Source of the DNA: Desulfobacteria bacterium
GTDB taxonomy: Bacteria > Desulfobacterota > Desulfobacteria > Desulfobacterales > C00003060
Assembly: GCA_030145395.1 (NCBI GenBank)
Contig: JAQYVR010000023.1
Location: 1 to 39,799 of the forward strand
Direction of reading: 5' to 3'
Length of the DNA stretch: 39,799 nucleotides
Shown here: positions 1 to 39,799 of the stretch, piece after piece
How the letters are laid out: each line of letters begins with the position of its first letter
How positions within the stretch are numbered: the first letter of the stretch is position 1
Notes under the pieces: model-generated
The model's input: the letters and a program-made list of their open reading frames with translations, nothing else
Databases searched by the model: none
Told to the model about the DNA's origin: nothing
Program-made: the position numbers and the translations under genes

Positions 1-114
1 GTCTTTTACCAGGATGAAACATCAACCCCGGACCCGCCTCTTTTCCCCAACGGTGTAGAATTGGAGAAAGACGTTATCATTGTAGCACTCGGCGTTCAGT
101 ACAAGTTTTGGTAA
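1..114 (+). CDS. C-terminal end of an outer-membrane beta-barrel protein (partial)
   Basis: Frame 1 is open from the first base to the TAA at 112-114 and encodes 37 residues. The end reads VIIVALGVQYKFW, alternating hydrophobic and polar residues with a terminal aromatic residue. This is the signature of the last beta-strand of outer-membrane barrels recognised by the BAM machinery. The start lies outside the window, so the family (porin, TonB receptor or other) cannot be named. The frame is too short to be certain, but the aromatic C-terminus and the intergenic sequence that follows support a true gene end. Confidence 0.55.
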   Translation, partial: VFYQDETSTPDPPLFPNGVELEKDVIIVALGVQYKFW

Positions 115-237
115 AGTTCTAACACTCCTTTGATATCTTGAGCTCTGACTGCGGCAGGCTGCACAGACCTGCCGTGGTCAGAGCAAAAAACCCCATCTTT
201 CGATCGTACCTTCCACTGATGGAGACCCTCCTTTATT

Positions 238-264
238 CCCGCTCCTCATCGGGGTTTCTTTTTT
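238..264 (+). terminator. weak Rho-independent terminator candidate for the porin-like gene
   Basis: A 4-bp CCCG/CGGG stem (238-241 and 250-253) is followed by a T-rich run at 255-264. It lies about 125 bp after the stop at 114. The stem is short, so this is a weak call. A longer hairpin at 142-184 has no U-tract and could act as an mRNA 3' stabiliser. Confidence 0.3.
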
Positions 265-349
265 GGAGGAGAGCCCGTCTATAGTAATTCCCATAAGTAT
301 GTTTAAAAACTATGGCTGGACTATCAAGGCATTTTCCTTGCTCCGTGAC

Positions 350-504
350 CATTTTCGGGACGTCAGCTTCGTTTCACTAAATCATGCACGCAGTGAAGTG
401 GAGCGCTACAACTCGGGCCTGAGGCCCTCAAACAGCGTATGATTCTTCACGCTGCACTCAGCCGACGCCTGATAGCGCAAAGCTTCACTCCGTGCCCGAA
501 AATG
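350..504. repeat. spacer segment bounded by an exact 10-bp inverted repeat
   Basis: CATTTTCGGG at 350-359 is the exact inverse of CCCGAAAATG at 495-504. The segment between them has no convincing ORF. It contains a short CAACTCG...GCCCTCAAACAG block (about 409-435) that recurs in diverged form around 9759-9786. This suggests a dispersed non-coding repeat. Confidence 0.4.
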
Positions 505-573
505 CTCAATGTCGCTCGGAAAAGACTTTCAGCTGGCCTCATAGCAATGGAACTTATTTCTAAGACGAGACAC
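501..573 (+). repeat. flanking part of a composite repeat, inverted twin at 7519-7592
   Basis: The 19-base block AATGCTCAATGTCGCTCGG (501-519) recurs exactly on the minus strand at 7574-7592. In both places a MITE-like terminal repeat begins about 55 bases later. The sequence between is also recognisably related (for example TTATTTC and GACAC blocks). The duplicated unit is therefore larger than the element bounded by the terminal inverted repeats. Confidence 0.65.
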
Positions 574-811
574 TAGAACCTATCTCAAGAATAAGATTAG
601 GGTTCAGGGCCCCGCCTGACGGCGGGACTTCGGATCTATTTATAAGTTGAAGGTTCTCAGCAAACGCGGGGCGGTCCGCCGTCGCTTGGAAAGCTATGGC
701 GGGACAAGCGAAAAAGCGGGGCATACACGGTAGTACGTGAGTCCCGCCAAAGGCGGAAACCGTTTCGCAACACCGCCATGGGCACTTAGATTGTTTTTGA
801 GATAGGTTCTA
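574..811. mobile_element. MITE-like element A with 15-bp perfect terminal inverted repeats
   Basis: TAGAACCTATCTCAA at 574-588 is exactly inverted at 797-811, bounding 238 bp with no ORF of note. Both ends carry TA, compatible with the TA target duplication of IS630/Tc1-type elements (inference). The interior shares a GGGTTCAGGGC...CCTGACGGCGGGA block and a GCAAC.CCGCCATGG block with element B at 7413-7518. The right terminal repeat contains the stop codon of the adjacent ABC transporter gene (809-811). No transposase is present, so mobilisation would need one in trans. Confidence 0.65.
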
Positions 812-2773
812 TGACACGCCCTGCCATTGGTACAACTGATAGTACAGACCCTGTTTGGCTATGAGTTCATCGTGGGTGCCAGATTCTCTGATGCGCCCCC
901 TGTGGAGGACAATGATGCGGTCGGCGTAGCGTATAGTGGAGAGTCGGTGGGCAACGACAATGGCTGTGCGGTTCCGCATTAGTCGTACAGTTGCTTCCTG
1001 GATCAAACGTTCCGTCTGCGTATCCACACTTGAGGTCGCTTCGTCAAGGATCAGAATCTCAGGATCGCGGGCAAGGGCCCGGGCAAAGGCGAGTAACTGA
1101 CGCTCACCGCCTGACAGAGTCCGGCCCCCTTCCGTGAGCACCGTGTCGAGCCCATCCGGAAGCCTCTGGATCAAACGTTGTATGTTAGACGCTGCAATAA
1201 TCTCCTGCAACCTGTCAGGGGTGAGGATGGGGTTTCCTTCTGTAATGTTACGCCGTATGGTATCTGCGAACAGGAAAACGTCCTGGGTAATCAGGGCTGT
1301 ACGGGCGCGCACCATGGATTTCGACAGATGGCGCACATCGACCCCGCCGAGCGTTATCCGTCCTTTGATAGGGTCATAGAATCGTTCCAGGAGGTGAATC
1401 AGACTCGACTTACCTGCCCCGGTTGGTCCCACAATAGCCAAAGTCTCACCCTGCTGAACCGCAAATGAGACATCTTTCAACACCCACTCACCACCAATAT
1501 AAGAGAACCATACATTGTCAAAAGAAACAGCGGTCTCTTTTTTAGATATCTTCGCCTGGACCTTGGGTTCAGGAATCCGTTCCTGCGTATCAAAAAGGAG
1601 AAAGATCCGCTCAGATGAGGCCATAGCCGACTGCATGATGTTGTACTTTTCCGCAATATCCCGTATAGGCCGAAAAAACATTCTCATGTAGGAGATGAAC
1701 GCCACCAGAGTTCCAAGGCTAATGATTTCTGCCAGCACACGTCCACCCCCATACCATATAACCAGCGCTGTGGTCACCGAGCTCAAAACCTCGATAGCCG
1801 GCATAAACACCGCAAATATGTTTATCTGACGCATTCCGGCCTGGTAGTTTTCGTGGTTGAGCCGGCGAAAGCGTTCGTAGCTTCTCTTCTCCTGCAAAAA
1901 TAGCTGGACGATACGAATACCATCAATGGTCTCTTGCAGCCTTGTATTAATCTCAGCGAGCTTCACCCTGAGTTCCCGAAAGACATCTCGTGTCAGGCGA
2001 CTGAAATAAGATGTGGCCACAAAGATAACTGGAAGAATTAAGAAACAGATCAAGGCAAGTTGCCAGTTCATGACCAGGAGCACCACGGTGATGCCAAGGA
2101 CGAGAAAGACATCCTTGAAAAGGACTGTTATGATAGAGGTAAAAAATTCATGCATGTTCTGAATATCACTAGTCATGCGGGTCACCAGGCGTCCTACCGG
2201 ATTCCTCGTAAAGAATGCCACGGAAAGCCCCTGTATATGTCTGAAAAGCGTCAGCCTCAAATCGTGCATAATCGATTGTCCCGCGTATTCCATTATGATC
2301 ACATGGCCAAAGCTGAAAAGAAAATGGAAGAGGATTACACCAACAAAGATCAGCGCAACACGGGCCACCCCCGCATAATCTTTCCTCCGGAGATCCACAC
2401 GGTCTCCCTCTTCCAGTTTAGAAAGATCCTCGTACCGAATCCTTGCCTCGGGCCATTCTACCTTGAAGAACGAGGGATATCGATTGACCACCTTTTCAAT
2501 CTCTGGCCTACGAAGGTCAGCAACATAGAACCGCTTTTGTTGAGACTCTGCTCCATCCTCATCCGTGATGTCCTTCACGATGTAGCTGTCTATGGCCACC
2601 TTTGTCAGATAGGGGAGCGCCAAGTCCAGAACCGTAATGGCTATTACAAGCCCTATAGAGAGAAAGAACAACAGACCATATGGACGGACATAAGGAAAAA
2701 GCCTTCTGAGCAGTCTCAGATTATAAGGCTTGCCGAGTTGATCCTCTTCAAAATATCCGTAGTCGCGTCGCAT
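809..2773 (-). CDS. heterodimeric ABC exporter half-transporter, catalytic-site subunit (BmrD/TM288-like)
   Basis: This 654-residue fused permease-ATPase has six predicted membrane helices in the first ~390 residues and a C-terminal nucleotide-binding domain. The domain shows Walker A GPTGAGKSS, signature LSGGERQ, Walker B ILILDEATSSVD with the catalytic Glu intact, and switch His in IVVAHRLS. About 75 charged residues are inserted between TM1 and TM2 (roughly 63-135), as in the BmrD/LmrD/EfrD type. An in-frame TAA lies just upstream, so the ATG at 2773 is the earliest start, although no good Shine-Dalgarno is visible. It lies 53 bp after the partner gene. Its TAG stop falls in the terminal repeat of element A, so the native C-terminus may have been replaced. 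Substrate (drug, lipid or peptide) is unknown. Confidence 0.9.
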   Translation of the reverse strand: MRRDYGYFEEDQLGKPYNLRLLRRLFPYVRPYGLLFFLSIGLVIAITVLDLALPYLTKVAIDSYIVKDITDEDGAESQQKRFYVADLRRPEIEKVVNRYPSFFKVEWPEARIRYEDLSKLEEGDRVDLRRKDYAGVARVALIFVGVILFHFLFSFGHVIIMEYAGQSIMHDLRLTLFRHIQGLSVAFFTRNPVGRLVTRMTSDIQNMHEFFTSIITVLFKDVFLVLGITVVLLVMNWQLALICFLILPVIFVATSYFSRLTRDVFRELRVKLAEINTRLQETIDGIRIVQLFLQEKRSYERFRRLNHENYQAGMRQINIFAVFMPAIEVLSSVTTALVIWYGGGRVLAEIISLGTLVAFISYMRMFFRPIRDIAEKYNIMQSAMASSERIFLLFDTQERIPEPKVQAKISKKETAVSFDNVWFSYIGGEWVLKDVSFAVQQGETLAIVGPTGAGKSSLIHLLERFYDPIKGRITLGGVDVRHLSKSMVRARTALITQDVFLFADTIRRNITEGNPILTPDRLQEIIAASNIQRLIQRLPDGLDTVLTEGGRTLSGGERQLLAFARALARDPEILILDEATSSVDTQTERLIQEATVRLMRNRTAIVVAHRLSTIRYADRIIVLHRGRIRESGTHDELIAKQGLYYQLYQWQGVS

Positions 2774-2826
2774 GAGGCTAGTTATTTGTTATCGGTTTTT
2801 GACCGTCTCTCGGGTCTTCCACGTCA

Positions 2827-4575
2827 TCAACCCGCCTGATTATATTCTTCCTCGATCTCCTGCCAGTGATAAAGTCTGCTGTAGTACCCATTGAGGTCTA
2901 TAAGTTCATCGTGGGTGCCGGACTCGGTTATGTGTCCGCTCTCCAGGACGATTATCAGATCAGCATGTCGCACATGACTGAGCCTGTGAGATACGATCAC
3001 CGATGTACGGTCAAGCGTGTGGTCGCGGATACTGCCCAGGATGGCAGCGGCGGTCCCTGTATCCACCTGACTCATGGGATCATCCAATATGAGAATAGGT
3101 GTTGAGATGAGAAGCGCCCTTGCCAGCGCAAGACGCTGCTTTTGGCCGCCAGAGAGCGTTATCCCCCTTTCCCCGATTACTGTGTCAAATTGGTGGGGAA
3201 ACCGCATGATGGTCTCATATAAGTGGGCGGCGCGGGCGGCCTGTGCGATCTCTTCATCAGAGGCGTCTTCTTTACTGAAGTAGAGGTTATCCCGAATCGT
3301 CCCGGAAAACAGGAATGCATCCTGAGGCACCACCGCCATATGGGCTCGCAGGGTTTCAAGGGATATCTGGCTAACATCTATCCCGTCAATCAGAAGGCTT
3401 CCCTCTGTCGTATCAAAGACTCTGGAAATCATATGACACAGCGTGGTCTTGCCGCTTCCTGTCGGTCCAACCACACCCAGGGTTTGACCTGCTGCCACTG
3501 AAAGTGAGATCTTTGAAAGGGCGGATGGCTGATCCGGCCCATAGGCAAAACCGACTTGATCAAATACGATGTCCCCTCTGAGGGTCTTCACAGGGTTTGG
3601 CCTCTTGGGGCTGACAATCTCAGGCGTAATCTGCAGGATAACATTGATCCTATCGAGAGACGCCCCCCCTCGCTGGATCAGGTTGATCACCCACCCCATA
3701 GCCATCATAGGCCAGGTAAGAAGACCGATATAGGCGATGAAGGCCACGAAATCCCCGGGAGTAATGGTAAGACCAATTGTCTGTCGTCCACCAAGATAGA
3801 GGACTATGGCCAAGCTAATGTTCGAGAAGAACATCATGCCTGGGAAAAAGAAGCCGGTAACCCGCACGAGCCGAAGATTCTTGCCCAGATAATCTTCTGA
3901 GCTTTTCGAAAGCGTTTGGGCTTCCGCCTCCTCCCTATTGTAAGCCTTGACCACCCGGATCCCGGCAAAACGCTCCCGAACCACTTCGGTCAATTGGGCA
4001 AAAGACGCCTGAACCTCTTTGTATAGGTGGTGCATGCGGCCGCTCAAGACACGGGCCAATACGGCAATGATCGGCATGGGCAGCAGGGCAAATAGAGTGA
4101 GGGTCACATTAATGTAAAGCATGAAACCGATGGCAGCCAGCCCAAGCACGATTGCATCGGTCAGGGCCACCATCCCCATACCAACGGCCATCCGCACATG
4201 CAGGACATCATTGGTGGCATGGGCCATTAGTTCCCCGGTTTTAGTTTTGTCAAAATAGGCTGCTGAAAGGGTCTGGATGTGGGAAAAGAGCCGGTTTCGC
4301 AACCCCTCCTCTACCCGCCTGGATGTTCCTATGAGACATCTCCGCCAGATAAAGCGAAATATGCCGATTAGCAAGGCCACACCCACGATATAGAAGGCAT
4401 AATGAAGGAGCCTTGTTGGTGTGGTGTAAGAGATTGCCAGGTCATCCACCGCCCATTTGATGATACGAGGGATAAAGAGTTGAAGCATGTCAACTATGAG
4501 TAGGGAAAACAGGCCGATTGCGATAACAAACCTCTTTTCCACAAAGTACGGCTTAATAAGGCGGTATGATTTCAT
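2827..4575 (-). CDS. heterodimeric ABC exporter half-transporter, degenerate-site subunit (BmrC/TM287-like)
   Basis: This 582-residue half-transporter has an N-terminal six-helix permease and a C-terminal ATPase. Walker A is GPTGSGKTT, the signature is LSGGQKQRLALARAL and the switch region is VIVSHRLS. The Walker B segment reads ILILDDPMSQVD, so the catalytic Glu is Asp. That is the hallmark of the degenerate half in asymmetric exporters (BmrC/BmrD, TM287/TM288). With the intact site in the next gene, the pair would form one heterodimeric inner-membrane exporter. It is the promoter-proximal gene of a two-gene unit and diverges from the RNase gene. The ATG at 4575 has only a weak ribosome-binding site. 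Confidence 0.9.
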   Translation of the reverse strand: MKSYRLIKPYFVEKRFVIAIGLFSLLIVDMLQLFIPRIIKWAVDDLAISYTTPTRLLHYAFYIVGVALLIGIFRFIWRRCLIGTSRRVEEGLRNRLFSHIQTLSAAYFDKTKTGELMAHATNDVLHVRMAVGMGMVALTDAIVLGLAAIGFMLYINVTLTLFALLPMPIIAVLARVLSGRMHHLYKEVQASFAQLTEVVRERFAGIRVVKAYNREEAEAQTLSKSSEDYLGKNLRLVRVTGFFFPGMMFFSNISLAIVLYLGGRQTIGLTITPGDFVAFIAYIGLLTWPMMAMGWVINLIQRGGASLDRINVILQITPEIVSPKRPNPVKTLRGDIVFDQVGFAYGPDQPSALSKISLSVAAGQTLGVVGPTGSGKTTLCHMISRVFDTTEGSLLIDGIDVSQISLETLRAHMAVVPQDAFLFSGTIRDNLYFSKEDASDEEIAQAARAAHLYETIMRFPHQFDTVIGERGITLSGGQKQRLALARALLISTPILILDDPMSQVDTGTAAAILGSIRDHTLDRTSVIVSHRLSHVRHADLIIVLESGHITESGTHDELIDLNGYYSRLYHWQEIEEEYNQAG

Positions 4576-4738
4576 TATATCTTAAGGATCGCGTGGCTTG
4601 AAGCTTAATATAAAAGACACAAAGACAACCCGGATTCTTTTCCGAACACAGGGCGCCATCGACTTGAGCGAACTTGCCTTTATTGCTAACAGAGAGAACA
4701 GTAAGAGTCAAAATGATTTACGCAGAGGGCAGAGTTCG

Positions 4739-4767
4739 TTGACTTTGGTCCACCCCATTGGTATAGA
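4739..4767 (+). promoter_or_regulatory. sigma70-like promoter placed for a leaderless mRNA
   Basis: TTGACT (4739-4744) and TATAGA (4762-4767) are separated by exactly 17 bp. The expected transcription start, about 7 bp after the -10 box, falls at or next to the ATG at 4775, which has no Shine-Dalgarno. This would give a leaderless or near-leaderless message. Prediction only. Confidence 0.35.
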
Positions 4768-4774
4768 TCGCAAC

Positions 4775-6760
4775 ATGGATTCAGGAACAATCGTTGAATA
4801 TATTGATCGCAAGCAGATTGTTTGTGCTGTGGTATTAGGCAGGAAGAATCAGAAGCTTCGCATGCTCACCGAGCACAACCGAGAGATAGGCCACGCAGAG
4901 AAACGGCTGGCACATATCGCCCGTGAGCGGCTGGATCCTGGGATAGGCAGAGACGCTTTAGTTAGCAGCCTGCAGAATACAGTGGAAACAAGAAAGCAAT
5001 TGCAAAAGCAAATAGACATTGAAGCTCTTTGGGGGGTACTTCACGAAGAAGCCGCATGGATTGACTTGGACGCCATGGCAGGACACTCCTTTGATGGCAA
5101 ACTCTCAAGCGACCATACCTCAGCCGTTATGCGGGCACTTTTTGAGGATCGCCTTTATTTCAAGTTCGACACCCATCGATTCTTCCCGCACAGCCCCGAA
5201 CGGGTCGCCCAGATTGCAGCCCAGGCCGCACAGGAAGCCAAAAAGGCTCATACTATAGAAGAAGGAAGTGCATGGATACGCGCGGCCCTCGAAGCCCAAC
5301 GTCCGCCTGTCCCCTCCGACAAGGAAGAGATTATCGAAATACTGAAGTCTTTTTACTTGTTCCAGAAGGACAGCCCACACTACGATATTGGTAGGGAGAT
5401 CCTTGCGCGGTCCGGCCTGGAACCAAACGACGGTCCATTTAACCTGCTGGTCAAACTGGGGATTTGGAACCAGGACGAGAACCTGAACCTTCACAGATTC
5501 GGGATATCTGATTCCTTCCCGCCCGAGGTCATGGCGGCCATACATCAGCCTGGCTCCGAGAAAAAGAAGACAAGGCCGGATGGAAAACGACAAGACCTTA
5601 CCCACCTGTCAACCATTACCATAGACGGCCAGGGCACCCTCGATTTTGACGACGCCATCAGTATTGAACCGGAAGGAGATGGGTTTCGGATTTGGATCCA
5701 CATAACCGATGTGGCCCATTTCCTAAAAAAGGGTGATGCAGTTGACGAAGAAGCCTTGGCCCGAGCAAGTTCTATATATATGCCCGATAAGCGCATCCCC
5801 ATGCTGCCTCAGCCTCTGACAGAAGACCTTTGCAGTCTGAAGGAAGGTCAAGACAGCCTGGCCATAAGTATTATGGCCTGCCTAGACCGTTCTGCAAGGG
5901 TTCTGGAGTACGAAATCTTCCCCAGTATCATTCATGTGGATCGACAAATGACCTATTTTCATGCCAATTTGATGGTAGATCAAGACCCAGAGCTTGCTGC
6001 CGTCTATGAGGTGGCCAAAAAATGTCGCCAGCTACGCCTGAATGCGGGGGCTATTCAACTAGACCTCCCTGAAATGAATGCCTGGATTGACAGCAACCGA
6101 GAAATCTCCGTAACCCAGATAAACAGAGAGAGCCCTAGTCGTTTAATGGTGTCTGAATGTATGATCCTGGCTAATTGGCTGGCAGGGCGGTTCTTCCGAA
6201 GCCACAGCCAGTCCACCGTTTACAGAGCACAAATGGAACCCCGCAGACGTTTAATTGACAAAGATGGCGGGACGCTTTATCAGAACTGGATGCAGCGGAG
6301 GCTTTTGAGCCGCGTGATTATTGGGTTTGAGCCAGAACCCCACGCAGGTCTTGGACTGGACGTCTATGTCACCCAGACCTCACCTTTGCGCAAATACTTT
6401 GATCTGGCCACACAGCGCCAGCTTAGGGGTCTTCTTGGATTAGAGACATTATATTCGGATGAGGAGCTCCGGTTCATTATCCAGACTGTTGAGCAGCCCA
6501 TGAGTTATATTGCCGTGCTTCAGCGAGAACGGCTTCGCTATTGGATTCTAAGATACCTTGAACGTCATGTGGGACAAAAAGAAGAGGCGATGGTCCTTGA
6601 GAAACGGCGTCAGAGGTATATTGTACTGTTAACAAAGTACATGATTGAATGCTCACTCCCCTTAAACTGCGGAGCAGACCTAAAGCCGGAAGACACCATA
6701 TTGGTCAAACTCGAACGTGTCAACGCCAGGTCTGACACCATCGGAGTATCACTCGCTTAG
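4775..6760 (+). CDS. RNB-domain 3'-5' exoribonuclease (RNase II/R family)
   Basis: The 661-residue protein would degrade single-stranded RNA processively from the 3' end in the cytoplasm. The RNB catalytic core is clear: IDGQGTLDFDDAIS supplies the Asp cluster that binds metal, followed by IWIHITDVAHFL and the YMPDKRIPMLPQPL segment. The C-terminus (ADLKPEDTILVKLERV) is compatible with a short S1/OB fold. I place the start at the ATG giving MDSGTIVEYIDRKQ, because family members I know begin at such a segment. A TTG at 4598 with an AAGGA 9 bp upstream would add 59 residues that match nothing I recognise. The gene is divergent from the ABC pair and convergent with the small gene at 6794. Confidence 0.85.
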   Translation: MDSGTIVEYIDRKQIVCAVVLGRKNQKLRMLTEHNREIGHAEKRLAHIARERLDPGIGRDALVSSLQNTVETRKQLQKQIDIEALWGVLHEEAAWIDLDAMAGHSFDGKLSSDHTSAVMRALFEDRLYFKFDTHRFFPHSPERVAQIAAQAAQEAKKAHTIEEGSAWIRAALEAQRPPVPSDKEEIIEILKSFYLFQKDSPHYDIGREILARSGLEPNDGPFNLLVKLGIWNQDENLNLHRFGISDSFPPEVMAAIHQPGSEKKKTRPDGKRQDLTHLSTITIDGQGTLDFDDAISIEPEGDGFRIWIHITDVAHFLKKGDAVDEEALARASSIYMPDKRIPMLPQPLTEDLCSLKEGQDSLAISIMACLDRSARVLEYEIFPSIIHVDRQMTYFHANLMVDQDPELAAVYEVAKKCRQLRLNAGAIQLDLPEMNAWIDSNREISVTQINRESPSRLMVSECMILANWLAGRFFRSHSQSTVYRAQMEPRRRLIDKDGGTLYQNWMQRRLLSRVIIGFEPEPHAGLGLDVYVTQTSPLRKYFDLATQRQLRGLLGLETLYSDEELRFIIQTVEQPMSYIAVLQRERLRYWILRYLERHVGQKEEAMVLEKRRQRYIVLLTKYMIECSLPLNCGADLKPEDTILVKLERVNARSDTIGVSLA

Positions 6761-6793
6761 AGAACTTGGCTCCACTTCGCTTCGTGAATCCGC

Positions 6794-7009
6794 CTAATTT
6801 TCCTTCGGTTCAAACTCCATGGTTTCATCATTAAGGAGTCCGAGGTACGCATCATCCTTGCCAAACAAAAACCACAACTGCCCTACACTGAGGGCTGTCT
6901 CCCATGCCACATCATCCTCCATTTCAAGGAAAACGTCTTCCGGTTGAACATTCGCACCTTTTATTCCAACTTCCTTGAAGAAGTTCAAGAATTTCTCTTT
7001 GTCAGACAT
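6794..7009 (-). CDS. small acidic protein of unknown function (71 aa)
   Basis: The ATG at 7009 is preceded by a strong AGGAAGGAGG ribosome-binding site about 5 bp away, so the reading starts MSDKEKFLNFFKEVG rather than at the ATG 18 bp upstream. The product is acidic (many Glu and Asp) and compact, with an aromatic stretch around residues 45-50 (QLWFLFG). It has no signal peptide or membrane segment. It reads convergently with the RNase gene, with about 33 bp between stops. I do not recognise a family. The good ribosome-binding site and ordinary codon use argue that it is real. Confidence 0.6.
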   Translation of the reverse strand: MSDKEKFLNFFKEVGIKGANVQPEDVFLEMEDDVAWETALSVGQLWFLFGKDDAYLGLLNDETMEFEPKEN

Positions 7010-7171
7010 TGTGCCTCCTTCCTGCATATTGGCCTATATCGGTTTTAAAAAATAGGTTCTGTTTACGGGAATCTTTACAGTTGGTCCACATCGTAACATG
7101 TTTTTGACAACCGCTCTAAACCCTAACGTTGAATATATGATTGATCGCCTTTTTTCAACCCTCATGTGGTG

Positions 7172-7201
7172 ATCCTCAGGAAAACGTATCTTCCTGAGGA
7201 T
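7172..7201 (-). terminator. 11-bp perfect stem-loop just after the 55-aa gene
   Basis: ATCCTCAGGAA at 7172-7182 pairs perfectly with TTCCTGAGGAT at 7191-7201, with an 8-base loop. The stem begins 3 bp beyond the stop codon (7205-7207) of the minus-strand small ORF. There is no U-tract, so it may stabilise or process the mRNA rather than terminate transcription. Confidence 0.4.
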
Positions 7202-7204
7202 GGG

Positions 7205-7372
7205 TCAGTTCCCTTCCTCTTCGTTGTGGCCGTTCTCAGCCATCTTTTGTTCGTTCGCAGATTCTTTGAGGAGTGCATCGGTTTTGGAAAGGACTTGCCT
7301 CAACCTCTTACCAATTGCACGCAGTTCCTTATCAACCTCCTCTATTAATTCATCTTTTCCATTCGTGTCCAT
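7205..7372 (-). CDS. small charged coiled-coil-like protein (55 aa)
   Basis: On the minus strand an ATG at 7372 (MDTNGKDELIEEVDKEL) opens a 55-codon frame ending in TGA at 7205. An AAGGAGA ribosome-binding site lies 5 bp upstream. The product is mostly charged and predicted helical, with a heptad-like run of Leu, Ile and Val at residues 9-37 and an acidic tail (GHNEEEGN). It has no Cys, signal peptide or membrane segment. I recognise no family. The good ribosome-binding site, the coding-like composition and the perfect hairpin right after the stop support a real gene. A regulatory or adaptor role would be guesswork. Confidence 0.55.
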   Translation of the reverse strand: MDTNGKDELIEEVDKELRAIGKRLRQVLSKTDALLKESANEQKMAENGHNEEEGN

Positions 7373-7412
7373 GTTGTCTCCTTGGTTGGGAATTGCTCAG
7401 CAGTGTATTCTA

Positions 7413-7518
7413 CAAGCCATCTCAAAAATGCGTCTAAGGCCCCATGGCGGCGTTGCAGGTCGGCTTCCCGCCGTCAGGAGGAGCCCTGAACCCTGATCCA
7501 CTTTTTTTAGATGGCTTG
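7413..7518. mobile_element. MITE-like element B, shorter relative of element A
   Basis: CAAGCCATCT at 7413-7422 is exactly inverted at 7509-7518, bounding 106 bp. Read on the minus strand it aligns with both ends of element A: GGGTTCAGGGC and CCTGACGGCGGGA near one end, and GCAAC.CCGCCATGG...TTTTTGAGAT near the other. It lacks the middle ~130 bp of A, so it is either an internal deletion or the ancestral short form. No coding capacity. Confidence 0.6.
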
Positions 7519-7592
7519 AAGTGTCGTGTCGCGGAAATAACTTTCATTAGTTTTCGGCCGCTAAACGCCTTTACCGAGCGACATTGAGCATT
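7519..7592 (-). repeat. flanking part of the composite repeat (twin of 501-573)
   Basis: Read on the minus strand, 7592-7574 is identical over 19 bases to 501-519, and the spacing to the terminal repeat (55 bp) matches that at the left copy (54 bp). The two composite copies lie in opposite orientation about 7 kb apart. Confidence 0.6.
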
Positions 7593-7631
7593 GTCGGCAT
7601 TAATAGTTTACGTTTAATTAGGGTCCAAAGA

Positions 7632-8516
7632 TTATTGGGCCAAAGTATCAAAATGCGGAACAAAACCGTGTGATTCATATATCCCCTGAGCCTGCGGTGA
7701 CTTTATGAACCCAAGGAACTTATCAGCGTTCTCAGGGTTGGCAGCGGCCTTTAGCCGGCAAACATAATAGTCTATCCTATCCCTCTGATCGAAGTCCTCT
7801 CCGGGGTCAACCATATCTACTGAGAGGTTGCTCTGCTGTGCATGTATCACTTCTGTCGCCCAGACTGGCCCAACGTCAACTGTCCCCTTCATAATCCTTA
7901 GCGGTGTCTCCCGGTGGTGGACTACCGTCAGTATAGTCGTCCCTTCGGCCCGTTTTCCCTCCATAACGCGATGAACAAGGCTCTCACCACCTGCCTGCCG
8001 ATACATATCGATAATATAGTCAGCAATGTCCTCATATTCGGGGTTCGGCTGTGAAATACGTACCTCTTCTCGTCCTAGATCGGCTACGGACGCAATCTCT
8101 GCAGGATTGCCCTGCGGCACCATCAAGACAATACGGTTGTGAAGGTAGAGAAAGTAGTCACCCTTCGTAATGATGCCGCCCTCTTCGAGCCGCGCCATAG
8201 CCTTCTCCGTGACCGACGCGTAGACATCAGGAACCACGTCTATGAGCCTGCCCCTATAAAGAGCGCCACCCGCCAGGATCTGTTTCAGTTCCAATCCAGG
8301 CGGAAGTGTTTCGTAGAAGATCCTATTGACATCGGGATGTTCCTCTTGAAAGGTACCAACGAGTTCGTCCATGACCATGAATTGATTGCCCGCGACAAAT
8401 AGAACCAGGTCCGCCGAATCCACAAAATCAAGGTTATGAAGGTCATCTCCTCTGTCTGAAGGTATCACCGGATAATCAGTCTTTTTCTTTTCTCCAGCCA
8501 TCTCCTTTTCCTCCAT
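7632..8516 (-). CDS. ModA-like type 2 periplasmic-binding-fold protein without a signal peptide
   Basis: The ~294-residue protein has the pattern of oxyanion-type solute-binding proteins. It has an early beta-strand LVLFVAGNQFM, a central hinge segment (FLYLHNRIVLMVPQGNP, about residues 120-140), a DVGPVWATEVIHA segment and the terminal KFLGFIKSPQAQGIYESHGF typical of ModA/WtpA-like proteins. There is no hydrophobic leader or lipobox: the N-terminus is highly charged, so it is predicted cytoplasmic. Start choice is uncertain. The ATG at 8516 overlaps the upstream stop as TGATG, a GTG lies at 8519, and an ATG at 8501 has GGAGG 8 bp upstream. The overlap with the GTPase gene implies translational coupling. 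The ligand could be molybdate, tungstate or another anion. Confidence 0.75.
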   Translation of the reverse strand: MEEKEMAGEKKKTDYPVIPSDRGDDLHNLDFVDSADLVLFVAGNQFMVMDELVGTFQEEHPDVNRIFYETLPPGLELKQILAGGALYRGRLIDVVPDVYASVTEKAMARLEEGGIITKGDYFLYLHNRIVLMVPQGNPAEIASVADLGREEVRISQPNPEYEDIADYIIDMYRQAGGESLVHRVMEGKRAEGTTILTVVHHRETPLRIMKGTVDVGPVWATEVIHAQQSNLSVDMVDPGEDFDQRDRIDYYVCRLKAAANPENADKFLGFIKSPQAQGIYESHGFVPHFDTLAQ

Positions 8517-9502
8517 CACATGTGCAGCTCCACCACGTCTCCATCTTGCAGCACGTGGTCTCTCTGGATCATCTGGCCATCATAAACGCCATCGCCCCAT
8601 ACCTTGGCGCATTTGAATTTATCTACAAATTCCTTGTGGACCTTACCAGCAAGATCTTCAACTGTAGCCCCTTTTTTCAGAACAAACGGCGCGTTGTGCT
8701 CCGGAGTCTTACCTCTGGCCTTGGTGTAAACCCGTATGATCTCAAGTCGCTCAAAGAGTGTCTGTTTGAGCAACTCAAAGTTGCGGCCGGTCTTTGCAGA
8801 CACCGCAACCACTGGCCAGTCGTCCTTCAACAGTGCTTTGAATATCTGAAGATTCTCCTCAGCTGAGGCATCGTCGTTCTTATTAGCTAACACTATCGCC
8901 GGCCTGAAAGTCCAGCCCTGTCTTCCTTCATACAGATAAGCCAGGCGCAACGGCGCAATTCGCTTCTCTCCGAGAAGAGCGAGTGTCTCGTCCAGATGTT
9001 GAACAGGGTCTGTGGTCACATCCACTACCAGCATCATCATGTCCGCCCTGCCAATAATGTCCGGAAGCCAAGGCTCCATATACTCTCTCGTCATTGGCGG
9101 AGTGTCAATCAGCTGAACCTGGATGTTTTCAAAGGGCATCATGCCGGGAGTAGGAATCCGGGTGGTGTGAGGAAAATCCGCCACTTCAGGAGTGGCATTA
9201 GTGAGTGCAGCCACCAATGCGGATTTGCCCACGTTGGGAGGACCGACAAGTACGACTTGTCCCGCACCTTCGGGGTCAACCCTGTGACCCATATCTCGTC
9301 TGCTGGTTGCCTTTTTTGCCTGCTGCTGGGACTTGAGCTTGGAGAGGCGACGTCTGAAATCGGCCCTTAGTTTATCCGTGCCTTTGTGCTTGGGTATAAT
9401 GGCAAGCATCTCTTCCAAGGCCTCGATTCTCTCCGCCGGGGCCTTGGCCTGGCGATACCGCTTTTCAACCTCAAAATACTCTGGTGGCAGATTAGCAGGC
9501 AT
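8516..9502 (-). CDS. OBG/DRG-type GTPase with C-terminal TGS domain
   Basis: This 328-residue protein has an N-terminal helical region (1-75), a GTPase domain and a TGS domain in the last ~65 residues. The GTPase domain shows G1 GPPNVGKS, an HTTRIPTPGMM switch region, G3 LIDTPP, G4 NKND and G5 SAKTG. The TGS domain is marked by PFVLKKGATVEDLAGKVHKEF and ends DGDVVELHM. The start is the ATG giving MPANLPPEYFEVEKRY, with GAGG 5 bp upstream, instead of an ATG 27 bp earlier. TGS GTPases generally act near ribosomes or RNA. Its stop overlaps the start of the ModA-like gene, so the two products are probably made together. Confidence 0.85.
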   Translation of the reverse strand: MPANLPPEYFEVEKRYRQAKAPAERIEALEEMLAIIPKHKGTDKLRADFRRRLSKLKSQQQAKKATSRRDMGHRVDPEGAGQVVLVGPPNVGKSALVAALTNATPEVADFPHTTRIPTPGMMPFENIQVQLIDTPPMTREYMEPWLPDIIGRADMMMLVVDVTTDPVQHLDETLALLGEKRIAPLRLAYLYEGRQGWTFRPAIVLANKNDDASAEENLQIFKALLKDDWPVVAVSAKTGRNFELLKQTLFERLEIIRVYTKARGKTPEHNAPFVLKKGATVEDLAGKVHKEFVDKFKCAKVWGDGVYDGQMIQRDHVLQDGDVVELHM

Positions 9503-10379
9503 GGTGTCCTCAATGCCGTGGGTTAGCAATCTCTGGATGTAGCCAAAAAACCTTCTGTAATTCTGATACCATAAGGGCTCATTCTTGACAAACTCGAATT
9601 TGTAATATAGCGGTTGTCAGAATAACGTTCCGATTGGTGTGGCTCTTGTGGCTTCTGCCGTCGTTCGTTTGCCCATTTTGAGCGTTCTAAGGCTCGCTCT
9701 CCGCAAAATTCAAGCACGAAGTGTCTCTGTTCAAGCCGTCAGGCGCAACCCTGGCGCCAACTCGCGCTTAACGCCCTCAAACAGTTTGGCCGGCTTGCTC
9801 CCCGTAAGCCCGTCCCTCAGGACGGGGTCAAGGGGAGCTATATGAAAATGTATCTGTTCCTTACCGGGGCGCGAAGCACTGGCGCAAGCCAGAACGCCGC
9901 CCCCAGGGCGGGGAAGCTTCAATTTTCGCGCTTGCTTCACCAAGACCGCTTTACAAAATGGTCAAGAATAGACTCCTCCGGAAGCCACAAGAGCCTCTCC
10001 ACCACCTGGATAGCGGAACGTATTTATGACAGTTTGGAGTGAACCCCATCGACTGCACAAAATGTGATAGAGTATTAGACAGGATCACAGCCTGATAAGG
10101 CCCTGAAAGATTCATAATTCGAGTTCTGAAGGTAACAAAAGGGATTCTTGGTACAAAAGCCGAAGATAAAGGGCAGGATTTGGGACCGGGAGGCCTGCCT
10201 ACCACCGCTTTTGCCATTGCCTTGTCATAATGTTGGCCTGAAGGTGGTTCCCCACGGCCCCATACAGGAACTGTGAAAGGGCAACAAAAAGGTCAAACTA
10301 TTGGTATTGATCGCCCCAGGACAGGAAAACGGGAACAGGATTATTGGTGTCAGTTCTTTGACAATTTAGATTTGAACTT
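9503..10379. other. 877-bp spacer with hairpins and diverged repeats, no convincing gene
   Basis: No frame here has a credible ribosome-binding site plus protein-like composition. The short open frames on both strands are rich in Arg, Pro and Ser, as chance frames are. The centre (about 9640-9950) is a GC-rich repeat zone with several short inverted repeats. It includes a block related to 409-435. A TTGACA at 9586-9591 lacks a well-spaced -10 box. It may be a graveyard of small elements separating the GTPase unit from the polysaccharide locus. Confidence 0.5.
9809..9826. repeat. 7-bp perfect hairpin, CCCGTCC-CTCA-GGACGGG
   Basis: The stem 9809-9815/9820-9826 is perfect with a 4-base loop. 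No T-run follows on either strand, so it is not an obvious terminator. It looks like a palindromic unit of a dispersed repeat. Confidence 0.5.
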
Positions 10380-10757
10380 TTAAGCCTCCACCTCACCCGT
10401 TGTGTACTTCTCGATGAAATACTCCAGCTGAGATATATGTCTCCGCGTTAGATCACCGAATTCCACACCGCATCGCCTCTTCCTCACCGAAGGAAGAGAG
10501 GTTTTTAGGGTTTCAAAATCCGAAATGGTTTGACACGGCACCCCGAACAAACGAAAATCACCATTGGTGAAAATGTCCAATGTTGTTGATTTTGTTGATG
10601 GATCCTCCCCGCAAAAGTAATCACAGGTCAGACCATGAACACTAATATCCACTATTGTGCCGAGTTTTTTATCATAGGGCCTAAGTATTACATATGCACC
10701 CTTTACCTTGAACCGAGTGTGCTTCCTTCGCTCAACTTGCCCGTTCGTCTTTTTCAT
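10380..10757 (-). CDS. PilZ-domain protein, probable c-di-GMP receptor (1)
   Basis: This 125-residue single-domain PilZ protein carries the two c-di-GMP-binding motifs: ERRKHTRF near residue 10 (the RxxxR loop) and DISVHGLT near residue 38 (the D/NxSxxG motif). The C-terminal part CGVEFGDLTRRHISQLEYFI is also typical. No signal or membrane segment is present, so it is cytoplasmic. The ATG is preceded by GAGGGG at good spacing. It lies downstream of a second PilZ gene and a receiver gene. Together with the neighbouring Wza/Wzc genes this suggests second-messenger control of polysaccharide export (inference). Confidence 0.85.
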   Translation of the reverse strand: MKKTNGQVERRKHTRFKVKGAYVILRPYDKKLGTIVDISVHGLTCDYFCGEDPSTKSTTLDIFTNGDFRLFGVPCQTISDFETLKTSLPSVRKRRCGVEFGDLTRRHISQLEYFIEKYTTGEVEA

Positions 10758-10939
10758 GACACACCCCCCTCATAGAGTTTGAGGACAGGAACGCTCAGTG
10801 CGTACAGCAATGTATCAGATAACATGCAAGATAGCTGGGTTCTGCAAGGTAACACAAGAAAGAAAGGGGGCGGGGATCAAGGGCAACGCCGCAGATGGAC
10901 TTTCTACGAAGCCGTCAAACTTTGATTTGTCTTCTGCAG

Positions 10940-11308
10940 TTACGCCTCACCTGTGCTTTGCTTCTCGACGTAACGATCTAACTGAGACTTCTGAGACTTT
11001 GTAAGTTCCACGAATTGCGCACTGCATCGCCTTACCGGTATAACGCCCAGAAGAAACCCATTAGGTATGTGGTAGTCTGAAATGGTTCTTACTGTTAGCT
11101 TGATCAAGTTAAAATCAATATGATCCCATAAAATGTCTATTTCAAACAATCCGTTCGATGGCCCTTGGCCGTTCACATAACGAAATGCAAGGCCACTTTT
11201 GCTAATGTCTACTATTTGAACCCCTTTGGTAGAAGCAGGCCCGAACAATATGGCATCCGCTCGGCCCTCAATCTGGATCCGCTTATGTTGTCTTCTCTCA
11301 ACTGGCAT
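10940..11308 (-). CDS. PilZ-domain protein, probable c-di-GMP receptor (2)
   Basis: This 122-residue PilZ protein has ERRQHKRIQ near the start and DISKSGLAFRY around residue 35. The end CSAQFVELTKSQKSQLDRYV resembles that of its neighbour at 10380. The start MPVERR (11308) is preferred because a G-rich ribosome-binding site lies upstream. It overlaps the end of the receiver gene by 11 bp. An ATG at 11323 would lengthen the overlap and lacks a ribosome-binding site. The two PilZ proteins differ substantially, so they may bind different partners. Predicted cytoplasmic. Confidence 0.83.
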   Translation of the reverse strand: MPVERRQHKRIQIEGRADAILFGPASTKGVQIVDISKSGLAFRYVNGQGPSNGLFEIDILWDHIDFNLIKLTVRTISDYHIPNGFLLGVIPVRRCSAQFVELTKSQKSQLDRYVEKQSTGEA

Positions 11309-11681
11309 TGTCCTGTCCCCCATGTAAGCGTTGTTTCCCTATAACAACTTCCTTGATAGCATTCACGAGGCTTTGGATTTTAAAAGGTTTGGCAAAAACA
11401 TAATCAAATTCATCGTACTCAAGATCCCGGAGCATGCCTGAAATACCTATAATTGGCGTGTCGGATCTTTTACAGTTGCGTATGTGTCGAGCGACATTGA
11501 AGCCGTCCATGTCAGGCATATTGATGTCTGTTATCACTACATCAAATAAGTCCTTCTCAAACAGGCGAAGGCCTTCATAACCTCCTGACGCGGTCTCCAC
11601 GCGGCAGTCAAACCGTGCCAAGCCGATTTGAAGCATCTCCAAGATGGACTTTTCGTCGTCAATCACCAGTACTTTATTCAT
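11298..11681 (-). CDS. single-domain response regulator (CheY-like receiver)
   Basis: This 127-residue stand-alone receiver shows all core residues: the acidic pair in VLVIDDEKS, the phospho-acceptor Asp in VVITDINMPDMDG (about residue 53), Ser in IIGISG and Lys in FAKPF. There is no output domain, so it must act by protein contacts or as a phosphorelay step. No histidine kinase is encoded in the window. It overlaps the first PilZ gene, pointing to coupled translation and a shared role with c-di-GMP signalling. Confidence 0.85.
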   Translation of the reverse strand: MNKVLVIDDEKSILEMLQIGLARFDCRVETASGGYEGLRLFEKDLFDVVITDINMPDMDGFNVARHIRNCKRSDTPIIGISGMLRDLEYDEFDYVFAKPFKIQSLVNAIKEVVIGKQRLHGGQDNAS

Positions 11682-11774
11682 ACAATGTCCATACGAGCTT
11701 TAGGTTCATCATTTCTTTCTCAGTTCCGCGATATTTTATCTCCCAAGCATAGTATAAACTACTGCTGACGGGGC

Positions 11775-13226
11775 CTATGAGCTCCTTGTCTTCCGAATGA
11801 TTTTTTCATACTCAGCATCCCCGTGCAGGTTTTTCAAATCTGCATCAGTCATTGCCCAGTTTCGAGCCTCTCCATCAACAGAAACCGCTTTCTTCAGGTA
11901 TGACAGGCTCTGAGCTATGTTATCCTGTGAGGCATAAAGGCATGCCAGATTGTAATAAGGATCGACATAATTCGGCTTGATTCTTAACGCCTTTTGAAGT
12001 GCTCTGAGGGCCGTGCTGTAATTCTTCTCCTTCATGTAAATTGCCCCCAGATTGTTCCATGCCGAAGCAAGATCAGGAGAGACTTTCAAGGCGGCTTCAT
12101 ACAGCCTCTTGGCCTTCTGGAGAGATCCTTCTCTGTGATAGGCTAAGGCATCGAGATACAATGTAGCACCTTTCTCGGACGTTCCCTGCCTCGCCGTTTG
12201 TCTCACCTTATTTGTGTCTTCTTTCTGTCCTACGTGCGCGGACAGAACCATGTTCGTAGCTTCTTTAGGAACCTGGGTTTCTTTGGATGCCAATGCAACA
12301 ATTTTAGTTGGATCCGTCCCGGCAGACTCAGCCGTTTTTTGAGGACTTCTCTGCATGGCTAAGGCTTGCAGAAATTGCTTTCTCTGCACCGCTAAGGGCT
12401 GCTGAGATCTCTTCTCCTTTTCGCCAGCTCTCTGAATTTGAATCTGCCTTGCCTGTTGTTTCTTGCTCTTCACGTCTTGTGCTTTCGAAATAGCTTTATC
12501 TGACGCCCTTGCAAGGACCTTGCGAGAAACACGGCCATCAGAAGCTCTATCAACTTGGACCTCTTCACTTTCCTCAGATGAGGGAGGGGGCACACCGCGA
12601 ACAGTCGAACCGCCCGCCATGGCAACAGATGATTGACGGCCCTTTTCTCTTCTCCCTTCTATTTTCTCAAGGGCTTTGCGGGCATTGTATTTCTCGTAGT
12701 CGTCGCCATTGGCCAACAATTGGGATAGAATCGGAATAGCCGTCGCATCGCCAATTTCGCCGAGGGCCCAGATGACAGCATATTTGTTTCGCTCCTCATC
12801 CAGCAGTTTTAACAGAGCTGACAATCCCTCATGGCTCTTTGTTAGGGCAAGGGCCGCTATAGCTTCTCGGCAAACAATAGGATCCTCGTCTCTCAACTTC
12901 TCAATCAATGGAGACGCCGGAACCCTAGTCTTTTTGCCCAACCGCCCTAAGGCTTTCAGGATGCTCACCTGCGTATCTTTGGTCTCTCTCTCACTACGCA
13001 ACAACGCCACCATAATAGTGACGGCTTTTTCTTCGTTGCTTCTGCTCAACAGGAGGGGCATGAAATTCAGCGGAAAACCCGGTCCCTGGGATATCTTGCT
13101 AATTGCCTCCCTTTTTGCCACGGCATGAGGCCCCTGAAGATCAGCCAGGTCTTCTTCCGTCACCGTTGCGCAGCCGGAAACCAGGAAGAACAGTATCAAA
13201 GCACAAATAGCAAAGGACCTTCTCAT
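11775..13226 (-). CDS. lipoprotein with HEAT repeats and TPR repeats
   Basis: Starting at 13226, the 483-residue product begins MRRSFAICALILFF and reaches a lipobox VSGC about residue 19, so it is a predicted lipoprotein. The next ~170 residues are HEAT/PBS-lyase-type repeats (LIEKLRDEDPIVCREAIAAL, YAVIWALGEIGDATAIPIL). A low-complexity Gln/Lys-rich linker of about 150 residues follows. The last ~120 residues hold TPR units (AKRLYEAALKVSPDLASAW, ALRALQKALRIKPNYVDPYY). A longer start at 13292 would overlap wzc and hide the signal peptide. It lies 22 bp after the autokinase gene, so it is probably an envelope scaffold of the same export machine. Confidence 0.8.
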   Translation of the reverse strand: MRRSFAICALILFFLVSGCATVTEEDLADLQGPHAVAKREAISKISQGPGFPLNFMPLLLSRSNEEKAVTIMVALLRSERETKDTQVSILKALGRLGKKTRVPASPLIEKLRDEDPIVCREAIAALALTKSHEGLSALLKLLDEERNKYAVIWALGEIGDATAIPILSQLLANGDDYEKYNARKALEKIEGRREKGRQSSVAMAGGSTVRGVPPPSSEESEEVQVDRASDGRVSRKVLARASDKAISKAQDVKSKKQQARQIQIQRAGEKEKRSQQPLAVQRKQFLQALAMQRSPQKTAESAGTDPTKIVALASKETQVPKEATNMVLSAHVGQKEDTNKVRQTARQGTSEKGATLYLDALAYHREGSLQKAKRLYEAALKVSPDLASAWNNLGAIYMKEKNYSTALRALQKALRIKPNYVDPYYNLACLYASQDNIAQSLSYLKKAVSVDGEARNWAMTDADLKNLHGDAEYEKIIRKTRSS

Positions 13227-13248
13227 ACCCTTTTCGCTTGCCCCTTTC

Positions 13249-15354
13249 TTAACCCCTTTCCGCGACAAGTAGTTCTCCGCCGTGATGGCCATAATAGTAC
13301 TGCTGATATAAATGTTGTCCCTTTTTAATCGAAAACCTGTTGAGGATAAAGCCTAACGGCTTGATATCAGCTTCGGCCAGGATATCCGTCAGTTCTCGGG
13401 CGGCCTGACGCGTTGTTTTTTCACTCTCTATCACAATAATCGACCCGTCAACATGCTTGGCCAAGACCAAGGCATCACTCTTCACTAGCACTGGCGCGGA
13501 GTCTATGATTACCATGTCGAATTGAGTCGTCAGCTCTGATATGAGCGGACCCACCTGTCCAGACTCAATCAACACCCCGGCATCGGGGAAAGCCTGGCCA
13601 CTCGAAATGATGTTCAAACCTTCCACCGCCGTGGCCTGAACGGCCTCATCCACGGAGGTCTCTCCTTGAAGTATATCGGTCATACCTATATGGTTCGGAA
13701 GATTGAAATAAGCATGGAGACTCGCCCTTCGAAGATCCATATCAACGAGCACGACCCTCTTCCGCTCACGTGCAATCGATATTCCAAGATTCACCGCGGT
13801 CGTTGATTTCCCTTCATTTGGCCCGGGAGAAGTGATCAGAAGGCTTCTTACGGATCCGTTATCCATGGACGGATAGTTTCGAATTCTTCGATAAGCTTCG
13901 CAGAGGGGATCGTCAGGGTCCTTTGTTGAAATCAAAGGGCGTTTTGTCCCCCGGAACATCGGAACCATCCCCATCATGGCAATCTGCTTGAATTCTTTGG
14001 CATCCTCTGCGGTTCTGATGGTATCGTCGTGATATTCGGCTATAAAAGCAAGTGCTAACCCAAAGGCCAACCCCACAGCGATACCAAGGAAGCCATTCTT
14101 CGCTTTACCTGGGTTCACCGGAGAAATAGGAGTCACCGCCGGCTCAACGATCCTGATTTCAGAAAGGGTGCTTGCCTCTGCCATCTCGACTCGGTGCAAG
14201 GAGTCGAGTAGAGAGCTGTATCTCTGTTGACCGACATTGAGTTCCATGTCGAGGCCGGCTTGTTCTTGAACCTTGTCAGGGAGCTTCCCCAAGGCCCTGA
14301 AATACTTGTCGACATCACCATTGACTCCTTTCAGGTGCGCCTCCAGAGAAACGATTTGCCTTTCCAGCGCAGTCAATTCGGGGGCCGAAGAGCGATACAC
14401 CACTATCTCCTTCTTGAGTTCTGCCTCGGCTTCCTTGATCTGCTCACCCAGAGACAAGACCCGGGGATGTTCTTCGGTTAGATCAGATTTGGCCTTGGCA
14501 AGCTGAAGCCGGAGTTCAGTCAGCCTCCTTTTCAGGACGTCAATGTGTGGGTTTTTCTGCAGGGTAGAGGCCGAGAGGAACCCCAGATTCTCTTTGGCGA
14601 GTTGTTCCTTTAAACGGCCAAGTTTTGCACGAGCTTCAGCAAGGTCAATGATGTTATCTTCCTTTTCTTTCAGCAATTCCGCCATCTTCTCAGCCGCAAG
14701 CTTGGTCTCCATTTTCAGATCAATGGTCAGCTCTCTCTTCCTGAAGTTGGTGATCTCGCTAAGGGCCTGATTATATTCTTTCTTGACGTCATCTATCTGA
14801 CCTTCGATAAATATCCTGGCATGCCTATATTCAGCCCGAACACTTTCTTGGTTTTCACTCACCATGATCTGAGCGAGCGTGTTGGCCATCATCATGGCTT
14901 CGTCCGGACTAGAAGAGACCGCTCTGATATTTAGGATGCTTGTTTCCTCCTTTTCTCTGACGCCGATGCGCGGCAGCGGGAAGATCATCTCCCTGATACT
15001 GAAACCCGCTACAGTCTGTGTCAACTTGTCAGAGGCTATCAATTGACCTTGTCGATCTCTCAGCTGAAGTCTCAACACCATTTTTTCTATGTAGGGCCGA
15101 GAAATGGCCAGCACCTTATTAACGCTCAGGTCGGTACTTGTTGTGATGATGGAAGTAAGACTGGGAAGTCCAATCTTTCCAAACTCAAGGCCGGCACCTT
15201 TCTTAAACGGCATAAAAAGGACCTTGGAGGAGGCCTCGTAAGACGACCTGGTTAAATAACTCCCTGTGACTGCCACAACGGTCACGATCATCAAAGTCTG
15301 CAGGATGATCCACTTTCGTCTTCGAATTATTTCCCAGAGTCTTGTCAATTCCAT
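13249..15354 (-). CDS. Wzc/GumC-like polysaccharide co-polymerase with BY-kinase domain
   Basis: This 701-residue inner-membrane protein has TM1 at about 14-34 and a Wzz-type N-terminal domain. A long coiled-coil periplasmic region (about 170-400) follows, then a PxxP-rich segment (VTPISPVNPGKAKN) before TM2 near 420-442. The cytoplasmic bacterial tyrosine kinase carries Walker A SPGPNEGKST (about 509), A' VVLVDMDLRR (about 535), Walker B VIIDSAP (about 615) and a C-terminal Tyr cluster YQQYYYG. It would control chain length and export with the Wza-like protein and autophosphorylate on the Tyr cluster. AAGGAG sits about 7 bp before the ATG. Its stop lies 22 bp before the HEAT/TPR gene. Confidence 0.92.
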   Translation of the reverse strand: MELTRLWEIIRRRKWIILQTLMIVTVVAVTGSYLTRSSYEASSKVLFMPFKKGAGLEFGKIGLPSLTSIITTSTDLSVNKVLAISRPYIEKMVLRLQLRDRQGQLIASDKLTQTVAGFSIREMIFPLPRIGVREKEETSILNIRAVSSSPDEAMMMANTLAQIMVSENQESVRAEYRHARIFIEGQIDDVKKEYNQALSEITNFRKRELTIDLKMETKLAAEKMAELLKEKEDNIIDLAEARAKLGRLKEQLAKENLGFLSASTLQKNPHIDVLKRRLTELRLQLAKAKSDLTEEHPRVLSLGEQIKEAEAELKKEIVVYRSSAPELTALERQIVSLEAHLKGVNGDVDKYFRALGKLPDKVQEQAGLDMELNVGQQRYSSLLDSLHRVEMAEASTLSEIRIVEPAVTPISPVNPGKAKNGFLGIAVGLAFGLALAFIAEYHDDTIRTAEDAKEFKQIAMMGMVPMFRGTKRPLISTKDPDDPLCEAYRRIRNYPSMDNGSVRSLLITSPGPNEGKSTTAVNLGISIARERKRVVLVDMDLRRASLHAYFNLPNHIGMTDILQGETSVDEAVQATAVEGLNIISSGQAFPDAGVLIESGQVGPLISELTTQFDMVIIDSAPVLVKSDALVLAKHVDGSIIVIESEKTTRQAARELTDILAEADIKPLGFILNRFSIKKGQHLYQQYYYGHHGGELLVAERG

Positions 15355-15380
15355 GAATCGACTCCTTTATAGGGCCACTT

Positions 15381-15400
15381 CCTTGTCCCAAAGGACAAGG
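15381..15400 (-). promoter_or_regulatory. intercistronic stem-loop between wza-like and wzc-like genes
   Basis: CCTTGTCC (15381-15388) pairs perfectly with GGACAAGG (15393-15400) across a 4-base loop, and outer GGGC/GCCC bases extend it. It ends shortly before the AAGGAG of the autokinase gene. There is no U-tract. A role in setting the ratio of the two products by mRNA processing or occlusion is possible. Confidence 0.45.
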
Positions 15401-15412
15401 GCCCAGGCCGAC

Positions 15413-16468
15413 TTATTCACCAAGAATAAATCTTGAATCTGCGCCACCAAGAACTTCAACAGCTGCATCGGTCAATATCACACCTCGTGCCACTTGGAGG
15501 AAAGGTTGCAGTATGTTAGAGATACGAAGGGCAGTCCGCTCCACATTGGCAAAGCCACTGCTGGCGACATAAATGATGTCGCCTCGCTCCAATGGAACGT
15601 TGGCAGAAAGGTCCATATGTTTGGCATCTATTCTCATAATCTGAGGTTCACTCAGATTCCCCCTCATGACTAGAATCGCGCTTTTATTAGCATCGTGCGT
15701 AAAACCACCCGCCTCGGCAATGGCTGCGAGCAGGGTTAGTCCGTCCCTGGTGGGAATGGCTGACTGTTTGTTTACCTCTCCGAGCACAAAAACCCTTTGT
15801 TCCTTGTTGTCCGGGATATAAATCACGTCATTTGGCATGAGGGGAATATTTTCTCCCATATTTCCCTCTTCAATAAGCTTGTAAAAGTTGACGAGCAAAA
15901 TCTCTCTATCTCTTACCGCATAGGCTCCACCAAGGTACGCATCGGAGGCTACTCCGCCTGCCGCCGAAATGGCTTCCACCAGTGTGTAGTCGTTTCTCAT
16001 GTGGAACACGCCGGGATTGGTGACTTGGCCCAAAACAAACACCTTGTGACTTCGATATTCAGTGATTTGCACCACCACTCCAGGATCCTTAATGAACTTG
16101 GCAAGTTCTTCTTTGATTTTGTCCCTAAGCTGAAATTGCGTGAGTCCGGCCGCCTGAATATCGTCCATGAGGTAGTACGAGATCTTCCCCAAAGGGCTAA
16201 CCGTGGTTTGCATCTTCAGATCATCCTGTCGAAAAACCGAGATCTCCACTGTATCCTCCGGCCCCAAGAGGTATTCAGTCCTCGGAAGATTTTTCAATTT
16301 CTTTGCCATGGATAGGTTTTGCGTAGCTACCTCAACACTATTTTCCGTTCCCGCACTCGGAGGAGTCGGGATATGTTCCACGACTGCCTGGTGCGTGGAC
16401 CCACACCCTCCAAGAATGAAAGCAGTAATCATTAGAGAAAGAAGAAATGTTAACCCAGGCTTCCGCAT
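15413..16468 (-). CDS. Wza-like outer-membrane polysaccharide export lipoprotein
   Basis: From the ATG at 16468 the 351-residue product begins MRKPGLTFLLSLMITAF with lipobox LGGC, so it is a lipoprotein. A Poly_export domain follows (YLLGPEDTVEISVF near residue 65). Two SLBB segments come next (VFVLGQVTNPGVFHM and VFVLGEVNKQSAIPTRDG), each followed by an AISAAGG or AIAEAGG turn. The C-terminal RISNILQPFLQVARGVILT helix could be the outer-membrane-spanning part. AAGGG lies 10 bp upstream; an earlier ATG at 16513 would bury the signal peptide. It is the first gene of the wza-wzc-HEAT/TPR unit. Confidence 0.92.
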   Translation of the reverse strand: MRKPGLTFLLSLMITAFILGGCGSTHQAVVEHIPTPPSAGTENSVEVATQNLSMAKKLKNLPRTEYLLGPEDTVEISVFRQDDLKMQTTVSPLGKISYYLMDDIQAAGLTQFQLRDKIKEELAKFIKDPGVVVQITEYRSHKVFVLGQVTNPGVFHMRNDYTLVEAISAAGGVASDAYLGGAYAVRDREILLVNFYKLIEEGNMGENIPLMPNDVIYIPDNKEQRVFVLGEVNKQSAIPTRDGLTLLAAIAEAGGFTHDANKSAILVMRGNLSEPQIMRIDAKHMDLSANVPLERGDIIYVASSGFANVERTALRISNILQPFLQVARGVILTDAAVEVLGGADSRFILGE

Positions 16469-17017
16469 TTTCTGGCATCCCTTTCTGTCAACAGATCGGC
16501 AAATGATCATCAAACCTAATTACTCCCATGTTCCATCACACAACTCCATTGCCCCCACCGCTGCTCACATATCTTTTCGATGAAACCGTCTCACATTGAA
16601 AAAACCGAGTCTTGGCCGCACAACTCCCAGGACTGGAATTGAAGATCCAGCCCCAATAAATTGGGGCCGAGAATGCGCCCGCTTTTGTAGTTCAATACAA
16701 CCAGATAGTTTCTTAACTGACATTTTTTGCCATCCATATGTAACAGGGCATCGTGTTTCATAAAACACTATTGCGGGTCAGACACTACGTCCATCCCTTG
16801 ATAGTCAAGTAACACGTGGAAATTCATAGTCATGCACCCTTCAAGTGGTAAAACCCCGTCCGAAAAGAATGGCTTTGCGTTTTCATTTTCTGACAACAGT
16901 TTATATCAATTGTATGGGGGTGCAAATGGGTAGGACTACGGATTTCTAGGGGTAAACAACCTATTTTTGCAGGAAAAATCTACTGCGAGGCACTACAAAA
17001 GGCCCAAGTGGTGTGTG
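16469..17017. other. 549-bp spacer upstream of the wza-like gene, with one palindromic repeat
   Basis: This is the likely promoter region of the export genes, but no hexamer pair with good spacing is clear to me on the minus strand. A 7-bp palindrome GCCCCAA-TAAA-TTGGGGC (16650-16667) is followed by GAATGCGCCCGCT. That tail also follows the palindromes at 29929 and 37404. A minus-strand frame 16565-16720 could encode 52 residues (MSVKKLSG...) but covers the palindrome and matches nothing I know, so I do not call it. Confidence 0.45.
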
Positions 17018-18262
17018 TCAGACAATCTTTCTTATGAGCGGATCATACTTGTCCATTTGGGCCTGGAGAAAGCCAAACATTCCTTCAAGTTGTATGGCCC
17101 TTTTTGGACAGACCATGTAACAATAGAGGCACTTCACACACGTTGATTCAGCCTCGTCGGATAGAACCTCCGGGACATCTAAACCCAGCGGACAATATGC
17201 CTTGCAGATTCCGCATTCTCCCGGACACTGATCCCTGTGCAGCACTACTTTCCTAATATCCATCTCTTCTTCGATAAAATGCTCCTGTCGAATCCCAAGT
17301 GATAGAAAGAGGTTACCTATGAATTTGGTGTTGCAGGTCTCATAAAGTCCAGGAGCCCGGCGTAGCATCTGGAAGTACTTCTGAAGATGTGGGTTGCAAA
17401 CAACTTTCACTATAAATGGCACGTCAGGTTTTAGAAGATCTCTTTTGAAATCTCCCAAATCGAGATCCCTCAGTGCCTTTTTGTGATCTGGCGTAATCAC
17501 GTCCAACTCTTCGGCTACTTTCAAATAAGTAACTTTGCTATACGGCATTCCAACCATTTCGGCGCAGACCATGTCTATAAAATATGGGTCCGTGCCCGCA
17601 ATAATGGTGTCCATCCTCACAGGCAGCCCGTCGCTCGGGCCATTTCCTTCCATTGCAATCAGGCCATCTACAATGTGAAGATGGGGTTTAAGATAACTGT
17701 TCAAGTGGACTATGTTACGAGCAAGGCTATGGTGAGTTTTCTTCTTGTTTTCCTGGCCCACCAAACAGCCCATTATGTTCTTTAGACATACCGAGATTCC
17801 GACTTCGTGGTGCATCTTGAGCTTGGGCAGATTAATGAACAAATCCGCTTCCAGGCAGTCTGTCGCTACCTTTGCCTTCTTGTTTTCGGCAAACGCTATC
17901 TCCCGACCCTGACAGTAATTGAGATCCAGGAACCTGACACCAAGTTCTTCTGCAAGCCGCCTCGCCCTGAGCCTTGAAGCCACATCGATCTGGTTTCGGT
18001 AAAACCCGCTGTTGGTCCCTTCGCCGATAATTATGTTCCTGTAGCCTCGCCCCTGAAGAAGCTGGACAAGGACAGCAATTATCCTCAGATCCGTTGTGTT
18101 GCCCGTGAGGGCGTTCATGTTGCTATTGAAATTTGGCTTTAAAAGGACCTTAGCCTCTACAGACTTGGGCAGCAGAGTGGAGTTCTCTTCAAGAAACGTA
18201 TCCAAGTTCTTCTTGAGAGTATGGAGATCTCGACTCTTAAAAATACTTACCTGCAAATCCAT
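17018..18262 (-). CDS. DUF362 protein with C-terminal double 4Fe-4S ferredoxin domain
   Basis: This 414-residue protein has a DUF362 core (LLKPNFNSN about residue 43, ADLFINLPKLKMHHEVG about residue 140, SVCLKNIMGCLVG). A C-terminal ferredoxin-like module carries a C-x3-C-x2-C-x3-CP motif (CPGECGICKAYCP) and a canonical CVKCLYCYMVCP motif, enough for two 4Fe-4S clusters. The start giving MDLQVSIFKSRDL is chosen because AGGAAGAG lies just upstream; a more upstream ATG has no such signal. No signal peptide is seen. DUF362 proteins lack a settled function; a redox role is likely here. It has its own promoter candidate and lies between export and assembly genes. Confidence 0.85.
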   Translation of the reverse strand: MDLQVSIFKSRDLHTLKKNLDTFLEENSTLLPKSVEAKVLLKPNFNSNMNALTGNTTDLRIIAVLVQLLQGRGYRNIIIGEGTNSGFYRNQIDVASRLRARRLAEELGVRFLDLNYCQGREIAFAENKKAKVATDCLEADLFINLPKLKMHHEVGISVCLKNIMGCLVGQENKKKTHHSLARNIVHLNSYLKPHLHIVDGLIAMEGNGPSDGLPVRMDTIIAGTDPYFIDMVCAEMVGMPYSKVTYLKVAEELDVITPDHKKALRDLDLGDFKRDLLKPDVPFIVKVVCNPHLQKYFQMLRRAPGLYETCNTKFIGNLFLSLGIRQEHFIEEEMDIRKVVLHRDQCPGECGICKAYCPLGLDVPEVLSDEAESTCVKCLYCYMVCPKRAIQLEGMFGFLQAQMDKYDPLIRKIV

Positions 18263-18630
18263 TTCCGTCTCTTCCTGGCTATTCCCTGCCGTTAATCGCC
18301 TGCACGCATGACTCATAGATTGAATAATTTATTCTAACAGATAATATATGACAGAGCTGAGTGAAAATCAAACTACTTGCTACCCCTTTTCCCTTTTCGT
18401 GAAACAACCTTTGCACACAATCCAATGATCCCCCACAAGTGGTTATTAGAACCTCCGATGGTGAATCCCCTCGCCCCGAACGACGGGGGTTCCGCCCCTC
18501 CGCATCACTTCTTCCGTCGGGAGCGCGTCGGTCAATGGTGAGGACATTTACCCTGCCAAGATGCAAGGGCAGGCTTGCCTGCCTACCCTTGTCCCGCCGT
18601 CCCAAACATGCCTGGCAACCGTTTATGCCA
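18263..18630. other. 368-bp spacer with promoter for the DUF362 gene and GC-rich palindromes
   Basis: The part next to the DUF362 start is AT-rich and holds the promoter candidate at 18343-18371. The remainder is GC-rich with a GCAGGC-TT-GCCTGC palindrome at 18569-18582 and a CCCCG...CGGGG hairpin near 18475. The open frames here are low-complexity and lack ribosome-binding sites, so I see no gene. Confidence 0.45.
18343..18371 (-). promoter_or_regulatory. sigma70-like promoter for the DUF362 gene
   Basis: On the minus strand TTGATT (18371-18366) and TATATT (18348-18343) are separated by exactly 17 bp in an AT-rich stretch. It lies about 80 bp upstream of the preferred start at 18262. This would let the DUF362 gene be expressed apart from the upstream polysaccharide genes. 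Confidence 0.45.
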
Positions 18631-19407
18631 TCACTTGGTCAAAGTGATCATGACCTGGTAGCTATACTTCCGGAAAAAGGGAAAGCACGTGTGCACGGCG
18701 GTGTCTAATCCCTCAAACAGGGGTCTTACCATTTTGACACTTCTGAGGAGCTGAAAATATAGTTTTCCGAAAAAGCGAAAGCGAGGATATGACACTTTCG
18801 TTGTTCCTCGACAGGCTGAGGCAATGGTTTCAAGATCAGCTCTTGTCAGAGGATGTTCGTCCTTTGTTCCTAGCTTTGGAATCCCCCAATGACCAGTTAA
18901 GTGGTTCCGCCAGAACATGAGAATAGGATTGCCGCCGCTGGTTTCATAGAATACTGCCCTTCCGCCGGGTTTTAGTACGCGAAAAACTTGTCTAATTCCT
19001 TGCTCCAAATCTGCAAGATGATGAAGGATAAAGAGCCCAACCACTATATCGACTGACTCATCTTTATAAGGTAGTTCTTCCATGGAAGCAACGTCCACTT
19101 TCACGTTTTTCAAATGTTTCTTTTCAATGCGTTGCCTGGTGATCTTTGCGCTTTGAGGTGAAATATCAAAGCTTCTAACGCTTTTCGCCTGTTCGGCGAG
19201 CACGGTTGTTAGTTTTCCAGCCCCACAGGCGCATTCTAGAACACTCTTTCCCCTCAGTCCTCCCTGAAGGCCTAATATGTCAATCCATACTTGGCCTTTT
19301 TTAGAATCCATCTCCTCTTCAAGAACATTTATCTCTCTTGTCATCTTGTGATCAAAATGTTCTCTCTCAGACCGTTGAATTTCTCTTGCATCACTGGATT
19401 GTTTCAT
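18631..19407 (-). CDS. class I SAM-dependent methyltransferase
   Basis: The 258-residue protein has a Methyltransf_11-like domain. Motif I is VLECACGAGKLT (about residue 57), the acidic loop is VRSFDISPQSA, motif II is SVDIVVGLFILHHLADLEQ and motif III is FRVLKPGGRAVFYETSG. The C-terminal third is rich in aromatic and basic residues and probably forms the acceptor site. The ATG at 19407 is preferred. A TTG at 19419 with AAGG 6 bp upstream is an alternative that adds four residues. It lies downstream of the glycosyltransferase across a 208-bp repeat-bearing gap. It could methylate a sugar or lipid in the polymer pathway; the substrate is unknown. Confidence 0.83.
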   Translation of the reverse strand: MKQSSDAREIQRSEREHFDHKMTREINVLEEEMDSKKGQVWIDILGLQGGLRGKSVLECACGAGKLTTVLAEQAKSVRSFDISPQSAKITRQRIEKKHLKNVKVDVASMEELPYKDESVDIVVGLFILHHLADLEQGIRQVFRVLKPGGRAVFYETSGGNPILMFWRNHLTGHWGIPKLGTKDEHPLTRADLETIASACRGTTKVSYPRFRFFGKLYFQLLRSVKMVRPLFEGLDTAVHTCFPFFRKYSYQVMITLTK

Positions 19408-19439
19408 GTTGTTTGTCAAATCCTGCCTTTATTGCAGCT

Positions 19440-19459
19440 CCCTGCAGCGAGCTGCAGGG
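19440..19459. repeat. palindromic intergenic repeat (CCCTGCAGC-GA-GCTGCAGGG)
   Basis: A 9-bp perfect stem with a 2-base centre, followed by GAATGTTC. A copy sharing the CCTGCAGC.AGCTGCAGG core lies at 29863-29880. About 60-65 bp further on, both share a related TTAGATTGGCTCGCTAACC-like segment (here AAGATTAGCTCGATAACCC). It lies between the methyltransferase and glycosyltransferase genes. Confidence 0.65.
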
Positions 19460-19615
19460 AATGTTCTGCCCGCCTGCAGTGCTTCGAAGCGACTGTAAGA
19501 AATTGCATCATTATAAGATTAGCTCGATAACCCTTGTCCGCCTCTGGCGGGCCGCAGCCCCGATTCATTGGGACTCCATGGAGCTTCAATGTTCCTTCGC
19601 GAAAACTGCCGGAAG

Positions 19616-20749
19616 TCACCCTGCAATCACCTGCCGGTAAACTTCTACTGTCTTTTGCGCTGTTTCCTCCCACCGAAACTGCCTGGCTCGGTCCAGCCCC
19701 ATATGGGAAAGCTCACTCTTGAGAGACTCATCCGATAGCAGCCTGTCAATGGCCTGTGCTATTTCCTCATGAGAGTGAGGGTTAACTAATATCGCAGCGC
19801 TTCCTGCTACTTCTTGTAAGGCTGTTGTGTTTGACGTAACAACGGGTGTGCCACTTGCCATTGCCTCAACAATCGGCAGGCCAAACCCCTCTGCAAATGC
19901 CGGATAAACCAGAGCCTCTGCTCCGTTGTATAGAGCGCAAAGATCTTCTTCGCTCACGCCACCAGTAAATAAGACATCCGACTCAAGTCCCAACTTTTCA
20001 ATTTCGGTAAATAGCTTCCTTTCTCGAAAGATTCTGTCCTGATGGCCTACGATGACTATACATAGCTCCTTGTGGCCTTCTTTTTTCAGATGCTGGAAAG
20101 CCTTAAGTACACCAACGATGTTTTTTCTCGGCTCAATTCTTCCGACAAACAATAAATATTTGGTTCTGATTTGGTATTTCTTGAGCCTGCGCAGCACCAG
20201 ATTCCTGTCTTTTATGGGAGCAAAAGAATCCGAAGCCCCCTCGTAAATCACGGTCACCTTGTCATAGGCAATGCCATAATACTCGCATATCTCTCTCTTC
20301 GTGAACTCAGAGACTGATATGATTCTGTCGGCTCGCTTGGCTGATAGAGCCACGAAGTACTTCATAAGGCCGCCATGAACTTTTGGGAAGAACTGTGGAT
20401 ATTTCTCAAAAAGGATATCATGGATCGTTAGAACTGATTTGCAGGGAAGATGCACTGGCAAAACGTATTGACTGTGAAACAAAGAGAGTCCATCCCGGTA
20501 AGCACACGCCGGGAACCCAGCAAGAAGGTTGAAGCGCCCCCACCGTGATGGAAGTCCTTTAAGTGTCAGGTTACTGTGCCCATTACCCCCACTGGCAACT
20601 TCTCCGGGATTGTCAGTATATACGAAATACTCGAACTCATTTTCTATCTCCAGAACTCCTCGCATGAGATTGGTGAGATAAGTTCTTACACCCTGATATA
20701 TTCCCCCTGCAACGTGGAAATCTATGCCAATTCTGGACGATTTCATCAT
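19616..20749 (-). CDS. GT4-family (GT-B fold) glycosyltransferase
   Basis: This 377-residue retaining glycosyltransferase has an N-terminal Rossmann half with a glycine-rich start (FHVAGGIYQGVRTYL). The nucleotide-sugar half shows LLFVGRIEPRKNIVGVLKAF (about 215-235). The EX7E motif EGFGLPIVEAMASGTPV near 290 supplies the catalytic or donor-binding Glu pair. No membrane segment is seen, so it is probably cytosolic or peripheral at the inner membrane. GAGG lies just before the paired ATGs at 20749/20746. It follows the AlkP gene by 19 bp. It is the only glycosyltransferase in the window. Donor and acceptor are unknown. Confidence 0.9.
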   Translation of the reverse strand: MMKSSRIGIDFHVAGGIYQGVRTYLTNLMRGVLEIENEFEYFVYTDNPGEVASGGNGHSNLTLKGLPSRWGRFNLLAGFPACAYRDGLSLFHSQYVLPVHLPCKSVLTIHDILFEKYPQFFPKVHGGLMKYFVALSAKRADRIISVSEFTKREICEYYGIAYDKVTVIYEGASDSFAPIKDRNLVLRRLKKYQIRTKYLLFVGRIEPRKNIVGVLKAFQHLKKEGHKELCIVIVGHQDRIFRERKLFTEIEKLGLESDVLFTGGVSEEDLCALYNGAEALVYPAFAEGFGLPIVEAMASGTPVVTSNTTALQEVAGSAAILVNPHSHEEIAQAIDRLLSDESLKSELSHMGLDRARQFRWEETAQKTVEVYRQVIAG

Positions 20750-20768
20750 ACAGCCTCGGATACTCCAA

Positions 20769-22487
20769 TCATTCCAAATATCCTAAGTCTCCCAATCTCT
20801 GCCGAATCGCCTCTTCCTCCTCTGGTGAATAGACCATGTCCTGAACGGCAGGTTCAGGGCGCTCAACACTATCATGGCTAATGGGCTTCTCCAGCAGCAC
20901 GCTTTCTTGATAAGCTGATTCCAAGACCTTGCCGTCCATATCCGTTGGCACGGGCAGGCCCATAGTGTAAAGAATGGTGGGTGCCAGGTCCATAATCTTT
21001 GCGCCATCTATTTTACGGCCTGGCCTGATGCCCTTGCCCCTCATCAGGAGTATGCCGTTCGGCAAATGTCTTGCATTCGCTCTCGTGTTCGATTCTGATT
21101 TCTCTAGTTCCAGCCTAGGAATCGTTTTCAAAACAACGTCAGGGGCAACCGTGTAACTTGGCCTGGGCACGTAGCCCAGGTCCTTAAAAGTGACAATCAG
21201 ATCGGGCGCCTTCTCGAAACTGTCCCCGTGGTATATGTCTTCTCTCCTGAACACATTCTCCACAACTTGTTCACCGCTCCCTGGGTCCTTCTCACCTATT
21301 AGACCATGGATAATGCGCTCCCTAACCTCTTCGTATTCTCGGCCAGGCCTTACTGTCCCCCTAGGCTCCCTTCCTTTCAGGTTCACCCAGATGAAATTCT
21401 TGCTTTCTTCAGCATAAGCTTTGGTTTCATCCATGTTGATGCGAGAGAAGAAGAATTGAGAAGCCATCTTGTTGAAAACAACAGGAAATCGCCTCCTTAC
21501 CTGATCCCGAGTCTCTCTTGGCAAAGCCTTCCAAAAGTCTCTTGGCAACCCACCAAGCAGTTTTGTGTACAGCAGTCGTTTTAGCCGTTGAGAATTCCCT
21601 GAACCTTGCTGCGGACGGAAATCCTTATACTCTAACAGACCCTCTCTGCATAACCAGTTGTTTAAGTACAGGGTCTTATTGCTACACAACCCTGCCCCGT
21701 GGTCGGACATTATGAACAAAACAGTGTCCTCGCTCAGATGATCCAGAAGATATCCAACGATATGATCCATTTTTCGATATACATCCAGAATCGCATCCCC
21801 ATACTTTTTTGCCTCTTCAAGTTTGTATGAAGGGTGCCTCGGATCCATATACTTCCAGAAAGCATGTTGCACCCGATCCGTCGCTGTGAACACAGAAACG
21901 AAGAGGTCCCAAGGATAATTATTCATCAAATACTTTATGACCTCAAATCTCTTGTCAATGGTCTCATGCTGCTTTTCAATGGCAAGGTTAATCTCACCCT
22001 TGTTGATGTATGACCAGAGTCCGGCTTCGAGTGAGTAGTCTCCAATGATACGTTTGAGTTCATCGGACAGCGTCGCGGGATAAGTAAAATTGCTGTCAAT
22101 ACCCGGAGCGTCCATACCAGAGATCATAATCCCGTTCACTTTCTCAGGAGGGAAAGTCATCGGCACGTTCACCACGGCTACCTTCTTATCGTACCGGCTC
22201 GCGGTCGCCCAAATCGACATCCCCTGCCTACGGCTTGCGTTCACAAACTTCACCTCATAGCTGCCATCCACATGTTCACTGAAGTCAAATATGCCGTGTT
22301 TTCCGGGATTCTTCCCAGTGATAAACGATGACCAACTCGGCGCGCTGTGAGCCGGCAAGGGGGACATAAGGCTGCCGTGAGACCCCTCGTCCATCAGGCG
22401 TTTCATATTCGGCAGCTCGCCCCTTGAAACCCATGGAGCGATCAGATCAAAAGTAGCACCATCCAAACCAAGAACATATGCTCTCAT
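20769..22487 (-). CDS. AlkP-superfamily phosphodiesterase-like enzyme, paralogue 1
   Basis: The 572-residue protein belongs to the type I phosphodiesterase/nucleotide pyrophosphatase group. Putative metal-site elements: Asp9 in VLGLDGATFD, the Ser of HSAPSWSSF preceding TGKNPGKHGIFDF (candidate nucleophile), TATDRVQHAFW supplying Asp and His, IMSDHGAG supplying Asp and His, and ARHLPNGILLMRG near residue 470. There is no signal peptide or membrane helix, so it is predicted cytosolic. The tail ends YSPEEEEAIRQRLGDLGYLE, shared in pattern with the other three paralogues. GAGAGG lies 8 bp before the ATG. It is separated from the three other paralogues by flippase, polymerase and other genes. Substrate unknown: a nucleotide sugar, lipid-phosphosugar or phospho-substituent is possible. 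Confidence 0.85.
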   Translation of the reverse strand: MRAYVLGLDGATFDLIAPWVSRGELPNMKRLMDEGSHGSLMSPLPAHSAPSWSSFITGKNPGKHGIFDFSEHVDGSYEVKFVNASRRQGMSIWATASRYDKKVAVVNVPMTFPPEKVNGIMISGMDAPGIDSNFTYPATLSDELKRIIGDYSLEAGLWSYINKGEINLAIEKQHETIDKRFEVIKYLMNNYPWDLFVSVFTATDRVQHAFWKYMDPRHPSYKLEEAKKYGDAILDVYRKMDHIVGYLLDHLSEDTVLFIMSDHGAGLCSNKTLYLNNWLCREGLLEYKDFRPQQGSGNSQRLKRLLYTKLLGGLPRDFWKALPRETRDQVRRRFPVVFNKMASQFFFSRINMDETKAYAEESKNFIWVNLKGREPRGTVRPGREYEEVRERIIHGLIGEKDPGSGEQVVENVFRREDIYHGDSFEKAPDLIVTFKDLGYVPRPSYTVAPDVVLKTIPRLELEKSESNTRANARHLPNGILLMRGKGIRPGRKIDGAKIMDLAPTILYTMGLPVPTDMDGKVLESAYQESVLLEKPISHDSVERPEPAVQDMVYSPEEEEAIRQRLGDLGYLE

Positions 22488-22584
22488 AAAAATAACCTCT
22501 CAATCAAATTACTAAATTCACTGTTGCACATGGGACCGTTGCATTGTCAATGCATCTTCAATAATTCAATAAGAATCCGGGACC

Positions 22585-25371
22585 TCATCCTGCAGACATC
22601 TTTCCTGTGTTAACCTTTAGAAGCCTGAAACCACCAGCGGGTATGCGCACCCGAACGCCTCTATTCTTTACTTTAAGCGTTTCATTTGAAATCGCATCTG
22701 AAATCGTAAATCCCTTTATCGAATCTCCAGCCGTCAACACCGTCTCAACGCCAAAAACATCCAGGCAGCCCGGATCGAGTAAATAGATCAAATAGCCGTC
22801 AGTGAACTTCTGGACCGAGAGAAAGACTCCATCTGCTTGGAACGGCATTGTCTCCTTTAACCCCTGAAGGCTTTCCAAAATCTTGCTTTTGGCAGAAGAG
22901 CCGTCCAACCTTTTGTTGCCGTCATATATGTGGTCGCCATCTGTTTTCCAGACTTTTTCCACCCCTTCCAATGAAGCATCGCGTATCCAATCCGGGACAA
23001 TCTGAACATAGCCATACTTGGTTTTGGGAAATATGGCTTCGGCAAAGTACTTTGTGCCGTACACATATCCCGACAGGCCATCTTCACCAACGCTTTGCAG
23101 CCCCAATCTGTGACCGAAGGTTTTATTGGTCACAGCCGACTTATAATATCGTTCCCAATATGCCTTTGGTCCTTTTGGACCGACCCACCCGTTTTGTGGG
23201 TCACGTTTAAGAGCCACTGGAGACAGTATGACCTGATTACTTCTGTCCACCGGTCGTATGATGTTTTTTCTGATGAGACTATGGAATAAACCCCGATGCC
23301 GCCCTGCGCCCTTGGACAACGCAATCTTACCGTTTCGTATGTCGAGGAATTCTTTCCCGCGCTCAACTCTGAAATAAGTGGCGCCCAGACTGGCGGCCAT
23401 CACCTCCATCCTTAAGATTACGTCGTCAGGGGTAACCATGAAGATGGACTCCCATTTCCAGGCGTCGTCTTGAGTGGAAAAGCCCCATTCTTGTACTTTT
23501 CCCGTCTTCCACAATCCCAGAATGGAGCCAATGTTCAGTTCCGGCATCACATATCGGTTGCTCTTATACATCGGTATAAGAATATCGCCAAAATCTGCAT
23601 TGAAAAATTTAGGCCCAACGTCTCTCATCATTGGAACCCGGTACCAAAAATCTTGATGCTCGTTCAAGATAACCTTCTTTCCGCCATATTTCTTGCACAA
23701 CTGCAGGACTCTTTCCATATTACCCACGAAAAGGTCCCAGTCCCTTGAACCATAACTGTCCTCGTGGAATATGAATCCCTTACATGATAGTGGTGCAATC
23801 TTCAGGATCTTTGCCACGGTATCCAAGCCTATGTGCATTTTGCAGTGCGCACCCGCAAGAAGAAAAAACGGAATTTTACTTCTTTCAAAATGTTGGACTA
23901 TCGCCAATATCTCGTCTTGACTCATCTGCCGGCCCCTGCGTGACCCTCTGCCTTGGCGGGCCGGCTTTCTTATTTCATGAATTCCTTCGATTAACATCAC
24001 AAACGCAAGTTTACTTGACCCCAAATCTGACAGGAACTTGTGGATTGCGTCAATATGGGGATCTGACGCTCGGCAACTATACAATACCTGGATCTTGGAC
24101 GACACTTGATCCAAAGCTTTCTGCCCTGAAGACATCCGAACCTTTTCGATGACCTCATTTATTTCGTCCGTCGGAGTCACTGTCAGGCCTTCTAACTTGG
24201 CCAGTCCTTTCTCACATCCATCTACGACATAAACCCGTCGACTTCGCGTTGATGAGCTTATCAGGAGTTCACTCTTCTTGTCTTTGTCCAAGTCATCAAG
24301 ATAAAAGCCATAGAAATTCCCATCCGGTCTGTAGTTGGAAATGATTCTCCCTTCGTGGTCCAAAATATAAATCGGGCTCCTACCTTTCTGGCCGTTTAGG
24401 ATCACACCGTGCAGCATGGCGACAATCTCCTTGTTCTTGTCGCCCCTCAAGTCTCCTACCGCGATCAAAGACGTGGAAAAATTATTTATGACGTCGCTGA
24501 ATCTTTTCTCCCAGATTCTCTTTCCTCTACCATCAAAGACTGAAATCATACCGTTCGGTCTGCTGCCCGTGATAATTTCGGGTTTCCCATCTGAATTGAT
24601 GTCATCGACAGTAATTGATCTTATCCAGCTAAGCTTTGCCCCTGGATGCTTTCGTGTCTCAGGCAACCTCTTACTAATATGCCACAACTCGTTTCCAGAA
24701 TCACTCAACGCAAATATGCCGTCCTCGTGTGTTCCAACGAGAACTTCTGATTTCCGATCATTGTTTATGTCGCCTACGTCCAAACAACTTATTGCACTCT
24801 TCGCAACATGCTTCTTCCACTTCAGTTTCCCATCTCTTTCCAATAAATGCACGTATCCTAAAACGTCCCCAGCCACGATTTCTTCTGTGCCGTCACCATC
24901 CACGTCTCCCAGGGCCAAGGACAGAAATGTCACCTCGCTTCTGTATGTTATGACAACTTTGCCTGTGTGATCAAACACACACACACATCCTTCAGCGTCT
25001 TGTATAATAGCCCCAATCTTCCTTCTTCCCTTCTTATCCGTATCGCCGACACACAAGAAAGACGGAATGCCGTTGACCGGGCTCTTCCATAGGGTCCGGC
25101 CTGCTAGAGTTAACGCCCGGACAGTGCCATCCACGCTTCCCGTAATGATTTCATGCTCGCCGTTTCCGTCAACGTCACTACCTACAATAGACACGACGAC
25201 GGAGGGGGTATCATAAGACTTGGCTGAAGGCCCCACGGCTGCATATACTTTGAAACGGGTACCGAGGGATGCCGTAATTATGCATGATAAGACGCAAGAA
25301 AGAAACAGGACTCCAATCTTGCCATTCTTCGCCCTTTCCCGTGCAACAATATTCTGTGTTTCGTTATCCAA
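22585..25371 (-). CDS. secreted FG-GAP/VCBS beta-propeller fused to a glycosidase-like domain
   Basis: The 928-residue protein has a basic N-terminus and a hydrophobic stretch (IGVLFLSCVLSCIITASLG) with probable cleavage after VYA near residue 44. Seven Asp-rich calcium-loop repeats follow over residues ~65-375 (DVDGNGEHEI, DTDKKGRRKI, DVDGDGTEEI, DINNDRKSEV, DINSDGKPEI, DLRGDKNKEI, DLDKDKKSEL), suggesting a seven-bladed propeller. Residues ~430-900 look like an alpha/beta barrel plus beta domain. The stretch around WGFSTQDDAWKWES and LGATYFRVE reminds me of GH98 enzymes, but that is memory-level resemblance only. The start is TTG, directly after an in-frame stop, with a poor ribosome-binding site. 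It could trim, bind or release the polymer outside the cell. Confidence 0.7.
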   Translation of the reverse strand: MDNETQNIVARERAKNGKIGVLFLSCVLSCIITASLGTRFKVYAAVGPSAKSYDTPSVVVSIVGSDVDGNGEHEIITGSVDGTVRALTLAGRTLWKSPVNGIPSFLCVGDTDKKGRRKIGAIIQDAEGCVCVFDHTGKVVITYRSEVTFLSLALGDVDGDGTEEIVAGDVLGYVHLLERDGKLKWKKHVAKSAISCLDVGDINNDRKSEVLVGTHEDGIFALSDSGNELWHISKRLPETRKHPGAKLSWIRSITVDDINSDGKPEIITGSRPNGMISVFDGRGKRIWEKRFSDVINNFSTSLIAVGDLRGDKNKEIVAMLHGVILNGQKGRSPIYILDHEGRIISNYRPDGNFYGFYLDDLDKDKKSELLISSSTRSRRVYVVDGCEKGLAKLEGLTVTPTDEINEVIEKVRMSSGQKALDQVSSKIQVLYSCRASDPHIDAIHKFLSDLGSSKLAFVMLIEGIHEIRKPARQGRGSRRGRQMSQDEILAIVQHFERSKIPFFLLAGAHCKMHIGLDTVAKILKIAPLSCKGFIFHEDSYGSRDWDLFVGNMERVLQLCKKYGGKKVILNEHQDFWYRVPMMRDVGPKFFNADFGDILIPMYKSNRYVMPELNIGSILGLWKTGKVQEWGFSTQDDAWKWESIFMVTPDDVILRMEVMAASLGATYFRVERGKEFLDIRNGKIALSKGAGRHRGLFHSLIRKNIIRPVDRSNQVILSPVALKRDPQNGWVGPKGPKAYWERYYKSAVTNKTFGHRLGLQSVGEDGLSGYVYGTKYFAEAIFPKTKYGYVQIVPDWIRDASLEGVEKVWKTDGDHIYDGNKRLDGSSAKSKILESLQGLKETMPFQADGVFLSVQKFTDGYLIYLLDPGCLDVFGVETVLTAGDSIKGFTISDAISNETLKVKNRGVRVRIPAGGFRLLKVNTGKMSAG

Positions 25372-25419
25372 TTTCCGCTATTTCAACCCACCCTGTAGAG
25401 ACGTTGCTTCAATTGACAA

Positions 25420-26811
25420 TCATTGGGACTCACCCTCGGTATATATCCTGATAGCAGCCACATTTAATCCCAAAAGGGCCCAAAACTCTCTCTCTATTAA
25501 GACAAAATTCACGATCAATCCTTGGAAGGCATAAACCGCTATTGTTGCAAACAAAGCGGCCAGGACGCACCTTTCCCTGGCATCTGATGACGACTTCAGC
25601 CCATACTTTACGTACCTCAAGAAAGCCATAGCCGCTCCCGCAAACAGTATAAACCCAATAATTCCATACTCAGCTGCCAGGTAGACATAAAGGCTATGAG
25701 GTGATTTCAGTCTCCGCGCTCCATACGACTCGGAGAGGACATGAAATCCACCTGCACCGGCACCCAGGAAAGGGTTCTCCCCAATCATTCGGAACGCCGC
25801 TTCCCAAACCACGGTTCTCCCCTCGACACTGCGAGTCTCCTGAGGTTCAAGTAATCCAGCTATCCTTTTCATGTATACGTCGCGATAGGCAGGACCACTG
25901 ACCACAAAGAAGAGCGCCGCAATGACTGCTCCGGCAATGAAGAACTTCTTCCCTCCTTTTTTGGTGATGTGGAACAAAATCATGGTACCCACCACAAACC
26001 CCATGACACTGTTTCTCGAGAACGTCGACATGAGAGCAAAAATCATTATCACGACAAGAAGGACAGAGAGGAGCCTGAACTTTCTTCGTGGCTGTAAAAA
26101 GAATTGCGATATGGTCATGATGAGACACGTGTTCATAAAAAAACCAAGCCTGTTAGCACCCTCTTTCAGAGCAGTAGCCCTCAAGAAGCCCCACCGCATT
26201 ATCGTCTTCTTAGAAAGCCCTGTTAAGTGCTGCAAAATTTCAGTGAAAACTTCATACAACGCAACGAAGGCGGCCAATCCCCCTGAGATGATCCAAGTCA
26301 GGAGCGTAAGATCGAGCTCTCTTTTATTTCTGACCAGATTTATCGTTAGGTAAAAGATAAACACGCCATTTAGTTTTCTGAGGAATTCCTTCCCACCTAC
26401 CGCCGGTGATGGACTCCACAAAATAGACAGAAAAACCCACAACATGAAAGCCACGAGCCACAGGTCCACATAGCTTCCCCTTATCTCCACGTGTCGCTTT
26501 GTTATTCGATTTGCGACCCAGCTGAGCCCTGCAATAATGAAACAAGCATCTGAAAACCGCAGATCGACCTGACCGGCCGCCTCGGCCTGCCCTGTCAGAG
26601 TTATAGACCATACCGGCAGAAGGAAGATTCCTAGAAGATATGCAAAGAAATAGTTTGACAACATGATGATGGCAAGGGGCACCAGCACTAACAACAAGAT
26701 GGCCGTCTTTGAAGGCACAACAAGACAGTACACCCCGATCGCCATCTCAAGAATAATGAGCGCAGTCCATTTTGTAAGTGTGCCGTCTATTTTGAGGGCT
26801 TCCAACTTCAC
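25420..26811 (-). CDS. O-antigen polymerase/ligase-like membrane protein (Wzy/WaaL family)
   Basis: The ~463-residue protein has about ten to twelve hydrophobic segments and a large loop before the last helices. That loop contains GRTVVWEAAFRMIGENPFLGAGAGGFHVL and, after it, KSPHSLYVYLAAEYGIIGF, the Wzy_C pattern of O-antigen ligases and polymerases. I prefer the GTG at 26811, which has GAGGA 6 bp upstream. A TTG at 26829 lacks a ribosome-binding site. It would polymerise lipid-linked repeat units, or transfer the chain to an acceptor, on the periplasmic side. The neighbouring flippase fits a Wzx/Wzy pathway. Confidence 0.88.
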   Translation of the reverse strand: MKLEALKIDGTLTKWTALIILEMAIGVYCLVVPSKTAILLLVLVPLAIIMLSNYFFAYLLGIFLLPVWSITLTGQAEAAGQVDLRFSDACFIIAGLSWVANRITKRHVEIRGSYVDLWLVAFMLWVFLSILWSPSPAVGGKEFLRKLNGVFIFYLTINLVRNKRELDLTLLTWIISGGLAAFVALYEVFTEILQHLTGLSKKTIMRWGFLRATALKEGANRLGFFMNTCLIMTISQFFLQPRRKFRLLSVLLVVIMIFALMSTFSRNSVMGFVVGTMILFHITKKGGKKFFIAGAVIAALFFVVSGPAYRDVYMKRIAGLLEPQETRSVEGRTVVWEAAFRMIGENPFLGAGAGGFHVLSESYGARRLKSPHSLYVYLAAEYGIIGFILFAGAAMAFLRYVKYGLKSSSDARERCVLAALFATIAVYAFQGLIVNFVLIEREFWALLGLNVAAIRIYTEGESQ

Positions 26812-26850
26812 CTCATGTCCTCTGTTCAAATCTGGCGCTTGACCGTATCC

Positions 26851-28266
26851 TCAGGAAATATCGTTATATTTGTTGAGCCTTTCCTCGTAAACGATCCTGT
26901 TGATTTTCTCCGGATCCATTGCCCCATGACACGCTATCAGTTCGCCTACGTTTAATGCACTTTCAATAGCTGTCGCCATATTGTCATGCTGGTAAAGGCC
27001 CTGTCTGCCGATAGAAACCAGATTGGACATCCCGCCTAAGTAATCCAGAAGGGATTTCAAGTGGTCCTGGTAATTGAGAAAATACACAGGATAAACAGCG
27101 GGAATCTTGACAGAGAAATACTCTATAACCTCTTTTCTCGAAAAAATGCCTATTTTCTCTATTTCATCCATGACAAGGTCATATATTTGGTCCTCGGTAT
27201 GTTCCCACATCTCATCTCCTGGATTGGTGCATATCTCCACGGACAAGGATGTCACATTCTCAGGAGCCATCTCCGGCGAGAAGTGCTTGTACTCCGTGAT
27301 TCTCTTAAATGACGTATCTTTGGTCGAAAAATAGACTAAACAGTGATCGAACAATTTCTCTCTATCGACCACCATGTAAAGAATAATGAGATGCCGATGC
27401 CTAACCGAGCCAGCTGAACTCGAAACCTTTTGGTCGGCTTTGGGCCTGATCCGACGGACAAGGTCAGAAATCTTTATTGTAGAAACAACAAAATCTGTCT
27501 CAACCGGTCTGCGACTTCCCTCTCGGCTGACCAGAATCTCCTTAACGTTCCCGTTGTTGGCCACAATTTCTTCAACGGGGGAATTAAGCTGAATCTCACC
27601 GCCATTCTTCACCACGTAGGCGGACAGGTGCTCAGCCACCTCTCCAATCCCTCCAGGACAGTAGTAGGGATATCGCCTTTTATTCTTTGCCCAGGGGTTT
27701 ATTGCAGCATTCACGACGTGCCAAAGATTCAGGTTAGCAATCGGTTTGAGTCTGTGTTTACCCCAATCTGATGATATGTCCCCAGCGGGGATCCCGTACA
27801 GCTTCCTGACGTAAGTATCCAATTCTATATAGTCGAATAGCGGCTTCCCGATTCTGCTCTTAACCCATCCTTCAAGCGTTTCCTGACCATTCCGTATCAG
27901 CAAATTACTCAGGGCGGCCCCCACGACGGCTTCCGGCAACTTCCTTTTCTCAATACGAGCCAGAATCTCCTTAGGTCTGAACGGATGGTTAAAAATCTTG
28001 TTCTGTATGTATATACCTTGTTTCAAATTCCCGTTTTCGACGATGACCCTCTCAGCATCGAAGAACATGTTCAGTTTAGGAATGACTTTCTTAGCAAAGA
28101 ATATGTGCGGACCAAGGTCAAAGACATGACCATCTCTCTTAAAACTTGCAGCCAGCCCCCCGACCCTATCAGCTTTTTCAAAGACCGTGACTTCAATCCC
28201 ACTGTGCACCAATGCAGCAGCTACGCTCAAGCCTGAAATCCCGGCGCCAATGACTATGACACGCAT
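26851..28266 (-). CDS. FAD-dependent amine-oxidase-fold oxidoreductase (protoporphyrinogen oxidase/UGM-like)
   Basis: The 471-residue flavoprotein begins with a classical dinucleotide-binding motif, VIVIGAGISGLSVAAAL, ending in an acidic residue at EKADRVGGLAASF. The segment GHVFDLGPHIFF follows. The C-terminal FAD-contact segment is SIGRQGLYQHDNMATAIESAL. This resembles the PPOX/UDP-galactopyranose-mutase-like proteins found in many polysaccharide loci. True UGM is shorter (about 370-400 residues), so a ring-contraction role is only one option; sugar oxidation or desaturation is another. It sits 39 bp before the polymerase gene and 78 bp after the flippase gene, in the same transcription unit. 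Confidence 0.82.
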   Translation of the reverse strand: MRVIVIGAGISGLSVAAALVHSGIEVTVFEKADRVGGLAASFKRDGHVFDLGPHIFFAKKVIPKLNMFFDAERVIVENGNLKQGIYIQNKIFNHPFRPKEILARIEKRKLPEAVVGAALSNLLIRNGQETLEGWVKSRIGKPLFDYIELDTYVRKLYGIPAGDISSDWGKHRLKPIANLNLWHVVNAAINPWAKNKRRYPYYCPGGIGEVAEHLSAYVVKNGGEIQLNSPVEEIVANNGNVKEILVSREGSRRPVETDFVVSTIKISDLVRRIRPKADQKVSSSAGSVRHRHLIILYMVVDREKLFDHCLVYFSTKDTSFKRITEYKHFSPEMAPENVTSLSVEICTNPGDEMWEHTEDQIYDLVMDEIEKIGIFSRKEVIEYFSVKIPAVYPVYFLNYQDHLKSLLDYLGGMSNLVSIGRQGLYQHDNMATAIESALNVGELIACHGAMDPEKINRIVYEERLNKYNDIS

Positions 28267-28344
28267 TCGGTTGCCCCACAGACAAGTTTGGACTTTCCTT
28301 CGACGATCTCAAATTCCACAATGACTCTGACAAGCATTATCATG

Positions 28345-29796
28345 TTAAACACCCGCGGGCTTGGCCGACGGCGTTCGGGTCAGCACCTGTCTAAAAAAAG
28401 ATATCTCGTCCTCGGTAAAGGTTCTTATCGCAAAGAGGATCCCAGCATAGATCCCAACTTCCAGGACCCCGCCCAACAAGAAATGAATGCCGTTAAACAT
28501 GCTCAAGACCCCATAGGTCACCAAACCGGCAAGAAGCGGCTTGATGATGTCGGGTAAAAACACCTTGAGTCGGAAGTGCTTCAATATGAAATAGACACCG
28601 AAACACACCGGGGCCATTTCAGCAACAAGAGCAGCTATGCAGGACCCCTTGTAACCCATTTGAGGAATGAGCAGGAAGTTCAGCAAAACATTCACGCATA
28701 AAGCCACACCCATCCCAACTGTTGTCAGGAATTGTTTATCTCCTGCCACAAGGGTCTTTTCCAGAAAACTGGTCAGAAACAGGGGAACGATGCACCACGC
28801 TAAAATCCCTAAGGCAGGTGCGGCTTGAACATATTCCTTACCGAAAACCAAAACGACGATCGAGTCCGAGAAGGTGCTCAAGAAAATGGCCAGGGAAAGC
28901 CCCAGAACCAAGGCAAACTTCAATGATTTCTCATAGGCCAGTCTCAAAGATGATCCGGATTCCTCTTTTAATCTAGAAAGAACAGGAAACAACGCCTGGG
29001 AAGACGCTTCGCCAATGAACATAAGATTGAGGATGATCTTGTGGGGCCCGCTGAACATACCAACATCATATTTGGTTCTCATGGCGGCCAACATCAATAT
29101 GCCCGCTCTTAAATTGAACTTTCTAAAGACACCTCTTATTGCCAGGGGATAAGCCTCTTTAAATAGAAACTTGGACAGGCCTTTGACCTCCGTATACTCA
29201 GGCCTTGCAAAAAGCCGAGTGACGAGAACATAAGCAAACACGCACCCTGTCAAATGAGCCACTAAGAGGGCACCAAAAATCCCCTTCAACCCCACATCAT
29301 AGGCAATGGCCACAACCACCAGCAGGAGGTAAAGGGTTTGGGTGATAAATGTCTGAAGTGTTCCAAAGCCCATTCGTTCATAGGCCTGGTATACGGCCCA
29401 GAAGAATCTGCCTAAAAACTTAAACAGCTCTGCAACAACACATATGAGGGCCACATAGAAGATGTGCTTCGATGGGGCCAGTGCATAAAAGACAATGCTC
29501 ACAATGCCGAGCGTCACCACAGATAGAACAGACTGGAGGATGAGCCCAGCGGCCAGAAATTGAGGTGCTTTCGCCTTGTCCTTGGCCACTTCCCTGCAAA
29601 AGATCATGGGCACGCCCATGCCTGCGGTCACTTCTGAAATTGTTACAAACGCCAAGATATAAGCATATTGGCCGAACCCTTCCGGGCCAAGATGTCTTGC
29701 GATCATACCAATCGTAAGAATCCCGATACCGGACCTGATAATCTTCTGTCCATAATTGGCGAATGAATTCTTTATGAATCTCTTACCTGTTCCCAT
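28345..29796 (-). CDS. Wzx-like oligosaccharide flippase (MOP superfamily)
   Basis: The 483-residue membrane protein has about 12-14 hydrophobic helices with short charged loops. The N-terminus MGTGKRFIKNSFANYGQKI is typical of Polysacc_synt flippases, followed by IARHLGPEGFGQYAYILAF, a strongly conserved segment of the family. It would move the undecaprenyl-linked repeat unit from the cytosolic to the periplasmic leaflet, where the Wzy-like protein acts. It starts at an ATG with a GGGAAA ribosome-binding site. It lies between a repeat-filled gap upstream and the FAD gene downstream. Confidence 0.9.
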   Translation of the reverse strand: MGTGKRFIKNSFANYGQKIIRSGIGILTIGMIARHLGPEGFGQYAYILAFVTISEVTAGMGVPMIFCREVAKDKAKAPQFLAAGLILQSVLSVVTLGIVSIVFYALAPSKHIFYVALICVVAELFKFLGRFFWAVYQAYERMGFGTLQTFITQTLYLLLVVVAIAYDVGLKGIFGALLVAHLTGCVFAYVLVTRLFARPEYTEVKGLSKFLFKEAYPLAIRGVFRKFNLRAGILMLAAMRTKYDVGMFSGPHKIILNLMFIGEASSQALFPVLSRLKEESGSSLRLAYEKSLKFALVLGLSLAIFLSTFSDSIVVLVFGKEYVQAAPALGILAWCIVPLFLTSFLEKTLVAGDKQFLTTVGMGVALCVNVLLNFLLIPQMGYKGSCIAALVAEMAPVCFGVYFILKHFRLKVFLPDIIKPLLAGLVTYGVLSMFNGIHFLLGGVLEVGIYAGILFAIRTFTEDEISFFRQVLTRTPSAKPAGV

Positions 29797-29862
29797 AGGA
29801 TTTCCCGACTGTCCTAACTCAAAAGGTCTTTTGGCATGCTGTTTCTTCCAACATTTGAAGAA

Positions 29863-29986
29863 TCCTGCAGCAAGCTGCAGGGAATCTTCGACCGTAGGGA
29901 AGTATACTATTCTTAGATTGGCTCGCTAACCCCGCAGCAAGTCGCTATGGCGACGGCGCGCTGCGGGGAATGCGCTCGCTGTTGCG
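29863..29986. repeat. double palindromic repeat between AlkP paralogue 2 and the flippase
   Basis: Two palindromes: CCTGCAGC-AA-GCTGCAGG (29863-29880), and CCCCGCAGC (29929-29937) pairing with GCTGCGGGG (29959-29967) around an inner GTCGC-TATG-GCGAC hairpin (29940-29953). The distal 25 bases (29962-29986) recur on the opposite strand at 37385-37409 with one mismatch. The repeat ends 2 bp before the stop codon of the AlkP gene at 29989. Confidence 0.7.
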
Positions 29987-29988
29987 GT

Positions 29989-31701
29989 TCAAAGATACCC
30001 CAGCTGCCGTAATCTTTCAGATATGATTTCTTCTTCTTCAGGACTGTATTCTTGTTTTTCTTTCTCCTCAACATCGTCGGATGAAAGATGTTCCACCTGG
30101 TGACAAGCGACGTACTCGTCTTGAAAAAGGTCAATCAGGACACTGCCATCCATATTTTCTGGTACCGGAAGACCCATCATGTAGAGAATGGTTGGAGCAA
30201 TATCCACGATATTGGCGGGTTTGGAGATTCTTCCCCTTTCTCGCAGATGCTTCCCCTTCATGATCAAGATACCTTCAAGCCTGTGAGTCGCGTTGGGCAG
30301 CTTGTCCATCTCGTTCCTAGTGAGAGGCGCTATCCAAGATGTCTTGTCTTCATCCCTGTTGCTTCTTTTCAAGACATAAGTATATTTGCTTTTACCTTCT
30401 GTCAGAATAATATCGGGCGCGTTGTCCATGTAGGGTCCGGAATAGAGCTCCTCTTTCCTGAAAACCTCAGGGAAAATTAGTGCTTGACTGTCCGGGTCTT
30501 TCATCTGTTTCACTTTCTCAATAACTTGTTCTCGCACATTCTGATATTCTTCCCCTGGGGAAACAATACCCTTAGGCTGGCACCCCCTAACGTTTATCCA
30601 AATGTTTCCCTTTTTTTCGTCAGAGTAGGCCGTTGTCTTTTCCCAATCAATATTTGAAAACGCTTCCTGGCTAATAAAATTGTCCTTAAGCATAGGCATG
30701 CTCTTCACCAGACGCGATCTCCACTTTTTAGGAATTCTGCTTCGAACAAAATTTAAGAAATCTCCCTTTTGCTTTTTCGGGACAAAGCCAAACAGCCCAC
30801 CACCGGAGATATTCCTTTTCTCCTCGAATTCCAGGAATCCTTGACAGCTAAGCCACTTGTTGAGGAATATCTTCTTGCCGTTGATACCTCCATGGCCGTG
30901 GTCTGACACCACAACGATGTTCACCTCTTCGTCCAAAGACCCGATCAGTCTCCCAATAGCTTCATCTATGCGCCCGTATAGGGAGGCAATGGCATTTTTC
31001 ACTTCTTCGCTCGCGTTCTCGTCGTAAGACGGGTGATTCGGATCAGAATACTTCCAGAAGTAATGCTGGACTTGATCCGTGAATCGACAGACATACATGA
31101 AGAAATCCCACGGCTCTTGCTTGAGCAAATAGTTCAGCGTCTTCATATGCACTTCAAAGGCTTTTTCGATCTCTTTGAGGAAGGCTTCCGGGCGTCCCTT
31201 TGCTATGTAGTCCTTGACTCCCAACTCAATAATATACTCACCCACCTGGCTGGATATTTTTTCACTCAGCTCCTTGGGGTATGTATAGTCACTATCTGTG
31301 CTTGGGGCGTCCATGCCAGATATCATGAAACCGTTAACTTCTTCAGGAGGATACGTGAAAGGGACATTTAACACACCGACCCTTTTTCCATGGTCGCTCA
31401 GAATCCGCCACAGGGACTTCCCTCGGCGATGCGAAGCATTCAGAAATTTCAGCTTATACTCGCTTTTAACGTGCTCGGTAAAATCCACGATGCCATGTTT
31501 TCCAGGGTTCATTCCCGTCATAAACGATGACCATGCTTGTGCACTAAAGGGATGAATCGTAGAAAGTAGTTCCCTGCCGCAACCTTGCTGAATCAAATTT
31601 TCCAAGTTAGGAAGTCGGCCCTTTGCGATCAGTGCATCGATAATATCAAAGGTGGCCCCATCCAAACCCAGAACAAATACTCTTCTCGATTCTCTTTTCA
31701 T
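29989..31701 (-). CDS. AlkP-superfamily phosphodiesterase-like enzyme, paralogue 2
   Basis: From the ATG at 31701 the product has 570 residues. Putative active-site elements: Asp14 in VLGLDGATFDII, Ser of HPFSAQAWSSF followed by TGMNPGKHGIVDF, RFTDQVQHYFW, VVVSDHGHGG and NATHRLEGILIMKG. No signal peptide is present. The C-terminus is YSPEEEEIISERLRQLGYL. The start is set by alignment with the paralogues; the GTG pair 12-15 bp upstream or a frame start at 31755 would only add an unrelated N-terminus. It is the last of three AlkP genes interrupted by one methyltransferase gene, and lies 75 bp after paralogue 3. Substrate unknown. Confidence 0.85.
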   Translation of the reverse strand: MKRESRRVFVLGLDGATFDIIDALIAKGRLPNLENLIQQGCGRELLSTIHPFSAQAWSSFMTGMNPGKHGIVDFTEHVKSEYKLKFLNASHRRGKSLWRILSDHGKRVGVLNVPFTYPPEEVNGFMISGMDAPSTDSDYTYPKELSEKISSQVGEYIIELGVKDYIAKGRPEAFLKEIEKAFEVHMKTLNYLLKQEPWDFFMYVCRFTDQVQHYFWKYSDPNHPSYDENASEEVKNAIASLYGRIDEAIGRLIGSLDEEVNIVVVSDHGHGGINGKKIFLNKWLSCQGFLEFEEKRNISGGGLFGFVPKKQKGDFLNFVRSRIPKKWRSRLVKSMPMLKDNFISQEAFSNIDWEKTTAYSDEKKGNIWINVRGCQPKGIVSPGEEYQNVREQVIEKVKQMKDPDSQALIFPEVFRKEELYSGPYMDNAPDIILTEGKSKYTYVLKRSNRDEDKTSWIAPLTRNEMDKLPNATHRLEGILIMKGKHLRERGRISKPANIVDIAPTILYMMGLPVPENMDGSVLIDLFQDEYVACHQVEHLSSDDVEEKEKQEYSPEEEEIISERLRQLGYL

Positions 31702-31776
31702 TGGGTCATTCACCACTAAGCAAATGTTTCTCCGGCAATGACTCACTCCGAGCACGCAAGGAAGCCACTGATAACC

Positions 31777-33498
31777 TCAATCAATATAGCCGAGATTTCT
31801 TAATCTCTCAGCAATCTTGTCGGCCTCGTCCGCGCTGTACCCCGCAAAATCCACAGAAGCACTCTCTACCTCGCCAGGTGCCTCGGCAAATCCGATAGGG
31901 TTCTCCGCCAGGTATTCCGGACGGAAAGCATCCTCTAAGACGTGGCCGTCCATATCACTCGGAATGGGCAACCCTAAAAGGTACAAGACTGTTGGAGCGA
32001 TATCAATAATCCGCGCTCCCTCAATCACTGAATCTTGCTTCACACCTTTTCCCACTGATGCAAATGTCCCCTCCATACGATGGTGACCTGTAAAACGCAT
32101 GTTTGTCAGATGCAAATGTAACTGGTCGGTAAAAACAGTATCCTCCTGCTTTCCGAATCGCTGGACACTATGGTATCCAGCATCATCCCACTGCACGAGG
32201 AGGTCGGCAGCCTGGAACACGCATGAACCATTATAGATCTCTTCCCTTCGGAAAACTTGTTTTACAACGCCTTGCCCGGTGACAGGGTCGGTAAGCTTCA
32301 TCAAACTGGAAGAAATGGCATCTCGTAGCATCTCGTACTCTTCACCTTCGCTAACAACGCCCCCCGGCTCTCTGTCTCTCAAGTTAATATATATGTTTCC
32401 GTAAGAACCCAGGGAGTAAGCCTTTGTCTTTTCCCAATCAATAAGGGAAGAAAACATGACTCCCTCCAGTTTGTCACGCACACCCGGGAAGAGACTCTTC
32501 AAGTGGCTCCGAGTGTTCGTCGAAAGATGCCGTTTCAACAAAGAAAGCGACTTGCTCAGGGCGCTTCTCACAATAGATTGAGAAAGGGAATGGAGTCCTT
32601 TGGAAGCGCCTGAGTTCGTTGAGTTGGTAAAGGTAAGCCAACCATTTTCTTCCAACCATTTGTTCAGGTTCACGACCGATCGTAAGGGTCCTGCACCATG
32701 GTCAGACATGAGTATCAAGGTTGCATCATCTGGTAATCTGTCCTGAATCTCACCCAAGATTTGGTCAATGTGACGGTATGTTTCGAGTATTGTATCCCCA
32801 AATCTTTCCGCATCATCCCTGTTGTAAAGAGGATGGGATGGATCCATGAACGACCAGAAGCAGTGTTGAGCAATATCTGTGGCGCTGAAAAGAACGGCAA
32901 AGAAGTCCCAGGGCTTATTTTCCATGAGATAAAAAGTGAGTTCCGCTCGCTTGTCTATCATGCGGTGCAGGTTCGACTGGAATCTGGCCAAGTCTTCGTT
33001 CTCCTTCCAGTCCAGAATGGTAATGATATAATCTCCCACATTCTGTTCGATTTCCTTCGCCAACTCCCTGGGGTAAGTGTAACCGGCGGTCTTTCCAGGG
33101 GCGTCCATCCACGCAACCATACTTCCGTTCACGGGTTCTAACGGATAGTTGTTTGGAATATTAACAACGACAACATTTCCCCCTTGAGAACTGACAATGT
33201 TCCACAGAGATTTGCCCTTACGAGACAGGGACGTATTCCATTCGATATCGTAGCTTTCCGGCTTTCTTTTGGCGAAGTCGAAGATGCCGTGCTTGCCCGG
33301 ATTCTTGCCTGTTGCAAAAGAAGCCCAAGCCGGTGTCGTTAGTGGTGGGAGCACGGATTCCAAGTTTCCGTGACAACCTTGCGCCATGAGTCTGGCGAAG
33401 TTGGGTAACTCCATCCGCTCCACCCAGGGCTTGATTAAATCAAGCGTCGCCCCGTCGAGCCCCAAGACGAAAACTTTATGCTTGAAATTTCCTGCCAT
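31777..33498 (-). CDS. AlkP-superfamily phosphodiesterase-like enzyme, paralogue 3
   Basis: The 573-residue protein keeps the same elements: Asp15 in VLGLDGATLDLI, a Thr pair in LPPLTTPAWASF where the other paralogues have Ser, TGKNPGKHGIFDF, FSATDIAQHCFW, LMSDHGAGPL and GHHRMEGTFASVG. The C-terminus is YSADEADKIAERLRNLGYID. Thr instead of Ser at the candidate nucleophile may mark a different preference; both residues serve in the superfamily. No signal peptide. The ATG lies 3 bp after the stop of the methyltransferase gene, with AAGGAA about 11 bp upstream, so the two are probably co-translated. Confidence 0.85.
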   Translation of the reverse strand: MAGNFKHKVFVLGLDGATLDLIKPWVERMELPNFARLMAQGCHGNLESVLPPLTTPAWASFATGKNPGKHGIFDFAKRKPESYDIEWNTSLSRKGKSLWNIVSSQGGNVVVVNIPNNYPLEPVNGSMVAWMDAPGKTAGYTYPRELAKEIEQNVGDYIITILDWKENEDLARFQSNLHRMIDKRAELTFYLMENKPWDFFAVLFSATDIAQHCFWSFMDPSHPLYNRDDAERFGDTILETYRHIDQILGEIQDRLPDDATLILMSDHGAGPLRSVVNLNKWLEENGWLTFTNSTNSGASKGLHSLSQSIVRSALSKSLSLLKRHLSTNTRSHLKSLFPGVRDKLEGVMFSSLIDWEKTKAYSLGSYGNIYINLRDREPGGVVSEGEEYEMLRDAISSSLMKLTDPVTGQGVVKQVFRREEIYNGSCVFQAADLLVQWDDAGYHSVQRFGKQEDTVFTDQLHLHLTNMRFTGHHRMEGTFASVGKGVKQDSVIEGARIIDIAPTVLYLLGLPIPSDMDGHVLEDAFRPEYLAENPIGFAEAPGEVESASVDFAGYSADEADKIAERLRNLGYID

Positions 33499-33501
33499 TG
33501 T

Positions 33502-34458
33502 CTACGCTATTCCTTCTTGGTTGTCTGTTCGACCAATATCAGTCTTCTTCTTGGCCACAACAATCAACTCATCAAACTGCGGAATCTTAACCGTCTTCTT
33601 CAGCAAATTGAAAGATCCTAACCACTTCTCCAAATAAACAGGAAGGCTTGTACTATACCAGCCCAGTCTGTACAACAGATAAGGGAGTGAGAAGAGTTTG
33701 TTGCCTCTCGTCGTGCTGAGCACACTAAAACCCGTTTTATTGAGCATTTTTTCCAGTGTCCGGGCAGAAAAAAAACAGTGGTGCTCTGATTCCAAAAAAG
33801 CGTGCCACCGATGTCCCAAGATGGCTGTCACAAAACTGTCCACGTTGGGTGTTTCAATGAGGAGGACCGCACCTTCCTTCATCACTCGGTTGGCCTCCTT
33901 CAAGGTATCAGCCGGAGATGGAAGGTGTTCAATGAGGTTAATCATGGTGACCACATCGAAGCGAGCACTCGGCAATTCAGCCTCCTTTAGGGTCCCACAG
34001 AAGATCTTGTCGGCTCCCACCCTTTTTCCTGCTTCCTCACCGATTCGCTTCCTCGGTTCCACGCCAAGGTAATCCACATTGCTACCAACAAAATTGCACA
34101 GAAAAAAGCCTCGGCCGCATCCTACATCTAGTAGCCTTCCACCATTTAGGTGCTTCTCTATGATTTCTTTTCGACTCCTGAAATGCAACGTCCTGACCGT
34201 CTCTTCCCGGTTTATGACTTCTTCGTCGTGTTTTCCCTCCTGTTCAGCCACGCATTTCATCCTGCGGTATTTGAGTTCTCTCTTTTCGCCGCCTTCAAAA
34301 TCGAGCGTCAGCGAGGACATCTCCATCGGATTCACAAAAATGAAGCCACAGTTCCGACATTTCACGATTTTCCTGTTAAGCCGGGGGATCTCCCTGAACG
34401 GCTCAAATTGGTCATATCGACAAAGCTCACAGCTCTTTCTTTCGTAATGATCACTCAT
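33502..34458 (-). CDS. class I methyltransferase with N-terminal zinc-ribbon
   Basis: From the ATG at 34458 the product has 318 residues. The N-terminus carries CELC and, 22 residues later, CRNC, a four-Cys knuckle likely to bind zinc. The methyltransferase part (Methyltransf_23-like) has motif I LLDVGCGRGFFLCNF (about residue 104), the acidic loop LGVEPRK, motif II FDVVTMINLIEHLPSP and motif III ANRVMKEGAVLLIETPN. AAGGG lies 4 bp before the ATG. It starts 8 bp after paralogue 4 and ends 3 bp before paralogue 3, so it is embedded in the AlkP block. It probably methylates a sugar or related precursor; the exact substrate cannot be read. Confidence 0.87.
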   Translation of the reverse strand: MSDHYERKSCELCRYDQFEPFREIPRLNRKIVKCRNCGFIFVNPMEMSSLTLDFEGGEKRELKYRRMKCVAEQEGKHDEEVINREETVRTLHFRSRKEIIEKHLNGGRLLDVGCGRGFFLCNFVGSNVDYLGVEPRKRIGEEAGKRVGADKIFCGTLKEAELPSARFDVVTMINLIEHLPSPADTLKEANRVMKEGAVLLIETPNVDSFVTAILGHRWHAFLESEHHCFFSARTLEKMLNKTGFSVLSTTRGNKLFSLPYLLYRLGWYSTSLPVYLEKWLGSFNLLKKTVKIPQFDELIVVAKKKTDIGRTDNQEGIA

Positions 34459-34466
34459 GAGACCCT

Positions 34467-36140
34467 TCAATCAATGTAACCTAGACCTTTCAGTTTATCT
34501 CTGATATATTCTTGTTCAGATTCGTTGTAATGGACGGATGTTATCTTATCATCTGAATCCCCTCCCAAACCATGCTTAATGGGATTTTCAAGAAGAAAAG
34601 TCTCCTGGACGATCTCTTCTATGATCCGGCCATCCATGTCTACAGGTACGGTTTCACCCAGGAGGTACAAAATGGTCGGCGCCAAATCGACAATGCGTGC
34701 CCCCTGAAACGAGTCTTGGTTCTTGACCACAGGGCCCCTGGCCACAAAGATGCCGTCAACATGGTGTGTCCCTGATTTTTGAAGAGACGAGTAACCCGAG
34801 ACATCACTGAACTCGAGACTAGACCCCAAAAGGCCGTCCCCACCTCCACTGTATCCTCGTCTGGTATTGTATTCAAAGTCCTTCCACGTTACCAGGAGAT
34901 CGGGGGCTTTGTTGAGGCAGTCGCCATGATAGAGTTCCTCTCGTCTATATACCCTCTGGACCATCTTTTCTCTTGTGCTTGGATCTGTCAGGCCCTCGAG
35001 TTTCTCGGCAATTTCCTGTCTGAGTTCTTCGTATTCCCTTCCACGACGCACGATGCCATCAGGAAATGTCCCTTCCAGATTAATAAAAATGTTCGTGGAG
35101 TCTATCCCAAGAGAAAAGGCCTTTGTGCGCGACCACTCAATCGTAGCGGTTGTCAGATATGACCGCATTTGATCCCTCAGCCGAGGTAGTCGAGAAATAA
35201 TCTGGTCCTTCAACTTATTGGGAAAGTATTTTTGAAAGGCCTGGTGCAGGAATCGCGTTAACGTGTATGCCCTGCCGTCTGTCTCTCCATAGTTTAGATA
35301 GCCTTGTTCGTGAAGCCACTTGTCCATGAAGAATATTTTCCGGCAGGGAGAGAATCCGTGGTCTGACATAACCATGACGGTTTCGTCCGTATCGCACAGT
35401 TCAAGCAACTCGCCCAACCCATGGTCAATCGCTTCGTAAACATTCAGAATGGCTTCACTGAGGGCTTTGTTTTCAGGGGATTGTATTCCAAATTCTTCTG
35501 GAAAGGCATAGTGCCAGTAGAAGTGCTGGACAAGGTCTGTGGCTTCAAACACAACCACAAAGAGATCCCAGAGTTCCCTTGCCTTCAGATATTTTGCCAC
35601 TCTCAAGACGTAATCAAACTGTTCAAGGATCTCCGTAAGGTATGTCTCCGGTCTGGCCTTATAAGGGTTCCTGCGCAGTTTGTATTCCCCAAATTTCTGC
35701 GTAAGCTCGTCCAGGAGCTCGGGCGGATAGCAGAAATCGGAATGTGGACCGGGTGCATCAAGTCCCGCAACCAGGCAACCATTGACCGGATCAGGGGGGT
35801 ACGTAAAAGGAACATTAATCACGCAAACCCTTTTGCCGTCTTCGCTCAGGATCTCCCAAAGTTTCTTGCCGTGAACGAACCCACCGTTCAGATAGTGCAG
35901 GTCATAGCTGTTCGGTTTATGCTGAACGAACTCAAAGATGCCGTGCTTGCCTGGATTCTTGCCGGTCATGAAAGAAGCCCACGCCTGGGGAGACAGCGGA
36001 TGGATTGTCGATTCGAGTTTTCCCCACGCTCCGTCTTCCATCATTTTGCTTAGGACAGGGAGCTTCCCCTCCTTCACCCACGGCAGGATAATCCGAAAGG
36101 TCGCTCCATCCAATCCGACTATAGATACTCGATGTCCCAT
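34467..36140 (-). CDS. AlkP-superfamily phosphodiesterase-like enzyme, paralogue 4
   Basis: The ATG at 36140 gives 557 residues, with GGGAG 5 bp upstream; an ATG at 36143 and a TTG at 36152 are alternatives. Putative active-site elements: Asp11 in IVGLDGATFRII, Ser of HPLSPQAWASF, TGKNPGKHGIFEF, EATDLVQHFYW, VMSDHGFSPC and GTHHVDGIFVARG. The C-terminus is YNESEQEYIRDKLKGLGYID. It has Arg rather than Asp after DGATF, and Glu in place of Asp in GIFEF, so it is the most divergent of the four at the N-terminal motif. It is the first gene of the minus-strand locus, behind a promoter candidate at 36253-36280. No signal peptide. Confidence 0.85.
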   Translation of the reverse strand: MGHRVSIVGLDGATFRIILPWVKEGKLPVLSKMMEDGAWGKLESTIHPLSPQAWASFMTGKNPGKHGIFEFVQHKPNSYDLHYLNGGFVHGKKLWEILSEDGKRVCVINVPFTYPPDPVNGCLVAGLDAPGPHSDFCYPPELLDELTQKFGEYKLRRNPYKARPETYLTEILEQFDYVLRVAKYLKARELWDLFVVVFEATDLVQHFYWHYAFPEEFGIQSPENKALSEAILNVYEAIDHGLGELLELCDTDETVMVMSDHGFSPCRKIFFMDKWLHEQGYLNYGETDGRAYTLTRFLHQAFQKYFPNKLKDQIISRLPRLRDQMRSYLTTATIEWSRTKAFSLGIDSTNIFINLEGTFPDGIVRRGREYEELRQEIAEKLEGLTDPSTREKMVQRVYRREELYHGDCLNKAPDLLVTWKDFEYNTRRGYSGGGDGLLGSSLEFSDVSGYSSLQKSGTHHVDGIFVARGPVVKNQDSFQGARIVDLAPTILYLLGETVPVDMDGRIIEEIVQETFLLENPIKHGLGGDSDDKITSVHYNESEQEYIRDKLKGLGYID

Positions 36141-36252
36141 CATCTCTCCCAATACCCGAGAAGTTCTTCCTGCATCGGCTTGATTTGGCTACGAAAAAGA
36201 CCCGTTTGACCAAGAAACGGAACAACCGGCTCCGAACCTGGTGTATCTTCAT

Positions 36253-36280
36253 AAAATATGCACAAATTCACTGCATTCAA
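36253..36280 (-). promoter_or_regulatory. candidate promoter of the polysaccharide/AlkP transcription unit
   Basis: On the minus strand TTGAAT (36280-36275) and TATTTT (36258-36253) are separated by 16 bp in an AT-rich stretch about 110 bp before the first AlkP start. The match is moderate. Long spacing to the first gene leaves room for a leader. Confidence 0.35.
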
Positions 36281-36330
36281 CCTCAAAACAGACATTCAAA
36301 CGAAAAAACTCTTCTTTCGATTTCTATGCC

Positions 36331-36359
36331 TTGACCCACACAGGAAAACTGGTTATAGG
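36331..36359 (+). promoter_or_regulatory. sigma70-like promoter for the pentapeptide-repeat gene
   Basis: TTGACC (36331-36336) and TATAGG (36354-36359) are separated by exactly 17 bp and lie about 45 bp upstream of the ATG at 36405. It is divergent from the AlkP unit. Confidence 0.45.
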
Positions 36360-36404
36360 TTCCCTTAATAACACAACCGAAAAAATCCCGCTTGAGAGAA
36401 CAAA

Positions 36405-37235
36405 ATGCACGATCCTGATACAGAGAACAACCACATGGATGACGACGAGAACGGCGAGAATCTTCCAGAACTTGACATGGAAGAACTCACCGAGGCAACA
36501 GGCGCTGATCAGACAGGCCCTGGGCATCAGATCGTCATAGAAGAAAGGACTATTCCCAGTTTGGCGAACGTCGTGGCTTTTGCCAACAAGGCACACAGGC
36601 CCGTTAGTTTTGAACGATGTGTGGTCGAGAGGGTTCGTCTTCATGCATCTATGGTTGATATGTCCTTCGAAGACTCGCTTTTTACGGAAAATGTTAATTT
36701 TGACAGGGCGGTGTTTACCGGGAAGCTCGATTTCTGGGACACATGCTTTGAGCAAGTGGCCGCATGCGGGGCAACCACCTTCAAAGAAGAAGTCTCTTTT
36801 GAAGAATGTTTTTTTCGCATGAGGGTCAATTTCGCCAGGGCTGTATTCGAGAAAAGAGTAGCCTTCATCGCATGCGATTTTGAGGGAGACGTTACATTCG
36901 ACAACACCACATTTGCAGCCGGGGTTGATTTTACCGCTTCAATCTTTCGAGCTAAAATCAGTTGCCGCAATGCACATTTTGAAAAGCGAGTCGATTTAAC
37001 AAATACAACTTTTGAACAAGCACCTGACATAACCGGTTCCAATCTTGAAGAAGCACAAGAAGCAGAAGAACCGGACCAGGAACGACCCAAAGAACCACAC
37101 CGGAAAAAGCCCGGAAAGAGGGCTGAATTCAATCCGTGGCGCAAATTAGACGAAGCATCTAAGAAAACCATGTCGCGTCGACACCTCCTGCGCGGCATCT
37201 TCAGATTCTTGCCTTCCGACAAAGAAGAAGAATAA
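36405..37235 (+). CDS. pentapeptide-repeat protein with acidic head and basic tail
   Basis: The 276-residue protein has a very acidic first ~45 residues and a central block (about 65-215) of pentapeptide-type repeats with Phe at the i position (NFDRAVFTGKLDF, TFKEEVSFEECFF, NFARAVFEKRVAF, DFTASIFRAKIS). This predicts a right-handed quadrilateral beta-helix. A basic, proline-rich tail follows and contains SRRHLLRG. It has no signal peptide or membrane segment. GAGAG lies about 7 bp before the ATG; a second ATG 30 bp on is possible. It is divergent from the AlkP unit and convergent with the PKD gene. Pentapeptide proteins often mediate contacts or mimic DNA; the role here is unknown. Confidence 0.75.
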   Translation: MHDPDTENNHMDDDENGENLPELDMEELTEATGADQTGPGHQIVIEERTIPSLANVVAFANKAHRPVSFERCVVERVRLHASMVDMSFEDSLFTENVNFDRAVFTGKLDFWDTCFEQVAACGATTFKEEVSFEECFFRMRVNFARAVFEKRVAFIACDFEGDVTFDNTTFAAGVDFTASIFRAKISCRNAHFEKRVDLTNTTFEQAPDITGSNLEEAQEAEEPDQERPKEPHRKKPGKRAEFNPWRKLDEASKKTMSRRHLLRGIFRFLPSDKEEE

Positions 37236-37384
37236 CCGCCGTTACCGCCTAAAGATACTCTTCCCATGCAAAAAGCGGGCCCAATGATAGCACATTGGTC
37301 ACCAGGCGTAAACGCGTGAGCATAACAATCTTTAACATACAGGACCGCTTGGAAGCGGAAAGCTGTTTATCCCTTCCAACGGAC

Positions 37385-37423
37385 CCGCAATAGCGAGCGC
37401 ATTCCCCGCGGCTTCCTGCGGGG
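37385..37423 (-). repeat. palindromic intergenic repeat, inverted near-copy of 29962-29986
   Basis: CCCCGC (37404-37409) pairs with GCGGGG (37418-37423) over an 8-base loop. Bases 37385-37409 read on the minus strand match 29962-29986 at 24 of 25 positions. It lies 15 bp beyond the stop codon of the PKD gene. Confidence 0.7.
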
Positions 37424-37438
37424 AGCTTCAACCTCAAT

Positions 37439-39799
37439 CTACGGACAGGTAACAGGCTTCAGGACGTGGAGTTTCCTCTTGTTGCTGTCTACGCCGTTGA
37501 TCGTCACCCAAACATTCCTGTCTCTGTAAGTATCGTAACCGTCAAAGAAGTTACATCCGTACCCCGGAACCACAAAGATAATCTTCTGGTTACTCCACAG
37601 CTTTATTCTGCTGCTGGTTCCGTCGTATGTTTTATTGGCGAAATGGACAATAACATCGTCTGGCGTGTCAGCGAAATTGTGGCCTATAATTCTGATCCTT
37701 TTCTTAGGCTCCTGGGAATCGGATTCAGGTATAAACTTCTTTATATGTGGGACCCCGTATACCGGCAGGCTAATATAGTCCGTCTTTGTTATGGTATCCG
37801 GCCCATTGGCATTCGTTGCCGTGAGAGACACCGTGTAGTCGTTAACGTCATAATAGGTATGCGTTGGGTTCCTCCTTGTGCTGGTCTTTCCGTCACCAAA
37901 ATCCCAAAGCCACTCAAAGGGAGCGCCGGTTGAACTGTCCAGAAAGAAAACCGTCAATGGGGCATCACCCTGTTGTGGGCTGCCTATGAATTCAGCGAAG
38001 TGTTGCACATCTATGTAGTTCGGCTTTGTTTCGACATCTGTGCCATCCGGCCCATCTATTGTCAACGAAACCGTATACTGATTAGCCACGTCATAGGTGT
38101 GCGAAGGATACTGCTCAGTGCTCGTGTTACCATCGCCAAAATCCCACAGCCAGTCGGTGATGGTACCTGTGGATTGATCAGTAAATTGAACAGCTAAGGG
38201 CAAAATACCCGAGGTTGGATCACCGGTGAAATCCGCTTGACTGACTTGCGTCGCCGTGCAGACTGTTGACGTCTCCACAACGGTGTCAAAAGGATCGAGG
38301 CTGGTGATCGACGGAAGCAGATAGGTATCCAGAACCAGCGCGCTCGTATCCACAGGTACAACAGCTGTATCCGTCACTGTGGCATTGGTGGTACCCATGG
38401 CCGTGCACCCAGCGATTTCTCCATTGAGGTCAACGCTCAGCACCCAGATATCAGCAAAATTGCTGTAGCCTTCCCCGAAGGATTCTGTCCAGCCAGCCAC
38501 CACATAACCGTCGGCAGACCGCCGGACGTGCCTGGCCTGGTCGTTTAGGCTTCCCCCATACGTTTTCTCCCACGCTACGGTGCCGTCGGCATTGATTTTC
38601 ATTAGCCAGACGTCATACTTCCCTTGACCAAAAGACGTCGTGGAACCTGCCATGACATAGCCACCGTCAACGGTCGGCGTGATGGAAGAAGCACCATCTT
38701 GAGCATCTTGAGCAAGACCGCTATAGCTCTTCTGCCACGCCACGGTCCCATCGGCATTGAGCTTCAGGACCCACATGCCTGGGTCACCGTCACCTGCCAC
38801 GATGTACCCACCATCGGCTGTTGCTTCAATGCTATTTGCCCGGTTCCACGGACCGTTGTCATAGGTCTTCTCCCAGGCGACCGTTCCGTCCGCATTGAGC
38901 TTGAGAATCCAGGAGTTGAAGTTCCCCTCACCACCAACGATGTAACCACCGTCCTGGGTTTCCTTAACGGCATAGGCCCGGTCATAGCCGCCGCCCAAAC
39001 TGTATGTTTTCTGCCATTCAGGATTGCCATTGACTCCAAGTTTCAAGACCCAGAAGTTGTAGCGGAGACCTGGGTTACTCTCACCGGCCATGATGTATCC
39101 GCCATCCGAGGTCTCCTGAATGGCTCCGACCCGCTGCGTATCAATATCGCCATAGAGCCTTTCCCACTCAGGATTCCCTTCCGCATCGAGCTTCAAAAGC
39201 CAAATATCGGGATGACGGGTATCCCCAAAGGAGAACGTATTCCCAGCCACGATACACCCACCATCAGCTGTGACCTCGACCGAATCCGCCTTATCACCTT
39301 GACTACCGGCATATGCCTTCTGCCATCGAATGGTGCCGTCTGAATTAAGCTTCGATATCCACAAGTCGGCCCCAAGAGCCGCCCAACCCGCTACGATAAA
39401 CCCGCCATCTGCCGTCGCCTGTATTGTCTCGCCACGATCGTTGCCAAATGAGCCCGCGGCGCCGAACGTCTTGGCCCACCAAGTCTCATCTCCCACATGG
39501 ATATGGTCAATCCTCTCCTTCATATCAGAGCCATTAGGACCAGTAACCGTCAGGCGGACTGTGTAGTCGCCGTCACCTGGATACTGGTGACTTGGGTTCT
39601 GCTCGGTGCTCGTATACCCGTCACCGAATTCCCACAGATAGTCCGTCACGACACCCACGGATTGATCCGTGAACTGAACGTCCACGGGCCTTGTCCCGCT
39701 GGTTGGAGTCGCCGCAAACTCGGACACAGGCCCGGAATTCACGTCAATGTAATCGATCCTCTCCTTCCAATCCGAACCCGCAGGCGCTGACACGGTCAA
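37439..39799 (-). CDS. large extracellular PKD/beta-propeller/IPT protein (C-terminal part, 5' end outside window)
   Basis: 786 residues are visible; the frame is still open at the window edge, where it encodes the end of a PKD domain (ending ERIDYIDV). A complete PKD domain follows (about 20-100, with YLWEFGDGYTSTEQNPSH). Seven repeats of about 50 residues span ~105-480, each with DGGYIVAG-like and WxLKLNADGTVAWEKTY-like strands, predicting a seven-bladed propeller. Two more PKD domains (WLWDFGDGNTSTEQYPSH and WLWDFGDGKTSTRRNPTH) and a terminal IPT/TIG-like domain (KKRIRIIGHNFADTP) end it. No sorting motif is visible at the C-terminus. Such proteins are normally secreted and bind surfaces or other molecules. 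It is convergent with the pentapeptide gene. The near-identical repeats may be prone to recombination. Confidence 0.85.
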   Translation of the reverse strand: MTVSAPAGSDWKERIDYIDVNSGPVSEFAATPTSGTRPVDVQFTDQSVGVVTDYLWEFGDGYTSTEQNPSHQYPGDGDYTVRLTVTGPNGSDMKERIDHIHVGDETWWAKTFGAAGSFGNDRGETIQATADGGFIVAGWAALGADLWISKLNSDGTIRWQKAYAGSQGDKADSVEVTADGGCIVAGNTFSFGDTRHPDIWLLKLDAEGNPEWERLYGDIDTQRVGAIQETSDGGYIMAGESNPGLRYNFWVLKLGVNGNPEWQKTYSLGGGYDRAYAVKETQDGGYIVGGEGNFNSWILKLNADGTVAWEKTYDNGPWNRANSIEATADGGYIVAGDGDPGMWVLKLNADGTVAWQKSYSGLAQDAQDGASSITPTVDGGYVMAGSTTSFGQGKYDVWLMKINADGTVAWEKTYGGSLNDQARHVRRSADGYVVAGWTESFGEGYSNFADIWVLSVDLNGEIAGCTAMGTTNATVTDTAVVPVDTSALVLDTYLLPSITSLDPFDTVVETSTVCTATQVSQADFTGDPTSGILPLAVQFTDQSTGTITDWLWDFGDGNTSTEQYPSHTYDVANQYTVSLTIDGPDGTDVETKPNYIDVQHFAEFIGSPQQGDAPLTVFFLDSSTGAPFEWLWDFGDGKTSTRRNPTHTYYDVNDYTVSLTATNANGPDTITKTDYISLPVYGVPHIKKFIPESDSQEPKKRIRIIGHNFADTPDDVIVHFANKTYDGTSSRIKLWSNQKIIFVVPGYGCNFFDGYDTYRDRNVWVTINGVDSNKRKLHVLKPVTCP

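Follow-up and report, generated by a model that had tools for sequence, protein, structure and literature searches.

The question raised by this locus is whether two genes lying one after the other on the same strand, for a TGS GTPase and for a ModA-like solute-binding protein, form a functional pair, and, if not, to which cellular context the binding protein belongs. The original prediction had described them as translationally coupled, with the binding protein as a ligand-sensing partner of the GTPase. The window, the whole stretch of 39,799 nucleotides analysed here, is one contig (C270) from a genome assembly of 2.87 Mb that is 89% complete.

The two genes, their junction and the conservation of the pair

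Both predicted genes were found to be real and to lie on the minus strand. The features used below are as follows.

8516..9502, minus strand: DRG-like GTPase gene (MMR_HSR1 and TGS domains, 328 aa), identified by Pfam, with a [M/V]PANLPPEYFE start conserved in relatives and the stop codon TGA at 8518-8516
7632..8501, minus strand: gene of a leaderless protein with the type II periplasmic-binding-protein (PBP) fold (289 aa, starting MAGEKKK...), identified by Pfam PF13531, a conserved start with a Shine-Dalgarno sequence, and its fold
8510..8514, minus strand: Shine-Dalgarno sequence GGAGG of the binding-protein gene, spacer 8, overlapped by the ATG (8516-8514) that the original prediction took as the start
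6794..7027, minus strand: small ORF of 77 aa (...MSDKEKFLNFFKEVGI...), downstream of the pair and found close to the two genes in genus relatives too

The assignment of the first gene as a TGS GTPase was confirmed by PF01926 (64.2 bits, cut-off 21.9) and by the TGS family PF02824 (64.8 bits, cut-off 22.2). The MMR_HSR1 G domain is followed by a C-terminal TGS domain, and the best solved relative is the yeast Rbg1/DRG structure 4a9a (E 4.4e-30). It is a DRG-like GTPase of the usual bacterial kind, encoded next to the binding protein in some members of one genus. Upstream of it, two PilZ-domain genes and a response-regulator receiver gene lie in a row (10380-11681). For the small ORF, the relative at L091 gave no Pfam match at E <= 0.01, and we do not think that the 77-aa product belongs to a complex.

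The letters TGATG, read originally as an overlap of the GTPase stop with the binding-protein start, are present (8518-8514, minus strand), but they do not contain the start. The conserved start of the binding protein is the ATG at 8501, 15 nt downstream, and the relatives start at the matching position. Because this start has GGAGG 8 nt upstream, the ATG at 8516 falls in the ribosome-binding region, and the codons that the original prediction read as the first residues of the protein belong to that region. With the start at 8501 the genes are 14 nt apart and do not overlap. Among 11 relatives inspected, three (L098, L095 and L104) have the block GGAGGAAAA 5' of the binding-protein start, and several others have GGAG or AGGAG. 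Co-transcription of the two genes is possible in the window genome, the only genus genome with both genes in which the 14-nt junction was seen.

The pair is largely not conserved, an outcome that the original prediction had named as speaking against it. From 22 genomes of the genus (own genome included, many of them drafts), nine carry both genes, nine the binding protein alone, one the GTPase alone and three neither; half of the binding-protein carriers (9/18) thus have no GTPase. When both are present, they are adjacent on one strand in eight of the nine genomes, own included, and 708 kb apart in the ninth (G297). The seven adjacent relatives show a gap of 316-492 nt, measured from match ends, vs 14 nt in the window. 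At L091 this gap holds a gene of the family PF05635 (23S_rRNA_IVP; L091:6234-6605, 50.3 bits), at L095 a remnant that scores below the cut-off of that family (7435-7662, minus strand; 22.3 of 33.8 bits), and at L094 letters that resemble a PF05635 gene. In G341, from the same order, the two genes are on different contigs.

Two further observations concern this neighbourhood. At L090 and L096, a PF05635-type reading frame continues in frame into the binding protein. Additionally, a 314-328 aa protein (M[I/V]TIGFS...) is encoded near the pair in the genus (L092:7007-7993, L095, L098 and L099:8927-9910); a Pfam search of the L092 copy returned no match, and in G300 its gene directly follows the GTPase gene, with a 4-nt overlap with the GTPase stop.

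In a sample of 297 genomes from the phylum of the window, the GTPase was present in 8 of 18 carriers of the leaderless binding protein vs 84 of the 297 genomes overall (p 0.17). Only the own genome, out of these eight, has the genes adjacent; in the seven carriers outside the genus they are about 27 kb apart (G136), about 1 Mb apart (G038) or on different contigs (the other five). As a pair, the genes are neighbours in some genomes of a single genus. The reading of the binding protein as a ligand sensor that works with, and is translationally coupled to, a ribosome-type GTPase is consistent with the shared strand, the 14-nt distance and the adjacency in eight of nine genus genomes; however, the position of the start, the longer gaps with a PF05635 gene or piece, the carriers without GTPase and the non-adjacent genes outside the genus make it highly improbable, and we rejected the partnership. 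A stop/start overlap in one genome should not be taken for a functional pair.

Family, fold and N-terminus of the binding protein

The ModA-like fold was supported. The protein matches PF13531 (SBP_bac_11) with 129.7 bits (cut-off 25), and an AlphaFold2 model built from 20 orthologues is predicted, with a mean pLDDT of 88, to have a type II PBP fold. The top Foldseek matches of the model are ModA or putative ModA, and the fold comparison gave Z 20.1 for 4kd5, a putative clostridial ModA (rmsd 2.9, 225 aligned residues). SubI (Z 19.3), Sbp (18.4), AcfC (18.2) and PEB3 (17.7) score so close to this value that the fold does not choose a ligand. A PDB profile search returned ModA, PEB3, sulfate-binding, AcfC and iron-binding chains, none of which singles out a ligand, and the ModA model TIGR01256 reached 41.5 bits, below its cut-off of 62.5. 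In the 20 orthologues, 79 of the 289 columns are invariant, including A-G-N-Q-F, T-L-P-P, N-R, S-Q-P, H-H-R-E-T-P and G-P-x-W-x-T-E. An invariant Trp aligns with the ModA Tyr that we take to hold the ligand.

The charged, leaderless N-terminus from which a cytoplasmic location had been proposed was likewise upheld, in the window and in the best 80 of 353 named relatives, a selection biased to closeness with a leaderless query. Each frame was followed upstream as far as the in-frame stop or the contig edge, and no signal peptide preceded the conserved N-terminus; the check used the sequences and a crude hydropathy test covering the first part of each N-terminus. A few read-backs contained non-conserved hydrophobic patches (largest 12-residue mean 2.13, L183), and two relatives (L133 and L136) are disturbed at the N-terminus. 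The own genome has a second match (L002, 28% identity), with an N-terminus that looks leader-like by eye and 41.5 bits against the ModA model; as this is below the cut-off and the leader was judged by eye only, L002 does not settle molybdate uptake.

Clustering of the neighbours at 59 named loci (L139-L197; L154 is in the genus) revealed no gene family recurring across phyla beside the binding protein. The recurring neighbours are confined to related genomes, as in the shared flanks of 11 Desulfobacterales-type loci, and a conserved cross-phylum operon was rejected. The original prediction had named ABC permease neighbours and homologues with clear signal peptides as evidence against its reading. 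As judged by eye, no ABC importer permease lies directly beside the binding-protein gene; the two ABC genes of the window (809-4575, ABC_membrane and ABC_tran) are of the exporter type and lie 3 kb off, on the far side of an RNase II-type gene. By eye, no ModB or ModC was recognised next to the gene, whether in the clustered loci, in the window or in the other loci.

Co-occurrence with dissimilatory sulfite reductase

The binding-protein family was found almost only, in the sampled genomes, in bacteria and archaea that have the sulfite reductase of sulfate respiration. The gene dsrA was detected with TIGR02064 (matches of named carriers counted at E <= 1e-30), and binding-protein carriers in the phylum sample were counted at E <= 1e-50. 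The own genome has dsrA on another contig (C190). In the 297 genomes of the phylum sample, 20 have the binding protein, 18 of them leaderless and two exported (G196 and G053), and all 20 are within the 144 genomes with dsrA. Thus, 18 of 18 leaderless carriers have dsrA vs 144 of 297 genomes (Fisher 1.2e-6); since the genomes are not independent, this and the following p values overstate the association. Counted by family, by hand from listings, the figures are 10 of 10 carrier families vs 51 of 96 (p 0.0011). One further genome (G148) with dsrA and a binding-protein fragment (47% identity) was left out of the counts.

Two other samples gave the same picture. In the class of the archaeal carrier G374 (59 genomes), 11 of 11 carriers have dsrA vs 33 of 59 genomes (p 0.0013). 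In the phylum of G376 (Nitrospirae, 148 genomes), the carriers of the close clade, defined there as matches over 400 bits (G376, G433 and G372), have dsrA in three of three cases vs 64 of 148 (p 0.08 alone), and a genome with dsrA and a leaderless close-clade fragment (G538, 71% identity) was left out. Pooled, 32 of 32 carriers have dsrA vs 241 of 504 genomes, with relatedness ignored; five of the 32 (G000, G376, G372, G374 and G383) were known before sampling, and the dsrA of the last four had already been seen in the test of named carriers. The close clade is missing from all 263 genomes of the three samples that have no dsrA.

In the test of named carriers, 50 among the best 80 of 353, 45 match dsrA and 43 are over the cut-off. 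One genome (G365) has dsrA in two pieces, and another (G401), counted among the 45, has only a weaker, dsrB-like match. The five named carriers without a match are G358, G368, G370, G377 and G400, whose completeness was not part of the test.

The link does not extend to the GTPase, as given above. It does not extend either to cdhC (acetyl-CoA synthase of the Wood-Ljungdahl pathway), a control present in 10 of 18 carriers vs 187 of 297 genomes (p 0.62) and rejected as an alternative correlate. In the five genomes with dsrA and the binding protein on one contig (G038, G100, G269, G562 and G566), the two are more than 500 kb apart, so that in these genomes the gene lies neither in nor beside the dsr cluster. 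Most dsrA genomes of the phylum sample (126 of 144, one of them G148 with its fragment) have no leaderless protein, and the gene is therefore accessory rather than core.

In a tree of 103 rows, the leaderless close clade forms 81 rows on one side of a branch (support 100/99). These rows come from Archaeoglobi, Nitrospirota, Thermodesulfobacterium, Desulfofervidus, Desulfotomaculum and Desulfobacterales. The window protein shares 59-65% identity with the archaeal members, and the Thermodesulfobacterium rows, the Desulfotomaculum row and two Nitrospirota rows form one clade (97/87). Such closeness across domains suggests, at the level of sequence, lateral transfer.

Homologues with clear signal peptides do exist, but in a separate clade. 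The 148-genome sample contains 24 genomes with a match: the three close carriers, the G538 fragment and 20 distant homologues. Sixteen of the distant homologues are exported and four are leaderless, three with dsrA (G468, G491 and G520) and one outlier without it (L204 in G435). Ignoring relatedness, dsrA accompanies seven of eight leaderless proteins of this sample, close clade and G538 included, vs one of 16 exported proteins (G528; p 1.8e-4). As the proteins of G468, G491 and G520 group with the exported clade, leaders were lost or gained more than once, and a missing leader is not unique to the close clade.

The neighbours outside the close clade hint at sulfur chemistry. Cytochromes of the c type with a SoxA/TsdA domain lie beside exported L217, L222 and L050 and leaderless L206, but such cytochrome domains are widespread, all SoxA NCBIfam matches are below the cut-off (best 81.1 of 110 bits, L206), and in Pfam most of these cytochromes match other cytochrome c models better. 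A rhodanese lies beside L209, together with a 472-aa protein that has no Pfam or NCBIfam match.

Two gene orders were recorded at these loci. At L209, L210, L211, L213 and L215, the exported binding protein is followed by a protein of about 472-512 aa and a rhodanese-like protein of 114-119 aa, the latter called by Pfam for L209 and by look for the other four. At L206 (5270-6118, minus strand), the leaderless relative adjoins a SoxA-like di-haem cytochrome, and two genes there, as also near L049, resemble by eye cytochrome bd-type oxidase subunits.

Candidate roles and comparison with known systems

The stronger finding, over the GTPase pairing, is a dsr-associated cytoplasmic family of binding proteins with a putative ligand class only. 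Our best guess is a cytoplasmic sulfur-oxyanion binding protein in a subset of dissimilatory sulfite/sulfate reducers. What the analysis shows is the modelled fold, the missing leader, the lack of conserved neighbours, the single clade and the co-occurrence with dsrA; the pocket, the ligand and the role are inferred. In such a protein, the two lobes would close reversibly, within the cytoplasm, on a small oxyanion of sulfur, namely sulfite, thiosulfate, sulfate or APS. The pocket would be lined by the invariant or nearly invariant motifs AGNQF, TLPPG, HNR, SQP, HHRETP and GPVWATE, and the protein may serve as a buffer, carrier or sensor of a sulfur intermediate where sulfite is made and reduced.

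A rival reading is an enzyme. Among the type II PBP folds that lack a leader are enzymes of the cytoplasm, such as MqnA/MqnD of menaquinone synthesis and porphobilinogen deaminase, and a cytoplasmic protein without transporter whose polar HHRETP is invariant in all 20 alignment rows could carry out one reaction of a cofactor or sulfur pathway in dsr organisms, with this motif at the active site. However, the exported homologues keep like motifs (HHRQTP, HHRET or HHRQSP, and TLPPG), which is odd for a cytoplasmic cofactor enzyme. Moreover, VitK2_biosynth, the menaquinone-enzyme family of Pfam, was not among the four Pfam matches at E <= 1, although a relation at the level of the fold would be compatible with this result. 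We consider an enzyme unlikely. The link to dsrA could instead be ecological: a mobile gene whose function has nothing to do with sulfur might happen to be passed among the same organisms in anoxic communities, which are often hot or in deep sediment. The patchy distribution (two of seven dsrA-bearing f38 genomes have the binding protein) and the spread across domains at 59-65% identity speak for it; the lack of enrichment of cdhC, another anaerobe gene, and the absence of the close clade from the dsrA-free genomes speak against it and leave it unlikely.

The resemblance to ModA, the closest named family in both the model search and Foldseek, would suit a cytoplasmic molybdate or tungstate store or chaperone that feeds the Mo/W enzymes of these anaerobes. 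We regard this as less likely still, given the TIGR01256 score below the cut-off, the near tie of the fold with sulfate-binding SubI, the invariant Trp where ModA has what we take to be a ligand-holding Tyr, and the use of Mo and W, which extends beyond dsr organisms. We hold, tentatively and at less than even confidence, that the binding protein is a stand-alone cytoplasmic solute-binding fold of a laterally spread dsr family, a sulfur-oxyanion binder rather than a subunit or sensor of the GTPase. A wider proposal is more doubtful: the protein may represent a cytoplasmic accessory of dissimilatory sulfite reduction from the SBP superfamily, moved between archaea and bacteria along with the capacity to live by sulfate reduction, that keeps hold of a sulfur intermediate which is toxic or rich in energy (sulfite, thiosulfate or APS), and its exported sister clade might do the same outside the cell for SoxA-like cytochromes.

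To our knowledge, how sulfite is handled in the cell on its way from APS reductase to DsrAB is poorly understood. A leaderless family that tracks dsrA across two domains of life in the sampled genomes is a concrete, testable candidate for this step. The title of its Pfam family, 'Bacterial extracellular solute-binding protein', makes it easy to overlook. No description of it was found among the literature matches listed, a search with subscription journals outside its scope that does not prove absence from print. In the portions of text available from PMC3949148 and from PMC5840216, which surveys the sulfate transporters of sulfate reducers, no such binding protein is named.

Regarding known systems, the GTPase shares its G and TGS domains with the DRG/Rbg1 ribosome-interacting GTPases, as seen in the match to 4a9a, but it is bacterial. 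The binding protein shares with ModA the type II PBP fold (4kd5) and the family PF13531; it differs in the missing leader, in the lack of recognised ModBC neighbours, in the score of 41.5 of 62.5 bits and in its own conserved motifs. The same fold is found in the sulfate-binding SubI/Sbp and in AcfC/PEB3, which are exported, whereas the binding protein is leaderless and 13-17% identical to them. The exported clade of the family (L049/L050, L207 and L209-L223) shares with it 34-41% identity over the domain and the GNQF/GNYF, TLPPG and HHR motifs. Its members, however, have signal peptides, some adjoin c-type cytochromes, a MauG-like peroxidase or a rhodanese, and 15 of 16 carriers in the Nitrospirota-group sample have no dsrA.
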